Shown here piece by piece: positions 1 to 64,000 of a stretch of 64,000 nucleotides of DNA; position 1 is the first letter of the stretch; every line of letters begins with the position of its first letter. The notes below the pieces were generated by a model. It made no database searches. It was not told where the DNA came from and was given only the letters and a program-made list of their open reading frames with translations. Source of the stretch: Oscillospiraceae bacterium (lineage in GTDB: Bacteria; Bacillota; Clostridia; Lachnospirales; Lachnospiraceae); assembly GCA_021771715.1 (NCBI GenBank), contig JAETOO010000011.1:1-64000 (forward strand), given 5' to 3'. The position numbers and the translations under genes were made by a program.

Positions 1-88
1 ATCTTTTTGCTGCGTCGCGGACGGTCGTCCCGTTCTCGATGATGTAATAGGCCACATTCAATACCCGCTCTTCTATATAATCTTTCAA
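1..88 (-). CDS. spoIIID: Sporulation transcriptional regulator SpoIIID, 5' part only
   Basis: The minus strand reads from a TTG start at 86-88 into 29 codons beginning LKDYIEERVLNVAYYIIENG and then TTVRDAAKR, which matches the start of SpoIIID. SpoIIID is a small helix-turn-helix DNA-binding protein that acts in the mother cell together with sigma E and sigma K. A GGGGG-type ribosome site lies just upstream. The window ends before the recognition helix, so only about a third of the roughly 80-90 residue protein is visible. It marks the organism as an endospore former. Confidence 0.85.
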   Translation of the reverse strand, partial: MKDYIEERVLNVAYYIIENGTTVRDAAKR

Positions 89-157
89 GGAAATTCCCCC
101 GGAAAGCCTGTTTTTATAGTGTATGCCGAGGGAAAAACGGTTATTCTATTTGTTCCG

Positions 158-2917
158 TCATTGCGCTTGGACATCCATTTTTTCAAATCCGATCTGCTCG
201 GCACCTATGCTCACAGTCATCAAATCGCTGCTATAGTTCTCTGCAAAAGACTGCAGCACGGCTAAAATATCACGCTCCTCCATTTTCAGCAATTCCTCTA
301 AGCTGGTTTCCTCCCAAAAGGTCTGGATGGAACTCCGCATTCCTCCTACACACCGGTCCCGTTCACCCACCGTAATCCTGCTTTTGTCCGGAATATGATA
401 AGAAAATGCATAATACAAATTACACCACACAGTTCTTCCATCCGTTTCTGCCGTCTTGACCAGCGTATACTCTCCCAGAACCGGATCCTCCTCCGGCCTT
501 CCGGTGTAACTGCTCTGCACAAATTTCCCGTTCTCTATCCCGGATGCCCAAACCGTCAGATCGATAAATGACGATTCCTCCTCGGATAACGCTACCTGAC
601 GATCGTTCGTGGATGTGTCCATGCTGACCCGCTCCATACGGTCATAATCTTCATTCGCCCAGTCAAGCAAACGCTGATCAAATTCGTCCAGCCGCATCTC
701 CTGATACTGTTCTGTTTTCAATTCCAGCAGGGACCGGTAATCCTCCTCCCTGCCAAAACCGCCGCAGGAAACCCGGGCTTCCCATTCGGCGGTGGCTGCA
801 TTTCGCAGTTCTGAGAGTTCTGCGTCTTCCTCGCTGCTGGCCGCTCTCAGGCCCACCAGCTCTCCGTTCTCATAGACCGCAAACAGCTCCACCGCGTCCT
901 CATCATAGATTCCGACACCGCTCCCGGCATGCTCGGCGATCCATATGCCCGCCTCCTCGTCCGTGATACTCTTTACCTCTTTTCCCTGATAATACATTCG
1001 AACATCCGATGTGGAGGAATCGTACTCATACGTCAGTCCAAGCGGAAAATACGGTTCCAGTGTTTTCTTCCAATCCTCCTCCATCTCCCTGGAAGACATC
1101 TCCAAGAGCTCCTCGTCCTCTTTTGGCATGTTCACCACGGGAACATACACCCAATCGTCAACCGTAATTTTAAGGCTGTCCGTTGTATACTGTTTCGCAA
1201 GCGCATCCGTCTGCTGCAGAAGATACCGGTTCATTTCCGCTTCATCCTGCAGTTCTTCTATCGACTTTCCTCTCAGTACACCGTTCAATCCCCGGCACAT
1301 GCAAACACGCGCGTCCTCATATGCTCCGACGGTCAATTTATCGGCATCCAGAATCGTGAGGGTAAAGGTATATTCAAACCTCGCCTGTTCATCGAGATAT
1401 GGAGAATCTGTCACGGTATAACCGGAATATTCATGAGATTGCCATTTCTCATCAATCAAAGGCATCAGGGTGTAATGCAGAAACCCGGAGCGATCGTTGG
1501 TATCGCGCAGGCCATAACTGATTTCATCCTCTGCTAGCCTGTCCAAAAGATCCCGGTACATCCGGGTATCGGTATCCGCCCAGACTCTTTCCTGGTATTC
1601 CGAGACACTCATCTTCTCATATCCGTCGTACTTTAATGCAAGTAATTTCTGATATTCCGCATCCGAAAAATCCATATCTAGGGAATCTGTATCCGAAAAA
1701 TCCACATCTGAGGAATCCGTATCTGTGTAATCTGCATCCAGAAAATCTGAATCCGCGTAATCCATATCTGAATAATCCACATCTGAGGAATCCGCATCCG
1801 AAATCTCCTCCGGCATACCCATATCGGATGCCGCAGAAGTGGCAAATACAGCGGTAATACTCGCAATCATCGCTGCTGCAATCACCGTCAGTCCAAAAGA
1901 ACATTTCTTTATCTTCATAATCGCCGTTATCCTTTCTTCGATAGCCGTTTTACTAAAGCTGCTGCCAAACGGCACGAAACTGCTTTTCTTTTCCTCCATG
2001 CTGACCAGGAGCGTTGCATATGCAGCTTTTGTGTGTTCCCCGAATCTGCGTATCACCGTTTCATCACAGGACAATTCTATATCCCTGTTAAAAAGGAGAT
2101 ACATCACCCATACAAACGGATTAAACCAATGAATGCACACTGCGGCGACCATTATCAGCTTCGCTGCTGCGTCAAATCTCTGGATATGAATGTATTCATG
2201 CTCCAGAATGTAGCCCATTTGACGCTGATTATCCCAGTCAGAGGTCTTTGGCATCAGTATGACCGGATGAAAGAGACCGTACGTAAGAGGTGCTGTGATC
2301 TGGTCCGACTGCCGTACCGAAAGCTTCCGTTTCAACTCATGCGCCATGTACCACTCTTTCAGCATTTCCTGTTCAACCGGCAGGGATTGCTGGAATTTCC
2401 GGTAGCCCCGTATGTAGGAAACCATGTAATAAGAACAGCACAGCATCGCACCGATCATCCACAGAATCTTCCGCAAAAGCATCCGATCAGGGAGTGTAAC
2501 TGCCGCTTTCACAGGCTGAGCCGTCTCCACACCCCGAACCACTCCGGCAGATCCAGCGTCCCTATGTGCCTGCTCTCTGGGAAGATCTTCCATTGAAAAA
2601 GGCTCCGCCGGAAGATACTCCGCCGAAAAATGCCCTGCCTCAAGACCTTTTGCCGAAAAAGGCTCCGCCGGCTGCCGCTCCGCGATCCTGGTCATAGCAG
2701 GGATCCTTTTCTGCACAAACGTGTAAACGCTGACCGCAGATTTCAGATCATAGGGGATCAGCAGCCTGCATAACACAATGCCCCATAAAATCAAAAATGT
2801 TTTTTTCGGCAGCTGATGAATCCAAATTGCTCTGAGCGGTATAATGACTACTATCATAATTCCACCCGCTAAGCTCATCTGTAACAGGCTCACGTTCGTC
2901 ACCTCATTCCAATTCAC
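158..2917 (-). CDS. BlaR1/MecR1-type M56 sensor protease with an unusual C-terminal sensor domain
   Basis: This is a membrane zinc protease of the M56 antirepressor family, paired with the BlaI-type repressor just upstream, whose gene overlaps it by 14 bp. The first ~60 residues hold two hydrophobic segments. HEYIH near residue 239 is the HExxH zinc site, and a membrane segment lies near residues 336-356. Residues ~367-420 form an Asp/Ser-rich linker of repeated SDxD units, and residues ~84-113 repeat a PAEPFS unit. The extracellular part (~420-919) is not the penicillin-binding domain of true BlaR1. It contains two copies of one module, each with an LxLKxxxYxxM segment followed by an xxLTVG or xxITVG segment and then an SxEEL segment. 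The ligand is unknown. By family analogy, sensing would trigger proteolysis and release BlaI repression. Confidence 0.85.
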   Translation of the reverse strand: MNWNEVTNVSLLQMSLAGGIMIVVIIPLRAIWIHQLPKKTFLILWGIVLCRLLIPYDLKSAVSVYTFVQKRIPAMTRIAERQPAEPFSAKGLEAGHFSAEYLPAEPFSMEDLPREQAHRDAGSAGVVRGVETAQPVKAAVTLPDRMLLRKILWMIGAMLCCSYYMVSYIRGYRKFQQSLPVEQEMLKEWYMAHELKRKLSVRQSDQITAPLTYGLFHPVILMPKTSDWDNQRQMGYILEHEYIHIQRFDAAAKLIMVAAVCIHWFNPFVWVMYLLFNRDIELSCDETVIRRFGEHTKAAYATLLVSMEEKKSSFVPFGSSFSKTAIEERITAIMKIKKCSFGLTVIAAAMIASITAVFATSAASDMGMPEEISDADSSDVDYSDMDYADSDFLDADYTDTDSSDVDFSDTDSLDMDFSDAEYQKLLALKYDGYEKMSVSEYQERVWADTDTRMYRDLLDRLAEDEISYGLRDTNDRSGFLHYTLMPLIDEKWQSHEYSGYTVTDSPYLDEQARFEYTFTLTILDADKLTVGAYEDARVCMCRGLNGVLRGKSIEELQDEAEMNRYLLQQTDALAKQYTTDSLKITVDDWVYVPVVNMPKEDEELLEMSSREMEEDWKKTLEPYFPLGLTYEYDSSTSDVRMYYQGKEVKSITDEEAGIWIAEHAGSGVGIYDEDAVELFAVYENGELVGLRAASSEEDAELSELRNAATAEWEARVSCGGFGREEDYRSLLELKTEQYQEMRLDEFDQRLLDWANEDYDRMERVSMDTSTNDRQVALSEEESSFIDLTVWASGIENGKFVQSSYTGRPEEDPVLGEYTLVKTAETDGRTVWCNLYYAFSYHIPDKSRITVGERDRCVGGMRSSIQTFWEETSLEELLKMEERDILAVLQSFAENYSSDLMTVSIGAEQIGFEKMDVQAQ

Positions 2918-3263
2918 CGATGATCTGCTTCAACTTTTTAATCTGATCGGAGGACAGTTTTCTCCTGCCGATAAGCGCCGCAAACAGTTTATCCTCCGAT
3001 CCATCATAAATTTTGTCGATCAATTCATTTGTCTCCGCTTCCTGCACCTGCTCCTTTTGTATCAACGCATGACACATAAAATTAGGCTCAGAGCGCCAAA
3101 TGGCGCCTTTCTTGATACATTTTTTGATTACCGTATAGGTGGTGTTCATGTTCCAGCCAATTTCATCCTTCAGAATATCCGAAAGATGTTTTGCGGTCAT
3201 ATCCCCTTCCCGCCACAATACGCCCATCACTTTGAGTTCCGAATCAAAAAGCTTGATATCCAC
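2904..3263 (-). CDS. BlaI/MecI/CopY-family transcriptional repressor
   Basis: A 119-residue winged-helix repressor of the BlaI/MecI family. The visible family pattern is an N-terminal LTDSE-like LFDSELKVMGVLWREGDMTA segment, then KHLSDIL and NTTYTVIKKCIKKGAI. The C-terminal dimerisation and cleavage region is helical and charged. The start is GTG at 3261-3263, supported by AAGGAGG 6 nt upstream. It overlaps the M56 sensor gene, so the two are one transcriptional unit. Three 18-bp operators lie around its promoter, so autoregulation is likely. The regulon beyond this pair is not visible here. Confidence 0.9.
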   Translation of the reverse strand: MDIKLFDSELKVMGVLWREGDMTAKHLSDILKDEIGWNMNTTYTVIKKCIKKGAIWRSEPNFMCHALIQKEQVQEAETNELIDKIYDGSEDKLFAALIGRRKLSSDQIKKLKQIIGELE

Positions 3264-3284
3264 TTGTCTTCCTCCTTACCGTGT

Positions 3285-3358
3285 ACACTACTGCAATAGT
3301 TTATGTTTCTATACTATCACAGTAGTTTCGTCCTGTCAATACACTATCGCAGTAGTTT
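3285..3358 (-). promoter_or_regulatory. Promoter with three BlaI-type operators
   Basis: On the minus strand TTGACA (3334-3339) and TAGTAT (3311-3316) are separated by exactly 17 bp. Three 18-bp sites in the same orientation surround it (plus-strand text): ACACTATCGCAGTAGTTT at 3341-3358, ATACTATCACAGTAGTTT at 3311-3328 and ACACTACTGCAATAGTTT at 3285-3302. They cover the region upstream of -35, the spacer plus -10, and the early transcript. The ACTA...TAGT dyads resemble BlaI/MecI boxes. Confidence 0.8.
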
Positions 3359-3589
3359 ACATGGAACCATCCATGACTATCCCTGTTTCTGCTTCTTATA
3401 TCGATCCCTGCCTATATAAAAAACCGGCAGATAATTCCTAATGAATATCCGCCGATTTCCTTTTTTCCTTCCTATCACATAAAATCTCAGGCAACACGCT
3501 TTTCATCGCAGCTCATCTATTATCATCTGCAAATAGATTCAACACTGATCAAGCAGAATATGCCTGAGAAAAGCAGTTATTTTAATCGC
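3359..3589. other. Spacer with no gene seen
   Basis: Together with the operator region this makes a 326-bp gap between blaI and the YitT gene. Apart from the promoter and operators I see no open frame with a ribosome site and no strong hairpin. Confidence 0.5.
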
Positions 3590-4480
3590 TCAGTCATTGC
3601 TCTTGAACATATCTGCGACCTCGCTGATCGTCACGAAAGCCCGGCTGTCGATGTTCTGGATGATCGTCCGCATCCTTGCAATCTGGAAGCGGTTGACGAC
3701 GAAATAGATGATCGTCTTGTCTGCATCCGAGTAGCCGCCGCGCGCGGCAATCTTTGTCGTCCCGCAGCCGAACGCGTCCATCAGCGCGCTACTGATTGCC
3801 TCCGGCTTCTCCGTGACGATCATGACTGCCTTCGAGCGGTCAATACCTTCCACGATAAAGTCCACCGTCTTCAACCCGGCCATATAGGTGACGATCGAGT
3901 AGAGCGGGAGAATCCAGCTGCCCATGACGGCGCCGCAGACGATGTACAGCAGCACGTTGTAAATCATGACAAACGTGCCCACCGTCATATTGATCTTTTT
4001 CGCAAAGATCACCGCCATTACCTCCACGCCGTCGATGGCTGCCCCGTTCCGGATCGTGAGGCCGCTGCCGACGCCCGATATAATACCGCCGAACAGTGCA
4101 CACAAAAGCAGGTCCTCGCCGGCGAGCGGGGAAGCGATGCTGACATCAACCGGCAGCACATCGGTGATCATCCAGGACGCGACGGAGTAGACGGCGACCG
4201 TAAAGATCGAATACACGGTAAACACGATCCCCTGCTTTTTGAGGCCGAACAGGAACAGCGGAATGTTCAGCAGCAGAAGAAACAGCGACAGACTCATGTA
4301 GTCCGGCGTCATCTGCGAGAGAAGAATCGCCGTGCCAGATATGCCGCTGTCATACAGCCTCACCGGCGCCAGAAAAACCGTCACCCCAAACGCATTGATA
4401 CAGCCCGCCAGAAACAGAAAAAGGAAATTTTTCCAGCACAGCGCGCTCCACACACCAGATATCCGACTGATCCGCTTCAT
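3590..4480 (-). CDS. YitT family membrane protein (DUF161 plus DUF2179)
   Basis: A 296-residue integral membrane protein. Hydrophobic helices fill roughly residues 18-200, including the family-like segment GIISGVGSGLTIRNGAAIDG. The soluble C-terminal DUF2179-type domain (~215-290) contains MIVTEKPEAISSALM and ends VTISEVADMF. The start has a GGGGAGG ribosome site. YitT proteins are common in Firmicutes and their transport role is unproven. The gene appears to be monocistronic. Confidence 0.85.
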   Translation of the reverse strand: MKRISRISGVWSALCWKNFLFLFLAGCINAFGVTVFLAPVRLYDSGISGTAILLSQMTPDYMSLSLFLLLLNIPLFLFGLKKQGIVFTVYSIFTVAVYSVASWMITDVLPVDVSIASPLAGEDLLLCALFGGIISGVGSGLTIRNGAAIDGVEVMAVIFAKKINMTVGTFVMIYNVLLYIVCGAVMGSWILPLYSIVTYMAGLKTVDFIVEGIDRSKAVMIVTEKPEAISSALMDAFGCGTTKIAARGGYSDADKTIIYFVVNRFQIARMRTIIQNIDSRAFVTISEVADMFKSND

Positions 4481-4699
4481 ACTCTTCGCCTCCCCATTCT
4501 CTCTGATATCCTACTTTGTAGCTTTTCCTACCATATAATATATTATAGCCGTTCGCATTTCGTACTCTCCGGGCGCAGTTTCTCCCGCTTCGCTCTTTGC
4601 GGTCACTTCCATGCCCCAGGTCTTTCATTCGCAGCTCTATACACTGCGCGTGTTACAGACATCTCTATATCCTTTGCCTGCAGTGCCGCCCGCGCGCGT

Positions 4700-6442
4700 T
4701 TACGGTGTCATCCCCTTCAGCCGCTCCGTCTCCTCCCGGATCACTGCCGCCTCCGCGTCGGTCAGCTTCTCCGGCTTCTTGAAGCGGGTGGCCTTCTGGA
4801 CGGCGGCGATCTGCGCTTTAAGCTCGCGCTTCTTCTCCTTGTCGATCGTCTTCCGGTTCTCCGCGATATACTGCTGCGCCTTCGCGATCGCAGCGTTCGC
4901 CTCGCCGATCGCATCGAGCTGCTCCATCTTGTGGTGATCCTCGTACTCGTAGGCCGCCGCGTCGTGGATCGCCTTCTCGATCTCCTCGTCGGAGAGCTTG
5001 TTGTTCGCCGTGATCGTGATACTCTGCTCCTTGCCCGTGCCGAGATCCCTCGCCGACACGTTCACGATCCCGTTTGCGTCAATGTCAAACGTCACCTCGA
5101 TCTGCGGGACGCCCGCCGGGGCGCGCTTGATGCCGTTCAGGCGGAAATTGCCGAGCAGCGTGTTGTCGCGCGCGAACTGGCGCTCCCCCTGCAGCACCTT
5201 GATCTCCACCGAGGTCTGGAAATTCCCCGCGGTCGTGAAGACCTTGCTGTACCTGGCCGGAATGGTCGTGTTGCGCTCGATGATCCGGGTCGCCACACCG
5301 CCGACTGTCTCGATCGAGAGCGACAGCGGCGTCACGTCCATCAGAATCAGCTCCGCAGCAGCGCCGCTGCTCACGAGACCGCCGAGCTTCGCGCCCTGCA
5401 CGGCCGCGCCGAGCGCCACGCACTCATCCGGGTTCAGGCTGCGCGAGGGCTCCTTGCCGGTGAGACGGCGCACCTTCTCCTGCACCGCCGGAATCCGCGT
5501 CGAGCCGCCGACCAGCAGCACCATGCCAAGCTGCGAGGCCGAAATCCCCGCATCCTCGAGCACCTTGCGCACCGGCACCTCCGTCCGCTCCACCAGCTCC
5601 CGCGTGATCTCGTCGAACACGGCCCGCGTGATCTCCATGTCCAGATGCTTCGGCTCCCCGTGCACCGTCGTCACGAACGGCAGGTTGATGCTTGCGATGC
5701 TCTGGGAGGAGAGCACCTTTTTCGCCTCCTCGGCCGCCTCGCGCACGCGGTGCAGGGCGATCGGATCCTTCGCCAGATTCACTTTTTCCGTCTTCTTGTA
5801 CTGCTCCACGATATAGTCTGTCAATCGCTGGTCGAAATCGTCGCCGCCCAGGTGATTGTCCCCGGCGGTCGCAAGCACCTCGATCAGCCCCTCCCCGATC
5901 TCGATCAAGGACACGTCAAACGTGCCGCCGCCCAGGTCGTACACCATGATCTTCTGCGGCTGTCCGTTGTCCAATCCATACGCCAGCGCCGCGGAGGTCG
6001 GCTCGTTGATGATCCGCAGCACGTTCAGCCCCGCGATCCGGCCGGCGTCCTTCGTCGCCTGGCGCTGGGCGTCGTTGAAGTAGGCCGGAACCGTGATCAC
6101 GGCCTCGCTGACCGTATCCCCGAGGTACGCCTCCGCATCCTTTTTCAGCTTCATCAGAATGTACGCCGAGATCTCCTGCGGCGTGTAGCTCTTTGCGTCA
6201 ATCCGCTTCCGGTACGACGTCCCCATCTCCCGCTTGATCGAGGCGATCGTCCGGTCCACATTCGCCGCCGCCTGCCGCTTCGCCACAGAGCCGACAAGCC
6301 GCTCGCCTTTCTTCGAAAACGCGACCACCGACGGGGTCGTCCGCTCGCCCTCCGCGTTGACAATGACCGTCGGCTCACCGCCCTCGAGCACCGCCACGCA
6401 GCTGTTCGTCGTGCCAAGATCTATCCCGATTACTTTTCCCAT
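4700..6442 (-). CDS. Stand-alone DnaK-type Hsp70 chaperone
   Basis: An ATP-dependent chaperone of 580 residues, shorter than typical DnaK (about 600-640) because the C-terminal lid is short. The nucleotide-binding domain carries GIDLGTTNS (5-13), [12 protein letters not shown] and [12 protein letters not shown], followed by the substrate-binding beta domain (~370-490) with [27 protein letters not shown] precedes the ATG. There is no grpE, dnaJ or hrcA next to it, so it is probably a second, paralogous DnaK rather than the main heat-shock operon copy. I saw no CIRCE-like inverted repeat upstream. Its client and J-protein partner cannot be told from context. Confidence 0.92.
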
Positions 6443-6463
6443 ATAGATACACTCCTTATCTGA

Positions 6464-6547
6464 CAGACCGGTACTGCCTGCACAGCCAATACCTGTCCTG
6501 ATCTGCAGACCGGTATCGCCTGCACAGCCAATACCTGTCCTGATCTG
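6464..6547. repeat. Tandem repeat, 2 x 42 bp
   Basis: Two nearly identical 42-bp units (6464-6505 and 6506-6547), each starting CAGACCGGTA and ending CCTGTCCTGATCTG. They lie just upstream of the dnaK start. Differences are confined to two or three bases. Confidence 0.85.
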
Positions 6548-6712
6548 ATTTCCTGTAAAAGTCTTCCTTCCTTACTGTACCCTCAAACACTTCGAGCGTC
6601 AATATGCCCTGCCCGTGTTTCATGGAAATTTTAGAAAGTTCAGGACCTGTTTACCTGATCCGCTGCCACGACTAAACAGCTTTTGCGCGAGATACTCATT
6701 TTTCCCCTACGC

Positions 6713-6754
6713 AAAAACGGCAGCTCCTCTCTTTTGAAGAAGGCTGCCGTTTTT
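6713..6754 (-). terminator. Bidirectional intrinsic terminator
   Basis: The stem CGGCAGC (6718-6724) pairs with GCTGCCG (6743-6749), extended by AAAAA and TTTTT on either side, so a T run follows the hairpin on both strands. It probably ends transcription of the reductase gene at 6897-8873. Confidence 0.8.
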
Positions 6755-6769
6755 CTCTGATATCGCATG

Positions 6770-6866
6770 GGCGCTCCATACACGCCTGCCAGATCTGTGC
6801 TCCTTCAGGCACTCCACTCACGCCTGCCAGATCTATGCTCCTTCAGGCACTCCACTCACGCCTGAC
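6770..6866. repeat. Tandem repeat, about 2.5 x 38 bp
   Basis: Units begin CACGCCTG at 6781, 6819 and 6857 (period 38), with a partial copy before the first. They lie in the spacer directly downstream of the reductase stop. With the 42-bp repeat and the terminator they account for most of the 454-bp gap at 6443-6896. Confidence 0.85.
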
Positions 6867-6896
6867 CGCTTCTATGGTTTTCCATGTGTGCCCTCG

Positions 6897-8873
6897 TCAG
6901 CTCTGCGCTGCCAGCTTGCCTGCGAGGCGTGCGAACGTCGCGCTGCGGCCTGCGGCTGCGCCTGCGAGGAGGTTCGGGTAGCTTGCGTTGAAATAGCTGC
7001 CGGAGCAGTCTCCGCAGACGTAGAGTCCCTCGATCGGGCTGCCCTCAGCATCCAGCGCGCGCATGCTCTCGTCGATGCGGATGCCGTCCATCGTACAGAT
7101 CAGATAGCCGCCTGCCTGGCGCACGCCGTAGAACGGCGCGGTGTCCAGCTTCGACAGGCGATAGCCCTCCTTGCCGAAATCCTCGTCCACGCCCTTGTCC
7201 GCGAGCTCATTGTAGCGCGCAACCGTCGCAGCGAAGGTATCCGCCGGAATGCCCAGCTTGTCAGCCAGCTCCTCAATCGTATCTGCCTGCACGATATAGC
7301 CCTCATCCATCAGTCCCTGATTCATCTCCATCACATACTCCATCGGGAAGACCGGCGCCGCGCCGTTCTCGTGCGGGTAGAGACGGCTGCAGCCGTGCGT
7401 CTCGAACTGCTTGCAGTACTCCGGGTAATTGCTGTCCCACACCGTGCAATATGTGTGGTGCGCCTGCGACGATGCCGCGTGCAGCACATAGTCGTACGGC
7501 ATGTACTCATTCATAAAGCGCTTGCCGGAGAGGTTTACCTTCAGGAAGGGCTGGCTGCCCATCCAGAACAGGCGTCCGTTTTCCGTCCGGCCTGCCTGGT
7601 CCGGGCGGATCGCGCCGCGCTCGAAGATCATGGCGGAATGTGTGTCGTCCATCACAGCTCCCGCCCAGAGGCACGCGCGGATGCCGTCGCCCTTGCTGCC
7701 TGCCTTGGAATAGTTGATGCACGTCTGCTCCAGCGTCCACGGCTGAAGCGCCTTCATCATCTCATCATTTGCGGAGTAGCCGCCGGTGCACAGGATCACG
7801 CCCTTCGCCGCCTGGAATTTCACATAACTGCCGTCCGCCTTCTGCGCGATCAGGCCGCTTACACGCGCGCCGTCCTTCACGAGCTTCACCATCGTCGTCT
7901 CGTACCGGATCTCAAGCCCCTTCTTTTCCGCATACCCGAGCAGGATGTCCATCGTCAACTGCTCATAGTACTCGTCGCCGTACTGGATCGAATGTCCCAC
8001 GTCGAGCACCTTGTAGTTGTCGTCCGGCTTCGGGGCATCCACCTCGTGCTGAAATACCATTCCGGCCTCTTTTGCGCGCTCCGTGTACCAGTCCATCGTC
8101 TCACCGCTGTGCTCTACAAAAGTCTGCGCCAGCCGGCGGTCGCAGTAGCCCTGGCTCCAGTCTACCAGATACTTTACGACTTCCCGCGGATCCGGATTGT
8201 CATTGTTCTCCACCTGCTGCTTCGAATTGACTGCAGCGAGCGTATCGCGTATTCCGGAGGCCATGTCGTGTCCAAACTTCTCGATCAGGATGGTCTTCGC
8301 TCCGCTCTCCGCCGCGCTTGCCGCCGCAAAGCTTCCCGCATGGCCTGCGCCCACGACCAGGACGTCACAGTCTACCGTCTCCGCGATTTCACTGTCCGCG
8401 ATCTCCGGCTCCGTCCCGAGCCAGTCCGACACCAAAGCCTCCTGCTCGGGCGCCTCCTGCAGCAGGCTGACGTCAATTCCCTTCGCCTGCGCAATACAGT
8501 TCTCGCACGCCTTGCGCACCGCGTCTGAGGTGCGCGTCGCGCCACTCACGCCGTCGATGTCCTGGCTCTGCACCGCAAGGATCTGCTCCGCAAGCGTGTC
8601 CGCGGCTGCCTTTCCGATCGTCTCCGTCTCCCCGTCCGCGTTCACCGTCGCCGTGAGGATGCTCGTCTCGTCCACCGTGATCGTCACCGTGACCTCGCTC
8701 TCCATCCCCTGCGCGCTCGCAGAGTACGTTCCCGGCGTAAATACCGCCTCCGCTGCCTTTGCCTCCGGAGCAGATATCCCCATTCCGAGCATCGCGCCCG
8801 CTGTCGTCACGCCGAAGGCCGCCGCCCCCTTGAGGAACGATCTTCTGGATAATTCATTTGTCTGTTGTCTCAT
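6897..8873 (-). CDS. Tat-exported FMN/FAD-dependent reductase (fumarate/urocanate reductase type)
   Basis: A 658-residue flavoprotein. The N terminus has a twin-arginine signal (RRSFLKGAAAFG) ending near AKA, so it should act outside the membrane. Residues ~45-125 form an FMN-binding domain with DGVSGATRT, the motif whose Thr normally carries covalent FMN. From ~165 an FAD_binding_2 domain starts with DVLVVGAGHAGSFAAASAAE and ends GLYVCGDCSG...NLLAGAAAGR. No haem-binding CxxCH is present, unlike Shewanella flavocytochrome c. The electron acceptor (fumarate, urocanate, acrylate or another enoate) cannot be chosen from sequence. It is divergent from a LysR regulator that probably controls it. 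Confidence 0.85.
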   Translation of the reverse strand: MRQQTNELSRRSFLKGAAAFGVTTAGAMLGMGISAPEAKAAEAVFTPGTYSASAQGMESEVTVTITVDETSILTATVNADGETETIGKAAADTLAEQILAVQSQDIDGVSGATRTSDAVRKACENCIAQAKGIDVSLLQEAPEQEALVSDWLGTEPEIADSEIAETVDCDVLVVGAGHAGSFAAASAAESGAKTILIEKFGHDMASGIRDTLAAVNSKQQVENNDNPDPREVVKYLVDWSQGYCDRRLAQTFVEHSGETMDWYTERAKEAGMVFQHEVDAPKPDDNYKVLDVGHSIQYGDEYYEQLTMDILLGYAEKKGLEIRYETTMVKLVKDGARVSGLIAQKADGSYVKFQAAKGVILCTGGYSANDEMMKALQPWTLEQTCINYSKAGSKGDGIRACLWAGAVMDDTHSAMIFERGAIRPDQAGRTENGRLFWMGSQPFLKVNLSGKRFMNEYMPYDYVLHAASSQAHHTYCTVWDSNYPEYCKQFETHGCSRLYPHENGAAPVFPMEYVMEMNQGLMDEGYIVQADTIEELADKLGIPADTFAATVARYNELADKGVDEDFGKEGYRLSKLDTAPFYGVRQAGGYLICTMDGIRIDESMRALDAEGSPIEGLYVCGDCSGSYFNASYPNLLAGAAAGRSATFARLAGKLAAQS

Positions 8874-8940
8874 ATCCTTCTCCTTTTCTATCGTTCTTTG
8901 TTGCTTCTACCTTACCATCTTTACAGCCGAAGAAAAAGGA

Positions 8941-8959
8941 TTTATAATCTGCCTATAAA
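8941..8959. promoter_or_regulatory. Candidate LysR-type operator
   Basis: A perfect inverted repeat, TTTATA-7 nt-TATAAA, fits the T-N11-A pattern of LysR regulators. It lies between the divergent reductase gene and lysR, 39 bp before the lysR start. Confidence 0.5.
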
Positions 8960-8997
8960 GCAAGTAACGCTTGCGTATTGATCGGGAGAATTTTCGC

Positions 8998-9888
8998 ATG
9001 GATATGATGCATCTGACGTACTATTCTTGCCTTTGCGAGACACTGAACTACACGGAAGCCGCAAGTAAATGTTTCATTTCAAGACAGGCGATGCGGCAGT
9101 CCCTGCGCACACTCGAGCAGGCCTTCGGCGTCCGTCTCATTGAAAACCGGCATAACCGCCTGTCGCTGACCGTCGCCGGGCAGATCCTGTACGAAAAAGC
9201 GCAGCCGATTCTCTCCTCGATGGACGAACTGACTGCGGCTATGCAGGCCTGTGTGCTTTCCGGAAAATCGCTCCAGATCGGGATCAGCCGCTCACTGACT
9301 CCCTTCTACGCCCCCGAAATTCTTCAGGCCGTCGAAGCTTTTATCCGCGATTACCCCGGCATCTCGGTCACCGTCTCCCTGCTCCCCTCCGACGAGATCC
9401 TCGACCGCTGCCGGAAAAAGGAACTGGATGCGGGCATTCTCGTCGATATGGGACAGCTGCCGCTCTCCTGGCGGCGCACCGTCCTGCGGCAGGACACACT
9501 CACCGTTCTGCTCGCGGCCTCCCACCCGCTCGCGTCTAGGCATCGTCTGACGCTCTCGGATCTCGACGGCCAGACCGTCCTGCTCATGGGCGAACCGGAG
9601 GTCTTTTTCACTCCGCTCGCAAAAGCTGTCCGCCAGAGACAGCTCTCTGTACACTGGCAGGTCGCGCCCGATTTTTACGAGGTGGGCTACCACGTCCTGA
9701 AGGATCATTTTCTCGCGCTCGACCGCCAGGACAGCCAGAACACCGGCGGCGCGCCCACCAGCCCAGATGTGAATCTCTCCCTTGAGGACGGCGCCTTTAC
9801 GCTCTGCGCCGTCCTGCTCACCCCCGAAGCTGAGACCGACCCGATCCGCCTGCTCCGCCACGAACTTTGCAGCGTCCGCCAGGAGTGA
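8998..9888 (+). CDS. LysR family transcriptional regulator
   Basis: About 296 residues. The N-terminal winged helix-turn-helix is clear (YYSCLCETLNYTEAASKCF, then SRQAMRQSLRTLEQAFGVRL). The rest is the ligand-binding domain, which is shorter than usual at its C-terminal end. The open frame runs upstream to 8971, but GGGAGA at 8984-8989 places the start at ATG 8998. It is divergent from the flavin reductase gene, the usual arrangement for a LysR regulator and its target, so it may respond to that enzyme's substrate. Confidence 0.88.
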   Translation: MDMMHLTYYSCLCETLNYTEAASKCFISRQAMRQSLRTLEQAFGVRLIENRHNRLSLTVAGQILYEKAQPILSSMDELTAAMQACVLSGKSLQIGISRSLTPFYAPEILQAVEAFIRDYPGISVTVSLLPSDEILDRCRKKELDAGILVDMGQLPLSWRRTVLRQDTLTVLLAASHPLASRHRLTLSDLDGQTVLLMGEPEVFFTPLAKAVRQRQLSVHWQVAPDFYEVGYHVLKDHFLALDRQDSQNTGGAPTSPDVNLSLEDGAFTLCAVLLTPEAETDPIRLLRHELCSVRQE

Positions 9889-9957
9889 CACAGAGAAGCG
9901 ATTCACCTCCTGCAAGGATAACACGCCATCTGCTAAGAGAAAAATGCTGCCTGTCAG

Positions 9958-10008
9958 AAAAAAATGCCGCCCGGCGGAAGTTCTTTCTCTCCCTCCGCCG
10001 GGCGGCAT
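9958..10008 (-). terminator. Intrinsic terminator of copA
   Basis: A 15-bp stem (ATGCCGCCCGGCGGA at 9964-9978 against 9994-10008), followed on the minus strand by a run of seven T (plus-strand A run 9958-9964). It sits just beyond the copA stop and also faces the end of lysR. Confidence 0.85.
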
Positions 10009-10027
10009 GCGCTGTGAAATCTTTTGA

Positions 10028-12793
10028 TCAGTGGATCGCCGTTACCTCGTAGTCCTGATCCTCGACGGCCTTCTTCAGCACCTCGTCTGCGACCTCCGCA
10101 CTCAGCTTTACCACCGCGGTTCCCGCCTCGTGGCTGACGACTGCCTCGTCCACGCCTGCCAGAGCCTCGAGCGTCTTCTTCACTCTCGCCTCACAGTGAC
10201 CGCACATCATTCCCTTGATTTCCATTGTTTTTTCCATCGTCTTACTCTCCTTTTTTTCTGCGCTCTGCGACTCGCTCTTCGCGGTGTCTGCGCTGCCTCC
10301 CTCTTCGGCGGCTCTCCCGCCCGCAAGGCCTGCCTGCGCACTCCCGCCGGTGTGCGTCCGTCTGCGCTTTTTATCTTTACGGGCATCATACATTGAGAAC
10401 AGATTCAGCCTCAGTGCATTGGTGACCACGCAAAAGCTGGATAAACTCATCGCGGCTGCGCCGAACATCGGGTTCAGCTTCCATCCAAGGAGCGGATACC
10501 AGATCCCCGCCGCGAGCGGGATCCCGATCACATTGTAAAAGAACGCCCAGAACAGATTCTCATGGATATTCCGCAGCGTCGCGCGGCTCAGCCGGATCGC
10601 CGCGGGCACATCGCTCAGGCGGCTCTTCATCAGCACGACGTCCGCCGCGTCGATCGCGATATCCGTCCCGGCACCGATCGCGATACCAAGATCCGCGCGC
10701 GTGAGCGCCGGGGCGTCGTTGATGCCGTCTCCGACCATCGCAGTCCTTCCCTGCTCCTTCAGGCGGCGGATCACCGCCTCCTTGCCGTCCGGCAGCACTC
10801 CGGCGATCACCTCATCCACGCCTGCCTGGCGTCCGATCGCCTGAGCGGTCCGCTCATTGTCCCCGGTCAGCATAACGACGCGGATGCCCATATTCTGCAG
10901 CTCCTTCACAGCGCGCGGGCTGTCCTCCTTGATCACGTCCGCGACCGCAATCATGCCAAGCAGCCGTCCGTCTGCGGCAAAGAACAGCGGCGTCTTTCCT
11001 TCCTCCGCGTAGCGCTCTGCCTGCTTTCTCATATATTCCGGGAATTGCCAAGCCCCATCCGCCCCAGATCTGCCTGATCCATTCTGCTCTCTTGTGGATA
11101 CTCCGCCAGGCGTCTTGTCCTTTACACCGGCTTTCTCTGCGAATTCCTGCTCAATAGAATCGCAGTTGCCTCCTGCGAGCTGCCGCTCGATGAACCCGCG
11201 GTTGCCTCCCGCGAGCTGACTGCCGTGCCAGCGGCCAGTCAGTCCGTTTCCCGGCACCGCCGCAAAATCCTCGATCTCCTGCGCCGCGATCCCGCGCTCC
11301 TTTGCCTGTACGAGGATCGCCTTTGCCAGCGGGTGCTCACTTCTCTGCTCCAACGCATACGCAGCCGTCAACAGCTCTTCCTCCGAGACTCCCCTGGCCG
11401 GGAACAGATCGGTCACCCGCGGCTCCCCGCTCGTGATCGTCCCGGTCTTGTCCAGGGCGACGATCTCCGTGCGCCCCGCATTTTCCAGCGATACCGCTGT
11501 CTTGAACATGATGCCGTGCTTCGCGCCCATGCCGTTTCCGACCATGATCGCCACCGGAGTCGCGAGGCCGAGCGCGCACGGACAGCTGATCACGAGCACC
11601 GAGATGCCGCGCGCCAGCGCAAAGCCCACCGTCTCCCCTGCGAGCAGCCAGCCCGCGATTGTCAGCAAGGCGATGCAGATCACCGTCGGCACGAACACGC
11701 CGGACACCTTGTCGGCGATCTTCGCGATCGGCGCCTTTGTCGCCGCGGCGTCGCTGACCATCTGGATGATCTGCGAGAGCGTCGTGTCCTCGCCCACGCG
11801 TGTCGCCTCGCAAGTGAGGAAACCAGACTGGTTCAGCGTCGCGGCGGAGACCGTGTCTCCCTTCGCCTTGTCGACCGGAATACTCTCCCCGGTCAGCGCC
11901 GACTCATTCACCGCACTGCTGCCCTCCAGGACCACGCCGTCCACCGGAATGTTCTCTCCGGGCCGCACGACAAACCGGTCACCGATCCGCACCTCGCCGA
12001 TCCCGACCTCCGTCTCCACCCCGTCGCGCAGGATGGTCGCTGTCTTCGGCGCGAGCTTCATCAGACTCTTCAGGGCATCCGTCGTCTTCCCCTTCGAATG
12101 TGCCTCGAGCATTTTTCCGACCGTGATCAGCGTCAGGATCATCGCCGCAGACTCAAAATAAAACTCATGCATGTAGGACATGACCGCATCCATATCTCCG
12201 CGCGTCTGTGCGCCGGTCATCGCAAACAGCGCATAGACACTGTAGCCGAACGATGCGGTCGCGCCAAGCGCCACGAGCGTATCCATATTCGGAGCACGGT
12301 GCCACAGGCTCTTGAACCCGCTGATGAAAAATTTCTGGTTGATCACCATGATCGCCACGGTAAACAGCAGCTGAAGCAGCCCCACCGCCACATGGTTTCC
12401 GTCAAAAAAGTGCGGCAGCGGCCAATTCCACATCATATGCCCCATCGAGACGTACATCAGCGGCAGCAGCAGCGCGAGCGATACGAGCAGCCGCTTTTTC
12501 AGAAGAGGCGTCGCCTTGTCCTTGAGCATCTCCTCGTACTCTGCCATAGAGTCAGAGGATGCGCTCCCGGCCTGCGCCGGGCCGCCCTTTGCCGCGCCCT
12601 TTTTCGACGCGCCGTAGCCTGCCTCCTCGACCGCCCGGATGATCGCCTCCGGCGACGCCGTCCCCTCGACGCCCATCGAGTTCGTCAAAAGGCTCACAGA
12701 GCATCCGGTCACGCCGGGCACCTTCGACACTGCCTTCTCCACCCGGGCCGAGCACGCGGCGCAGCTCATCCCGGTCACGTTATATTGTTCCAT
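10028..12793 (-). CDS. copA: Copper-exporting P1B-type ATPase, with metal-binding domains at both ends
   Basis: A 921-residue Cu(I) efflux pump. The N-terminal HMA domain has [11 protein letters not shown] (~8-18). Eight membrane helices include the ion-site CPC ([11 protein letters not shown], ~400), with DKTGT (~447) as the phosphorylation site and [10 protein letters not shown] in the hinge. A second HMA domain ([11 protein letters not shown], last ~70 residues) follows a low-complexity Ala/Gly/Lys linker and looks like a fused CopZ chaperone. Residues ~520-583 hold an insert in the nucleotide-binding domain that includes a duplicated QLAGGN...IE unit. GGAGGG precedes the ATG. It lies downstream of csoR on the same strand. 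Confidence 0.93.
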
Positions 12794-12958
12794 CGCCTAT
12801 CCCTCCATTCTCTCCTGATGGGAGCATGCATAACGCTATACTGCACATACTGCCGCCCCCGCCGCAGCCGAAATCCGCCACAGACATTGTCCACGATACA
12901 CTCCACAGCCAGAACCGGCTGCGCACATACTTGTGATCCCACTGCGGCATACTCGCCG

Positions 12959-13086
12959 CAATTACACGCTCCTCACTTCATCAGTCGCTGCAATTACGCG
13001 CTCCTCACTTCATCGGTCGCTGCAATTACGCGTTCCTCACTTCATCAGTCGCTGCAATTACGTGCTCCTCACTTCATCAGTCGCTG
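12959..13086. repeat. Tandem repeat, 4 x 32 bp, containing the csoR stop
   Basis: Units start CAATTAC at 12959, 12991, 13023 and 13055, exactly 32 bp apart, with one or two differences each. The last copy (13055-13086) overlaps the final codons and stop of csoR (RLMK-stop), so the gene's 3' end has been copied three further times into the csoR-copA spacer. On the minus strand each unit also carries a GTGAGGAGC string. Confidence 0.92.
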
Positions 13087-13548
13087 CAGCAGGACGACCA
13101 GCTCATCCAATATCTCATCATTCCCGGCGCGGATGTTCTCTGCGACACAGGTGTGCAGATGATTCGACAGCAGCACGCGGTTGAAGCTGTTCAGGGCGGC
13201 GCTGACGGCGGCGACCTGCATCAGGATATCCGTGCAGTACGCATCCCGCTCCAGCATTCCCTGGATCCCGCGCACCTGGCCCTCGATCCGCCTCAGCCGG
13301 TTCATCAGATCCCGGTACTCCTTGTCCGAGCGCTCCTTCGTCTTGCCGCTGCACTTCGGGCAGGCCGTCTCTGTCGTCTTTGTAGTTGCTGTCGTCTCTG
13401 TCACCGCCGTCGCCGCTGCCACTTCTGACGTCTCTGCTATCTCTGTGGCTGCTCTCTCTTTCGCCATCTTTGTCGCCGCTCTCTCTTCTGTCGTCTGCGG
13501 CGTTTCTTCCATATTATATATGCGCTCAGTATGCTCCATGTCTGCCAT
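13069..13548 (-). CDS. csoR: CsoR-family copper-sensing repressor with N-terminal extension
   Basis: A 159-residue protein. The CsoR/RcnR core starts near residue 70 (LMNRLRRIEGQVRGIQGML). It holds a Cys in DAYCTDIL (~104) and His and Cys in NHLHTCV (~130), which is the Cys-His-Cys copper site of CsoR. The first ~65 residues are an unusual Thr/Glu/Ala-rich repetitive stretch ending in a CPKC motif; typical CsoR is about 90-100 residues. Two CsoR operators overlap its promoter, and copA is the next gene downstream, so apo-CsoR probably represses both until Cu(I) binds. Confidence 0.92.
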   Translation of the reverse strand: MADMEHTERIYNMEETPQTTEERAATKMAKERAATEIAETSEVAAATAVTETTATTKTTETACPKCSGKTKERSDKEYRDLMNRLRRIEGQVRGIQGMLERDAYCTDILMQVAAVSAALNSFNRVLLSNHLHTCVAENIRAGNDEILDELVVLLQRLMK

Positions 13549-13583
13549 CCTTATCCCTCTCCTGATCCTATCGGCTGCATATC

Positions 13584-13640
13584 ATACCCCTGTCGGGTAT
13601 CTTATGCCGTAATCATATACCCCATGCCGGTATTTGTCAA
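13584..13640 (-). promoter_or_regulatory. csoR promoter with two CsoR operators
   Basis: On the minus strand TTGACA (13635-13640) and TATGAT (13612-13617) have a 17-bp spacer. Plus-strand ATACCCCATGCCGGTAT at 13617-13633 fills that spacer. A second dyad, ATACCC-5 nt-GGGTAT (13584-13600), lies over the early transcript 33 bp away. Both match the GTAxxCC/GGxxTAC-type dyad of CsoR sites. Confidence 0.85.
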
Positions 13641-13753
13641 GCAGATTTTGAAAGAAAAATCTGCCAGCGAAAGCAAAATTGTGCTATGATGATTGTGTTA
13701 GGATGAACGTTGCGAAACAAAGGACAGACGTCCAAAAGAAGGAGCATGAATAA

Positions 13754-13867
13754 ATGATTGATTTCTTGATTGATTTTCTCGCAGATTTTGTATCCGGTAT
13801 CCTGGATTTTCTGCTTGATCCGTGGTTCCATAAGCTGGCGGCAGGATGGAAGAAAAGAAGAAAATAA
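13754..13867 (+). CDS. 37-residue amphipathic/hydrophobic small protein
   Basis: ATG at 13754 opens 37 codons, beginning MIDFLIDFLADFVSGILDFL and ending in the basic tail GWKKRRK. AAGGAG lies 10 nt upstream. Asp recurs every 3-4 residues in a hydrophobic helix, followed by a Lys/Arg tail, a pattern expected of a membrane-surface or single-pass peptide. It sits between csoR and the membrane protein at 13957. I do not recognise a named family; a conserved small protein or a toxin-like peptide are both possible. Confidence 0.6.
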   Translation: MIDFLIDFLADFVSGILDFLLDPWFHKLAAGWKKRRK

Positions 13868-13956
13868 TGTATCCGAATATTAAGAAATTCCCCTCTATTC
13901 TTCTCACTCCGGATCATGTATAATAGGCGGAAATGAAACTTTTAAGGAGAATACGT

Positions 13957-14433
13957 ATGCAAAACTATCTGATTGTCTTTTTGATTTCTATGGTGCCGCT
14001 GATCGAGCTGCGCGGCGCAATTCCCTACGCGGTGGGCTTTGGGCTCCCGCTGCTTCCCGCCTACATCGTCGCGATCATCGGGAACATGCTCCCGGTGCCG
14101 ATCATCTACCTGTTCGCGCGCAAGGTGCTGCTCTGGGGCAAGGACAAGCCGGTCATCGGCGGATTCTTCACGTTCTGCCTGGAGAAGGGCGAGAAGGGCG
14201 GGAAAAAGCTGCAGGCAAAAGCAGGGCGCGGCCTCTTCGTCGCTCTGATGCTCTTCGTCGGCATCCCGCTGCCGGGCACAGGCGCCTGGACCGGGACGCT
14301 CGCGGCCAGCCTGCTCGACATGGATTTTAAGTCCAGCGTGCTCGCCGTGCTGCTCGGCGTCCTCCTCGCAGGCATCATCATGGGCGCCGCCAGCGCAGGG
14401 CTGTTCGGGGCGGTCGGAGCCGTGCTCAGCTGA
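13957..14433 (+). CDS. Small multi-drug export protein family membrane protein (COG2426)
   Basis: A 158-residue integral membrane protein of the Sm_multidrug_ex family. It shows hydrophobic helices at about 4-20, 30-52, 95-118 and 128-155, and family-like motifs PLIELRGAIPYAVG and FVGIPLPGTGAWTG. The frame is open from 13933, but AAGGAG at 13944-13949 fits ATG 13957. A TATAAT box lies at 13919-13924. Despite its family name the transport function is not established. Confidence 0.82.
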   Translation: MQNYLIVFLISMVPLIELRGAIPYAVGFGLPLLPAYIVAIIGNMLPVPIIYLFARKVLLWGKDKPVIGGFFTFCLEKGEKGGKKLQAKAGRGLFVALMLFVGIPLPGTGAWTGTLAASLLDMDFKSSVLAVLLGVLLAGIIMGAASAGLFGAVGAVLS

Positions 14434-14504
14434 CGCGGAAACGTGAAATCGTGCTGCTCACGGATGAAGAAGACAGACAACTTCAAACACTTCAAACCCA
14501 AAAT

Positions 14505-14601
14505 GAGGGTGTTGCAAACTGCGGCAAAGTCATAAGCACTGGTAGTTACCTTTTGAAGCATCTACCAGTAACTGTAACTTTGACAGTTCTGCAACACCCT
14601 C
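14505..14601. repeat. Hairpin element, copy A (GAGGGTGTTGCA ends)
   Basis: The 97-bp element has perfect 12-bp terminal inverted repeats, GAGGGTGTTGCA (14505-14516) and TGCAACACCCTC (14590-14601). The arms continue with partial pairing through an internal ACTGGTAG/CTACCAGT pair, so nearly the whole element can fold back. Copy B at 48558-48648 shares the ends and the internal GCGG-AAA...ACTGGTAG block. It may be a MITE- or REP-like element; no transposase is nearby. Confidence 0.8.
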
Positions 14602-14637
14602 CTCTGTTTGACCCGGCATTTCCGTGTGGTCACATAT

Positions 14638-15057
14638 ATTCCCGAAACGCCTCATCTCTGATCGCGTAGTTTCCGGCCTCATATTCTCATGTGATCTCAC
14701 GCATTCCCGAAACGCCTTACTTCAGATCACACAGTTTCCGGCCTCATATTCTCATGCAACCTCACACATTCCCGGAACACGTTACCTCTGACCCACTGTT
14801 TCCGGCCTCACATTCTCATGTGATCTCACACATTCCCGGAACACGTTACCTCTGACCCACTGTTTCCGGCCTCACATTCTCATGTGATCTCACACATTCC
14901 CGGAACACGTTACCTCTGACCGCACTGTTTCCGACCTCATATTTTCATGTGACCTCACACATCCCCGGAACGCTTTACCTCTGATCACACCGCTTCCGGC
15001 CTCACATTCTCATATGATCTCACGCATTCCCGAAACGCCTTACTTCAGATCACACAG
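14638..15057. repeat. Tandem repeat, 7 x 64-65 bp, reaching into the pepF stop
   Basis: Copies of an ATTCCCG-led unit start near 14638, 14703, 14768, 14832, 14896, 14961 and 15026. Each unit looks like two diverged halves of about 32 bp. The final copy includes the last codons and stop of the M3 peptidase gene (LCDLK-stop), so the array extends a gene tail outward. With the hairpin element it accounts for most of the 606-bp gap at 14434-15039. Confidence 0.9.
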
Positions 15058-16719
15058 CTTCGCAAGCTTCTCCGTCATCGCCTCGATGCAGCCCTTCTCG
15101 TACGGCACATCGAGCCCTACCTCGTGCAGCATCTCGCCGTAGAACTTGCTCGCGGACAGGCGGCAGAGCTTCAGGTAGCTCTTCCATGCCTCCTCGTAGT
15201 TCTCCGTCATTCTCACCTTGTACATGAACGCGCACGTCTGCGCCAGAACGTAATCAATATAGTAGAACGGATAATTGAAAATGTGCTGCTGCTTCTGCCA
15301 GAAGCCGCCATTCTCAAAGAACGCATTCCCCTCGTAGTCCAGGTGCGGCTTGTACACGCGCTCGAGCTCGCGCCACTTCGCGCGGCGCTCTGCCGGCGTC
15401 AGTTCCGGGTGCTCGTACACGATGTGCTGGAACTCATCAACCATGCAGCCGTACGGGATAAACGCCGCCGCATCCTCCAGGTGCATTGTGCGGTAGCGGT
15501 CTGCGTCGTCGCCCAGAAACAGCTCCATGTACTTCTCCGCGAAAAACTCCATCGACATCGAGTGGATCTCCGCCGTCTCCATCGTGATATCCCAGTGCTC
15601 CTGAATCGGATCCTCCGCCGCGATATAGCCCTGGAACGCGTGGCCGCACTCGTGCGTGATCACGTCGAGATCGCCGCTCGTCCCGTTGAAATTCGCAAAC
15701 ACGAACGGGGAGTTGTAGTCCGGCAGGTACGTCATATAGCCGCCCGCGCGCTTCGTCTTGCGGCCCAGCACGTCAAACAGCTCATTTTCCAGCATGAAAT
15801 CAAAGAATTTTCCGGTCTCCAAGGAGAGGTCGCGGTACATCTTCTGTCCCGCCTTCAGAATCTCCTCCGGTGTGAGCGCGGGCGCCGGGTTGCCCTCCTT
15901 GAAATAGACACCCTCATCAATATAGGAGAGCTTCTCAAGGCCCAGGCGCTCCCGTCTCCGATCATGAATCTTCTCCGCGAACGGCACGAAATACGTCTTG
16001 ATCTGATCGCGGAACTGCTCTACCTCCGCCTGGCCGTACGCATTCCGGTTCATGCGGTAATAGCCGAGCTCCACATAATTTTTGTACCCAAGCTTCTGCG
16101 CCTGCTGCGTGCGGTTCTTTACGAGCAGATCGTAGATCTCGTCGAGCTGGTCTGCAATGCTGTCAAAAAATGCCGTGTACTTCTCCCACGCTCTGCGGCG
16201 CACTGCGCGGTCCGCGCTCTTTAAGTACGGCGTCATCAGAGACAGGTTCAGCTCCTCGCCGTCCCAGTCAATCTTCGCCGTCGCGATCAGCTTGTTGTAG
16301 CGGTTCGTCAGGCTGTTCTCCTCCTGCATCAGCGGAATCAAATCCTCGCGGAACGCTTTCATCGCGATTTCCATATTTTTAAAGGCCACCGGCCCGATCA
16401 GCTGCTCCAGCTCGGCGCGGTACGGCGACTCATAGAGCAGCTTCCGGTACTCCTGCACCAGATTCTGCAGCTCCGGCTCGATCTGGTCGTTGTACTCCTG
16501 CTCCTTGTCATAAAATTCGTCGGTCATATCGACATCGTGACGGATATGCGCGAGCGTCATCTGCGTCATCACGCGGTTGTTCAGCTTGTACTGCTTTTTG
16601 TGCACCTCGAACTGCTCTGCACCGCTCTTCGCCTGGCGCAGCTCCTCCATCAGCTCCTGATACTCCTTCTTTACCTCATCCAGATCCACACGCTGGTAAG
16701 GCATGTCCTGAAACTTCAT
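15040..16719 (-). CDS. M3 family oligoendopeptidase (PepF type)
   Basis: A cytoplasmic zinc metallopeptidase of 559 residues that degrades oligopeptides. The active-site HECGHAFQGY (HExxH, ~355) is followed by TAEIHSMSMEFF, which supplies the third zinc ligand Glu. The start has AAAGGAGG 7 nt upstream. There is no signal peptide. The last codons are copied in the downstream repeat array. It appears to be transcribed alone. Confidence 0.93.
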   Translation of the reverse strand: MKFQDMPYQRVDLDEVKKEYQELMEELRQAKSGAEQFEVHKKQYKLNNRVMTQMTLAHIRHDVDMTDEFYDKEQEYNDQIEPELQNLVQEYRKLLYESPYRAELEQLIGPVAFKNMEIAMKAFREDLIPLMQEENSLTNRYNKLIATAKIDWDGEELNLSLMTPYLKSADRAVRRRAWEKYTAFFDSIADQLDEIYDLLVKNRTQQAQKLGYKNYVELGYYRMNRNAYGQAEVEQFRDQIKTYFVPFAEKIHDRRRERLGLEKLSYIDEGVYFKEGNPAPALTPEEILKAGQKMYRDLSLETGKFFDFMLENELFDVLGRKTKRAGGYMTYLPDYNSPFVFANFNGTSGDLDVITHECGHAFQGYIAAEDPIQEHWDITMETAEIHSMSMEFFAEKYMELFLGDDADRYRTMHLEDAAAFIPYGCMVDEFQHIVYEHPELTPAERRAKWRELERVYKPHLDYEGNAFFENGGFWQKQQHIFNYPFYYIDYVLAQTCAFMYKVRMTENYEEAWKSYLKLCRLSASKFYGEMLHEVGLDVPYEKGCIEAMTEKLAKLCDLK

Positions 16720-16861
16720 ATTCTGCCTCCTTTTTTGTCATCCATATTCTCGCTGCCCCTCTGTGTCCCAAATGGGCGTATCGCTCAGGATGCCTACAGT
16801 GTACCACACAACAGGGGCTCTCGTAAAGAGGCCGCGCGGCCATGTTTTTTTCGGACCCCGA

Positions 16862-16890
16862 TTGCATCCTGCCCTTTTTTACGGTACAAT
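16862..16890 (+). promoter_or_regulatory. Promoter for the shikimate kinase gene
   Basis: TTGCAT (16862-16867) and TACAAT (16885-16890) with a 17-bp spacer lie 177 bp before the kinase start. The rest of the 347-bp gap at 16720-17066 holds no visible gene. Confidence 0.65.
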
Positions 16891-17066
16891 GGCAAGGGTG
16901 CCAGCCATCAGACTGAACTACCCCTGTGCAGCGCGGCAAGCGCCGGACAGGACGCCGGCCTTCTGATACAACAGATGCCCCGCTTGAGCGGCCGCGCGTG
17001 ATCCAAAAGTCAGTACAAAACCTGACGCACGCTTATTCACCATAAACACGCAAAGGAGAATTTTCT

Positions 17067-17600
17067 ATGACTACACCTCTATATAAGGAAGGAACACTTC
17101 CGACAAACATCACCCTGATCGGCATGCCCGGCGCAGGAAAAAGCACGGTGGGCGTCGTGCTCGCAAAGGTGCTCGGCTATGATTTTATCGACACGGATCT
17201 GCTGATCCAGAAGCAGGAGCACCGGCTGCTCTGGCAGATCATGCGCGATGAGGGGAATGACGGCTTCCGGCGCATCGAGGAGCGCGTAAACAGCACCGTC
17301 GAAGCGCAGGATTCCGTGATCTCTCCGGGCGGCAGCGTCATCTACGGCGAGAAAGCGATGGAACATCTGCGTCAGATCAGCACCGTCGTATACCTCAAGG
17401 TCAACTGCCGCACCCTGACGCACCGGCTCGGAGACCTGAAAAAAAGAGGCGTCGTGCTCCGTCCCGGCCAGACTCTGCAGAGCCTGTACGAGGAGCGCGT
17501 GCCTCTGTATGAAAAATATGCGCACGTCACGGTCGACGTCAGCAACGTAGACGTCGCAGGCGCCGTGGCCGCCGTCCGGGATGCACTGGAGCATTTATAA
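17067..17600 (+). CDS. Shikimate kinase family protein
   Basis: A 177-residue P-loop kinase. It has the Walker A GMPGAGKST (~13-21) and the shikimate-binding Asp in DFIDTDLLIQ. R in GFRRIEE is a second substrate contact, SPGGSVIY stands where AroK usually has a GGG turn, and a lid region RPGQTLQSLYEERVPLYEKYA follows. AAAGGAG precedes the ATG. It would phosphorylate shikimate in the chorismate pathway. No other aro gene is adjacent, and Ser replaces one Gly of the GGG motif, so a related kinase role is not excluded. Confidence 0.8.
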   Translation: MTTPLYKEGTLPTNITLIGMPGAGKSTVGVVLAKVLGYDFIDTDLLIQKQEHRLLWQIMRDEGNDGFRRIEERVNSTVEAQDSVISPGGSVIYGEKAMEHLRQISTVVYLKVNCRTLTHRLGDLKKRGVVLRPGQTLQSLYEERVPLYEKYAHVTVDVSNVDVAGAVAAVRDALEHL

Positions 17601-17766
17601 CTTCCGATATTTCCATTACGGCCCATAGAAAACCTGAGCTGCTCACACGACTGCCTTTACAGTCCATCGGAACTCTGCGCTGTCCATGCAGCTGCCTCTC
17701 AAAGCCATAGACCGCTTACATTTCGCGCGTTCATGCCTCCCGGCGCACGAAAGAACTTTGGCCTTC

Positions 17767-19125
17767 TCACTTCAGCTTTCTGTATACCGTAAAATACATC
17801 GTCAGGAAGCTTGCGAGCCCCCCGATCACGTTCGAGATCGGCTCGGCAAGGTAGACGCCGAGCACGCCGTTTTCCATGAACCGCGGCAGCAGCACGGTCA
17901 GCGGAAGGACGATGATCACCTTTCGGAACAGGGAGAAGAACACGGCCTGCTTTGATTTTCCCAAGGCGACAAACACGGACTGCCCGGCAAACTGGAAGAG
18001 CATGAAGACGAAGCCCGCGAAATAGACATGGATTCCCATGACACCCTCGCGCAGCATCTCCTCGTTCGACGTGAACAGGGCCAGGAACGGCCTCGGGAAC
18101 ACGATCAGGCTCAGCCAGGCGAGCACCGTGTAGCACGCTCCGACCACCACCATGAAGCGGATTCCCGTGCGAATCCGCTCGTACTGGCGCGCCCCGTAGT
18201 TAAAACCGAGCACCGGCTGCGCGCCGCTCGTCAGCCCGGAGACCGGCATGCCGATGATCTCGCGCACTGAATTGAGGATCGTCATGATGCCGATGTAGAG
18301 ATCGCCGCCGTAGATATTGAGCATCTTGTTGCAGGCGATCTGGGCGACGCAGTTCGTCGCCTGCATGATAAAGCCGGAAGTGCCAAGCGACAGAATGTCC
18401 TTCACCAGCCGCAGTTCCAGACGGAAGCAGCTTCTCCTCAGCCGGAGGATCGCCTTTTTCCCGGTCAGAAAGCGCAGCACCCAGAGCGCGGAGATGGTCT
18501 GCGCCACCACGGTCGCGATCGCGGCGCCCTCGATCCCCATGCCAAAGCCGAAGATCAGCACCGGGTCCAGCACCAGATTGATGACCGCGCCGAGCACGGT
18601 CGTGCACATCGCGATGCGCGGGAAGCCCTGCGAGGTGATAAAATTGTTCATGCCGTTTCCGAGCATGAAGAACACTGTCCCGAGCAGATAGATCGAGAGG
18701 TAGGTGTCCGCGTACGGATACGTCACATCACTCGCGCCGAGCAGGTACAGCACCGGCCTGCGGACCAGATAGCAGGCCAGCATCAGCACAAACGAGGTGC
18801 CAAACAGCAGCACCGCACAGTTTCCCATGATCCGCTCTGCCTTGTCCGTCTCGCCCGCGCCGCGCGCAATCGAGCACAGCGGCGCACCGCCCATGCCGTA
18901 CAGGCTCGTAAACGCACTGATCAGCGCGACGATCGGAAACACCAGCCCGATCCCCGTCAACGCCATCCCGTTCTCTCCCGGCAGATGTCCGATGTAAATC
19001 CGGTCCACCACATTGTAAAGCAGCTGCAGGATCTGCCCCACCATCAGCGGAACTGCCTGCGCCAAAATGTGGCGGCTCACACTGCCTTTCGAAAAATCGT
19101 GCTCTATACTGCCTGTCTGTCCCAT
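17767..19125 (-). CDS. MATE family efflux transporter
   Basis: A 452-residue polytopic membrane protein with about 12 hydrophobic helices in two halves. The family pattern is clear in PLMVGQILQLLYNVVDRIYIGH, ALTGIGLVFP and GMGGAPLCSIARGAGE near the N terminus, and TSGAQPVLGFNYGA in the second half. MATE proteins export drugs or metabolites in exchange for Na+ or H+. The substrate is unknown. The minus-strand genes downstream of it are spaced, so an operon is not evident. Confidence 0.9.
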   Translation of the reverse strand: MGQTGSIEHDFSKGSVSRHILAQAVPLMVGQILQLLYNVVDRIYIGHLPGENGMALTGIGLVFPIVALISAFTSLYGMGGAPLCSIARGAGETDKAERIMGNCAVLLFGTSFVLMLACYLVRRPVLYLLGASDVTYPYADTYLSIYLLGTVFFMLGNGMNNFITSQGFPRIAMCTTVLGAVINLVLDPVLIFGFGMGIEGAAIATVVAQTISALWVLRFLTGKKAILRLRRSCFRLELRLVKDILSLGTSGFIMQATNCVAQIACNKMLNIYGGDLYIGIMTILNSVREIIGMPVSGLTSGAQPVLGFNYGARQYERIRTGIRFMVVVGACYTVLAWLSLIVFPRPFLALFTSNEEMLREGVMGIHVYFAGFVFMLFQFAGQSVFVALGKSKQAVFFSLFRKVIIVLPLTVLLPRFMENGVLGVYLAEPISNVIGGLASFLTMYFTVYRKLK

Positions 19126-19303
19126 ATGCCGTCCTCTTCCTCTCCTCTGCCTTTTTCCTGCCTCTGTCTCAGCCTCTCGCGTATACCGCCGCCCATTTGT
19201 TTTCCGCGCCTTTCCCGTTGCCCGACCATCTAAATCGTTTCGCCGTTTATTCCCGCGAACAATGAGCCAGGCAGCCGGTTCCTCGATTTCTCAGCACGGT
19301 CGC

Positions 19304-19684
19304 TCAAAACACAAAATGGTTCCACTGGTAGTGTTTCATGTCAACCCGGCCGTCGATAAACTGCACGCCCTCCGCCTCGAGCAGCTCCACCTGGCGGTTG
19401 CCGCCCCCGAACGCAAACGCGCGGGACACTTCCCCGAGACGGTTCACCACACGGTAGCACGGAATCGTCGCCGGGTCCGGATTCACGTGCAGCGCATAGC
19501 CGACCACGCGGGACAGCCGCTTATTCCCGGCGAGCGCCGCAATCTGGCCGTACGTCGCCACCTGGCCGTACGGAATCTGCCGCACAATCTCATAGATGCG
19601 CTCAAACGTATTCTGTTCTCTCTCCGTTTCCCGCATTTCCTCTCTACCTATCTGCATTCCTTCCCGCCTGACCTCCTCTTGCAT
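19304..19684 (-). CDS. MGMT/alkyltransferase-like DNA-binding protein
   Basis: About 110-126 residues, corresponding only to the DNA-binding C-terminal domain of O6-methylguanine DNA methyltransferase (FERIYEIVRQIPYGQVATYGQIAALAG). The active-site motif reads IPCYRVVN: the acceptor Cys is kept but the His of PCHR is Tyr. Alkyltransferase-like proteins usually have Trp instead of Cys, so this protein is intermediate. Several in-frame Met codons and AGGAGG make the exact start uncertain. It may repair or flag alkylated guanine. Confidence 0.75.
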   Translation of the reverse strand: MQEEVRREGMQIGREEMRETEREQNTFERIYEIVRQIPYGQVATYGQIAALAGNKRLSRVVGYALHVNPDPATIPCYRVVNRLGEVSRAFAFGGGNRQVELLEAEGVQFIDGRVDMKHYQWNHFVF

Positions 19685-19700
19685 TCGTCTGTGCCTACCC

Positions 19701-19806
19701 GGCTTTCCTGCGAAGTGCCTGCTCTTACCTCAGCAGCCTTGCCTCCTGCTCCCGACTTTCCTGCGAATCGCCTGCTCTTTCCTCAGCCGAGCCTTGCCTC
19801 CCACTC
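19701..19806. repeat. Tandem repeat, 2 x 53 bp, containing the ArsC/Spx-like stop
   Basis: CTTTCCTGCG occurs at 19703 and 19756 and the units align over 53 bp. The second copy runs into the last codons of the ArsC/Spx-like gene (EARLG-stop at 19783), so the tail of that gene is duplicated in its 3' spacer. Confidence 0.8.
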
Positions 19807-20133
19807 TGCCTCGCGGAATCCGACCAGCACGAAATCGTCGCCGACCACGATCGGCCGCTTCACCAGCATCCCGTTCGTCGCGAGCAGGGCGAGCTTCTCC
19901 TCGTCGCTCATCTCGCCGAGGCGGTCTTTCAGTTTCAGTTCCTTGTACAGATTCCCGCTCGTGTTAAAAAAGCGCTTCAGCTCCAGCCCGCTCCTCGCGT
20001 GCCACCCGGCCAGCTCCTCCGCCGTCGGATTCTGCTCCACGATGTGGCGGTCCTCATACGCAACACCATGCTCATCCAGCCACTTTTTTGCCTTCTTACA
20101 CGTCGAACACTTCGGATATTCTACAAACAGCAT
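19783..20133 (-). CDS. ArsC/Spx/YffB family thioredoxin-fold protein
   Basis: A 116-residue protein of the ArsC/Spx superfamily. CSTCKKAKKWL (~9-19) is a CxxC-type active site, followed by VEQNPTAEEL and LKLKDRLGEMSDEEKLALLATNGMLVKRPIVV, the Arg/Pro signature of the family. An upstream extension of the frame is open, but AAAGGAGG places the start at ATG 20133. It is an oxidoreductase-like or RNA-polymerase-binding protein. An arsenate reductase role is not supported by any ars neighbour. Confidence 0.85.
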   Translation of the reverse strand: MLFVEYPKCSTCKKAKKWLDEHGVAYEDRHIVEQNPTAEELAGWHARSGLELKRFFNTSGNLYKELKLKDRLGEMSDEEKLALLATNGMLVKRPIVVGDDFVLVGFREAEWEARLG

Positions 20134-20220
20134 CTCATTTCCTCCTTTTTCCGCATCTCTTATCCATTTTCCCGCACACTCTGTTTCTCCCCCTCGCCGC
20201 CAGATCATCCGCCGGCTGGT

Positions 20221-20399
20221 TCCTATCCATGTGCAGTTCTCCTTCGCCCACACAAACGCCATGTGGACATCGGCCTGAATACCAACCTCTATCCAGTGGG
20301 CAGTCCTTCTCCGCCAGCACAAACGCCGCACGGACACCAGCCTGAAGCCAGCCTCTATTCAGCAGTCAGGCCTTCTCCTTCTTCGTCACCGCAAGCGCC
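20221..20399. repeat. Tandem repeat, about 3 x 67 bp, containing the EutH-like stop
   Basis: CACAAACGCC recurs at 20251 and 20318. A third, diverged copy at 20353-20398 lies over the last codons and stop of the EutH-like gene (KKEKA-stop). The gene tail has been duplicated outward twice, and the outer copies have diverged. Confidence 0.75.
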
Positions 20400-21436
20400 A
20401 CGCCCACGCCTGCCAGCCCTCCGGCGAGCTTCGCGGCGAGCAGCGCGGGCACACAGCTGCGGTCCACGCCGAACGTAAAGCCCATATGCGCCGCAAAGCC
20501 CGACGCCGCACACACCAGAAAAGCACCGTTTGCGACCTTGCCGCGGCGGTCCATGTCCTTCATCATCGCAATCGCCGGAACCACGCTGACGCCTCCCATC
20601 AGGAGCCCGGCGATGCTCGCCTCATTCATCCCCGTCCACTCCCCGATCCGTTGAAGCGGGCGGCGCAGAATGCGCCGCAGCAGCTCCGCCACCGGGAGAC
20701 TTCCGAGCAGGACGATACCGACCGAGGAGACGACCTCCATCGCGTCCGCGAGCGGCGCCAGGCCCGGCAGAAGCTCCAGCCCTGTCATGTACGTGACCGC
20801 CCCGGCGACCAGTCCGACCGTCGTCAGATAGCGCAGCAGCGCGGCAAACCGCGCAAATCCACGCTCGCTGCGCTCCGGGCAGAAGTGCAGTGCCGCCATC
20901 AGCGCAAGGGAGAACAGAATCACCGGCAGGCTCTGCCACAGCACCTCCGGAAGCGAGAGCCCGCAGGCCACCCCGCCGACCAGGAACGCGACCGGCATCA
21001 CGCCGAGCCCGATCAGCATCCCCCTGGCAAACGCCGGGCGGTCGCCCTCCTCCAAAAGGCCCATCCCGACCGGGATCGTAAACGTGACCGTGCAGCCGAG
21101 CACCGCCGCCACAATGATCCCCGCATACCTTCCGACCTGCGAAGACTCCGCCAATCCCACGGACAGCTGATACCCGCCCATGTCAATCGCCAGAACCCCG
21201 CCGAGCATCGCCGGATCGAAGCCAAGCCCCTGCCAGACGGGCACCACCGCCCGCTCTAGAAAAGCCGTCAGCAGCGGCGCGAGACAGATGATCCCCGCCA
21301 TCGAGAGCGCCGTCGGCCCGAGCAGCTCGAATCCCTCCTCGAACCGCTTTCCCAGTCCGAATCGGTTCCCGAGAATCCTGTCCACCCCTCCGATCACCAC
21401 CCCGACCGCCATAATCCACATCATCACCTGTTCCAT
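20366..21436 (-). CDS. EutH-like ethanolamine permease family protein
   Basis: About 356 residues with 10-11 hydrophobic helices. Segments such as FELLGPTALSMAGIICLAP, GVLAIDMGGYQLS and NGAFLVCAASGFAAHMGFTFG follow the EutH ethanolamine transporter family. The frame opens 87 bp earlier, but ATG 21436 has GGGAGG upstream and matches the family start. No other eut genes are visible, so it may import ethanolamine for use elsewhere or carry another amine. Confidence 0.82.
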   Translation of the reverse strand: MEQVMMWIMAVGVVIGGVDRILGNRFGLGKRFEEGFELLGPTALSMAGIICLAPLLTAFLERAVVPVWQGLGFDPAMLGGVLAIDMGGYQLSVGLAESSQVGRYAGIIVAAVLGCTVTFTIPVGMGLLEEGDRPAFARGMLIGLGVMPVAFLVGGVACGLSLPEVLWQSLPVILFSLALMAALHFCPERSERGFARFAALLRYLTTVGLVAGAVTYMTGLELLPGLAPLADAMEVVSSVGIVLLGSLPVAELLRRILRRPLQRIGEWTGMNEASIAGLLMGGVSVVPAIAMMKDMDRRGKVANGAFLVCAASGFAAHMGFTFGVDRSCVPALLAAKLAGGLAGVGVALAVTKKEKA

Positions 21437-21892
21437 CTCCACACAGCCTCCCGGATCCCTAAAGCTCTTCCCACCACTCAACGCCACCTCAAGCACGAAA
21501 TTTCTCAGACTCGCCCTCTCCAAAATCTCTCACAATAGTGGCAGAACAATTTTTCAACCGTATTATACACGAAATCCCCTGCAATCTCAATATACAGGTA
21601 CCATTCTCGCAGGGTTGTTTTCTGAATCTTCCCAAACAGTTTCATTTGCTATAACCCTTTTATTAGTCATATCAGAATCCATTCTGAAAGTCTCCTCTGT
21701 AGTTCCGTATTCTTGCCTGACACACCACCGGAGTTACAGTTCAGACAACTACTGTCAGAGAAAAAACAGGGTCACCGGATAGCGCTTCGAGGCCTTCCGG
21801 TGACTCTGCATTCTTCTCGTCCGGGTTAGCGGAACTGTAACACCCTCATGATACATGGATTTCTCCACACGTGTATCCCCAAAATCCTAATC
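21437..21892. other. Spacer with a hairpin-rich segment
   Basis: No convincing gene. At 21733-21841 a GTTACAGTTC / GAACTGTAAC inverted repeat encloses a perfect 9-bp stem, GTCACCGGA (21771-21779) with TCCGGTGAC (21796-21804). The right end reads GAACTGTAACACCCTC, which recalls the GAGGGTGTTGCA hairpin family. It could be a diverged third copy or a structured RNA. Confidence 0.5.
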
Positions 21893-23383
21893 TTATTTTC
21901 TGTAAAAAGGTACCGTATGTTTCTTTCCTGCTCCCCAGAAGTCATCCTCCTCTGCGATCAGAGTATCCTGGGAATCAAATGTTAATTTGTCTCCCTCAAA
22001 TCGGAATGTAATTCTTGCTCCGCTCACTGTATCCAGCCGTCTGATTTCCATCAGCAGAGTATTTTCATCCAGCCAGCCTGCAGACGCACCGTAAAAAACT
22101 TCTTCTCTTGCATTGATATAAAACTTTTCATCAAGAGCCGCAGTTATCTGTTTCTCTTCTTCCTTTTCCCATACTTTCCACGTTACCGCATTCTCAGAAA
22201 ATACAAAACTCATCTTATCTGTCGTTCCCAGATGCATATCAAAAAGAGCAACTCCGCCGATTAAGGTTTCCATAGAACTGCAGACATCCTCCGCTGAGTC
22301 ATCCGCGGTATACACCTTTCCGCCGATCTTCTTCTCTGTCTCCGGATGCCTTTCTCCCGCTACCGGAGCGAGCGTCAGTTTTCCGAGCTGTTCTTCCAGA
22401 ACAGCTGCCATAGTATCTGCAGGAAGTTCATCCTTTTCCGCAGCAGGCACCAGACACTGCAGCACAGCATCGACAATGGACTGGGTTCTTTTCGTAGCTG
22501 CCGTAGTCACCACGATCATATCCAGATCTGGAAATACAAAACCAAACTGTCCAAACGCTCCGTCCGCCCGGAACGATCCCGGATAAGAATTCATCCAGTA
22601 CTGATATCCATATCCTTGTGCCCAATCCTCTACATGACCTTCCGCATCTCCCGCTGTCTCAATCTGCTTTGTGCAGGCACGGTCGAACCAGTTCTCTCTA
22701 AGAAGCTGTTTTCCTTCCCATTTTCCTCTGTGAAGTACAAAATACGCAAATTTTGCCATATTTTCGGTGATGGTTTTCATACCTCCGCCGCCAAGCTCTG
22801 TGCCGTCACCCAGAAGCGAACAAGGAATCCGGTCAATCCCCAGCGGATCAAGAAGCCTCGGCCGCAGATATTCTGTCACATTCTGTCCTGCTTTTTTTCT
22901 GAGCACTGCAGCGAGCATATTGGTTCCTGCCGAATTATACTGATAAAAAGTTCCCGGTTCATAAAGAAACGGATGATGAATAAAATCTTTGATCCACTCT
23001 TCACCCCTTGAATGATTCTCCGTCTCATGTCCGCAGCTCATAGTCAATAAATGATGAAGATTAGCCTTCAGAAGATTTTCCGATGGATTTTCCGGAATAT
23101 ACTCCGGAAAAATATCCACTATTTTTTCATCAAGGCTAAGTAAACCTTCCTGCTCTGCAAATCCGATGGCTGTGGAAGTGAAAGATTTACTGAAAGAAAA
23201 CAAAGAATGGATATACTCCGGACCATACGGACTCCACCAACCTGCCCCGCAGCATTTTCCATGTCTGATTACCATCAGACTGTGCAGCTCCAGTTTCTCC
23301 TTCTCTACAGTTTCAAGAAACTTTAAGATACCCTCCGAGTGAATACCCACTTCTTCCGGTGTCGCCTTCATAAAATAGCCCAT
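21893..23383 (-). CDS. Serine hydrolase, beta-lactamase/penicillin-binding-like (class C fold)
   Basis: A 496-residue beta-lactamase-related hydrolase. SFSKSFTST (~64-72) is the SxxK nucleophile motif, and QYNSAGTNML matches the YxN motif. A 200-residue C-terminal extension resembles the beta-barrel domains of esterase/peptidase members. No signal peptide is seen, so it is probably cytoplasmic. GAGAGGG precedes the ATG. The gene is AT-richer than its neighbours. The substrate is unknown; true beta-lactamase activity is not implied. Confidence 0.85.
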   Translation of the reverse strand: MGYFMKATPEEVGIHSEGILKFLETVEKEKLELHSLMVIRHGKCCGAGWWSPYGPEYIHSLFSFSKSFTSTAIGFAEQEGLLSLDEKIVDIFPEYIPENPSENLLKANLHHLLTMSCGHETENHSRGEEWIKDFIHHPFLYEPGTFYQYNSAGTNMLAAVLRKKAGQNVTEYLRPRLLDPLGIDRIPCSLLGDGTELGGGGMKTITENMAKFAYFVLHRGKWEGKQLLRENWFDRACTKQIETAGDAEGHVEDWAQGYGYQYWMNSYPGSFRADGAFGQFGFVFPDLDMIVVTTAATKRTQSIVDAVLQCLVPAAEKDELPADTMAAVLEEQLGKLTLAPVAGERHPETEKKIGGKVYTADDSAEDVCSSMETLIGGVALFDMHLGTTDKMSFVFSENAVTWKVWEKEEEKQITAALDEKFYINAREEVFYGASAGWLDENTLLMEIRRLDTVSGARITFRFEGDKLTFDSQDTLIAEEDDFWGAGKKHTVPFYRK

Positions 23384-23523
23384 GCTACCCTCTCCTTTTT
23401 CCTGTTTTTTCTGAATATCATTCGCATAGACGCCATAAAAACCGCCTACTCTGTCCGAGCAAAATCCAGGGTCTCAAGACACTCACGCAGTTGCACAGGT
23501 ATTCCAAGGCCCGATCTTGCTTT

Positions 23524-24954
23524 CTATTTCAGCACATACATCTCTGCTTCCAGCTCCCCTGTGACCGTCACGCTGTCATACGGCACCGTCGGGAACACGT
23601 TCAGCGTGAACGGCGCCTTCCCGCCGTCTGCGAGCAATTCCATGATATAGCCGTCCAGAACCAGCTCGAGCTCATCTGCGCCCTTCTGTGTCCTCGGCGC
23701 GCGGCTGATTCCCCAGCTCTCCCGCGCATACACATCACTGAAGTCCTTCCGGCCGGCGTTCCGGCGGTCCACGATGACCTCGTCCTCCGTCAGGCTCACC
23801 AGGAGCTCCTCGCCCTTTCCGTTGGCGATCCGGATCGCTCCGGTACCTGCCGCCTTCACTTTAAGGCCAAAGTACTGCTCTCTCAACCGGTTCTCTCCAG
23901 CATTCAGCTTCCAGGAGGCGCATTTCAGCTTCTCAAGTCCCTCGAATGCGTATGCCAGGCGATATCCGTCCTCCGTCTGTACCAGCGACAGCTTCCTTCC
24001 GAGCGTCATCGCCCCGCGGAAGTCCTCCGTCGGCTCTACTCTCGCATACGACCAGTTATCCGCCCAGCCGATCATCACCCTCTCCTCCAGGTTCTGGAAC
24101 GATACCGCGGCGTAATTGTCCGTCCCGTAGTCGACCAGGAGCGGCATATCTGCCTTCTCCGTGTCGATAAAGGTATCCCCGTCAAACTCTCCCACATAGT
24201 ACTGTGTGATGTGCGGCAACCTGTTGTATGTGCCCCCGTTCTCATCGACCTGGTCGTTCGGGACGATGATGCTGACAATCAGAACCCATTTTTCTGTGCC
24301 GTCCGCAGCCGTCACCGGGAAGCAGTCCGGGCACTCGCACGTGCCGCCGAACCCGTTTTTGCCCGGCTCAAAGATCCCGGTCAGCTCCCAGTGCTTCAGA
24401 TCCTTCGACGCGTAGAAGCTCACGCACGGCCCGCTCGCGATCACGACGCTGTAGCAGCCGCGCACCGGATTGTAGAAGACCTTGGGATCCCGGAAATCCT
24501 TCTGCCCCGTATTCGGGATCACCGGATTCCCATAGTACTTTTCAAAATGAACGTAGTCCGTGCTGTAGGCAATGCTCTGCCGCTCACAGCTCTTCCGCTC
24601 GCCGTCCACGATCTCCATGTAATGGCTCGTGTACATCGCAATCAGCGGCGCTTTTCCCTTGACTCCCAGCATCGGGATGTCCTTTGTGCCCAGGCCGGAC
24701 ACATTCTCCTTGTCATACACACAGGAACCCGAAAAAATAACCCCCAGCTCATCCGGATAAATCGCAATCGGAAGTTCCTCCCAGTGAATCAGATCCTCCG
24801 ACACCGCATGACCCCAGTGCATCGGTCCCCATGACATGGCCTCCGGGTAGTGCTGAAAGAACAGATGGTAGGTACCGTCAATATATACCAGTCCATTCGG
24901 ATCGTTTGCCCAGTTTTTTTCTGGTGTAAAATGAATGATAGGTCTGTAATTCAT
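23524..24954 (-). CDS. Glycoside hydrolase family 32 (fructan/sucrose hydrolase)
   Basis: About 476 residues with the GH32 signatures in order: NWANDPNGLVY (nucleophile Asp) near the N terminus, DFRDPKVFY (RDP transition-state stabiliser) and GTCECPDCFPV (the EC acid/base motif). The C-terminal beta-sandwich follows. GAGGAG 12 nt before ATG 24954 supports this start, though the frame is open for another 84 bp. No signal peptide, so it acts on imported sugars such as sucrose or short fructo-oligosaccharides. It sits downstream of an ABC importer and LacI regulator, suggesting one fructan-use locus. Confidence 0.92.
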   Translation of the reverse strand: MNYRPIIHFTPEKNWANDPNGLVYIDGTYHLFFQHYPEAMSWGPMHWGHAVSEDLIHWEELPIAIYPDELGVIFSGSCVYDKENVSGLGTKDIPMLGVKGKAPLIAMYTSHYMEIVDGERKSCERQSIAYSTDYVHFEKYYGNPVIPNTGQKDFRDPKVFYNPVRGCYSVVIASGPCVSFYASKDLKHWELTGIFEPGKNGFGGTCECPDCFPVTAADGTEKWVLIVSIIVPNDQVDENGGTYNRLPHITQYYVGEFDGDTFIDTEKADMPLLVDYGTDNYAAVSFQNLEERVMIGWADNWSYARVEPTEDFRGAMTLGRKLSLVQTEDGYRLAYAFEGLEKLKCASWKLNAGENRLREQYFGLKVKAAGTGAIRIANGKGEELLVSLTEDEVIVDRRNAGRKDFSDVYARESWGISRAPRTQKGADELELVLDGYIMELLADGGKAPFTLNVFPTVPYDSVTVTGELEAEMYVLK

Positions 24955-25063
24955 AAATGTATAAATCTCCTCATCTATATAAGTGTCCTGAAGCTGCACG
25001 CTGATGCAGGCTCGCGCAAAATAAGATGATTCCTTCACAGGACGCGAAGCTTCCCTCGTAAAG

Positions 25064-25095
25064 AAAAGCCCGGAATGCAGTGAACACTCCGGGCT
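25064..25095 (-). terminator. Intrinsic terminator between the solute-binding protein and GH32 genes
   Basis: AGCCCGGA (25067-25074) pairs with TCCGGGCT (25088-25095). On the minus strand it is followed by TTTTCTTT. It should end most transcripts after the binding-protein gene. Confidence 0.8.
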
Positions 25096-25137
25096 ATTCT
25101 CAGCTATTCAGTTCGGCCTGCAGAGCAGCTTCTTCTA

Positions 25138-26907
25138 TTATGAATTTGCTCTGTCTACCGCTGCCTGATAAATATCTACGATATCCTGAACGCCTGCTGC
25201 GCTGAGCTCATCCAGATATGCGTTCCAGTTGTCATCGGTCACGCCGTTGATTACCCACTCATTGAGGTATCTGTCAACGATATCGGAAACGGTCGGCTGG
25301 ATCTGGGTCAGTCTGTTCAGCTCGTCGTTTGTCATCAGGACACGCGGGATCGTCTGGTACTCTTCCATGATCTCATCCTTACCGTTTGTTCTCTGATTTT
25401 CAAGGAGCTGTACTGCATCGTATGCATATCCTGCATAGGTCTCATAGTACTCGTCCTGCACGATCATAGAACCGCGGCAGGTGGTGGAGTTTACACGAGC
25501 CTTACCGAAGTCGGTGTACTCCTCCTGCTGTGCGAGGTATTTGCCCTCTTCGTCGAGCGGAGTGCGGATGATGTTGTCGTCGCCCATCACATAGTTGTAG
25601 CCGATTGCGCCCCAGTTGGACTGCACTGCCATGTACGGATCAGAGTTCATCCAGTTTACAAACTCAGCAACAAGGTGCGGGAACTCACAGTCGATCGTGA
25701 TCGCCGTGTTGGAGGAATCCTGCAGCTCGGAGTAATTGCACTCAAAGCCTGTCATACCTGCCTCGCCCTGCAGACGCGGAAGTGCAACATACTGGTCATG
25801 TACATCGAGGTTCGTGATCTCCTGGTCGCCCCATACGCCGAAGCAGCCGATTCTCGCCACGTCCTCCTTGATCAGGGATGTCTGGAAGGCCGCGCTCGAG
25901 TCAGCCTCGAAGGAGCCGTTCCAGATCAGGTTCTCATTGTAAAGCATGTTGAAGAACTCAGCGGTCTTGCGGAACGCCTCGTCCATAGCCGTGAAGGTCA
26001 CCTTGCCGTCGATCAGTCTCAGATGGTCTGCGTACTGGTTGCCGCCGCAGTAGGAATCTGCGCAGCCGAACGCGCCGGTCAGACGGTAGAACATATTGTA
26101 GGAACCAAAAGTATCGGTTGCGCCGAACCAGGTCGCCATCGGGATCTCATCCTCCTCGCCGTTGCCGTTCAGGTCGCCGCCGTCGCGGAATGCCTTCAGG
26201 CAGTCCACCCACTCGTCCACCGTGGTCGGAACCTCTTTGCCTACCTCATCCAGCCAGGTCTTGTTGATGAGCCACGGCCCGGGGGTCAGAACCAGACCAT
26301 ACATCTCCTCGATGTACGGGAAGCCGTACGTATGTCCGTCCGGAGCGGTGATCTCTGTCCAGTATTTCTCGCTGTTGTCCAGAGCAGCCTTTACGACCGG
26401 TGCATAATTAGCGATCAGGTCCTCAGTCGGAACGAAGATACCCTGGTTCGCGTACTGGCAAACAATGTTGCCGGACTTGCCGTCGCCGAAGTTCCAGAAC
26501 ACATCCGGGAGCTCGTCACCGGAAGCGAGCATCAGGTTGATCTTCTCCTGTGCGCCCTCCTGCGGGATCGGCTGCCAGTCGAAGACGACGCCCGTCGCCT
26601 CTGCCCACTGCTTGCACATCTCGAGGTCGCCTACCTCTACGACACGGTCTGCCGTGTTTACGATCAGAGCCGAGAGATTGCCGTACTCCTCCTCGAATGC
26701 CGCCGGATCTGTCACGAGCGGAAGTGTGCCGTCCAGATTGATGAGCCCTGCGTCAACCGCCTCTTTCTCTGCGTCGGTCAGGTCATCGTAATTGTAATTG
26801 ATCTCTCCTACGGACGGAGCTGCCGCTTCCTCAGCGAATGCGGAGGTGGATACCATGCCTGCCACCATAGCCGCTGTCAGAACTACTGATACTGCTTTCT
26901 TGTTCAT
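25138..26907 (-). CDS. ABC transporter sugar-binding protein (LplA-like)
   Basis: About 589 residues. The signal peptide runs MNKKAVSVVLTAAMVAGMVS and then TSAFA, with a likely signal-peptidase I site before EE. There is no Cys lipobox, which is unusual for a Gram-positive binding protein. The mature part follows the LplA-type family 1 binding-protein pattern. The start at ATG 26907 has AAAGGAGA. Two LplC- and LplB-type permeases are encoded just upstream and no ATPase gene is here, so a shared MsmK-type ATPase probably energises the system. The substrate is probably a fructan oligosaccharide, judged from the adjacent GH32. Confidence 0.9.
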   Translation of the reverse strand: MNKKAVSVVLTAAMVAGMVSTSAFAEEAAAPSVGEINYNYDDLTDAEKEAVDAGLINLDGTLPLVTDPAAFEEEYGNLSALIVNTADRVVEVGDLEMCKQWAEATGVVFDWQPIPQEGAQEKINLMLASGDELPDVFWNFGDGKSGNIVCQYANQGIFVPTEDLIANYAPVVKAALDNSEKYWTEITAPDGHTYGFPYIEEMYGLVLTPGPWLINKTWLDEVGKEVPTTVDEWVDCLKAFRDGGDLNGNGEEDEIPMATWFGATDTFGSYNMFYRLTGAFGCADSYCGGNQYADHLRLIDGKVTFTAMDEAFRKTAEFFNMLYNENLIWNGSFEADSSAAFQTSLIKEDVARIGCFGVWGDQEITNLDVHDQYVALPRLQGEAGMTGFECNYSELQDSSNTAITIDCEFPHLVAEFVNWMNSDPYMAVQSNWGAIGYNYVMGDDNIIRTPLDEEGKYLAQQEEYTDFGKARVNSTTCRGSMIVQDEYYETYAGYAYDAVQLLENQRTNGKDEIMEEYQTIPRVLMTNDELNRLTQIQPTVSDIVDRYLNEWVINGVTDDNWNAYLDELSAAGVQDIVDIYQAAVDRANS

Positions 26908-26998
26908 AACTTTGTCTCCTTTTCTGTGAAATTTGTTATGAGTTTTATGTAACGCACCCCGCATCGTGCTCGCGGGGTGAATTAACCGGTTTCTGCCA

Positions 26999-27901
26999 TC
27001 AGCCCTTTACGGAACCGATCGTAACACCCTTTGCAAAATACTTCTGAACGAACGGGTATACCACCATAAGCGGTACGGCCGCCACAACGACGATACAGTA
27101 CTTCAGCTGCTCAGCCAGCTTCTGCTTCGCGATCATCGCGTCGCCGGACGAGCCCATACTGTTCGCCTGATTCATCAGGACCAGATTTCGAAGGACAACC
27201 TGCAGCGGCATCTTGCTGTCATCCTGCAGATACATCAGTGCGTTGAAGAACTGGTTCCACATCGCTGTCGCATAGAACAGGCACATAACTGCGATGATCG
27301 TGCTGGACAGCGGGATAACGATCTTGAAGAAGAATCCAAAGTCGGAGCACCCGTCCACCTTGGACGCCTCCAGCAGCTCCTGCGGGATGCCGGACTCGAA
27401 GAACGACCGGCACACAATCAGGTTGTACGCGGATACCGCCACCGGGAGCACCATCGCCCAGATGCTGTTGTAGATGCCGAGCTTCTTGATGGTCAGGAAC
27501 AGCGGGATGATACCGCCGCTGAAGAACATCGTGAAGGTAAATACGAAGATCAGTCCTCTTCTTCCCGGGAGATCCTTTCTCGAGAGTGCATAGCCTGCCG
27601 GGATCGTGGCGATCAGGGAGATCACCGTGCCGACCACCGTGTAGAGGATCGTGTTGCCGTAAGCGGTCCACAGCGGCTTGTACTGCAGTGTCGTCTTGAA
27701 ACCGTCGAAGTACGGCTTCTCCGGGTAGAACAGCGGCTTACCGGAATTTACGATAACCGGGTCTGTAATCGACGCCAGCAGTACGTAGTACAGCGGGTAC
27801 ACGATTATGAGACAGATCAGCACCATGATAATAATGTTCACAGTATTAAAAATCCGGTCCGCTTTTGATAATTTGACTTTCTTGCCATGTTTCTTATTCA
27901 T
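26999..27901 (-). CDS. Carbohydrate ABC transporter permease (LplC/MalG type)
   Basis: About 300 residues with six hydrophobic helices. The cytoplasmic EAA loop reads ELLEASKVDGCSDFGFFFKIVIPLSS, the ATPase contact. ATG 27901 has AAAGGAG upstream. The frame overlaps the preceding permease gene if the longer start is used, consistent with one operon. It partners the LplB-type permease and the binding protein. Confidence 0.92.
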   Translation of the reverse strand: MNKKHGKKVKLSKADRIFNTVNIIIMVLICLIIVYPLYYVLLASITDPVIVNSGKPLFYPEKPYFDGFKTTLQYKPLWTAYGNTILYTVVGTVISLIATIPAGYALSRKDLPGRRGLIFVFTFTMFFSGGIIPLFLTIKKLGIYNSIWAMVLPVAVSAYNLIVCRSFFESGIPQELLEASKVDGCSDFGFFFKIVIPLSSTIIAVMCLFYATAMWNQFFNALMYLQDDSKMPLQVVLRNLVLMNQANSMGSSGDAMIAKQKLAEQLKYCIVVVAAVPLMVVYPFVQKYFAKGVTIGSVKG

Positions 27902-27917
27902 ATTCGTCCCTTCTCCT

Positions 27918-28853
27918 TTAGAAAATACTGATGTCACTTACCTTCTTGGCTACCGCGTTTGCAATCACCAGGATGATGAAATTCGCTACGGAATTAAACA
28001 GACCAACGGCTGTTGCAAAGCTGTACTGCGCTGTCTGCAGACCTACCTTATAGACATAAGTTGAAATCAATTCACTGACTACCGTGTTGGAACCGTTCTG
28101 CATCAGGTATGCCTTCTCGTATCCGACATTCATGATGTTACCTGTCTGAAGGATCAGCATCAGGATGACGGTCGGCATGATCATCGGCACATCTATGTAC
28201 AGTACCTGCTGGAACCTTGTAGCGCCGTCCATCGTGGCTGCCTCATAGTACTCCGGGCTGATGCTCGTCAGAGCTGCGATGTAGATGACCGCGTTGAAGC
28301 CCATCGACTGCCAGATGTTTGTTCCGATGAACAGAGTGCGGAACCACTGCGGCAGAGACGTGAACAGGATCTCCTTTCCGCCGCCGCTTGTTACAAAGTA
28401 GTTTACAACACCGTTCGCAGAAAAGAACACGGTGATCAAGCTGACGACAACTACGTTCGACATGAAGTACGGTGCGTAGCTGATGGTCTGAATGGCCTTC
28501 TGTGCCTTTTTGTTGCGAACCTGATTCAGCAAAAGTGCAAATATAATCGGAATCGGGAATGCGATTACCAGGCTCTCCAGGCTGACGATAATCGTGTTCT
28601 TGATCGCGGTAAGTGCGATACTCGTGCTGAAGAACTGCTGGAAATACTTGAACAGCGGATCTGCCCACGGGCTCTTCAGGATGCCGGCGCGGATCTGATA
28701 GTCCTTAAATGCGATAATGACTCCGTACATAGGGTAATACGCAAACACGATTGCCCATACGAGCGCCGGAATCAGCAGCACATAGAGCTGCCATGCTGTC
28801 AGTACCCGGGCAAGGCCGCCTTTCCCTTTTCTTTTGGTACTTGCTTTACTCAT
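27918..28853 (-). CDS. Carbohydrate ABC transporter permease (LplB/MalF type)
   Basis: About 311 residues with six hydrophobic helices. The EAA loop is EYYEAATMDGATRFQQVLYIDVPM. A basic N terminus (STKRKGKGG) precedes the first helix. ATG 28853 has GGGAGGA upstream. It is the first gene of the importer after the LacI regulator, and a LacI-type operator-like sequence lies just before it. Confidence 0.92.
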   Translation of the reverse strand: MSKASTKRKGKGGLARVLTAWQLYVLLIPALVWAIVFAYYPMYGVIIAFKDYQIRAGILKSPWADPLFKYFQQFFSTSIALTAIKNTIIVSLESLVIAFPIPIIFALLLNQVRNKKAQKAIQTISYAPYFMSNVVVVSLITVFFSANGVVNYFVTSGGGKEILFTSLPQWFRTLFIGTNIWQSMGFNAVIYIAALTSISPEYYEAATMDGATRFQQVLYIDVPMIMPTVILMLILQTGNIMNVGYEKAYLMQNGSNTVVSELISTYVYKVGLQTAQYSFATAVGLFNSVANFIILVIANAVAKKVSDISIF

Positions 28854-28890
28854 TGCTCTTCCTCCCTGACTGATTTTGTAGACTGATTTT

Positions 28891-28904
28891 TTCAACGTTT
28901 ACTT
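28891..28904. promoter_or_regulatory. LacI-type operator candidate before the permease genes
   Basis: TTCAACGTTTACTT shares TT[GC]AACGTTT with the site at 30361-30374 upstream of lacI. Both have the central CG typical of LacI/GalR operators and also resemble a cre site. It lies between the lacI stop and the importer genes. Confidence 0.5.
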
Positions 28905-28927
28905 CTTTCCTGTTTCACAATGAACTC

Positions 28928-30007
28928 TCACTCTCTGACGCGTTTTTCAGAATCCCAACCGGATGCCTGTCCCGTCCGGGACTGCTTCGGATCACGAAGC
29001 CCGAGCGTCGTGCCTCCCTCCATGAAGCGCACCGGGAGATCCATAACGCTCTCCACCTGCTCTCCGTTCAGGAGCCTGATGAGGCAGTCCACACCCGCCT
29101 CGGCGATCGCCCTCGTGTCCTGGTAGATGCTGGAGACAAACAGCCCGCCCGAGTTCATGACCCGCAGGCCGTCGTAGCCGATCAGCTGAACGTCCTCCGG
29201 CACCCGGTATCCCATCGCCCGCAGCTCCTCCATGACAACCACCGCCAGGTGATCCGCCCCGGCGAAAACACCGTTCGGCCTTCTGTCGTTCACCGTCTCC
29301 TCCATATGTACCTTCAGCACATTGTGAATCACTCCTCTGGCGGAGAAGGCCGAGAACACCGACGACACCTGGTTCTCCGAGATGGACACGCTGCTGTAGG
29401 GGATCCCGTGCACGATGCAGTACTCCTCGAAGCCGTCGCGCCGCCTGCTCACTTCACTCTCAACGGATGAGATCGTCTGCAGGAACAGCAACTCCGTCGC
29501 GCCACGCCGGACCAGATTCTCCGCGGCAAGCTGTCCGCCCAGGAAATTGTCGCACGCCACGCACGGGATGCGCTGCGGAAAGTGGCGCTCAATCGACACA
29601 ACCGCCATCGACTCGTCCACGTACTCCTCCACATCGCTGAAGCTCACTCCGATGATCCCGTCTACCTTGTTGTTCTTTGCCATCTTGAGATACCGGATCT
29701 CTTTTTCCGGATTGCCCTCTGAAATGCACAGGAGCGGATACTTGCCAGCAAGGGCCAGCTCCCTTTCCAGATCCTGAAGCAGCGTACTATAAAATGGATT
29801 GGAAATATTCGGCAAAATCAAAACTACATAGTCTGTTCTCTGCGTCCGCAGCCCTCTCGCCAGGCCGTTGACCTGATACCCGAGCCTGCGGATCGACTCC
29901 TCTACGCGCCGTCTACGCTCCTCTCCTACTCTGCCGCCGTTCAAAACATTCGAGACCGTTCCGACTGACACACCAGCATCCTGTGCTACATCTTTAATTG
30001 TCGCCAT
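28928..30007 (-). CDS. LacI family transcriptional regulator
   Basis: A 359-residue regulator. The N-terminal DNA-binding region reads TIKDVAQDAGVSVGTVSNVL with hinge VNGLARGLRTQRT. The periplasmic-binding-like sugar sensor domain follows from ~60 (YVVLILPNISNPFYSTLLQ). A 40-residue polar tail follows the core domain. It probably senses the sugar imported by the adjacent ABC system and represses that operon and itself. CG-centred operator candidates occur on both sides of the gene. Confidence 0.92.
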   Translation of the reverse strand: MATIKDVAQDAGVSVGTVSNVLNGGRVGEERRRRVEESIRRLGYQVNGLARGLRTQRTDYVVLILPNISNPFYSTLLQDLERELALAGKYPLLCISEGNPEKEIRYLKMAKNNKVDGIIGVSFSDVEEYVDESMAVVSIERHFPQRIPCVACDNFLGGQLAAENLVRRGATELLFLQTISSVESEVSRRRDGFEEYCIVHGIPYSSVSISENQVSSVFSAFSARGVIHNVLKVHMEETVNDRRPNGVFAGADHLAVVVMEELRAMGYRVPEDVQLIGYDGLRVMNSGGLFVSSIYQDTRAIAEAGVDCLIRLLNGEQVESVMDLPVRFMEGGTTLGLRDPKQSRTGQASGWDSEKRVRE

Positions 30008-30441
30008 ACTGCCATACCTCTCTAACTAGAATTCAATTAAATCTGCCAGCACCTTCTGAAAAACTCTGTGGTTCTGCATCCCTCCCTCTGATGATTCCAT
30101 ACATAGACGCATGATCAATTTAATACATTCTGTTCATTTTAAATCGTTTCATGTATGCGCATTCCCCAAGTTTTCTAGGCAAAACCATTATATATATATA
30201 TATATTTGTGCAATATTGCTTTTTTACAAAATATGGACCCCGTTTTTGTATATAATTGCTAAAAAAATCTCCGTTTCAAGTCTGTCCCGGGGAAGCGCTT
30301 CCTCTATTGTATGACTATTTTGAATATTCATTCAATTCCAGCCGTTTTCAAGCCCTTTCGTTGAACGTTTCACTTTTTTTCAGGGGTTTTGGGTGAATCC
30401 TGCTGGAAAAAATGAATCTTGAAATTTCTGTTCACTTTTCG
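30008..30441. promoter_or_regulatory. Upstream region of lacI with operator-like sites
   Basis: This AT-rich spacer contains a TA dinucleotide run near 30189-30205 and a perfect palindrome GGAAGCGCTTCC at 30291-30302, which resembles LacI/GalR or cre operators. TTGAACGTTTCACT at 30361-30374 is closely related to the site before the permease genes. No gene is visible. Confidence 0.5.
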
Positions 30442-30470
30442 GTGACAGCGCGGGGCAAATCTGCTATACT
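30442..30470 (+). promoter_or_regulatory. Candidate promoter of the DNA polymerase IV gene
   Basis: GTGACA (30442-30447) and TATACT (30465-30470) with a 17-bp spacer lie 157 bp before the start. I found no clear LexA box of the CGAAC-N4-GTTCG type. Confidence 0.5.
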
Positions 30471-30627
30471 GTAGCAAACATATATTCGGTAAATAATTTC
30501 CTTCCATCGTTCACACTGCGCGGGATCGCCGGCGGGAGTCCAGGCCCGCGCTTTGCCAAATACCTGCCGGAGCTATGCGGCGCGTTTGTATTATCAATTC
30601 GGATTTTCGATCCGGAAAGGAGCTGCC

Positions 30628-31887
30628 ATGCGTCTGATCTTTCATATAGATGTCAATTCTGCATTTTTGAGCTGGAGCGCGATCGAAAAGCTGAAGACCA
30701 GCCCGGAGCTCGACCTGCGCACGATTCCCGCGATCATCGGCGGGGACGAGCGGACGCGCCACGGCGTCGTGCTCGCGAAGTCGATCCCCGCGAAACGGTA
30801 CGGGGTGCAGACGGGCGAGCCGGTCGCGAACGCGCTGCGCAAGTGCCCGTTTCTCGTCATGGAGCCGCCCGACCACCGCCTCTACCGCCGCCGCAGCCAC
30901 GAGCTGATGGAGCTGCTGCACTCCTACACGCCCGACATCGAGCAGCTCTCGATCGACGAGTGTTTCCTGGACTACACGCCGATCAGCCACCGCTTCCCGT
31001 CCCCGGAATCAGCCGCCAGGACCATCGCGGACCGGGTGCACGACACGCTCGGCTTCACCGTCAACATCGGCATCGCGCCGAACCGGCTGCTCGCAAAGAT
31101 GGCGAGCGATTTCGAGAAGCCGGATCGGGTGCACACCCTCTACCCGGAGGAGATTCCGCAGAAAATGTGGCCGCTCTCGGTCCGCGACCTCTACATGGTC
31201 GGGAAGCGCAGCGCGGCGCGGCTCGAGGAGCTCGGCATCCGCACGATCGGGGAGCTGGCGCACTGCGATCCGGCGTTTCTGCAGTCCCATTTCAAGAGCC
31301 ACGGCAGGACCATGTGGGAGTACGCGAACGGCATCAGCAGCGACGTCCTCCAGCTCGAGGACCAGGACGCCAAGTGCATCGGGAACTCCACGACGCTCGG
31401 CGCCGACGCGACTTGTGCCCCGGCCGCCAAGCACGTCCTGCTCGAGCTCGCCGAGGAGGTCTCCGGCCGTCTGCGCCGGGCGCATCTGCTCGCGGGCAGC
31501 GTCACGGTCGAGATTAAGTACAACAATTTCCGCTCGTGCTCGCGCCAGACGCAGCTCTCCACCCCGCTTTCCGCGACCGACGCGCTCTACACCTGCGCCT
31601 GCCGCCTGTTCGACGAGCTCTGGAACGGGACGCCGATCCGCCTGCTGGGCATCCGCACCGCCAAGCTGCAGTCCGAGGACGCGCCGGTGCAGCTCTCGCT
31701 CTTCGAATGGGAGAAACAGGCCGCCCTCCGCCCTGCTGCGGCGAAGGAAGAGGGAGCACAGGCACCGCGCCCGGCAGCCAGCCTCGAGCGGCAGCGCCGC
31801 CTCGACGCCGCAATGGATCAGATCCGCCAGCGGTACGGGGACTCCGCCATCATAAAGGGAGCGTTTCTGCCGAAGAAAGAACGTTGA
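30628..31887 (+). CDS. dinB: Y-family DNA polymerase IV
   Basis: A 419-residue translesion polymerase. The catalytic palm shows FHIDVNSAFLSW (first Asp) and SIDECFLDYT (SxDE motif with the second acidic pair), then a helix-hairpin-helix region (MVGKRSAARLEELGIRTIGEL) and the little-finger domain. LSLFEW near the C terminus may be the beta-clamp motif. AAAGGAG sets the ATG at 30628. It copies damaged templates with low fidelity. The gene stands alone on the plus strand. Confidence 0.93.
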   Translation: MRLIFHIDVNSAFLSWSAIEKLKTSPELDLRTIPAIIGGDERTRHGVVLAKSIPAKRYGVQTGEPVANALRKCPFLVMEPPDHRLYRRRSHELMELLHSYTPDIEQLSIDECFLDYTPISHRFPSPESAARTIADRVHDTLGFTVNIGIAPNRLLAKMASDFEKPDRVHTLYPEEIPQKMWPLSVRDLYMVGKRSAARLEELGIRTIGELAHCDPAFLQSHFKSHGRTMWEYANGISSDVLQLEDQDAKCIGNSTTLGADATCAPAAKHVLLELAEEVSGRLRRAHLLAGSVTVEIKYNNFRSCSRQTQLSTPLSATDALYTCACRLFDELWNGTPIRLLGIRTAKLQSEDAPVQLSLFEWEKQAALRPAAAKEEGAQAPRPAASLERQRRLDAAMDQIRQRYGDSAIIKGAFLPKKER

Positions 31888-31926
31888 AGCGCCGTGTTGC
31901 AGTCCGGCCGTCGGCGGAACCGTAAC

Positions 31927-31946
31927 GTGCTCTGCCGCGGCAGCAC
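31927..31946 (+). terminator. Hairpin downstream of dinB, terminator-like
   Basis: GTGC and TGCCG pair with CGGCA and GCAC, followed after six bases by TTTTT. It is a plausible end of the dinB transcript. Confidence 0.5.
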
Positions 31947-31958
31947 AGTAAATTTTTC

Positions 31959-31987
31959 TTGACACGCAGAAAAAGCGAGCGTAAACT
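31959..31987 (+). promoter_or_regulatory. ilvE promoter
   Basis: TTGACA (31959-31964) and TAAACT (31982-31987) with a 17-bp spacer, 34 bp before the ATG. No T-box leader is present. Confidence 0.7.
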
Positions 31988-32020
31988 ACTTATAATCTAC
32001 TGGAAAGAAGGAGTCCTATT

Positions 32021-33046
32021 ATGGAAAAGAAGAACATCGACTGGGCGAACCTCGGCTTCGGCTATATCCCGACCGACAAGCGGTTCGTGTCAAATTACAA
32101 GAATGGGGCGTGGGACGAGGGCGTGATGACCTCCGACGCGACCGTGACGATTACCGAGTGCGCAGGCGTGCTGCAGTACGCGCAGACCTGCTTCGAGGGC
32201 ATGAAAGCGTACACGACCGAGGACGGCCACATCGTGACCTTCCGCCCGGACCTGAACGCAGAGCGCATGGAGAATTCCTGCAAGAGACTGGAGATGCCGG
32301 TCTTCCCGCAGGACCGTTTCGTTGACGCGGTGGTGAAGACCGTCGCTGCGAATGCTGCTTATGTGCCGCCCTACGGCTCCGGCGCTACGCTCTACATCCG
32401 TCCGTACATGTTCGGAAGCGACGCAGTGATCGGCGTGAAGCCGGCAAATGAGTATCAGTTCCGCGTGTTCGTGACACCGGTCGGCCCTTACTTCAAGGGC
32501 GGGGTGAAGCCGCTCACGATCCGCGTCTCCGACTTTGACCGCGCGGCGCCGCACGGCACCGGCCACATCAAGGCCGGCCTGAACTACGCGATGAGCCTCT
32601 ATGCGATCATGGATGCGCACCGCCAGGGCTACGATGAGAACATGTACCTCGACGCTGCGACCAGGACGAAGGTCGAGGAGACCGGCGGAGCGAACTTCCT
32701 CTTCGTCACGAAGGACAACAAGGTCGTGACTCCGAAGTCCGACAGCATCCTGCCGTCGATCACCCGCCGCTCTCTGCTCGTGGTCGCAAAGGATTACCTC
32801 GGACTCGAGGTCGAGGAGCGCGAGGTCTACTTCGACGAGGTCAAGGACTTCGCGGAGTGCGGACTCTGCGGCACCGCGGCTGTCATCTCCCCGGTCGGCA
32901 AGATCGTCGATCACGGCAACGAGATCTGCTTCCCGAGCGGCATGACCGAGATGGGGCCTGTCACGAAGAAGCTGTATGAGACCCTCACCGGCATCCAGAT
33001 GGGCCGCCTCGAGGCGCCGAAGGGCTGGATCAAGGTTATCGAGTAA
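32021..33046 (+). CDS. ilvE: Branched-chain amino acid aminotransferase
   Basis: A 341-residue fold-type IV PLP enzyme that interconverts Leu, Ile and Val with their 2-oxo acids. It has CFEGMKAY near residue 65, the PLP lysine in GTGHIKAGLNYA (~189) and the phosphate-binding region GLCGTAAVISPVG. The length matches the bacterial BCAT group. GAAGGAG precedes the ATG. It is monocistronic, with its own promoter and terminator. Confidence 0.95.
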   Translation: MEKKNIDWANLGFGYIPTDKRFVSNYKNGAWDEGVMTSDATVTITECAGVLQYAQTCFEGMKAYTTEDGHIVTFRPDLNAERMENSCKRLEMPVFPQDRFVDAVVKTVAANAAYVPPYGSGATLYIRPYMFGSDAVIGVKPANEYQFRVFVTPVGPYFKGGVKPLTIRVSDFDRAAPHGTGHIKAGLNYAMSLYAIMDAHRQGYDENMYLDAATRTKVEETGGANFLFVTKDNKVVTPKSDSILPSITRRSLLVVAKDYLGLEVEEREVYFDEVKDFAECGLCGTAAVISPVGKIVDHGNEICFPSGMTEMGPVTKKLYETLTGIQMGRLEAPKGWIKVIE

Positions 33047-33100
33047 TGGATCGCCGCCGTTTTGGGGCGCGCGAATTTGGACGAAAGAGTGAAAAAGAAA

Positions 33101-33135
33101 CCGCTGTCGCCACAGTGAAACGACAGCGGTTTTTT
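33101..33135 (+). terminator. Intrinsic terminator of ilvE
   Basis: CCGCTGTCG (33101-33109) pairs perfectly with CGACAGCGG (33121-33129), followed by TTTTTT. Confidence 0.9.
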
Positions 33136-33206
33136 CTTTCGCACCCATAGAACATGATTTTCACCCTCTGCATAAGGCAGAGGATAGATTCGCCTTTTTC
33201 TGTATG

Positions 33207-33800
33207 TTACAGCAATTCGCAGTCCTTCAAAATTCTCTCTATTGCCTCCCACGCAGAAAGAGAGGGATTTTCTTTATAATATTTATACCCTTTACGCTGG
33301 TGCAGTGTATAGCCATTCTCCTGATTTCTCTGCATAATTCTCCTCGCACGCCGTATGGCATCAAGCACGTTTGAGAGATTCATTTTATTTAAACAACGTT
33401 TGAAATTATCTTCATGCTTGTATTCATCCATATTTTCAAATCTCTCACTAAAAGCTTTATTTATTGGCGTGATATACTGCCTTCTATGCGCATAGGAAGC
33501 ATTACAATCTGTCATGTGCAATATAATCCATAAATCAAAAGTGAAATTGCTATACCCTGATTTGTATTTTATCTGTTTACCTAATTGTTCTGCTCTCTTC
33601 ATATTATCCATAGCGTCTTGAAACCCCTGCACATGAATCGGCTCATCACTTTCATAGTCAAAGAAATGATAGATCTCAATCTTTTTTGTGACAGTCAAGG
33701 CCTTTGCATATTTCAGTGGATTCTTTCTCACCGGACAATCGATGGAGACTTTACAGGCTGATTTTTCAGTATTATTAATAAGGTCCTGCAGCCATTTCAA
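33207..33800 (-). CDS. RloB-like protein, start codon apparently lost
   Basis: The first usable start is TTG at 33798-33800 (197 residues). However the same frame is open upstream to 33839 and reads YYFSVEGETEQWYL, which carries the EGxTE Toprim-like motif that begins RloB-family proteins. Before that come the codons TAA and CTA and the TAG of the preceding ATPase gene, all in the same frame and without any start codon. C-terminal NFTFDLWIILHM matches the family FELWLLLH motif. RloB is an accessory nuclease-like partner of RloA in restriction/defence islands. It is either a recent pseudogene or is translated by an unusual route. Confidence 0.65.
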   Translation of the reverse strand: MKWLQDLINNTEKSACKVSIDCPVRKNPLKYAKALTVTKKIEIYHFFDYESDEPIHVQGFQDAMDNMKRAEQLGKQIKYKSGYSNFTFDLWIILHMTDCNASYAHRRQYITPINKAFSERFENMDEYKHEDNFKRCLNKMNLSNVLDAIRRARRIMQRNQENGYTLHQRKGYKYYKENPSLSAWEAIERILKDCELL

Positions 33801-33845
33801 ATACCACTGCTCTGTCTCTCCCTCAACGCTAAAATAGTATTATAG

Positions 33846-35186
33846 CTACACCTCTTCTTCTCTATCCAAAATCTCCTCAAAGATCGGTGTAAAATCAATA
33901 TCCTTAATTGCACCATACTGACTGATAAAATATTTTCCCATATAATCTTCATGTTTGCGAACGCCTTTATCACCCGTTGTCCCAAAATCGGATAATGCAT
34001 ACAGGATACTCCGGTGACTTTCATCATCGCGCTCTACAAACTTAATCTCATCTCTCCGGAAAAGATTAGAGTTCAAAAAGATTGGATTGTGCGTATTAAA
34101 AATCAACTGTGCGTGGTGAATGTTGATCTCATCATTATGAAAGACATTGATAATACTCATCAATGCCATTGGATGAATCGACGCGTCAAACTCATCAACC
34201 ACCAAAATTCCACCTATCTGAATCGCTTTTATCACTAATGGAAACATATTAATAAATCGTATTGTTCCGTAAGATTCAAAAATCTCTGCTGCAATAGCGG
34301 CACTTTTCTGGTTTTTCGTGTTTTGAAAGATAGAATACAGCTTTGCATCCGGTTCATCTTCGTTGACTACATACCCTACTGCATTTGAATTAATTCCGAA
34401 TAATTTTGCTGCTTTATCGGTTGTCTTTTCTACATAAACCGCCTTTTTCTTAGAATCAGCAAACCTTTTTATCAGCTGCATAGAATCCGCACGATAGATT
34501 ATCATAAACTTATTTGTAAACCAGTCCACAATCAGTTTCGTAAATTTCTGTGAAAAAATGAGTCTGAATCCATTTGTTAAAAACAATTCATCTTGAACTA
34601 AGCTATTCTCTGCAATCTCTCTTACGCTTTCCACATTTTTCTCCATCGCATCAGAGAGGTACGCTTTAATCGTTTTCATCGTTCCAATATGCAAGTCATC
34701 CGCCCGCTGAAAAATCGGCTCTCCATTTACAAAAAGAGTTTCAGATACTATTTTTCTCGAATATTTTTCATCAAGAAACGTACCTAAATCCATCTCCAAC
34801 TCATACAAAATTCTAAATTGATCTTCTCCTTCTTCCTCATAAAATTCAACAGCAAATAAAACTGGTTTCCCTTCTGTCTCATTATTGTTGGGAATTAACT
34901 CTAATGCCACCGCTGCTGGATTTGGTGAAGATTTTTCTTCAGAGTTTCTAATATTTCCTCGCAATACAATCGCGCGAAACACATCCATTGCACCTATAAT
35001 GTTTGTTTTTCCCGAAGCATTCGGACCATAAATCACGGAGGAACTCAAGCCCTTTATTTCTTTTCCTTTTATCTTAATCTTCATCAGACTATAATCCAAT
35101 CCCTTCTGCTTTGGTGCAGCAACCATAGAAAAACTGGCTTCCTCTACAAATGATTTATAGTTCTTTGTCCTAAATTCAAGGAGCAT
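33846..35186 (-). CDS. RloA-like AAA ATPase (defence-associated)
   Basis: About 446 residues. The N terminus MLLEFRTKNYKSFVEEASFS is typical of AAA_15/21 ABC-type ATPases. Walker A is GPNASGKTN (~53-61), and Walker B is GILVVDEFDASIHP with a following H-loop FNTHNPIF. GGAGGGG sets ATG 35186. It is paired with rloB, and both genes are AT-richer than the surroundings, which suggests transfer. RloA/RloB pairs are linked to abortive infection or tRNA/DNA cleavage. The effector activity here is inferred only from the family. Confidence 0.82.
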   Translation of the reverse strand: MLLEFRTKNYKSFVEEASFSMVAAPKQKGLDYSLMKIKIKGKEIKGLSSSVIYGPNASGKTNIIGAMDVFRAIVLRGNIRNSEEKSSPNPAAVALELIPNNNETEGKPVLFAVEFYEEEGEDQFRILYELEMDLGTFLDEKYSRKIVSETLFVNGEPIFQRADDLHIGTMKTIKAYLSDAMEKNVESVREIAENSLVQDELFLTNGFRLIFSQKFTKLIVDWFTNKFMIIYRADSMQLIKRFADSKKKAVYVEKTTDKAAKLFGINSNAVGYVVNEDEPDAKLYSIFQNTKNQKSAAIAAEIFESYGTIRFINMFPLVIKAIQIGGILVVDEFDASIHPMALMSIINVFHNDEINIHHAQLIFNTHNPIFLNSNLFRRDEIKFVERDDESHRSILYALSDFGTTGDKGVRKHEDYMGKYFISQYGAIKDIDFTPIFEEILDREEEV

Positions 35187-35638
35187 ACAATCCCCTCCAT
35201 TCTGCCGAATTTTTGCAAAATCTTGTTTCAATTATAGGTGTATTTCTGGTATATGTCAACAATTCCAGCCTGATTTTACATGTTTTTTGCAAAATCAATT
35301 TACATTTTTGTTTCAATCACTCGGTCAGCCATATTCTTTTGTATAGTGATAGTAAAACCCGTATTGTTATGATATCCTGAAACCTGAAATTTTTTCAGAA
35401 GCACTGTAAGTAAGGCTCTGCCAGATTGCAAAAAACTGTTATTACACCTATATGAGAAAATCAAAACGGACGGATGGCTTGGACGATGCGCAGCTGTCGG
35501 AATTGTCATCCACAGAAGATATGGTCGAAGAACCGTACATGAAGTGCGAGGAAACCGCGCGGATCTGAACGGCGCTGCATCACGCCTCATCCTCGTGGCT
35601 TCCTCGCTGGCTGTGTGCGTTTGGGGATTGCTTAATTG
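35187..35638. other. Spacer with a doubtful 38-codon frame
   Basis: ATG 35452 to TGA 35568 on the plus strand encodes 38 acidic residues (MRKSKRTDGLDDAQLSELSS and on), but it lacks a ribosome site and similarity I can recognise. The spacer may hold a gene remnant left by insertion of the RloAB segment. Confidence 0.4.
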
Positions 35639-36493
35639 CTACCGTTTCAGCGCTGCCGTCTCCCCCGGTGCGACCGCAATCGTTTCATTTCCGGTCGCAA
35701 ACCAGACGGTGCGCACCGTCGGATTGTAGACGTATCTGCCGTTTGCGGAGTAGCGCAGCTGCTTTGCGGCGTTCACATAGTCGCAGATCTCCTGGTTGGT
35801 CGCATACCAGATCTCCTCCCCGTGTCCGCTCATGCGCTGCATAAATGTCTCGATCCGGTCCCAGTTGTCGTAGACGTCGAACTCGTATGTATGCCCCCAC
35901 ACGTAAAAGAGCAGCGGGCCGCGGTAGTCCTCCACCGGCTTCAGAAATGATTCCCCGAGCGCGAACAGCCGCTCGTCGTTGTGGTGGCAGGTCGGGTGCC
36001 ACTGCAGGAAGTCCTCCGGCAGCGCAAAGGTGCCGGTCGCGGCGACCGTGCGCGCATACTCGATCTGGCAGTTTCTCAGCACCGCGAGCAGTTCCTCGGA
36101 ATACGTGCCGAACGGGTACGCCATGCCGCGCACCGGCGCTTTCGTGATCTCCTCGATATTCCTGCGGTCCGCCATCACCTCATACGCGGCCGTCGCCGTC
36201 GGGACAGCCGCCAGATCCAGGTGCGTCAGCCCGTGCACCGCGAGCTCCTGCCCGGCGTAGACCTCCGGAATCTCCTCCGGGTTCAATTTGTAATGCGTCA
36301 CCGTCTTCCCGTCCTGTGTGTGGTGATCTTGGTTCCCCAGAAGCCCGGTGTTGATGTTAAATGTGCCTTTCAGACCGAACCCGTTCAGCAGCTCCAGGAA
36401 CCGCACATCCTGCGTCACCGCGTCGTCGTAGCTGAAGGTCAGCGCCTTCTTTCGCCCTTCCGGAAACAATAAAGTATCTCTTCTCAGTCCCAT
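35639..36493 (-). CDS. Polysaccharide deacetylase family protein (CE4-like)
   Basis: A 284-residue NodB-fold protein. The first motif is ALTFSYDDAVTQD (metal-binding Asp pair), the second AVHGLTHLDL (HxxxH), with MAYPFGTYSEE and WHPTCHHN further on. No signal peptide, so it acts in the cytoplasm or on small glycans. GGGAGG precedes the ATG. The substrate, an N-acetylated sugar, is not predictable. It follows the MoxR/VWA genes on the same strand after 168 bp. Confidence 0.85.
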   Translation of the reverse strand: MGLRRDTLLFPEGRKKALTFSYDDAVTQDVRFLELLNGFGLKGTFNINTGLLGNQDHHTQDGKTVTHYKLNPEEIPEVYAGQELAVHGLTHLDLAAVPTATAAYEVMADRRNIEEITKAPVRGMAYPFGTYSEELLAVLRNCQIEYARTVAATGTFALPEDFLQWHPTCHHNDERLFALGESFLKPVEDYRGPLLFYVWGHTYEFDVYDNWDRIETFMQRMSGHGEEIWYATNQEICDYVNAAKQLRYSANGRYVYNPTVRTVWFATGNETIAVAPGETAALKR

Positions 36494-36661
36494 TGTAAAC
36501 CTCCCATATGATTTGTTCTGCCTTTCATTTGTACAGCGACCGCGCGCTGCGCCCCGGCTGTCATCCCAATTGCTCTGTGTCTCTTGCCTTCCAGCTTCTC
36601 AAGATACGCCTCTCTTTCGACGCTATTCTCCGGCCGAATACCCCTCTGTCCTCTCTATCCC

Positions 36662-38464
36662 TCACCTTTCCAGTTCCCGCAATCGCGCCTCGATCGCTGC
36701 CCCGCTCTCGTCAAACAGCAGCTGCCGGTTGTAGCGGTAATAGCGCTCGCACTCGTACTCCTCCAGGAACCGCGTGCTGTAGTAGTCGCTGTTCAGCTCC
36801 GTGATGAAGATGACCAGCTCCTGTCCGTTCCCGAAGGCCGCCTCCATAAAGTCAAACGCGTGCTCGAGCATCGCTCCCGCGTCCTCCGTCTCCTGCTCCA
36901 GCGCGTCCTGTGCCTCGTTGAACCAGCCGCGAACCAGACCAAATTCATACTCTGCGGACGCCGGCCGCACCGATCCTGCCCCAACAGTCACTGTCTCCGT
37001 CTGCTCTGTGTCTGAGGGCAGTGCCCCAACAGTCACCGTCTCCGTCCGTTCTGTGTCTGAAGACAGTGCTCCGGCAGGTATCCCGGTCAGCCGCCTCGCG
37101 TACTCCTCGAGTGTGCGGATCACGTTCCGGTAAACGCGGTCCTCCCGTCTGGTCAGGAGCTCGGCCGCCTTCTTTTTCTCCCACTCCTGCTGCAGCTCCT
37201 CCGTGATCTGGTGCAGCACCGCGCACACGCTGCGATCTGCCGCCGGTTCTCTCCCCGCATCCCCGGACAATCCGTCAATCGGTTTCGTCTTCCCGCCAAA
37301 TACACCGGCGGCCGACGTCACCTGACTCTCCCCATGCTCCGAAGCCGACAGCGCCTGCTCTGATTCCGGAATATCCGAAGCTGACAGGCCCGAATCCGGC
37401 ATATCCGAATCCCCGCGGTCTATACCAACCGCCTGACGCAATCGTTTCAGCTGCTCAAACAGCAGTTCCAGCTCTTTTTCTCTGCCGAGCACCGCCGCAA
37501 AGCGGGAGCGGCAGCGCGCGAGCAGCAGCCCTGTGACGCTCAGACGCTCATCAAATGGCGCGTGCGCTGCCTTTTTCAGCAGGAGATCGTCGATCTGACC
37601 AGCGAGCACGGCATCCAGCTGGTAATCCATCTGGTATTTGTAGTACAGCTCGAGATAGTTGGCGAAATCCTTTGCGATCTTCTCGTGCTGAATGTACTGC
37701 ACGACCACATCCCGGTCCATCGTCTTGTTCAGCTGCTCGTAGACCGTCAGCATCTGCGACAGATCCTCCCAACCGCGTGGCGTCGCGAAGCGCCGCCCGT
37801 CCACCGTCGTCTCCATCCGGTAGAAGTTGGCGGTCCGCGTGTTCAGATAGGAAATCACCGCCGGGTGCAGCTGCTCCTTCACCGCGTACTCCTTCCACAC
37901 GGCAAAGTCCGGCTCCACATCGATCTTTTTCACGCGGTCCATCGTCACCACGTCGAACTCGCGGACTGACTTGTTGTACTCCGGCGGGTTGCCCGCAGCC
38001 ACGATAATCCAGCCCTTTGGGATCTCATGATTGCCGAACGTCTTGCACTGCAGGAACTGCAGCATGGCCGGGGCCAGCGTCTCCGAGACACAGTTGATCT
38101 CGTCAATAAACAGAATCCCCTCCTGCAGTCCCGTCTTCTCCATCTTGTCGTAGAGGGAGGCAACGATCTCGCTCATCGTGTACTCTGTGACCGCATACTC
38201 CTTCTCCCCATACATATGCTTTGAGATATACGGCAGACCAATCGCGCTCTGCCGCGTGTGGTGTGTGATCGTGTACGCCACCAGCCCGATCCCGCACTCC
38301 TTTGCGATCTGCTCCATGATCTGCGTCTTGCCGATCCCGGGCGCCCCCAGAAGCAGCACCGGGCGCTGCCGGATCTGCGGGATCCGGTACTCCCCGTACA
38401 CATCCTTTGCCAGATACGCCTCAATCGTATCCTTGATTTCCTGCTTTGCACGCTTGATATTCAT
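36662..38464 (-). CDS. MoxR-type AAA+ ATPase with variable C-terminal region
   Basis: A 600-residue AAA+ protein. Walker A is LLGAPGIGKTQIM (~33-45), Walker B GILFIDEINCVS (~113-124), sensor 1 IVAAGNPPEY, and an Arg-finger region follows. The ATPase core ends near 300. The remainder is a helical region interrupted at ~370-440 and ~485-520 by low-complexity segments, including two copies of a 15-residue unit (ALSSDTERTETVTVG-type). GAGAGGA precedes the ATG. It is encoded 29 bp after a VWA protein, the usual MoxR partner. Such pairs act as chaperones for metal or complex assembly. No target is known here. Confidence 0.85.
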   Translation of the reverse strand: MNIKRAKQEIKDTIEAYLAKDVYGEYRIPQIRQRPVLLLGAPGIGKTQIMEQIAKECGIGLVAYTITHHTRQSAIGLPYISKHMYGEKEYAVTEYTMSEIVASLYDKMEKTGLQEGILFIDEINCVSETLAPAMLQFLQCKTFGNHEIPKGWIIVAAGNPPEYNKSVREFDVVTMDRVKKIDVEPDFAVWKEYAVKEQLHPAVISYLNTRTANFYRMETTVDGRRFATPRGWEDLSQMLTVYEQLNKTMDRDVVVQYIQHEKIAKDFANYLELYYKYQMDYQLDAVLAGQIDDLLLKKAAHAPFDERLSVTGLLLARCRSRFAAVLGREKELELLFEQLKRLRQAVGIDRGDSDMPDSGLSASDIPESEQALSASEHGESQVTSAAGVFGGKTKPIDGLSGDAGREPAADRSVCAVLHQITEELQQEWEKKKAAELLTRREDRVYRNVIRTLEEYARRLTGIPAGALSSDTERTETVTVGALPSDTEQTETVTVGAGSVRPASAEYEFGLVRGWFNEAQDALEQETEDAGAMLEHAFDFMEAAFGNGQELVIFITELNSDYYSTRFLEEYECERYYRYNRQLLFDESGAAIEARLRELER

Positions 38465-38493
38465 TTCTGTTTCCTCTCAATCCGTATATTCCG

Positions 38494-39843
38494 TCAGTCC
38501 TCCGCATACCGTTTATCTGCCTCATGCAGCTCCAGCTCTTCCTTCTCGATGATCAGCTTCATCGCCCACGGCGGCACGTCGACATCGCGGTAATCCTCCT
38601 TCATGAAGACGAAAGCGGTCTCGTACGGCGGCTTTTTCACCGGGAAGGTCCCGTAGCCGTCCGTAAAATAGATCAGCCCGCGCAGCTTTGTGAACGCCCG
38701 CCTCTGCAGCAGCTCCTGCACGTACGCAAACGCCGGGCGGAAGTCAGTGCCCCCGAAGCCGCGGATCGTAAAATGGCGCATGTACGCTTCCAGCTCCCGG
38801 CGGCTCGTGATCGTCACATCCTCCTGCACCTTATCGTCACACTGTAAAATGTGGATGTGGATTTTCCGGAAAAAGCTCTCCGACTCGCTCAGCACGCTGT
38901 AGGTCTGCTCCAAAAAGCTCTGGATCAGCTCGCCCTTGCACGACATCGACGTGTCCACCACGATCACAAAATCCTCGATTTTCTGCTGCTCCTTCGTCTC
39001 GAGCGGCTCGATCAGCGGCATATTTCCGTACAGTTCCATCCCATAGTTGTAGAAAATATAGTCGAAGGAGTCCATGTCGACCTTCATCTCCTCCTTCAGC
39101 ACCGAGAAGCGCCGCAGAAACTCCCGGTAATCATACCGCTCCCGATTCTCCGCCGCCACCTGCTCCTCAAGACTGCGCAGATCGTCCGCCGCCTCTTTTG
39201 AGAAGGTCTCCATCTCGGTCTGCATCCGGTCTCGGATATCGTCCCACTTCTGGCGCTGCGGCTGGGGCGCTTGTCTGTTCTGATCGGAATCCCGCCCCCA
39301 CTCCCGGTGATCGTCGACGAGAAATTCCCGCTTCAGCACCTCAAGCTGCGACACGGACGGACGCTCCACGCAGAGGTTCCGGTAGATGCGCTCTGCCGTC
39401 ACGACACCTCCCAGATCCTTGAGCTTCCGGTAATACTCCCGGCGCACCATCGACCGCGGGACGTGCACCGCGCGCAGGTACAGGCCGTCAATCACATACT
39501 CTGCCGCGATGTCGCACGCCAGATTCCAGTATTCAACATCGCGCTCCTTGCGGTTCCACAGATGACAGAAGAGGCAGTGGAACAGGCTGTGCAGATACGC
39601 ATGGTTCAGGGAAGCGCGCCCCTTCCGGAACAGCTCCGCGAGCGCATCCGGCTGGAAGTACAGATTTCCCCCGTCTGTGCCGAGCGTGCGGATCTGCCCG
39701 TCCGGCACAAAGCGCAGACTCGAGAGCGCCACATCCAGGAAGCGCATATTCAGATAAAGCTCATTGCGCGCCGTTCGAAGGATCTCCATGCCGATCTCCA
39801 CAAAATCAAGCGCCTGTGTTTTTTCTTCGTAAATCGGATTCAT
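38494..39843 (-). CDS. VWA-domain protein with degenerate metallopeptidase domain (DUF2201)
   Basis: About 449 residues. The N-terminal half corresponds to the DUF2201 metallopeptidase-like domain: LNHAYLHSLFHCLFCHLW (~75-95) keeps the HxxxH spacing but has Ser where HExxH has the catalytic Glu, and NLACDIAAEYVID follows as the third ligand region. The C-terminal half is a VWA domain with MIDAS DTSMS (~295) and GGTDFRPA. ACAGGAG sets ATG 39843. It is co-directional with the MoxR ATPase and the leucine-rich-repeat gene. It is probably a metal-dependent adaptor that the ATPase acts on, rather than an active protease. Confidence 0.85.
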   Translation of the reverse strand: MNPIYEEKTQALDFVEIGMEILRTARNELYLNMRFLDVALSSLRFVPDGQIRTLGTDGGNLYFQPDALAELFRKGRASLNHAYLHSLFHCLFCHLWNRKERDVEYWNLACDIAAEYVIDGLYLRAVHVPRSMVRREYYRKLKDLGGVVTAERIYRNLCVERPSVSQLEVLKREFLVDDHREWGRDSDQNRQAPQPQRQKWDDIRDRMQTEMETFSKEAADDLRSLEEQVAAENRERYDYREFLRRFSVLKEEMKVDMDSFDYIFYNYGMELYGNMPLIEPLETKEQQKIEDFVIVVDTSMSCKGELIQSFLEQTYSVLSESESFFRKIHIHILQCDDKVQEDVTITSRRELEAYMRHFTIRGFGGTDFRPAFAYVQELLQRRAFTKLRGLIYFTDGYGTFPVKKPPYETAFVFMKEDYRDVDVPPWAMKLIIEKEELELHEADKRYAED

Positions 39844-39934
39844 AGATCGTTGCTCCTGTTCTGCTGTCGTCACAGTGTAAATTTCTGCCGGTTTCTTTCG
39901 CTACGACATAGATTCCGTTTCCACTGCTCTTGCT

Positions 39935-40031
39935 GGCTCTGTCACGGCTCACATCTCTGCCGTCTCTCACCGGCTCTGTCACAGTTCACACCTCTGCCGT
40001 TTCTCACCGACTCTGTCACAGCTCAAATTTC
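39935..40031. repeat. Tandem repeat, about 3 x 37 bp, containing the LRR-protein stop
   Basis: GGCTCTGTCAC-type units start at 39935, 39972 and 40009, exactly 37 bp apart. The last overlaps the codons for FEL-stop of the gene ending at 40016, so that gene's tail was copied into the spacer before the VWA gene. Confidence 0.88.
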
Positions 40032-41302
40032 CGGCGCTTCTTTGGCGCAGGCGGCACATATGCATGCCGGTAGTCCATGACATAGCTCATCGCTTCCGCG
40101 TAACGCGCGCGCCCGGCCGCCTCCTGCACCAGATCCAGAAAGATTTCCAGAGATCCGCGGTCGGCCGTCTGACGGACTGCATCGCTCCCGCGACAATTCT
40201 TCTGCATCGTTACATCCTTTTTCTGCCAAAGTCCGTCCTGCACGGAACCTGCCTGGTTGGCTGCGCCGGCTGCTTCGGCCGGCTCTGGTACACGGAGCCG
40301 TTCGCACATCCACCGGATCTCCTCGATCCTGCGCTTTCTCACGAGATATTCCGCAAAATCCCGCAGATGCGCTCTCATGTAGTCCTCGTACTGCGCGCGC
40401 GCTTTCTCTGAGAGTTCTCTGGGGCTGCGCAGCCGGTACAGCACCTGACGCACCAGAAACTCCTCCGACTCCCGCGCCACCGCGTAGACAAAGAGCTCGT
40501 CGTACTGTCGGAAATCCAGCCGCCTGTTCTTAAAACAGTTCCGGTACAGAATGCCCGAGCCGTGCACGTGCGTCTCCAGAATCCGCGCCGGAGTATTCTC
40601 GACTCCCTCCTCATAAAATTCCGGGAACATCAGAAAGGATTGTTCACCCGACTCCTCCAGCACGACCAGCAGCTCCTCCCGGACCTCATCGAGCAGGTCC
40701 TTCAGCATCGACGCGCCGCCCGGCTCCACCTGCACGCGGATCTCGCGGATCTGGTGGCATCCGGTGAACACACCGCTGCCCCAGTCCTGCAGTTTTCCGG
40801 TAAAGGATAGTCTGCCCAGATGACCGCAATTATAAAAACAATACCGCCCGACCCGCACCACCGACGCGGGCAGTTCCAGCTCCTCCAGCCGATCGCCGCA
40901 CAGTGCAGGAATCCCCAGTTTCTTCAACTGCGCCATCTCGGACGTCGAAATCCGCTCCTCCCGCGGACCATCGTCAAGTGACATTACTGACAGTTTCTCC
41001 TGCCAGGCATCATCGGACGTCGTCTGCTCTCCTCCTGCCCCCGCCGCATCCATCCACACCGATCTGCTGATGTGCAGCCTGCCCGCACGCAGCCCGCGCT
41101 CCAGCTCCGCCTCATCCATGTGCGCGGAAAACGCATACGGGGCGAGCCCCGTCACCGGCAGTCCGTCGAGCATGTCCGGAATCACCGCTTTCGTATCACG
41201 CGAAAAACAGCGCCAGATCACTGCGCTGTCTCCCTTTTTCTCATATGCAAATGACTGCACCGCTCCTGCTTCCAAAGGTATCCCTCGCTTTCCTCGTCTC
41301 AT
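40016..41302 (-). CDS. Leucine-rich-repeat (BspA-like) protein, MoxR/VWA operon
   Basis: About 429 residues from ATG 41302 (GGAG 4 nt upstream). A longer GTG start at 41395 would overlap the ABC ATPase stop as GTGA. The N-terminal part reads AVIPDMLDGLPVTGLAPYAFS and LELPASVVRVGRYCFYNCGHL, typical BspA-type repeat units. The C-terminal half is helical and charged, ending KKRRKFEL. There is no signal peptide, so it is intracellular. It is the first gene of a minus-strand set with the VWA and MoxR genes, suggesting a recognition or scaffold subunit. Function unknown. Confidence 0.72.
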   Translation of the reverse strand: MRRGKRGIPLEAGAVQSFAYEKKGDSAVIWRCFSRDTKAVIPDMLDGLPVTGLAPYAFSAHMDEAELERGLRAGRLHISRSVWMDAAGAGGEQTTSDDAWQEKLSVMSLDDGPREERISTSEMAQLKKLGIPALCGDRLEELELPASVVRVGRYCFYNCGHLGRLSFTGKLQDWGSGVFTGCHQIREIRVQVEPGGASMLKDLLDEVREELLVVLEESGEQSFLMFPEFYEEGVENTPARILETHVHGSGILYRNCFKNRRLDFRQYDELFVYAVARESEEFLVRQVLYRLRSPRELSEKARAQYEDYMRAHLRDFAEYLVRKRRIEEIRWMCERLRVPEPAEAAGAANQAGSVQDGLWQKKDVTMQKNCRGSDAVRQTADRGSLEIFLDLVQEAAGRARYAEAMSYVMDYRHAYVPPAPKKRRKFEL

Positions 41303-41391
41303 TGTACTCCGATCCGACAGGAAACTCAAGTACCTGCTGCCTGCGATGGCAAAGATGTTTATACGCCTCCACTCTTCCCCGTTTCCGTCTC

Positions 41392-42156
41392 TCACTCCCA
41401 GTTATAAAAGGACTCCACCATCGCCCGCGTCCGCTCTGCCTTCGGGTGTGTGAGCACCTCCTCCACGGGCCCCTGCTCGATGATTCTGCCCTGGTGCATC
41501 ACGATCAGGTCGTCGCAGAACCAGCGCAGCACATCCAGGTCATGCCCAATGAAGATGCAGGTGAGTCCCAGCTTCTGCCGGATCTCCCTGAGCATGCTCA
41601 TGGTCTGGGCCTGCACCGACATGTCCAGCATGGAGGTCGCCTCGTCCAGCACCAGAAGCTCCGGCTCGAGCAGCAGCGCCCGGCACAGCACCACACGCTG
41701 GGCCTCACCGCCGCTGAGCTGATGCGGATACCGCGAGAACAGCTCCGTGGAAAGATACGTGAGCGATGCCATCTGCTCAATCCGCTCCAGCCGCTCCCCG
41801 CGGTTCCCCCACCGGTGGACAGCCAGCGGGCTCATCAGGCTGTCAAGCACCTTCCTGGACGGATCCAGAGAGCCCTCCGGATTCTGGAAGACAATCTGCA
41901 TCCGCTTCCGCCACGGAATCAGCTGGCGCTGGGACAGCCGGTTCAGATCCGTCCCGTGGAACAACACCTCTCCCCCGTCACTTGGGATCAGCCGCAGCAC
42001 CATTCTCGCCACCGTGGATTTTCCGCACCCGCTCTTTCCGGCAAAGCCCAGCGTCTTGCCCCGTGCAAGGGAGAAGGATACGTGATCCACCGCCGTGAAC
42101 CGCTTCCCTCCGAACAGGCTTCCGTACGTTTTTGTCAGCTCGCGCACCTCAAGCAT
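41392..42156 (-). CDS. ABC transporter ATP-binding protein (OppF/DppF/NikE type)
   Basis: A 254-residue ATPase: Walker A GKSGCGKST (~40-48), Q-loop QNPEGSLDP, signature LSGGEAQR, Walker B LLVLDEATSMLD and H-loop GHDLD. It has the RGKTLGFAGKSG style of the peptide/nickel transporter family. Its start overlaps the end of the partner ATPase gene, so the two are translationally coupled. It energises the importer under the cobalamin riboswitch. Confidence 0.92.
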   Translation of the reverse strand: MLEVRELTKTYGSLFGGKRFTAVDHVSFSLARGKTLGFAGKSGCGKSTVARMVLRLIPSDGGEVLFHGTDLNRLSQRQLIPWRKRMQIVFQNPEGSLDPSRKVLDSLMSPLAVHRWGNRGERLERIEQMASLTYLSTELFSRYPHQLSGGEAQRVVLCRALLLEPELLVLDEATSMLDMSVQAQTMSMLREIRQKLGLTCIFIGHDLDVLRWFCDDLIVMHQGRIIEQGPVEEVLTHPKAERTRAMVESFYNWE

Positions 42157-43087
42157 AGAGAAAACACCTCACAATCCTGCCCTGCTCGGGCTGATATTCC
42201 CCCGGGCGCTCACGTCCGCACCGCTCCTTCGCCAGAGGACAGCGGTTGTAGAACATGCAGCCCTCCCCCTTTTCCCGCACCGGCGCAGGGATCGGATGCA
42301 TCCCCTTCGCGGGCAGCGACTCGAACAACCCCCGCGTGTACGGGTGCAGCGGATTCCGAAACAGTTCGCTGCCGCCTCCCTGCTCCACGAGCACACCCGA
42401 GTAGAGCACACAGATTCTCCCGCACAGTTTCCAGGCCAGCTGCAGATCATGCGTGATCAGCAGCATGCTCCGGATCCTGTTCTCTGAAATCTCCTTCAGC
42501 ACATGGTAGACCTGCCGTCGCAGCACGGCATCCAGCCCTTTTGTCGGTTCGTCCGCAATCATCCACTGCGGCTCCCCGCAAAGCCCCATCGCGGACACGA
42601 CCCGCTGATTCATGCCGCCGCTCATCTCAAATGAGTAGCTCCGGCCGATCTGCTCCGGCCGGTCCATGCCAAGCTCACGCAGCAGATCGAGCACATACTG
42701 CCTCCCCTGCTCCCCGGTCCTGTTCCCGTGCAGCCTGAGCACCTCGCGCAGTTGCCGGCCCAGCCGCATCGTGGGATTTAAGGACTGATTTGGATTCTGA
42801 GGAATCAGCGCAATCTGCCCGCCCCGAATCTTCTCCAGCTCCTTCTCTTTTGCCCTGTACAGATTCTTTCCCTCATACCAGCACTCCCCCTCCACCTTCG
42901 CGGAAGCGCCGAGCAGCTGCAGAATCGACATCCCAAGCACCGATTTTCCGCTGCCGCTCTCTCCCACCAGCCCGGTGATCTGCCCGGACGGAAGATCCAG
43001 GGAAATATCGTCCACCGCCACACTCCAACCCTCCCGGGCCGGAAATTTCACCGTCAGATGTCTGATCTGAATATCTTCTCCTCCCAT
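42149..43087 (-). CDS. ABC transporter ATP-binding protein (OppD/DppD/NikD type)
   Basis: A 312-residue ATPase: Walker A GESGSGKSV, Q-loop PQNPNQSLNP, signature MSGGMNQR and Walker B WMIADEPTKGLD. The C-terminal oligo_HPY region has CMFYNRCPLAKERCG and a final RCFLYA, the Cys cluster known in DppD-type proteins. It overlaps the second ATPase gene by 8 bp. Confidence 0.92.
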   Translation of the reverse strand: MGGEDIQIRHLTVKFPAREGWSVAVDDISLDLPSGQITGLVGESGSGKSVLGMSILQLLGASAKVEGECWYEGKNLYRAKEKELEKIRGGQIALIPQNPNQSLNPTMRLGRQLREVLRLHGNRTGEQGRQYVLDLLRELGMDRPEQIGRSYSFEMSGGMNQRVVSAMGLCGEPQWMIADEPTKGLDAVLRRQVYHVLKEISENRIRSMLLITHDLQLAWKLCGRICVLYSGVLVEQGGGSELFRNPLHPYTRGLFESLPAKGMHPIPAPVREKGEGCMFYNRCPLAKERCGRERPGEYQPEQGRIVRCFLYA

Positions 43088-43143
43088 TTCTCCTCCTTAT
43101 CACACCGCGCGACAGACTGCACACAGCGACCTTGCTTTGCGCC

Positions 43144-43262
43144 TGCCATTTGCCAAACCCTGCATCGGTGCGCACGTCCTTCGCATCCCGCAGCGGCTTC
43201 GCCCTTCCCCTGCTATTTATCGAACCCTGCATCCGAGCGCACGTCCATGTAATCCCGCAGCG
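43144..43262. repeat. Tandem repeat, 67-bp period, duplicated permease gene tail
   Basis: The copy at 43211-43262 is the 3' end of the permease gene, coding LRDYMDVRSDAGFDK-stop. The copy at 43144-43210 lies beyond the stop and, in the same frame, still reads LRDAKDVRTDAGFGK, with the stop codon changed to Trp. It is the clearest case of gene-tail duplication in the window. Confidence 0.9.
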
Positions 43263-44034
43263 CGTCCCCCAGCAGGTTGACGCACATCGACAGCACAAAA
43301 ATGCATGCGCCCGGTGCGATGACCAGAAGCGGGGAGCTGCGGAACATCCCTCTCGCATCGCTGATCATCACGCCCCAGTCCGGCGTGGGCGGCTGCAGAC
43401 CCAGCCCCAGAAAACTCAGCGAGGCGACAGAGAGCACCGCGCGCCCGACTCTCGTGGTAAACACGACCGCCAGATTTCCGATGATATTCGGGAGGACATT
43501 GCGCACGATGATCCGGAAGGAGCCCGCGCCCACGCTCCGCTCCCCCTCGATAAAATTCTCCCCGCAAACGGCCATCGTCTCCCCGCGGGCCAGCCTGGAA
43601 AAGCTCACCCAGGAGGTCAGCACCAGCGACAGCAGCAGGCTGTCGATCCCGCCGCCCATGATCCCGGCGATCGCGATCATCAGCGTGGTGCCCGGCAACC
43701 CCTGAAAAATATTGCTGACAATCGTCAGGCAGGTGTCGATGAAACCGCCAAAATACCCGGCCACCACGCCCACCGTCATCCCCAGAAGCAGCGAGCACGA
43801 GGTCGCGATCACCGCGAGCAGCATCGACTGCCGCCCTCCGTACATCACTCTGCTGAGCACGTCCCGGCCCAGGTTGTCTGTTCCCAGCCAGTGCGCAGCG
43901 GACGGACCCTCCTGAATGCGGGACATGTCGATCGCATTTGGCTCATACGGGGCAAGCACCGGAGCGAGCATGCTCACTCCCACCAGAATTGCCAGGATCC
44001 CAATCAGAATCCAGGTCGATCTTCTCACTCTCAC
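43213..44034 (-). CDS. ABC transporter permease (DppC/NikC type)
   Basis: A 273-residue inner-membrane permease with six hydrophobic segments. GTDNLGRDVLSRVMYGGRQS is the conserved DppC/NikC segment, and the EAA loop is around ENFIEGERSVGAGSFRIIVRNVLPN. Its start overlaps the preceding permease by 4 bp. The end of the gene is duplicated downstream. Confidence 0.92.
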   Translation of the reverse strand: MRVRRSTWILIGILAILVGVSMLAPVLAPYEPNAIDMSRIQEGPSAAHWLGTDNLGRDVLSRVMYGGRQSMLLAVIATSCSLLLGMTVGVVAGYFGGFIDTCLTIVSNIFQGLPGTTLMIAIAGIMGGGIDSLLLSLVLTSWVSFSRLARGETMAVCGENFIEGERSVGAGSFRIIVRNVLPNIIGNLAVVFTTRVGRAVLSVASLSFLGLGLQPPTPDWGVMISDARGMFRSSPLLVIAPGACIFVLSMCVNLLGDALRDYMDVRSDAGFDK

Positions 44035-44975
44035 CGAACGCCTCCTTCCAGCCGGATTTTCGGATTGATCACCGCGTACAGAAGGTCAATGGCCAGCGTC
44101 ACGAGCACAAACGTCGCCCCTGTGAACAGCACGTACCCCTGAATCACCAGATAATCTCTCGTGTAAATCGCATCCAGCGCATATTTTCCGATCCCGGGCA
44201 CCGCAAAGATGGACTCGACAATCGCCGAGCCGCCCAGAATCCCGCCAAAATAGTTCCCGACCAGTGTGACCACCGGCACCAGCGAATTGCGAAACGCGTG
44301 CTTCGTCAGCACACTCCGCCTGCTAAGCCCCTTGCTCGAGGCCACCAGCGCGTAGTGCTGCCCCATCTCCTTGAGCAGGGAGCCGCGCGTCAGTCTGGCG
44401 GTGACGCCGATATTGCTGGCCGCCAGCACCAGAGAGGGCATCAGGTAGGAGCGCCAGCTGTCGATGCCGCTGGTCGGCAGCCAGTGCAGGATCTCCGAGA
44501 ACAGGATGATGGCGAAAATCGCCAGCCAGAAGCCCGGTATGGACAGCAAAAACACGGCAACCCCGGAGAGTACCTTATCCGCCGCCGAGTTCTGATGCCA
44601 GGCCATGCAGATCCCGCCCGACAGCCCGAAGAGCAGCGTCCAGAACAGCGCCAGCAGGGACAGCCGTACCGTCACGGGAAGCCTCCGCAGCAGCTCCGCT
44701 CCGATCGGCGTCCCGTCCAGATAGGACTCCCCCAGATCCCCCGACAGAGCATGTTTCAGCCATGTTCCGTACTGGACGGGCACCGGGTCCAGAAGCCCCA
44801 TCTCTTCCCTCATCGCCTCGATCTGCTCCGCGGTGGGATCCTCGACCGCAATCCGCCGCAGCGCCTCGATGGCGGGATCCCCGGGCGAGAGCTTTCCCAG
44901 CGCGAACGCTACAATCGAAATCCCAAGCAGCACCGGAATCATGGTCAGAAGCTTTCGTATGCAGTAATGAATCAT
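44031..44975 (-). CDS. ABC transporter permease (DppB/NikB type)
   Basis: A 314-residue permease. The N-terminal helix (KLLTMIPVLLGISIVAFALG) and LSPGDPAIEALR are typical of DppB/NikB, as is the EAA loop LVASSKGLSRRSVLTKHAFRN. It overlaps the DppC-type permease gene. A terminator at 45056-45096 lies between it and the binding-protein gene, so its expression is probably lower than that of the binding protein. Confidence 0.92.
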   Translation of the reverse strand: MIHYCIRKLLTMIPVLLGISIVAFALGKLSPGDPAIEALRRIAVEDPTAEQIEAMREEMGLLDPVPVQYGTWLKHALSGDLGESYLDGTPIGAELLRRLPVTVRLSLLALFWTLLFGLSGGICMAWHQNSAADKVLSGVAVFLLSIPGFWLAIFAIILFSEILHWLPTSGIDSWRSYLMPSLVLAASNIGVTARLTRGSLLKEMGQHYALVASSKGLSRRSVLTKHAFRNSLVPVVTLVGNYFGGILGGSAIVESIFAVPGIGKYALDAIYTRDYLVIQGYVLFTGATFVLVTLAIDLLYAVINPKIRLEGGVR

Positions 44976-45055
44976 CTTCCTCCCTCCTCAAAAATGAATG
45001 TGCGCATCCGCGCGGAGTATTTTCCGGTCACCGAAGACACGCTTGCCAAAACCGG

Positions 45056-45096
45056 AAAAAACTGCCGCAAAATGCTCTTGCAGCTTTTGCGGCAGT
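45056..45096 (-). terminator. Terminator or attenuator inside the ABC importer operon
   Basis: ACTGCCGCAAAA (45061-45072) pairs with TTTTGCGGCAGT (45085-45096), and the minus strand continues with a T run. It separates the binding-protein gene from the permease and ATPase genes. Confidence 0.85.
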
Positions 45097-45171
45097 TTGT
45101 ATCTGTCATTCTCTATTCCTATACCCGGTCCGCGGCGCAACCTGCCCTGTCATCTGCTCTCCGGATCTGCC

Positions 45172-45335
45172 GGCGCTGCACTCTGCTCTGAAGGCCGCAC
45201 CCTCGATCCCCAGGCGCTGCACTCTGCTCTGAAGGCCGCACCCCCGATCCTCAGGCGCTGCACCCTGCTCTGAAGGCCGCACCCTCGGCCCCCAGGCGCT
45301 GCACTCTGCTCTGTCGGCCGCTCCGCCGCATCCGC
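45172..45335. repeat. Tandem repeat, 4 x 41 bp
   Basis: GGCGCTGCA units begin at 45172, 45213, 45254 and 45295 (period 41). The fourth is diverged at its end. The array lies between the binding-protein stop and the attenuator. With the terminator it occupies much of the 400-bp gap at 44976-45375. Confidence 0.9.
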
Positions 45336-45375
45336 AGGTATCGGATCCGCTCTGCCGTCCTGCTCCACTCACCAC

Positions 45376-46929
45376 TTACGCCCAGGACACTTCCGCGATA
45401 TTGAAGCCGCTGATCGTCAGCGCATACCCGGTAATCTTAGTGTTGTACGCCGCCAGCGCCTCCTCCTGGTACAGGTTGATCACCGGCAGATCCTCGATCA
45501 GAAGATCCTGCATCGTTCCGTACAGCTCCCCTCGCTTCGCCATGTCCATCTCGCCCTTTACCTGATCCAGAAGACTGTCCATCTCCGGATTGTTGTACCC
45601 TCTGTGGTACTGGACATTCGTGGAGCCGGTCGAGCGAAACATGCTCTCAAACCGCGCGTACGGCTCGCTGTTCGGGAACGACTGCATCGCCAGTCCCAGG
45701 TCGAACTCGCCCTTCTCCCACAGCTCATACACCGCATTTTCCTCCAGCACCGTGATCTCTGTGTCAATTCCGATCTCGCCAAGCACCGCCTGGATATACT
45801 CTGCCTCCGCCTTGAACGGGTAGCGGTCAAGATCCTTTGTGCGCATCAAAAAGCCCAGCTTCAACCGCTCGCCGCCGAGGACCTCCTCGGCCAGCTTCCT
45901 GGCCTCCTCCAGATTGTAGTCGATCGCCTCTTCCTTGTAGAACGGGCAGGTGCTGGTCAGCCAGTTGGAGGATGCCTGACCGTAGCCGTTGTACAGCTGA
46001 TCCACGATCGCGCTGCGGTCGATCGCCATGCTGATCGCCCTGCGCAGCCGCACGTCGGAAAGTGGCTCTTTCTCCATGTTGATCTGGATGTGGTGCGTCT
46101 TGTTTGTCACGCAGGAGGTCACAGCAAAGCGCTCATCCTGCACCAGCTCCTTCGCCAGGTTCGGCTGAATCGCGCCGATATCCATCACCGCCATGATCTC
46201 CTCCGACTTCAGCGCGGAAATCTTCGTGTTGGCATCCGGGATCGTGCGGCAGCGGATCGCTCTCGCCTTCGCCTTCTCGCCCCAGTAATCCTCGAAACGC
46301 TCTACCAGACAATACTCGTCCTTCTTGTACTCCTTCAGCACGAACGGGCCGGTCCCGATGGCATCCTTCACGAAATTGCCATCCTCCCCGAAGCACTCCG
46401 GCTGGAAAATCGGCGTGCCGTAATTCATCATGTTGTAGTCCAGCGTCGGCACCGCGGACTCAAACGTCAGTTTTATCGTGTAATCGTCCGTCTTCTCCAC
46501 ACCGGTCAGCCCCGGGAACGTGTTATCCACATTGATTCCGTTGAACTCCGAGGAGAACGGGCCCTTCTTCCAGCGGTCGAAATTCGCCAGCACCGCATCC
46601 GCATTGAACGTGGAGCCGTCATGGAACAGGACGCCCTCTCTGAGCTTGAACGTCCACTCGGTCGCCTCCGCATTGCTGCTCCACTCGGTCGCCAGCGCCG
46701 GGGCCGGAGCCCCTGTCTCATCCATCGTCACCAGCGGCTCCCACACGCCCATGTTCTGCGAGATAAACACCGCATCCTCGTAGCTTCTCACCTGGTCGCG
46801 GTGAGCGGCGAACACAATCTCCTCCTCCTGGGCACCTTCCTCTGCCAGCGCCGGGATACACATGGCCATCGCCAGGAACACGGTGCAAAGCAGCACATAC
46901 AACCAGTTACTTCTGCTGTTTGTTCTCAT
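45376..46929 (-). CDS. Opp/Nik-type ABC transporter solute-binding protein (SBP_bac_5)
   Basis: About 517 residues. The signal peptide spans ~10-33 and ends in PALAEEG. A Cys lies in the hydrophobic segment (AMAMC), but a normal lipobox is not obvious. The mature protein shows the family 5 pattern LREGVLFHDGSTFNADAVLANFDRW, GTGPFVLKEYKKDEYCLVER and LRRAISMAIDRSAIVDQLYNG. AAGGAGG sets ATG 46929. It lies downstream of a cobalamin riboswitch and terminator, so the ligand is probably cobalt, a cobalt chelate or a corrinoid rather than a dietary peptide. Confidence 0.9.
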   Translation of the reverse strand: MRTNSRSNWLYVLLCTVFLAMAMCIPALAEEGAQEEEIVFAAHRDQVRSYEDAVFISQNMGVWEPLVTMDETGAPAPALATEWSSNAEATEWTFKLREGVLFHDGSTFNADAVLANFDRWKKGPFSSEFNGINVDNTFPGLTGVEKTDDYTIKLTFESAVPTLDYNMMNYGTPIFQPECFGEDGNFVKDAIGTGPFVLKEYKKDEYCLVERFEDYWGEKAKARAIRCRTIPDANTKISALKSEEIMAVMDIGAIQPNLAKELVQDERFAVTSCVTNKTHHIQINMEKEPLSDVRLRRAISMAIDRSAIVDQLYNGYGQASSNWLTSTCPFYKEEAIDYNLEEARKLAEEVLGGERLKLGFLMRTKDLDRYPFKAEAEYIQAVLGEIGIDTEITVLEENAVYELWEKGEFDLGLAMQSFPNSEPYARFESMFRSTGSTNVQYHRGYNNPEMDSLLDQVKGEMDMAKRGELYGTMQDLLIEDLPVINLYQEEALAAYNTKITGYALTISGFNIAEVSWA

Positions 46930-47122
46930 ACGCTTCCTCCTTATGGTTTTGATTTCACAGCCTGAAACATCACGGTCTCTCCGGCAGAAACTTCTGGCGT
47001 CAGCCATTCCTGCACCTGTCCGGACGCGTTACTGTTCACAGCCCTGCCGGACGCGAACAATCACACAAGTCTTCTGTCCTGCAGAGAACGAGATTGCACA
47101 CCTCATAAACATCCTGCGGAAC

Positions 47123-47146
47123 AAAAAAACCGCCCTCGCCAGGCGG
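47123..47146 (-). terminator. Terminator of the cobalamin riboswitch
   Basis: The minus strand reads CCGCC-TGGCGAG-GGCGG followed by seven T. It lies between the riboswitch and the binding-protein start. It is the likely OFF switch when B12 is bound. Confidence 0.85.
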
Positions 47147-47219
47147 TATAGGAGCAAACGATATGAAAAGTCAACGGACCTGTCATTCTGCCTCTTTCCC
47201 ACCGAAAGATCGCGTGAAT

Positions 47220-47396
47220 AAACTTCCCTGGCAGGTCTCCTGGCTCGGCTTCGTCCCTTCATCCGCCTTACCGGCCGTGCGGCCAGTGGCATATCTGGAT
47301 GTCAGTCCACCTTACAGTAGCGGGGGCTGCTACAGCATCTCACTGTATTCCCTTTTCAGACGCGCCCCGCCGTCCGGCGAAACGCATCACCAAAGA
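47220..47396 (-). promoter_or_regulatory. Cobalamin riboswitch
   Basis: On the minus strand the leader has, in order, GGTGATGCG, a GGGAA segment, GCAGCCCCCGCTACTGTAAG, GCCACTGG, and the B12 box AGCCAGGAGACCTGCC (47231-47246). These are the conserved elements of the adenosylcobalamin riboswitch. It precedes the ABC importer genes and is followed by a terminator, so it should shut the importer off when cobalamin is plentiful. Confidence 0.93.
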
Positions 47397-47411
47397 AGTA
47401 TCTGTAAGGGC

Positions 47412-47440
47412 AGTATAGCCCACTGCCCTTGATTTGTCAA
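47412..47440 (-). promoter_or_regulatory. Promoter of the riboswitch/ABC importer operon
   Basis: TTGACA (47435-47440) and TATACT (47412-47417) on the minus strand, spacer 17 bp, with the riboswitch starting about 15-20 nt downstream. It overlaps the space just after the XRE gene stop. Confidence 0.85.
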
Positions 47441-47443
47441 TAT

Positions 47444-47638
47444 TCAATCCTCCCAGAACAGCTCGTCGAGGGTTTTGTGCAACGTGTGGCAGATCGCCAG
47501 GCACAGCCGGATCGTCGGGTTGTAATCCCCCTTCTCGATCGCGTTGATCGTCTGGCGGGAGACGCCCACCGCGTCCGCGAGCTCCTGCTGGGAGAGGTCG
47601 AGCGCGGCGCGCGCCGATTTCAGTCTCAGATTCTTCAT
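47444..47638 (-). CDS. Small XRE-family transcriptional regulator
   Basis: 64 residues forming one helix-turn-helix domain (KSARAALDLSQQELADAVGV, then SRQTINAIEKG and DYNPTIRLCLAICHTL), of the type often paired with a membrane protein gene. GGGGAGGAG sets ATG 47638; a GTG two codons earlier overlaps the previous stop. It is probably a repressor of its own two-gene operon. Confidence 0.9.
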   Translation of the reverse strand: MKNLRLKSARAALDLSQQELADAVGVSRQTINAIEKGDYNPTIRLCLAICHTLHKTLDELFWED

Positions 47639-47640
47639 GC

Positions 47641-48186
47641 TCACTCCTCCCCGTCCGAAGTGCCCCGGAGCCGTTTCAGCAGCATCGCAAAAAAGATGAT
47701 CAGGAACAGAATCCCGCAGAGCAGGTTCATGCTGTCAAAGGTCAGAACCCCGTTCACCACCACATCTCCCTCCAGCAGCCGGAACACACCGAGCAGCAGA
47801 TTGAATCCGGCAACCACCGCAAACGCCACCAGGACACGCGTCCGGTTCTCATTCAGAGAGAAATACGCATCCTTCCAGATACAGTACACAATCTGCACGA
47901 CCATCCCGAGCACGATCAGAATCATCATCACCGCAGCCGGCTCCGCGGGCACCTCGAACCCAGCGGCACACAGCAGCGCATACAGGAAATCGCCGATCAG
48001 GAAGGTGAAAAAGCCATACTTGTACCCTTTCCCGCGGGCCTCTGTCTGCCGCTCGTCATACCTGCACTTCATCCTCCCGTCTGTCTTCGTCACCTTCAGC
48101 AAGACTGCCACCAGCAACAGCCCGACAAACACTCCGCAAAGCATCCCCATAATATAATATTTGTTCATCCTTTTTTCGGCTGCCAT
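47641..48186 (-). CDS. Membrane protein of unknown function, XRE partner
   Basis: About 181 residues with four or five hydrophobic helices (around MGMLCGVFVGLLLVAVLL, FFTFLIGDFLYALLCAAGF, VMMILIVLGMVVQIVYCI, VAFAVVAGFNLLLGVF and LLCGILFLIIFFAMLL). DERQTEARGKGYKY in the first cytoplasmic loop resembles the DERQ...GKAY loop of small membrane proteins encoded with XRE regulators. The start is uncertain: ATG 48186 has AAGGAGG 17 nt away, and ATG 48168 lacks a spaced site. It overlaps the XRE gene. Confidence 0.7.
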   Translation of the reverse strand: MAAEKRMNKYYIMGMLCGVFVGLLLVAVLLKVTKTDGRMKCRYDERQTEARGKGYKYGFFTFLIGDFLYALLCAAGFEVPAEPAAVMMILIVLGMVVQIVYCIWKDAYFSLNENRTRVLVAFAVVAGFNLLLGVFRLLEGDVVVNGVLTFDSMNLLCGILFLIIFFAMLLKRLRGTSDGEE

Positions 48187-48557
48187 CCACTCTGCAGCCG
48201 CTCCTCCTTTCCTGCCTGCCCGGCACTCTGCGCTGCAGGACGAAACCCGGCGTTCCGGTTTCTTCTGTGCGCTTCTCTTTAGGTACATAGTAGCACTCAG
48301 TTTCCATTTTGTCAAATATATTTTACAAATTATCCTGTTTATTTTATAAATAGTCGCATAGGATTTCGTCGCGAAATAGGAAACCGGAAAGCAGGATTTC
48401 ATCGGGAGCTGAATGGAGAACTGGAAGGTGAGTTTTTATCGCAACCCAAATGGAGAACCAAAAACAAAGCGGCGGCATGCTGCCAAGGCTGAAAAAGCGC
48501 ACACACGTCTCGAAGTGCATAAATCACAGCGCGGAATACAAACGGTGAAAACAGCGA

Positions 48558-48648
48558 CAGAGGGTGTCGCAAAATGCGGTAAATCCACAATGACTGGTAG
48601 ATCGTATACCAGCAGTGGCGGTTGCCAGCAAATTTGCAACACCCTCTG
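48558..48648. repeat. Hairpin element, copy B
   Basis: CAGAGGGTGTCGCAAA (48558-48573) and TTTGCAACACCCTCTG (48633-48648) are terminal inverted repeats with one mismatch. Inside, GCGGTAAATCCACAATGACTGG resembles copy A at 14505-14601, with the CTGGTAG/TACCAG pair close to the loop. It lies between the lysC stop and the membrane-protein gene. The rest of the 474-bp gap at 48187-48660 shows no gene. Confidence 0.8.
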
Positions 48649-48660
48649 TAAACGTGTCGA

Positions 48661-49980
48661 TCAGAGCTGTGTCTGTACGAAAATATTGTAGATCGCGCGC
48701 ACAGCGTTCTCGAAGTCCTCGTTGCGCACGCCGATGATGATGTTCAGCTCGCTCGAGCCCTGGTCGATCATCTTGACATTGATCCGCGCATGGGACAGCG
48801 CTGCGAAGATCCGTCCCGCAGTACCGCGGTTCGCGCGCATGCCGCGTCCGACGACGGCGATCAGCGCGAGGCCGGACTCAAGGTCGAGCGTATCCGGCTG
48901 CACCGCGCGGTGGAGTCCTGAGATCACGCTCTGCTCCTTCTCCATAAACTCGGACTGATGGACGATGACCGTAAACGTGTCAATCCCCGACGGCACATGC
49001 TCGAACGAAATCCCGTTCTCCTCGAAGACCTGCAGCACCCGGCGTCCAAAACCAATCTCGGAGTTCATCATGTCCTTCTCGATGTTGATCGCGCAGAAGC
49101 CCTTCTTCCCGGCAATGCCTGTGATCGTAAACCGCGGCTGGCGGCACGTGCTCTCGACGATCAGCGTGCCCGGATCCTGCGGCCGGTTGGTGTTCTTGAT
49201 ATTGATCGGGATGCCCTCCTTGCGCAGCGGAAAGATCGCGTCCGCGTGCAGCACCGTCGCGCCCATGTAGGACAGCTCCCTCAGCTCCCGGTACGTGATC
49301 GTCTCGATCGTCTCCGGGTTCGGCACAATGTGCGGATCCGTCACGAGGAAGCCCGACACATCCGTCCAGTTCTCATACAGGTCGGCGTGCACGGCGCGCG
49401 CCACAATCGAGCCTGTGATATCGGAGCCGCCTCTTGAAAAGGTCTTGATGCTGCCGTCCGGCATCACACCGTAAAAGCCCGGGATGACTGCGCGCTCCAC
49501 GCCGGCAAGCCGCGCTCTCATGCGGTCGTTCGTCTTCTCGCCGTCGAACACGCCGTCCTCGTCGAAGCAGATCACCTCCGCCGCATCGATAAACTCGTAT
49601 TCCAGATAGGCTGCCAGCACGATTCCGTTCAGATACTCGCCGCGCGACGCCGCATAATCGCTGCCCGCGTGCTGCTCAAACTGCGTCCGGATCGTCGCGA
49701 ACTGCTCATCCAGAGACAGATCCAGCCCAAGACCGTCGATGATCTCCTGGTACCGCTCCTGGATCGCCGCAATCTTCCCGGCAAGCGCAGCCGCATCTCC
49801 CGCCGCGCTGTAGCAGTCGTACAGCATATCCGTGACCTTCGTATCGCCCGAGTTGCGCTTGCCCGGCGCCGACGGCACCACATATCTGCGATCCTTGTCT
49901 GCATGGATGATCTCGCTCACCTTGCGGAACTGCTCCGCACTCGCCAGCGAGCTCCCGCCAAACTTTACTACCTTTTTCAT
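48661..49980 (-). CDS. lysC: Aspartate kinase
   Basis: A 439-residue enzyme that phosphorylates L-aspartate, the first step of lysine, threonine and methionine synthesis. The N-terminal KVVKFGGSSLASAEQFRKV is the kinase signature, FSRGGSDITGSIVAR binds substrate, and two C-terminal ACT domains (INIEKDMMNSEIGF..., LALIAVVGRGMR...) carry feedback sites. GGAGGAG sets ATG 49980. It is last in a dapA-dapB-lysC set and also has its own promoter, so it can be made apart from the lysine riboswitch. Confidence 0.95.
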   Translation of the reverse strand: MKKVVKFGGSSLASAEQFRKVSEIIHADKDRRYVVPSAPGKRNSGDTKVTDMLYDCYSAAGDAAALAGKIAAIQERYQEIIDGLGLDLSLDEQFATIRTQFEQHAGSDYAASRGEYLNGIVLAAYLEYEFIDAAEVICFDEDGVFDGEKTNDRMRARLAGVERAVIPGFYGVMPDGSIKTFSRGGSDITGSIVARAVHADLYENWTDVSGFLVTDPHIVPNPETIETITYRELRELSYMGATVLHADAIFPLRKEGIPINIKNTNRPQDPGTLIVESTCRQPRFTITGIAGKKGFCAINIEKDMMNSEIGFGRRVLQVFEENGISFEHVPSGIDTFTVIVHQSEFMEKEQSVISGLHRAVQPDTLDLESGLALIAVVGRGMRANRGTAGRIFAALSHARINVKMIDQGSSELNIIIGVRNEDFENAVRAIYNIFVQTQL

Positions 49981-50023
49981 CTGAAGCTCCTCCGATTTCT
50001 CTTTTTCCATACTCCTCATATCC

Positions 50024-50066
50024 GCAAGGCAGCCCGCCGAACTATTGATCCGGCCGGCTGCCTTGC
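50024..50066 (-). other. Stem-loop at the 5' end of the lysC transcript
   Basis: GCAAGGCAGCC (50024-50034) pairs perfectly with GGCTGCCTTGC (50056-50066), loop 21 nt. It begins almost exactly at the expected transcription start and has no T run, so it is more likely a 5' stabilising structure than a terminator. Confidence 0.7.
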
Positions 50067-50071
50067 AGGTC

Positions 50072-50100
50072 ATTGTACTCTAATCTCTCTTTTTTGTAAA
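50072..50100 (-). promoter_or_regulatory. Internal promoter for lysC
   Basis: TTTACA (50095-50100) and TACAAT (50072-50077) on the minus strand with a 17-bp spacer, just past the dapB stop. Confidence 0.75.
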
Positions 50101-50104
50101 GATG

Positions 50105-50860
50105 CTAAATGATCACATCCTGCATATCGTAGAAGCCCGCCGGCTTTCCGGCCAGGAACTTGGCGGCCTGCACCGCGCCCTTGGCAAAAATGCTGCGGGA
50201 GTACGCCGTGTGCTTGAACTCGATCACCTCGTCGAGCCCGGCAAAGATCACCTCGTGCTCGCCGACGATGCTTCCGCCGCGCACTGCGCTGATCCCGATC
50301 TCCTTCGGGTCCCTGCCCTGGCGGCGCTGGCTGCGGTCAAACGTGTAGGTGTACGCCTGGTCCATCGCCTCATTGATGCTGTCCGCCATCGCAAGCGCCG
50401 TACCGCTGGGCGCATCCACCTTCCGGTTGTGGTGCTTCTCGACAATCTCGATATCGAAGCCCGCCGGCGCCAGCGTCTTCGCCGCGGACTGCAGCAGCTT
50501 AAGGAGCATATTGATCCCAAGCGACATGTTTGCAGACTTCATCACGGCGGTCCTGTCGGCCGCCGCCCGGATCTGCGCCATCTGCTCCTCGCTGTAGCCG
50601 GTCGTGCACAGAATCACCGGGAGCCGGTGCGCGCAGCCGTACTCCAGAATCGCGTCCAGCACCCTCGGCGAGGAGAAATCAATCAGCGCATCCGCCTCGA
50701 CCGCGCAGTCCGCGAGATTCGCGAACACCGGGTAGCTGCCGCTCCCCTCTCCCGCCAGATCCACGCCTGCCACGATCTCCGCGTCCGGATCCGCCGCCAC
50801 AATCTCCGTCACCACATGACCCATATGTCCATTGCATCCGCATAGTATAATTCGTACCAT
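50105..50860 (-). CDS. dapB: 4-hydroxy-tetrahydrodipicolinate reductase
   Basis: A 251-residue NAD(P)H-dependent reductase in the diaminopimelate/lysine pathway. GCNGHMGHVV near the N terminus binds nucleotide. The catalytic region is VEKHHNRKVDAPSGTA (His and Lys of the E[KR]HHxxKxDxPSGTA motif). The frame is open from 50911, but AGAAAGGA places the start at ATG 50860. It lies between dapA and lysC. Its product feeds cell-wall peptidoglycan, lysine and, in spores, dipicolinate. Confidence 0.95.
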   Translation of the reverse strand: MVRIILCGCNGHMGHVVTEIVAADPDAEIVAGVDLAGEGSGSYPVFANLADCAVEADALIDFSSPRVLDAILEYGCAHRLPVILCTTGYSEEQMAQIRAAADRTAVMKSANMSLGINMLLKLLQSAAKTLAPAGFDIEIVEKHHNRKVDAPSGTALAMADSINEAMDQAYTYTFDRSQRRQGRDPKEIGISAVRGGSIVGEHEVIFAGLDEVIEFKHTAYSRSIFAKGAVQAAKFLAGKPAGFYDMQDVII

Positions 50861-50883
50861 ATTTTTTCCTTTCTCCGATCCGT

Positions 50884-51107
50884 CAGATATCCGATACACC
50901 GGCTCCTTCATTTCTCAGATATCTTATACGCCAACTGCTTTATATCACGGATATCTTATACGCTAACTGCTTCATCTCACAGATATCCCACACGCCAACT
51001 GCCTCGTCTCACAGCTATCCCGCACGCCAACTGCCTCGTCTCACAGATATCCCGCACGCCAACTGCCTCGTCTCACAGATATCTTGTATACCGGCTGCCA
51101 CAGATCA
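50884..51107. repeat. Tandem repeat, 7 x 32 bp
   Basis: CAGATATC-led units start at 50884 and then every 32 bp up to 51076, ending at 51107, nine bases from the dapA stop. The middle copies are nearly identical and the outer ones are more diverged. No unique spacers occur between units, so it is not a CRISPR array. Confidence 0.95.
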
Positions 51108-51115
51108 GGCATCTT

Positions 51116-52000
51116 CTACAACAGCCCGTAAGCCTCCATCGCCTTCCTCAGCCGCGCCTCGTTCGCCTCCTCCATCTCGCACAGCGGTGCGCGCAGCGGG
51201 CCGGCCTCCTTGCCGAGCAGGTTCAGCGCCGTCTTGACCGGGATCGGGTTCACCTCGCAGAACAGCGCGTCGACCAGGTCGATCGCCTCGAGCTGCAGAC
51301 GGCAGCTGCGCTTCACATCTCCCTCCAGGTAGGAGGCCACGATCTCATGCGTCTTCTCCGGCGCCACATTCGAGAGCACCGAGATCACACCGCAGCCGCC
51401 GAGCGCCATGATCGGCACAATCTGGTCATCGTTTCCGGAGTACAGTTCAAAGTCCTCCCCCGCCAGGCTCATCAGCTTCGCTACCTGGGAGATATTGCCC
51501 GTCGCTTCCTTCACTCCGACGATGTTCTCCACGTGCTCCACGAGCCAGACGATCGTCTCCGGCAGCAGATTGCAGCCCGTGCGGCCCGGCACATTGTAGA
51601 GAATCACCGGCAGCTTCACCGAATTGGCGATCGTCGAGAAGTGCAGCTTGAGCCCCTTCTGCGTCGCCTTATTGTAGTACGGCGTCACCAGAAGCAGCGC
51701 ATCCGCGCCGTACTTTTCCGCCTCCTGCGACAGGTAGACGGCCGTCTCCGTACAGTTCGAGCCCGTGCCGGCGATCACCGGAATCCGGTGGTTGATCTTC
51801 TCCACCGCATACTTGATCACATCCAGATGCTCCTCATGGGACAGCGTCGACGCCTCCCCGGTCGTACCGCAGATAATGATCGCGTCCGTACCGCGCGCGA
51901 CCTGCTCCTCGAGAAGTTCCCCGAGCTTATCATAATTGACTTCCTTGTTCTCATACATCGGCGTCACGATCGCGACGCCTGCTCCCTTAAAAACTGACAT
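51116..52000 (-). CDS. dapA: 4-hydroxy-tetrahydrodipicolinate synthase
   Basis: A 294-residue TIM-barrel aldolase that condenses pyruvate with aspartate semialdehyde. GTTGEASTLSHEEH (~45) and the Schiff-base Lys in IVGVKEATGN (~162) are visible, along with LYNVPGRTGCNLL. AGGAGGG precedes the ATG. A lysine riboswitch and its terminator lie directly upstream, so transcription should fall when lysine is abundant. It is first of the dapA-dapB-lysC set. Confidence 0.96.
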   Translation of the reverse strand: MSVFKGAGVAIVTPMYENKEVNYDKLGELLEEQVARGTDAIIICGTTGEASTLSHEEHLDVIKYAVEKINHRIPVIAGTGSNCTETAVYLSQEAEKYGADALLLVTPYYNKATQKGLKLHFSTIANSVKLPVILYNVPGRTGCNLLPETIVWLVEHVENIVGVKEATGNISQVAKLMSLAGEDFELYSGNDDQIVPIMALGGCGVISVLSNVAPEKTHEIVASYLEGDVKRSCRLQLEAIDLVDALFCEVNPIPVKTALNLLGKEAGPLRAPLCEMEEANEARLRKAMEAYGLL

Positions 52001-52083
52001 CTCATACCCTCCTGTTATCCTGTAATATCACATATGCTACCCAGTGAAAAAGCTCCGGCTCCGCACAGAACCTCTCAGACGAG

Positions 52084-52109
52084 AAAAAGGGACTGTCTGC
52101 GGCAGTCCC
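52084..52109 (-). terminator. Terminator of the lysine riboswitch
   Basis: GGGACTG (52089-52095) pairs with CAGTCCC (52103-52109), followed on the minus strand by TTTTT. It lies between the aptamer and dapA. Confidence 0.9.
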
Positions 52110-52134
52110 AAAGAAATCGCACTCTTCTCTTTAA

Positions 52135-52300
52135 GATAGCCCTCCATCGAAATCCGATGACAGTCATATGGCTCTTCGCCATATGCCCAAGGCAGGCAGC
52201 TCCAGGCGCTGTCCCCTTTCGGCGCCTTCCCCTTTCCGCCTCCCTCGCCTGTGCCTGAACACATCCGAAGGTGTACTGATGAAACGCGCAACCTCTATCA
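52135..52300 (-). promoter_or_regulatory. Lysine riboswitch (L box)
   Basis: On the minus strand the leader reads GATAGAGGTTGCGCG, CATCAGTA, then GGCGGAAAGGGGAAGGCGCC and GAAAGG, CCTTGGGC with the GGCATATGGC/GCCATATGA hairpin, ACTGTCATCGG and GGAGGGCTATC. This is the conserved L-box order and its closing stem (GATAG with CTATC). A perfect promoter precedes it and an intrinsic terminator follows, so it controls dapA by attenuation. Confidence 0.93.
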
Positions 52301-52356
52301 CTGTTTTTGTTGTTCCGTTACCGTCCGGCTGGGAGCCGAACAGTAATGTTGTGCCT

Positions 52357-52385
52357 ACTATAGCACGCCCGAAAATGCTTGTCAA
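52357..52385 (-). promoter_or_regulatory. dapA promoter
   Basis: TTGACA (52380-52385) and TATAGT (52357-52362) on the minus strand, spacer 17 bp, about 55 bp before the L-box aptamer. Confidence 0.88.
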
Positions 52386-52445
52386 CCCATTTTCGAAACT
52401 CGCCGCATGCCGCCCCTGTCGCTCCCAAACGAAGAACCTCTCCGG

Positions 52446-52572
52446 ACATGACATCTGTATCGTTCACACGCCGGGAGTCTACCGGACACATCATCTGTAT
52501 CGTTCACACGCCGGGAGCCTACCGGACACATCATCTGTATCGTTCACACGCCGGAAGCCCACGCATGATCTC
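52446..52572. repeat. Tandem repeat, 3 x 40 bp, next to the cobO stop
   Basis: ATCTGTATCGTTCACACGCC occurs at 52453, 52493 and 52533 (period 40). The segment that runs into the end of the adenosyltransferase gene resembles a diverged fourth copy (GAACG.TA...GAT.ATG...GGCT.CCGG on the minus strand). With the riboswitch it fills most of the 573-bp gap at 52001-52573. Confidence 0.88.
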
Positions 52573-52573
52573 G

Positions 52574-53083
52574 CTACCGTTCCTCCGGCGCCGCGCGGTA
52601 CGGCGTCATGAGCTCTGTCACCTCGTTGACGTACGGCCACAGCTCCTCACAGCGGCAGTTTCCCGTCAGGTACAGCTCAATGTTCTCACTGGCCATGTCA
52701 ATCAGCCTGCGCAGATCCTCGATCGTGACGATCTCGCGATCGGTCAGCCCGAGAATCTCGTCAAGGATCAGCACGTCGCACTCCTCCGTCATCATCACCT
52801 TCCGCGCGAAATTCAACCCGTTTTTGATGTTCAGGTTCTCCTCCTCCTTCTCGCGGTCGGTCAGGCTCTCGTAATTCTCCGGAAACTTCTCAAAGCGGAA
52901 CAGCCGGATCTCCGGCTCCAGCCGCTTAAAAAACTCCTCCACATTTCCGGCCTGCTTCTCCTTCAGAAACTGGATCACGATCACACTTTTCCCGGCTCCT
53001 GCCTCCCGAAGACCTTTTCCGAGCGCAGCCGAGGTTTTTCCCATCCCTGCTCCACAGAAGATGTGTACATTTCTTTTTCCCAT
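52574..53083 (-). CDS. cobO: Cob(I)yrinic acid a,c-diamide adenosyltransferase family protein
   Basis: About 169 residues. The P-loop is CGAGMGKTSAALG (~9-21), compared with GNGKGKT in classical CobA/BtuR, and VLILDEILGLTDREIV is the Walker B region. The family adds the adenosyl group to corrinoids to make coenzyme B12. ATG 53083 is chosen from the family start; its GGTGGAG site is close to the ATG. The second Lys of GKGKT is Met here, so activity needs confirmation. A cobalamin-riboswitch importer lies 5 kb away. Confidence 0.85.
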   Translation of the reverse strand: MGKRNVHIFCGAGMGKTSAALGKGLREAGAGKSVIVIQFLKEKQAGNVEEFFKRLEPEIRLFRFEKFPENYESLTDREKEEENLNIKNGLNFARKVMMTEECDVLILDEILGLTDREIVTIEDLRRLIDMASENIELYLTGNCRCEELWPYVNEVTELMTPYRAAPEER

Positions 53084-53251
53084 TCTCCACCTCACCGTCT
53101 CTGCCAAACCAATCCATGCTTCCTCTCCGGCAGACACGCGCTTTCTGTTCTCTCAGTGATGGATGACATCACAACATTTTGATTCCCTGTCATTGTACTA
53201 CATTCTGATGCATATTTCAATTCAAAATACCGAGGAGGGGCTGAACTGTTG

Positions 53252-53881
53252 CTATTCTATATACTCCAGCTTGCTGACTGAGACTTCGTAGGCTACGCGC
53301 TTCTCCGTCGTCTCGTCGTCCAGCTTTTTGACATACTCACGGCTCTGGATACGGCCCCATACCTGGACATGTCCACCTACCTCAAAGCCGGACGTGAACC
53401 GCGCATTTCTCCCCCAGCAAATGCACGGAATGTAATCCGATTTCCCGTACGGGCGGTTGACGGCCAGCAGCATATCCGAGATCTCACGCCCGAGCGGCGT
53501 CCTGCGGTAGACCGGCGTTTTGCAGATGTAGCCGTCCAGGAAAATCTGGTTGCTCTTTACCCTGTCGCACTCCTCGTCCTCCACGAAGCTGACCTCGCGC
53601 GCAAACACAGAGAGCACCAGCCGGTTCTTCTTCTCCTCATGCCGGTTGTACGAACGAAACTGCCCGAAAATCTGTATGTACTCCCCCTGGTAATCCTGCG
53701 TAACATCAATCAGGCGCTCTGATATCATGACCGGAATCGTATCCGACGACTCGCTGAGTCTCTGCACCGAGACATCCACCATGTAAAACCCTTCCCCAAA
53801 TACTTCGTGGCTGAATGTAAAGCCCGACACGATTTTCCCCATGATGGACACCTGATTGTTTTCAATGATCTTATCTGTCAT
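53252..53881 (-). CDS. Single-stranded DNA-binding protein with two OB folds
   Basis: About 209 residues. Two SSB-like OB folds follow one another: ~10-97 (NNQVSIMGKIVSGFTFSHE...) and ~108-209 (SNQIFLDGYICKTPVYRRTP, then LGREISDMLLAVNRPYGKSD). The second has the standard SSB pattern. Typical SSB has one fold plus an acidic tail ending DDDIPF, and neither the tail nor the hexapeptide is present. GGGAG upstream favours ATG 53881. It is probably a secondary SSB or primosome-type protein. Its neighbours do not reveal a role. Confidence 0.8.
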   Translation of the reverse strand: MTDKIIENNQVSIMGKIVSGFTFSHEVFGEGFYMVDVSVQRLSESSDTIPVMISERLIDVTQDYQGEYIQIFGQFRSYNRHEEKKNRLVLSVFAREVSFVEDEECDRVKSNQIFLDGYICKTPVYRRTPLGREISDMLLAVNRPYGKSDYIPCICWGRNARFTSGFEVGGHVQVWGRIQSREYVKKLDDETTEKRVAYEVSVSKLEYIE

Positions 53882-54071
53882 AAATACATGTTCTCCCTTC
53901 TTCATACGAAGTATCTCTTCTTGTATTGGTACTATTCATCATATTCAGAGTGACTTCGTTTTAGAACTGCTTTCTAAAAATTTTTTTATCCCCACTTGTA
54001 ATCTCACGAAATTGTGCTAAACTGTATCGGGTACATTTTAATAGGTAGAGAAAGAAAAGAGAGAAGACTGT

Positions 54072-55904
54072 ATGAAGAGAGAAGACGTAAGAAATATTGC
54101 GATCATTGCACACGTCGACCACGGCAAGACGACGCTGGTCGATGAGCTTTTAAAGCAGAGCGGTGTATTCCGCGCGAATCAGGAGGTCGCGGAGCGCGTC
54201 ATGGACTCGAACGACCTGGAACGCGAGCGCGGCATCACGATTCTGTCCAAGAATACCGCTGTCTACTATAAAGATACAAAAATCAACATCATCGACACCC
54301 CGGGCCATGCAGATTTCGGCGGTGAGGTCGAGCGTGTCCTCAAGATGGTAAACGGCGTCATCCTCGTGGTCGATGCGTTCGAGGGCGCGATGCCGCAGAC
54401 GAAGTTCGTGCTGAAAAAGGCACTCGAGCTCGATCTCCCGGTCATCGTCTGCATCAATAAAATCGACCGCCCGGAGGCACGCCCGAACGAGGTGATCGAC
54501 GAGGTGCTTGAGCTGTTCCTCGATCTCGATGCCTCGGATGAGCAGCTCGACTGTCCGTTCGTCTTTGCGTCCGCAAAGGGCGGTTACGCAGTGCGCGACC
54601 TCGCGGATAAGCCGAAGAACATGGTCCCGCTTTTTGAGACGATTCTCGACTACATTCCTGCCCCCGAGGGGGATGAGAACGGCCCCACGCAGATGCTCAT
54701 CAGCACGATCGACTACAATGAGTACGTCGGCCGCATCGGCGTCGGCAAGGTCGACCGCGGCACGATCTCGGTCAACCAGGACGCCATCGTCGTCAACCAC
54801 CACGATCCGACGAAGCAGCACAAAGTGCGGATCAGCAAGCTCTACGAGTTCGACGGGCTGAACAAGGTCGACGTCACTTCCGCAACGGTCGGCTCGATCG
54901 TCGCCATCTCCGGCATCTCGGACCTGCATGTCGGCGACACAATCTGCGCAGTCGACGCACCGGACCCGATTCCGTTCCAGAAAATCTCCGAGCCGACGAT
55001 CTCGATGAATTTTATCGTCAACGACAGCCCGCTCGCCGGGCAGGAGGGCAAATACGTGACCTCCCGCCATCTGCGCGACCGGCTGTTCCGCGAGCTGAAC
55101 ACGGATGTCAGCCTGCGCGTCGAGGACACCGACGACACCGACACCTTCAAGGTCTCCGGCCGCGGCGAGCTGCACCTCTCGATCCTTATCGAGACGATGC
55201 GCCGCGAGGGATATGAGTTCGCAGTCAGCAAGGCCGAGGTCATCTACCACACGGACGAGCGCGGCAAGCAGCTCGAGCCGATGGAGCTTGTCTACGTCGA
55301 TGTCCCGGAGGAGTTCGCCGGCACGGTCATTCAGAAGCTCAGCCTGCGAAAGGGTGAGCTGCAGGGCATGGGCACCGCGCAGGGCGGCTACACGCGCCTC
55401 GAGTTCTCGATCCCGTCCCGCGGGCTGATCGGCTACCGCGGCGACTTTCTGACCGACACGAAGGGGAACGGCATCATGAACGCGGTCTTTGACGGCTACG
55501 GCCCGTACAAGGGAGACCTGCAGTACCGCACGCAGGGCTCGCTGATCGCGTTTGAGTCCGGCGAGTCCGTCGCCTACGGCCTGTTCAACGCGCAGGACCG
55601 CGGCACGCTCTTCATCGGGCCTGGCGAGAAGGTCTACTCCGGCATGGTCATCGGACAGAGCGCAAAGCCGGAGGACATCGAGCTGAATATCTGCAAGACC
55701 AAGCATCTGACCAACACCCGCGCATCCGGCTCCGACGAGGCGCTCAAGCTCAGCCCTCCAAAAATCCTCAGCCTGGAGCAGGCGCTCGAGTTCATCGACA
55801 CCGACGAGCTGCTCGAGGTCACGCCGAAGAGTCTGCGCATCCGCAAGAAGATCCTCGACCCGACCATGCGGAAACGAGCGATGATTCGGAAGAAAAATAT
55901 GTAG
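54072..55904 (+). CDS. typA: Translational GTPase TypA/BipA
   Basis: A 610-residue ribosome-associated GTPase of the EF-G family. G1 AHVDHGKTT, G2 RERGITI, G3 DTPGHADF, G4 NKID and G5 SAK are all visible. EF-G-like domains follow, with the TypA-specific C-terminal region (GRGELHLSILIETMRREGYE, GEKVYSGMVIGQ and NTRASGSDEALKL). It affects ribosome assembly and stress or low-temperature growth. The gene is monocistronic and ends in a strong hairpin. Confidence 0.96.
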   Translation: MKREDVRNIAIIAHVDHGKTTLVDELLKQSGVFRANQEVAERVMDSNDLERERGITILSKNTAVYYKDTKINIIDTPGHADFGGEVERVLKMVNGVILVVDAFEGAMPQTKFVLKKALELDLPVIVCINKIDRPEARPNEVIDEVLELFLDLDASDEQLDCPFVFASAKGGYAVRDLADKPKNMVPLFETILDYIPAPEGDENGPTQMLISTIDYNEYVGRIGVGKVDRGTISVNQDAIVVNHHDPTKQHKVRISKLYEFDGLNKVDVTSATVGSIVAISGISDLHVGDTICAVDAPDPIPFQKISEPTISMNFIVNDSPLAGQEGKYVTSRHLRDRLFRELNTDVSLRVEDTDDTDTFKVSGRGELHLSILIETMRREGYEFAVSKAEVIYHTDERGKQLEPMELVYVDVPEEFAGTVIQKLSLRKGELQGMGTAQGGYTRLEFSIPSRGLIGYRGDFLTDTKGNGIMNAVFDGYGPYKGDLQYRTQGSLIAFESGESVAYGLFNAQDRGTLFIGPGEKVYSGMVIGQSAKPEDIELNICKTKHLTNTRASGSDEALKLSPPKILSLEQALEFIDTDELLEVTPKSLRIRKKILDPTMRKRAMIRKKNM

Positions 55905-55911
55905 AACGCAT

Positions 55912-55939
55912 GAGCCGCCGCAATTTTCTGCGGCGGCTC
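55912..55939 (+). terminator. Hairpin terminator of typA
   Basis: GAGCCGCCGCA (55912-55922) pairs with TGCGGCGGCTC (55929-55939). The T run is weak (AATTATTT). It may serve both typA and the convergent small gene. Confidence 0.8.
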
Positions 55940-55941
55940 AA

Positions 55942-56079
55942 TTATTTCAGCAAATCCAACAGCGTGTATTCGCCCTTTCTGATTTTTGACATTTGATGAT
56001 ACTTTACGATTGCCTGCACCAGCACCTTGGGATTCCCGGCTCTTTCACAAATGCATGCCTTGATTTTTGCTAATTCCAT
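55942..56079 (-). CDS. 45-residue protein encoded with an AAA ATPase
   Basis: ATG 56079 opens 45 codons (MELAKIKACICERAGNPKVL, then VQAIVKYHQM, ending LLDLLK), with AGGAGG 6 nt upstream. It starts 11 bp after the ATPase stop, so the two are co-transcribed and probably coupled. The sequence is basic, with two Cys (ACIC). I do not recognise it. It could be an antitoxin, an effector fragment, or a regulator of the ATPase. Confidence 0.65.
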   Translation of the reverse strand: MELAKIKACICERAGNPKVLVQAIVKYHQMSKIRKGEYTLLDLLK

Positions 56080-56089
56080 CGCAATCCTC

Positions 56090-57238
56090 CTATTTCATAG
56101 AATCTGCGATGCTGTTTTTTAATCGCATGTAGGACTCATACATCGGTGTAGTTCCCTCAAGGAAGCCGCTCTGGTACGCCTCACTCTTCTTAATATCATT
56201 GCGCTTTAACAGGTTGGTCAAGTTTTCCACTGTGATGCCGTTTTTATTGCGAATGATATGAATGCCGTCATTTCGATCATACTCATCAAGAAGCTCCGGA
56301 TAGTGCGTAGTAAAGAGCAACGTTCCGCCATTTCTATTTAATCTGGTGTCCATGAAAAAACGAAGCAGGGTAGAGACAATTTCCTTGTTGAAATGATTCT
56401 CAATCTCGTCTATCACCAGATATCCCCCGGATTTGAGGATCTCCTTCGCCAGGGTAAACACAACAATCCCTTTGATCGTCCCGGAAGAGAGGTAGTGATT
56501 TAAATCAATAGGATTGTTCAGCACAATTTCCTGTTTGTCCTTGAACTGCAAATGAATCAATGTCTTATGCTCTGTCTTGTCGAAATACAGTTTTTCCACC
56601 GTAGGATCCAGGAAAGAAATCACCTCTGCCGGAATTTCATCTGCAAACGGCAAAACATTGATATTCGTAAAAGATAACAGACTGACAATATCCATCCGTT
56701 CCTTATTTCTTTTATTGTGAGCAATGATGATACTCACATCGTCTGACAAAAACTCTTCCTCTTTGCGAACCGCAACCGGCTCATATGCAGAAAAATCTGT
56801 CAGGTTCTTTCTCGCCGTCACCGCCTCTTGAGGCTTAGTCCACAGAGCCTCTCTCACTATTCTGTAATAAATGGAATCTGTTTTTCCTTTCTCGGACGTG
56901 ATAGCAGTCTCCAGTCTGCAGATTTCCTTCGTCTCCGAATGGAAATAGATATTAAAAACTGCCTCCTTTGCATCTCCCAGAATATCCTTTGTCTCGATAT
57001 GATTGACTGGCTGATTGTTCAGCAAATCCAACGCCAGCAAAATCACCTTCAGCACAGAAGTTTTTCCGGCTGCATTGATTCCAATAAATGTAGCGGCGCA
57101 ATTCATGTATACATTTGAAAAAAGGCAGTACAACAAATCTTTGTCATCATCCGCGACGCGCTGCTGAGCAAAAAAAGAAATGTCTAATTTCTCTTTAAAC
57201 AGCGGCAGGCCCTGTGCCGTAATTCTAAGGATCTTCAT
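56090..57238 (-). CDS. AAA family ATP-binding protein (defence-type)
   Basis: A 382-residue ABC-type/OLD-like ATPase. Walker A is FIGINAAGKTSVL (~50-62), and Walker B is GGYLVIDEIENHFNKE followed by LLFTTHYPELLDEY, which holds the His switch. The N terminus MKILRITAQGLPLFKEKLDI is typical of RloA-like ATPases. The region is AT-richer than its surroundings. It is followed by a 45-residue gene instead of the usual nuclease or RloB partner. The effector role is unknown, but the family is commonly found in anti-phage loci. Confidence 0.82.
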   Translation of the reverse strand: MKILRITAQGLPLFKEKLDISFFAQQRVADDDKDLLYCLFSNVYMNCAATFIGINAAGKTSVLKVILLALDLLNNQPVNHIETKDILGDAKEAVFNIYFHSETKEICRLETAITSEKGKTDSIYYRIVREALWTKPQEAVTARKNLTDFSAYEPVAVRKEEEFLSDDVSIIIAHNKRNKERMDIVSLLSFTNINVLPFADEIPAEVISFLDPTVEKLYFDKTEHKTLIHLQFKDKQEIVLNNPIDLNHYLSSGTIKGIVVFTLAKEILKSGGYLVIDEIENHFNKEIVSTLLRFFMDTRLNRNGGTLLFTTHYPELLDEYDRNDGIHIIRNKNGITVENLTNLLKRNDIKKSEAYQSGFLEGTTPMYESYMRLKNSIADSMK

Positions 57239-57404
57239 ATCACGCCTCCATATTATCTACATGTTTTTCGTTTTTAATCTTTCTTTGTTTCTATTATATG
57301 CATCTTCTCCGATTTTATCAACGACTTTTTCGTTTTTAATATTCTCCACATGCCTGTCTTCCACATTTTACCCTCACGCTGTCCCGCTCTTCCGTTCCAC
57401 TGCC

Positions 57405-58106
57405 TCAAAACCACCGGAATGCCACCTTCCACCTCCCGGGCTCCTGCAGCAGAGTGTCGTACTCTTCCACGGTCAGCACTTCTTCGAGCTGCTCCAGCTG
57501 CTCTTCCTCCACGACTGCGTGCAGACAGTCGGTAAAGCACAAGCGGGGATAGAGGACGCACCACCAGTTATGGCCTCTGGCCTCACCGAGCCGGATCCGC
57601 AGCGCTTCGTAGTAGCCCGCCGGGAAGGTACATGCGCCGTACGTCCGGTCCGGAAAATAGCACGTCTCAAGGGCGGCCACAGCGCGGTAGTCTGCGCCCT
57701 CGGACGCCAGCACACGGTTTGCCACGTCCGTCAGCTCCGGCAGGTGAGTCGTGAGATACTGCTTCAACCGTGTTTTCCCGGCAATCTGTGATTCCTCGAT
57801 AAACTGCATCTGATCCTCAGCTCGTGCTCTGTCTGCATACACCGATCCGGTCCCTGCAGCCTCTTCCGATCCCTGCATATGTTTACTCAAATATTCCAAC
57901 ACCGCATCTCGCACACACAGCTTGATTCTCTGGTCTTCCTCGCTGTCGCTGTTTGCAAGCACATGGAAACGCAGCACCTCGTCCGCAATCCCGTGCTGCA
58001 GCAAGGACTGTCTCGCCGCTGCGACCGATAGATGCAAAAGGACAGAAATCAAAATCATGCAGACCGCCGTCACACCGTATCTGCTCCACCAGTTTTTCTT
58101 CAACAT
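57405..58106 (-). CDS. spoIIR: Stage II sporulation protein R
   Basis: About 233 residues. An N-terminal membrane helix (VTAVCMILISVLLHLSVAAA) exposes the protein outside the forespore membrane. The SpoIIR signatures LRFHVLANSDSEEDQRIKL and FPAGYYEALRIRLGEARGHN (then WWCVLYPRLCF) are clear. It activates SpoIIGA in the mother cell, leading to sigma E processing. ATG 58106 is chosen; its AAAGGGG site is inside a strong hairpin that can hide it. It is normally driven by sigma F. The residues after the signature extend beyond the usual end. Confidence 0.95.
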   Translation of the reverse strand: MLKKNWWSRYGVTAVCMILISVLLHLSVAAARQSLLQHGIADEVLRFHVLANSDSEEDQRIKLCVRDAVLEYLSKHMQGSEEAAGTGSVYADRARAEDQMQFIEESQIAGKTRLKQYLTTHLPELTDVANRVLASEGADYRAVAALETCYFPDRTYGACTFPAGYYEALRIRLGEARGHNWWCVLYPRLCFTDCLHAVVEEEQLEQLEEVLTVEEYDTLLQEPGRWKVAFRWF

Positions 58107-58108
58107 AA

Positions 58109-58147
58109 AAGGCAGCACCCCTTTCTGTTGGGAGTGTTGCCTTTTTT
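58109..58147 (-). terminator. Terminator-like hairpin that covers the spoIIR ribosome site
   Basis: On the minus strand GGCAACACTCC pairs with GGGGTGCTGCC (10 of 11 positions, one G-U), followed by TTTT and then ATG. The AAAGGGG ribosome site of spoIIR lies in the 3' arm and adjoining loop. It can both end transcripts from mrp and block translation of read-through spoIIR RNA. Confidence 0.7.
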
Positions 58148-58223
58148 CCTGACACTATTCATACCGGACGCATTCTTCCTGCGGCGCATCCGTCTTTCTG
58201 ATCCGTCAGACTCTGCATACGCA

Positions 58224-59078
58224 TCAGTCTTTCCGCTCCGGCAGGCTCTGCAGCGCCTTTACGCCCTCCGCAAGGTACGGGTTCTCTGCCTTTGCGAAAT
58301 TGCCTGCGTCGGAGAGTTCTGTGAGCTTCGGGTCGATCGGGAGCTTGCCTGCCACCGTGAGGCCGAGCGCACCAGCCGCCTCGTCAACCTTGCTCTTCCC
58401 AAAGACCGCAATCTCCTTCCCGCAGTCCGGACATTTCAGATAGCTGTAGTTCTCCACCACGCCGAGCACCGGAATGTTCATCATCTTCGCCATATTGTAG
58501 GCTTTCTTGACGATCATCTGCACGAGCTCCTGCGGCGAGGTCACGATCACAATTCCGTCGACCGGCAGCGACTGGAAGACTGTGAGCGGCACATCGCCCG
58601 TTCCCGGCGGCATGTCCACGAGCAGGTAGTCCAGCTCTCCCCAGATCACATCCGACCAGAACTGCTTGACCATGTTCGCCAGGATCGGCCCGCGCCAGAT
58701 CACCGGAGACTCCGGATCCGGCATCAGCAGGTTGATCGACATCACCTTGATATCATTGTCCGTGAGTTCCGGAAGGATTCCCTGATCGTCCGCCTGTGCC
58801 GGACCGGTCAGCCCGTACATCCGGGGAATCGACGGCCCGGTAATATCCGCATCCATGATTCCGACGCGGTACCCCTTCGCTGCAAGCTCATTCGCGAGGG
58901 AAGCCGTCACCATCGACTTTCCGACGCCGCCCTTGCCGCTGACCACGCCGATCACGTGCTTTACATCCGAGTACACATTCATTTCCACTGCAAAGCCCTG
59001 CTGCTCCTTCTTCGCGCTCGGGCATCCCTCACAGCTCTCCTTCGTGCAGCTTGTACTGCTGCAAGATTTCTCTGCCAT
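58224..59078 (-). CDS. Mrp/NBP35-type iron-sulfur carrier ATPase
   Basis: A 284-residue P-loop ATPase of the Mrp/NBP35 group involved in loading Fe-S clusters. Walker A is VVSGKGGVGKSMV. DYLLVDMPPGTGDVPLT and CPDCGKEIAVFGKS (CPxC, cluster binding) follow. The N terminus has a Cys-rich run (SCSSTSCTKESCEGC), like NBP35 ferredoxin-type ends. AAGGAGG sets ATG 59078, although the frame is open further upstream. A distant promoter at 59315 leaves a ~230-nt leader. Confidence 0.92.
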   Translation of the reverse strand: MAEKSCSSTSCTKESCEGCPSAKKEQQGFAVEMNVYSDVKHVIGVVSGKGGVGKSMVTASLANELAAKGYRVGIMDADITGPSIPRMYGLTGPAQADDQGILPELTDNDIKVMSINLLMPDPESPVIWRGPILANMVKQFWSDVIWGELDYLLVDMPPGTGDVPLTVFQSLPVDGIVIVTSPQELVQMIVKKAYNMAKMMNIPVLGVVENYSYLKCPDCGKEIAVFGKSKVDEAAGALGLTVAGKLPIDPKLTELSDAGNFAKAENPYLAEGVKALQSLPERKD

Positions 59079-59314
59079 AGCTGGCACCTCCTTATTCTTC
59101 GCCGCATTTTCCCTGAACCGCAACAGCGCCCAGACCACGTCTGAAACATAACTGCGTCTGCCTGAGTCGCCGATCCGCAGTTCAGCTGTGCCTGCCCAGG
59201 CAGCCAATCCGCAGGCTGACTGTGCTCCGCAAAAGGGTAAAATGCAGATTTTCTCTTTCCGAACAAACAGACACACCGTCTGGATTCCCAGAGCTTTGTG
59301 TGCCGTTCCTTTCT
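59079..59314. other. Long leader before mrp
   Basis: About 235 bp separate the predicted promoter from mrp. No gene or strong riboswitch pattern is seen. Continuing upstream to 59539 the spacer is also empty except for the promoter. Confidence 0.4.
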
Positions 59315-59343
59315 ATTGTAAATCAAACCACTCCCTGATGCAA
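59315..59343 (-). promoter_or_regulatory. mrp promoter candidate
   Basis: TTGCAT (59338-59343) and TACAAT (59315-59320) on the minus strand with a 17-bp spacer. Confidence 0.65.
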
Positions 59344-59539
59344 GGGTTTTTCACAAATACTGCAGCTTTCGTTCTGTTCACATTCCTGTTCACACATTCG
59401 CTGTCCCGCGAGCATTTTCGCTCGATATGCACGAAAACTTCGAGGACAGCAGCGCCAAAATGCCTTGAAAACATATTTTGTGTGCACCACGCAGTCTGCC
59501 GTCCCGCGAGAGCGCCGAACGTCCGGGGAATGTTCGCTC

Positions 59540-60826
59540 TCATCCCTCCTCATACCGATACTTCCGCAGCAGCCGCCCGAACAGCAGACAGATCAGCGTC
59601 CCCGCGACGCCCAGGATCAGCATCACCATCGCGGCTCCCGAGCCTTTTCCACTGCCAAACAGCCGGCACAGCACGCCGTCCGGGGCGGCCTGCGCCATAA
59701 GAGGCTCGCACACCTCGTCGACCAGGCAGCCGCCCAGGAAAAAGCCGACCGGGATCGTAAAGAACTGCAGCGTATTTCTGCACGAGTAGACCCGCCCCTG
59801 CATGTTCTCCGGGATAGTCGAGCGCAGGATCACATCGAGGTTGGCACTCATCACCGGGACCGGCAGCCACCCGATCACCTGGCCCAGACACCACAGAAAC
59901 GGCGTCCTTGAAAATGCCAGCAGAAAATTTTCCGTGCTGAGCGAGATCAGCATCGTGATATAAATCACGCGGACCCGGTCTCTGGGTGCAGGCAGCGCCG
60001 TCACGATCAGGCTCCCCACCAGCATCGCAATGCCCGCGCTCGAAGTCACGAGCCCGAGCACCGCTTCCCCGCCCTGCTCCCGCGGCAGAATCAGCGCGGG
60101 CAGCACCGCATCAAACGCGGACGCCACCAGATTCACTCCCGCCAGAAACAGGATCAAAAGCAGGATCAGCCGGTTCTCGGCCAGATAGCGCAGCCCTGTC
60201 TTTACCGCTTCCAGGAAGGATTCTCCCTTCTCCTCCTCTTTTGGCAGCTCCGGTATCCGGATAAACAGAAGCAGCGCGAGAAACGCCACCGCGAAGGTCG
60301 TCAGGTCCACATAGATCACCGCGTCCATCCCGGCGAGCGCAAACAGTGAGGTCGCGAGCACCGGGTTCAGGATCGTCACAAGTGAATTAGAAAACGACCG
60401 CAGGCCGCTCGTCCTCTGATAGTGCTTTTTCGGAACAATCAAAGTCATGGCGACATCGCCGGCCGGCTGTTGGATCGTGTTCATCAGCCCGTTCACCGCG
60501 TTCAGCACATACATGTGCCACGGCGCGAGCAGATCCTTTTTCAGCAGCACCAGCACCGTCACCGTGCAGCAGGCCGCAAACGTGTCGCAGACCAGCATCA
60601 CCCGCCTCTTATCCCACCTGTCGCTGAGCGCGCCCGCAAAAATGCTCATGCAGACGTACGGCGCATAGGAACAGATCGACAAAAGTGCGGTCTGCAGCGC
60701 TGAGCCTGTCTTCTGGTAGAGCCAAAGCGTCAGCGCAAAATTCGTCATTGCGCTTCCAAGCTGGGAGAGCGACTGTGTCCCCCAGAGAAGGAGAAAATCC
60801 TTTAATTCCTTTATGTAGTTTTTCAT
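59540..60826 (-). CDS. MFS transporter (macrolide-efflux-like, MFS_3)
   Basis: A 428-residue, 12-helix membrane protein. The N-terminal pattern LWGTQSLSQLGSAMTNFALTLWLYQKTGSA with GALSDRWDKRRVMLVCD is the MefA-like MFS subgroup. It should export a drug or metabolite by proton exchange. AGGAGCAAAGG precedes the ATG. No regulator or resistance gene is adjacent, so the substrate is unknown. Confidence 0.9.
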   Translation of the reverse strand: MKNYIKELKDFLLLWGTQSLSQLGSAMTNFALTLWLYQKTGSALQTALLSICSYAPYVCMSIFAGALSDRWDKRRVMLVCDTFAACCTVTVLVLLKKDLLAPWHMYVLNAVNGLMNTIQQPAGDVAMTLIVPKKHYQRTSGLRSFSNSLVTILNPVLATSLFALAGMDAVIYVDLTTFAVAFLALLLFIRIPELPKEEEKGESFLEAVKTGLRYLAENRLILLLILFLAGVNLVASAFDAVLPALILPREQGGEAVLGLVTSSAGIAMLVGSLIVTALPAPRDRVRVIYITMLISLSTENFLLAFSRTPFLWCLGQVIGWLPVPVMSANLDVILRSTIPENMQGRVYSCRNTLQFFTIPVGFFLGGCLVDEVCEPLMAQAAPDGVLCRLFGSGKGSGAAMVMLILGVAGTLICLLFGRLLRKYRYEEG

Positions 60827-61114
60827 TTTTCCTTTGCTCCTTTGATTTTGTTCTGTCTCCTCAAATCAAAAAGCAAAGTCTGAGCGCTCCATGCATCGCC
60901 CGTTCGCCCTCAAACTCTGCATGGAGCACCTGCAATACACATCACCACTGCGGCCGCCTCCCTCCTGTAAATCTTCTTCCTCTATTTCCAATCTCATCAT
61001 AACGCCGACTTCTAGTTCCCTTCGGCGCTCTCGCATTCTTCTTTCGCTGCCTTCTCGGCTCATGCCCCGTGCTCAAGTTTCCTCTCCTGAACGCTCTCGG
61101 ATCGTGGCCCGTGC

Positions 61115-62881
61115 TCACACATCCTCCTCCAGCAGCTTTCTCAGATACCGCCCGGTCACCCGGGAGAAGTTCTCAATGTTCCGGATGTACGCGAAATCCT
61201 TCCCGAAGATCTTCTTCTCCGCCGCGAGGTCCTTCTCCTTCCCCGCAAACACGCCGAGCACGCACACCCCGTTTGCACGCAGCGCGCGCACCTCCCGCGC
61301 GGTGTCATTGACCGCGTAATCGCCGTAATACGGCTGCGGATTGCGGCTGTTTGGCCGGTTCACGATGATGTCGTTTGGGCGGCCGTCGCTCAGGACGATC
61401 AGGATCTTTCCCTCCTCCGGCCTCTGCAGCAGCCCGTCGCCCGCCGCGCGGATCGCGAGCCCGTCGCGGTTGTTCGCCGACGTCGTGAAATCCAGGATCC
61501 GCCGGTTCTCCGACCGGGGTGCATCGTACTCCCGGAAGCGCTGCAGCACCGTGTAGTCCCAGAAGCTGCAGAAGCTCAGGATCCGGTGCGGGACGTGATT
61601 GTTGCTCAGCGCCTCGCTGATGATGTACGCCTGCAGCGCCACCTGCCCCTGCCGGTCGCGCTGGGAGCCGCTCGCGTCCATCAGGATATCCACGACAAAC
61701 TCTGAGGTGTGGCGGCGCACCGTCTTCTCGAACAGCTTGCCCGGCTCCTCCACCCGGCCCACTCTCCAGAGCCTGCAAGGGACAATCGCGCCCGTCTGCG
61801 ACGCGTACTGCTCCGGCTCGCTGCGCCGCCGCAGAGAGCGCTGCAGCTCGTCCGTCATCAGCTCAATGTTCCGGTTCAGCATGTTTTTGCTGTTGCGGTA
61901 GAGCACCCGGTTCTTCTCCGAATGGCGCTTTGCGTTGACGTACTGCGCATTCGCGCGCACCGGGTTCGCCAGAATCCCGTCCGTAAAGTAGAGGCTGCAG
62001 TCCGCGTGCGCTCCGCGGCACAGCCGCGCGTTGACGCTCTTCTGCTCGCGGTCTGTCAGGTACGAGCGGCCGTAATTCAGCTCCATGTACGAATACATTT
62101 TCGCAGCGGCAGCCTCGTCGATCACGATCACCTTCCGGCCGTTCCCGGTTTTCTGCTCCTCCTCCTCGTCCTGCGCCTCGTCGATGCTGACGACCCGGCT
62201 GTTCAGCCGCTTCAGATACTCCTCCAGAAAGTCCTCCAGACTTTCCTCCTCCATGTAGTCCTTCCAGTCAAACTCCCGCAGATCCTCCAGCGTCGTGTCC
62301 AGTACGTAGTCGAGATCTCCGTGCTTCCGCTCAAAGCTCTTGTCAATCAGCGTGTTGTAGAGCCAGTCTGTCACACGGATCAGCGCCATCGTGTCCTCCG
62401 CCTGTTCCAGCGACCGGATCCGCGCGACCGCCTCCGCAAGCCGCCGCTCGCAGTGCCAGCTCCCGTCGAGGTAGCCGCGCATCAGCGCGATCTTCAACAT
62501 CCCCGGCAGGCTGCCGCTCATCTTCGTGAACGACAGTTCCAGCAGGTCGGAAAATGCCCGGCTGCGCAGTTCGGGCACGCCGGGCCGCTCAGCCGCCGCC
62601 CTCGGGTAGGATGCCGCATCGACACAGAGCTGCGCGAGCTCCGTCAATCGCTGTTCCTCTGCCCCATAGTAGACCTTTTTGACCAGGTACATTCCAAACG
62701 CATCCTTGTCAAAAAAACGCGCAAAAGCCCCCTGCTTTACAGCGTCGTAGAGGCAGATGTACTTCGAGCGGAAGTAGGACTCTGTCTCCACCTTTGTGTC
62801 CAGCGCATAGTCCCCGCTCACCGTCCACATCAGGTTCCGTATTCTGTTTTCGGCCTCCACCTGAAACTCTTCCTCGTACAT
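61115..62881 (-). CDS. VWA-domain protein (NorD/CobT-like), second MoxR/VWA pair
   Basis: About 588 residues. The N-terminal two-thirds are helical and charged without a recognised fold. The C-terminal VWA domain has MIDAS DASGSQRDR (~400), the Asp in TSANNRDG and ILIVLSDGRPND. It resembles the NorD/CobT type that works with MoxR ATPases. AGAAAGG sets ATG 62881. The MoxR gene lies 203 bp upstream on the same strand. The target complex is unknown; no nor, cob or rbc genes are nearby. Confidence 0.85.
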   Translation of the reverse strand: MYEEEFQVEAENRIRNLMWTVSGDYALDTKVETESYFRSKYICLYDAVKQGAFARFFDKDAFGMYLVKKVYYGAEEQRLTELAQLCVDAASYPRAAAERPGVPELRSRAFSDLLELSFTKMSGSLPGMLKIALMRGYLDGSWHCERRLAEAVARIRSLEQAEDTMALIRVTDWLYNTLIDKSFERKHGDLDYVLDTTLEDLREFDWKDYMEEESLEDFLEEYLKRLNSRVVSIDEAQDEEEEQKTGNGRKVIVIDEAAAAKMYSYMELNYGRSYLTDREQKSVNARLCRGAHADCSLYFTDGILANPVRANAQYVNAKRHSEKNRVLYRNSKNMLNRNIELMTDELQRSLRRRSEPEQYASQTGAIVPCRLWRVGRVEEPGKLFEKTVRRHTSEFVVDILMDASGSQRDRQGQVALQAYIISEALSNNHVPHRILSFCSFWDYTVLQRFREYDAPRSENRRILDFTTSANNRDGLAIRAAGDGLLQRPEEGKILIVLSDGRPNDIIVNRPNSRNPQPYYGDYAVNDTAREVRALRANGVCVLGVFAGKEKDLAAEKKIFGKDFAYIRNIENFSRVTGRYLRKLLEEDV

Positions 62882-63084
62882 CGTGAACCTTTCTTTATAC
62901 CCCGTATCGGCATGTATCAAATACCTGTCTCTACGCTGTGCCTCCTATTCTTTTTCCTTACCAACTGACCTCTGACTCGACAGTATTCACAGATCTCACG
63001 ACAAAAGCATCTCATTCTTTATGGTGCTCTCGCTCAAGTCGAAATTCTTCCTTTGTACAGAGATCCGACTGTCCGTCTCTCGAC

Positions 63085-64000
63085 TCACGCAAAAATCTTC
63101 CCCGCCGTCCACGCCTCCGGGATGCGTGTCATCACTATGTCCTCGACGATTTCCCGCTCGAACACGTCAAAGCTCTTGTTCACGATCCCCATCCGGATCG
63201 CAGGGCGCGGTGCGAGGCCGCCGTGGATCGTCTTCAGCGCGCCGATCAGGCCGCGCAGATCCAGCGGCTTCGTCGAGATCTCATTGTTGTTCGCCTTGAG
63301 CTGCAGATCGAGGAAGAGCCCGCAGATCTGCTCCAGCCCCTCCTTTCGAAAATCCGGAAAGAGCGCCGTCAGAATCTGGCGCAGCGTCTCCTCCGTGACC
63401 GGCGGCATCTCGATCACGAGGAACCGGGAAACCAGCGCCTCATTCAGCTCACGCGTGCCGGCGTAACCGTAGTTCATCGTGCCGATAAAGCGCGTCGCCT
63501 CGTGCAGCTCCACCTTGTCGTACCCCGGCACGTCGATGATCCGGCGGTAGTCGAGCGTCGCGTGCAGCACGGACACCGCATCATTTTTTGCCATATTCAC
63601 CTCGTCAAAAATGCCGAAGCCGCCGTTCACCGCACACTGATAGACCGGGCCCGGGCGCAGCTTCACCTCGTTGTCCCGGAAGGTGTCTGCCCCGATCAGC
63701 GCGCTGCTGTCCATATTCACATGAAACGAGATGTTGTAGGACGGGCGGCCGAACACATAGGCAAGGTTCTCCGCCAGAATATTTTTCCCCGTCGCCTTCG
63801 TGCCGGTCAGCAGGATATTCTCTCCCTGCAAAAGTGCCGACGCGGCCATCTCAAAAATTTCCCTTCCATAATAGGGGAGCGCCGGGGGCGTCACGCGGCC
63901 CGCCAGAGCCTCGCTCACCGGGTATCGCTCCCGAAACTGTTCCAGCTCCGCGAGCAGGTGCGGATTAACGCCCTGCTCCCTGAGTGATTCTAAAATCCTG
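63085..64000 (-). CDS. MoxR-type AAA+ ATPase (CbbQ/NorQ-like), 5' truncated by window edge
   Basis: The frame is open to base 64000, so the start is outside the window. Walker A is LLTGTKATGKNILAEN, Walker B GIFDEVNMAKND, and sensor 1 FIGTMNYGYAG. It corresponds to the CbbQ/NorQ type that drives VWA partners. The upstream codons (RILESLREQGVNPHLLAELE) are a helical N-terminal part. It is co-directional with the VWA gene downstream. Confidence 0.88.
   Translation of the reverse strand, partial: RILESLREQGVNPHLLAELEQFRERYPVSEALAGRVTPPALPYYGREIFEMAASALLQGENILLTGTKATGKNILAENLAYVFGRPSYNISFHVNMDSSALIGADTFRDNEVKLRPGPVYQCAVNGGFGIFDEVNMAKNDAVSVLHATLDYRRIIDVPGYDKVELHEATRFIGTMNYGYAGTRELNEALVSRFLVIEMPPVTEETLRQILTALFPDFRKEGLEQICGLFLDLQLKANNNEISTKPLDLRGLIGALKTIHGGLAPRPAIRMGIVNKSFDVFEREIVEDIVMTRIPEAWTAGKIFA

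Follow-up and report, generated by a model that had tools for sequence, protein, structure and literature searches.

The MIRU units of mycobacteria are tandem repeats that lie in spacers, can touch the upstream stop codon and have a common family sequence. The TAACTGA direct repeats of the Beggiatoaceae consist, in the available part of their description, of a single fixed 7-bp motif that is placed mostly before start codons (PMC4679880). The tandem repeats of Borgs, as given in the available part of the published account, are perfect, A-biased and carried on archaeal extrachromosomal elements; they are scattered over the genome with 43–65 % in ORFs, arise independently and recently, and are virtually absent from host genomes, and their unit lengths are divisible by three in ORFs and mostly not in intergenic regions (14–38 %; PMC9879509).

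In the window (the whole stretch of DNA analysed, 64 000 nucleotides), a DppC/NikC-like permease gene (CDS 43213–44034, minus strand, gene end at 43213) was found to be followed by a diverged copy of its own tail. The last codons of the gene (43215–43262) and part of the 3′ spacer (43148–43195), both read on the minus strand, were aligned without gaps at 38 of 48 identical positions and an offset of 67 bp. The pair scored 25.5; the maximum in 2000 first-order Markov shuffles was 13 (0/2000 as good), and the near copy beyond the stop that had been noticed in the first-pass annotation of this DNA was thus confirmed. The encoded protein is a BPD_transp_1 protein (PF00528), and all the listed NCBIfam models matched it below their curated cut-offs. 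Tandem Repeats Finder (TRF) did not report the pair at a score of at least 40, which marks it as a diverged duplication, and because 67 bp is no multiple of three the copy is out of frame and does not extend the protein in frame at its C-terminus. The stretch LGDALRDYMD of the permease tail was recognisable in seven of the seven homologues counted (L135 and L136 were set aside), and the downstream copy was absent from all seven (scores 6.5–9); the gene side is therefore the older. The pair is the seventh gene-tail case in the window and lies under the TRF threshold.

The other window arrays were listed by using TRF with periods of at least 20 bp, gene calls made for this analysis and families assigned from domain matches. 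Fourteen arrays were obtained, all given on the minus strand: six overlapped a stop codon, none a start codon, five were intergenic and three lay inside genes. The stop-overlapping arrays were found at the ends of a csoR-like gene (PF02583; 12953–13088, 32 bp×4.2, 20 bp overlap, stop 13069), an M3 oligoendopeptidase gene (TIGR02289; 14638–15061, 65 bp×6.6, 22 bp overlap, stop 15040), an ArsC-like gene (PF03960; 19698–19801, 53 bp×1.9, 19 bp overlap, stop 19783), a EutH gene (PF04346; 20223–20378, 67 bp×2.4, 13 bp overlap, stop 20366), an LRR_5 gene (PF13306; 39935–40025, 37 bp×2.5, 10 bp overlap, stop 40016) and a Mrp/NUBPL-like gene (PF10609; 58185–58252, 35 bp×1.9, 29 bp overlap, stop 58224). 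The last of these was absent from the earlier list, and the gene that had been called pepF there is the M3 oligoendopeptidase gene (NCBIfam assignment M3_not_pepF). The claim that arrays overlap gene ends elsewhere in the window was upheld for csoR, this M3 gene, ArsC, EutH and LRR, and failed for cobO (PF02572), the array of which (52452–52559, 40 bp×2.7) starts 14 bp past stop 52574 and, at the boundary set by TRF, has no overlap with the gene. The spacer behind csoR is 275 bp long here and 16 bp long at the orthologue in the congener G018, which has no array there; the M3 array is absent from G018 as well.

Of the remaining intergenic arrays, one with 32/64 bp periods (50884–51088) lies entirely in the spacer behind a DHDPS-like gene (PF00701), and one with 41/82 bp periods (45161–45338) entirely in the spacer behind an SBP_bac_5 gene (PF00496). 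Two more were found at 6770–6864 (38 bp×2.5, nearest stop 32 bp away) and at 6453–6548 (42 bp×2.3), with the called start of gene 4700–6442 lying 10 bp downstream; the latter array, being self-complementary, forms a long hairpin on folding (z −6.6). The in-gene arrays, at 36977–37069 (45 bp period), 1656–1803 (15/30/60 bp) and 2595–2671 (15/30 bp), are all in frame. Matches in the window arrays ranged from 63 to 98 %, often with 2–4 copies. The units follow each other head-to-tail and are not parted by unique spacers, as repeats of a CRISPR array would be; a CRISPR array was ruled out. The window also contains two riboswitches, one for cobalamin (47213–47409) and one for lysine (52129–52305), both on the minus strand.

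Arrays were then counted in a 1.056 Mb sample (55.7 % GC, window included, small contigs C1 and C3 set aside) of the 4.18 Mb genome of 54 contigs; by the best named relative of the permease, this genome probably belongs to the Lachnospiraceae or close to them. An array was defined by a TRF score of at least 50 and a period of at least 20 bp, a cut-off chosen here. Of 45 annotated stops listed for 50 kb of E. coli K-12, the gene caller recovered 43. The sample held 165 arrays (156 per Mb), and an order-5 Markov version of it held two; the number of arrays is therefore above chance. The best period was 20–108 bp in 162 of them and 126, 135 and 156 bp in the other three. By place, 94 arrays were in-gene, 48 intergenic, 22 stop-overlapping and two start-overlapping, with one array in both of the last classes. 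Periods were divisible by three in 90 of the 94 in-gene arrays and, outside genes, in 24 of 71, which is near the chance third. By tenth of the gene, the in-gene arrays were distributed as 7, 14, 14, 10, 8, 7, 11, 9, 9 and 5, with no pile-up at either gene end; arrays that reach the stop were classed as stop overlaps, which affects the count of 5/94 in the last tenth. The 94 arrays, on average purine-rich, sit in 69 genes.

The units are local: a likeness elsewhere in the sample was seen for none of the 22 stop-overlapping units and for five of the 48 intergenic ones. Of the five, four are members of one hairpin-containing tandem unit of 37–40 bp (AAAAATGC...GCATTTTT), of which arrays or copies occur at five places of the genome (C2:43995–44253, which is L005:3995–4253; C31:308155–308470; C31:343400–343580; C2:39247–39327; C5:34313–34364). 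It forms a small tandem family that is dispersed, whereas most units of the other arrays are unique. At several loci, sequence comparison supports copying from the gene outward, because the permease motif is present in homologues that have no copy and because the csoR, ArsC and LRR tails resemble those of G018 orthologues that carry no array; the tail of the Mrp-like gene is unlike its G018 counterpart, and no direction can be read at that locus. The first-pass annotation had suggested repeated outward duplication from more strongly diverged outer copies. The direction was supported at these loci, the gradient not as a rule: among the nine stop-overlapping arrays of three or more copies in the 1.06 Mb sample, the last copy was less like copy 1 than copy 2 was in four, equally like it in two and more like it in three, so greater divergence of outer copies is no general rule. 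Identity to the gene-tail copy in the M3 array is 95 % for copy 6 and 77–83 % for copies 2–5.

These data are best explained, with a probability of roughly three in four, by short tandem duplication that is lineage-specific, acts genome-wide and is filtered by selection, with the tail copies as the part that survives. Duplications with units of mostly 20–100 bp would arise anywhere in the genome, probably by replication slippage, template switching or break repair. Inside genes, nearly only in-frame duplications survive. Upstream of starts fewer would be kept, as promoters, ribosome-binding sites and start spacing would be disturbed. Across a stop codon most should survive, as the complete gene with its stop would remain in the upstream copy. 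A new array could then gain copies by further slippage, and the copies would diverge by point mutation. The occurrence of arrays both in genes and in spacers, the frame filter, the lack of a C-terminal pile-up and the local units favour genome-wide duplication with selection.

The main rival is a process, of the sort proposed earlier, that makes duplications specifically at gene 3′ ends. In the form considered here, the DNA near stops would be nicked by RNA polymerase that pauses or terminates, by R-loops or by collisions, and repair would copy the tail outward. The check proposed with it, TRF on the sample and on relatives with a comparison of stops and starts, bore out the excess of stop overlaps over start overlaps (22 versus 2), which speaks for such a process, and gave small or no excess over a placement null. 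The asymmetry itself is real. In co-directional spacers, 38 of the 51 arrays were nearer to the stop and 13 nearer to the start (median distances 20 and 111 bp). The density per 10 kb of spacer was 8.3 arrays in convergent, 4.0 in co-directional and 2.5 in divergent spacers (11, 51 and 8 arrays), and the eight arrays in the 69 divergent spacers, in which there is no stop, count against a process that depends on gene ends.

One density with a protected zone of 110–210 bp before starts fitted the three spacer classes with a deviance of 0.2–0.6, versus 4.5–7.6 without the zone. For spacers of up to 1000 bp, uniform density with a protected zone gave expectations of 46.5 co-directional, 11.7 convergent and 7.8 divergent arrays, and 48, 11 and 7 were observed. 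The placement null lets duplications span stops, because such a duplication leaves the gene whole. When 60 bp before each start were protected, 13.1 stop overlaps were expected in spacers of up to 400 bp and 15 observed (P 0.31); the null with protected starts explains the overlaps in this range, which counts against the gene-end process. The fit of the spacer classes and of the stop overlaps in spacers of up to 400 bp favours duplication with selection.

Longer spacers gave a different result. In spacers of up to 1500 bp (49 arrays), 27 arrays lay within 30 bp of a stop versus about 17 expected (P 0.0015–0.004), and 17 overlapped a stop versus about 11 (P 0.027–0.042). In spacers of up to 600 bp, 27 of 47 arrays lay within 30 bp of a stop; 20.2 were expected with 60 bp protected (P 0.029) and 21.9–22.8 with 130–160 bp protected (P 0.08–0.13). 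This excess near stops supports the gene-end process once spacers of up to 1500 bp are included, and counts, in both ranges, against the preferred explanation. Unrecognised genes, RNAs and promoters in long spacers may push arrays towards stops. Start protection was incomplete, with 13 of 41 arrays in co-directional spacers of up to 400 bp placed within 60 bp of a start. Single copies were also sought: at a score of at least 14, tails were copied downstream in 15 of 709 cases, heads upstream in 3 of 709, mid-gene sites in 6 of 709 and swapped controls in 0 of 708; at a score of at least 20 the counts were 8 tails, 2 heads, 6 mid-gene sites and 0 swapped controls. The excess of tail over mid-gene copies at the lower threshold, which again fits a gene-end process, counts against duplication with selection, as does the incomplete protected zone.

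Arrays are purine-rich on the sense strand, with A over T and G over C. In co-directional spacers the purine share was 0.643 in arrays and 0.585 in other spacers (P 2×10−5), so the sites are not picked wholly at random; in-gene arrays had 0.634 versus 0.568 for the rest of the gene. A purine-rich sense strand is in line with the gene-end process, against which it can be set that arrays of convergent (0.61 versus 0.534) and divergent spacers (0.595 versus 0.552) have the same lean. The sense strand is mostly the leading strand (655 of 770 genes), as judged from gene direction and GC skew, and in genes on the opposite strand the purine bias is nearly gone (0.507 versus 0.492, 14 arrays). Replication–transcription conflict had been offered as one cause. 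All 51 arrays of co-directional spacers lie between majority-strand genes, with the majority strand taken as leading and with only 24 array-free lagging spacers of at least 60 bp as the base of comparison; head-on conflict is not favoured, and this proposal gains no support. With the stop overlaps accounted for in spacers of up to 400 bp, 94 in-gene arrays free of a C-terminal excess (stop-reaching arrays being counted separately) and 48 intergenic arrays, there is no need to assume a process bound to gene ends, and such a process is regarded as unlikely. A small extra attraction of arrays to gene ends is possible, as a modest excess was seen in longer spacers.

Junctions were inspected in the 67 arrays with at least 85 % matches, 31 of them resembling single duplications; the distribution of microhomology was broad, with no clear rule. 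The freshest array (C31, 319389–319498, 98 %) has no extension past two units.

The same method was applied to relatives and controls. In the two nearest sampled congeners, as judged by the M3 peptidase (77 % identity), five arrays were found in 387 kb (G018) and two in 147 kb (G020); the sampled density here exceeds that of close relatives by a ratio of about twelve. E. coli K-12 had three arrays in 200 kb. Further groups gave eight in 177 kb (G017) and three in 60 kb (G025), other named Firmicutes five in 143 kb, Lachnospiraceae one in 86 kb and a mixed set five in 248 kb. In Actinobacteria loci, mostly from Streptomyces, 83 arrays were found in 840 kb (55 in-gene, 21 intergenic, four at stops, three at starts); high counts are thus reached by high-GC genomes as well. 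The group comparison took in 73 of 80 loci and left out seven. Among the other 46 congeners, 35 were surveyed (1.29 Mb, G017, G018 and G020 included); they gave 81 arrays, very unevenly spread, from 11 in 20 kb of G012 to none in 20 kb of several genomes; most genomes were represented by one stretch of up to 20 kb, and single values are rough. In 12 of the surveyed genomes, picked for high density, 53 arrays were classed, of which 32 were in-gene (all in frame), 16 intergenic, four at stops and one at a start. High array density is probably shared beyond the present genome within the genus.

At the compared flanks, no array was found within 400 bp in any of 33 comparisons with G018 or ten with G020, and one was found in six with G017; these are comparisons of flanks and do not each stand for an array of its own, and the similarity of some gene pairs is only weak. 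Together with the lower density elsewhere, the array-free flanks in G018 and G020 favour duplication that is specific to the lineage. Orthologous spacers were not significantly longer here than in G018 (60 pairs, P 0.37), G020 (29 pairs, P 0.42) or G017 (15 pairs, P 0.41); genome-wide growth of spacers is not supported. Over the 60 pairs shared with G018, arrays make up 871 of the 1226 bp of net difference.

Arrays might instead be retained for a function, at mRNA 3′ ends, in read-through buffering or in tuning of the downstream gene. Folding was stronger than in shuffled sequences (z < −2.5) for three of 12 window arrays or array parts, namely csoR (−3.6), 6453–6548 (−6.6) and 6770–6864 (−2.75), which is the kind of signal that such a role could leave; the other nine folded no better than shuffles at this threshold, so a shared RNA structure was rejected. 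The stop-overlapping units have no common sequence, the compared flanks in G018 and G020 do without arrays, and retention for function is considered very improbable. A mobile or dispersed repeat family that lands preferentially after stops, for which the hairpin unit at five places could be cited, is the least credible reading and is already contradicted for the gene-tail arrays, none of the 22 stop-overlapping units having a likeness elsewhere in the sample and the tail copies being derived from the adjacent gene wherever this is visible.

Three repair-related families were searched in 47 congeners. A mutS1 match above the cut-off was found in 41, a Y-family polymerase domain in 44 and an SbcC-like match in 46, in each case including the present genome and G018; the SbcC-like match was under its curated cut-off in all 47, and likewise in 13 of 14 control genomes. 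Loss of these genes was therefore rejected as the cause, and none of the three families holds a gene that explains the density. One of two Y-family polymerase domain genes matched in the genome (IMS, PF00817) lies in the window at 30628–31887, plus strand. In G001 (C22) and G051 (C39) the mutS1 match is in two pieces within one frame, insertion-like, and in G014 (C83) it is similarly split, with one stop inside the match; the split is possibly the same kind of in-gene repeat. That no causal gene was found counts against duplication with selection, as do the purine lean and the orthologous spacers that are not longer.

As a tentative extension of the preferred reading, the genus might hold heritable “hyper-duplication” lineages, in which a change in replication or repair would raise 20–100 bp duplications to about ten times the level of relatives, preferably in purine-rich DNA of the leading strand. 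If so, it would be the bacterial-chromosome counterpart of Borg repeat formation, and would lengthen spacers and insert in-frame repeats into proteins. Should the rate be raised in some lineages and not in those closely related to them, the genus would offer a natural experiment on how bacteria control short tandem duplication. A striking positional pattern at gene ends can result when selection acts on a process that runs genome-wide, and proteins can acquire new in-frame repeats from such duplications.

In comparison with known systems, the arrays belong to the general kind of ordinary bacterial minisatellites (VNTR), with which they share head-to-tail units of tens of base pairs in and between genes; they differ in density, with 165 arrays in 1.056 Mb versus three in 200 kb of E. 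coli K-12. Like MIRU they include tandem spacer units able to touch the upstream stop, but the MIRU family sequence has no equivalent in the stop-overlapping units (0/22 with a likeness elsewhere; intergenic 5/48). From the TAACTGA repeats, as far as the available part of their description goes, they differ in that the unit changes from array to array in nearly all cases and that starts are avoided (PMC4679880). The nearest literature match among the matches listed, in a search mostly outside subscription journals and preprints, is the Borg repeats. On the available part of that account, the likeness lies in the scatter of arrays over the genome, in the share in ORFs of about half (here 94 of 165), in ORF periods divisible by three (here 90 of 94), in intergenic periods that are mostly not divisible by three (here 24 of 71 divisible) and in recent, independent formation (here 0/33 G018 and 0/10 G020 flanks with an array, G017 1/6); the differences are that the arrays here are imperfect (63–98 % matches), often of 2–4 copies and on a bacterial chromosome. 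A compositional bias occurs in both, towards A in Borg repeats and towards purines on the sense strand of the present arrays, and is not the same in the two (PMC9879509). What is of interest is that short tandem duplications are so dense in a bacterial chromosome and appear specific to the lineage, and a comparison of congeners might reveal the cause of the high array density.
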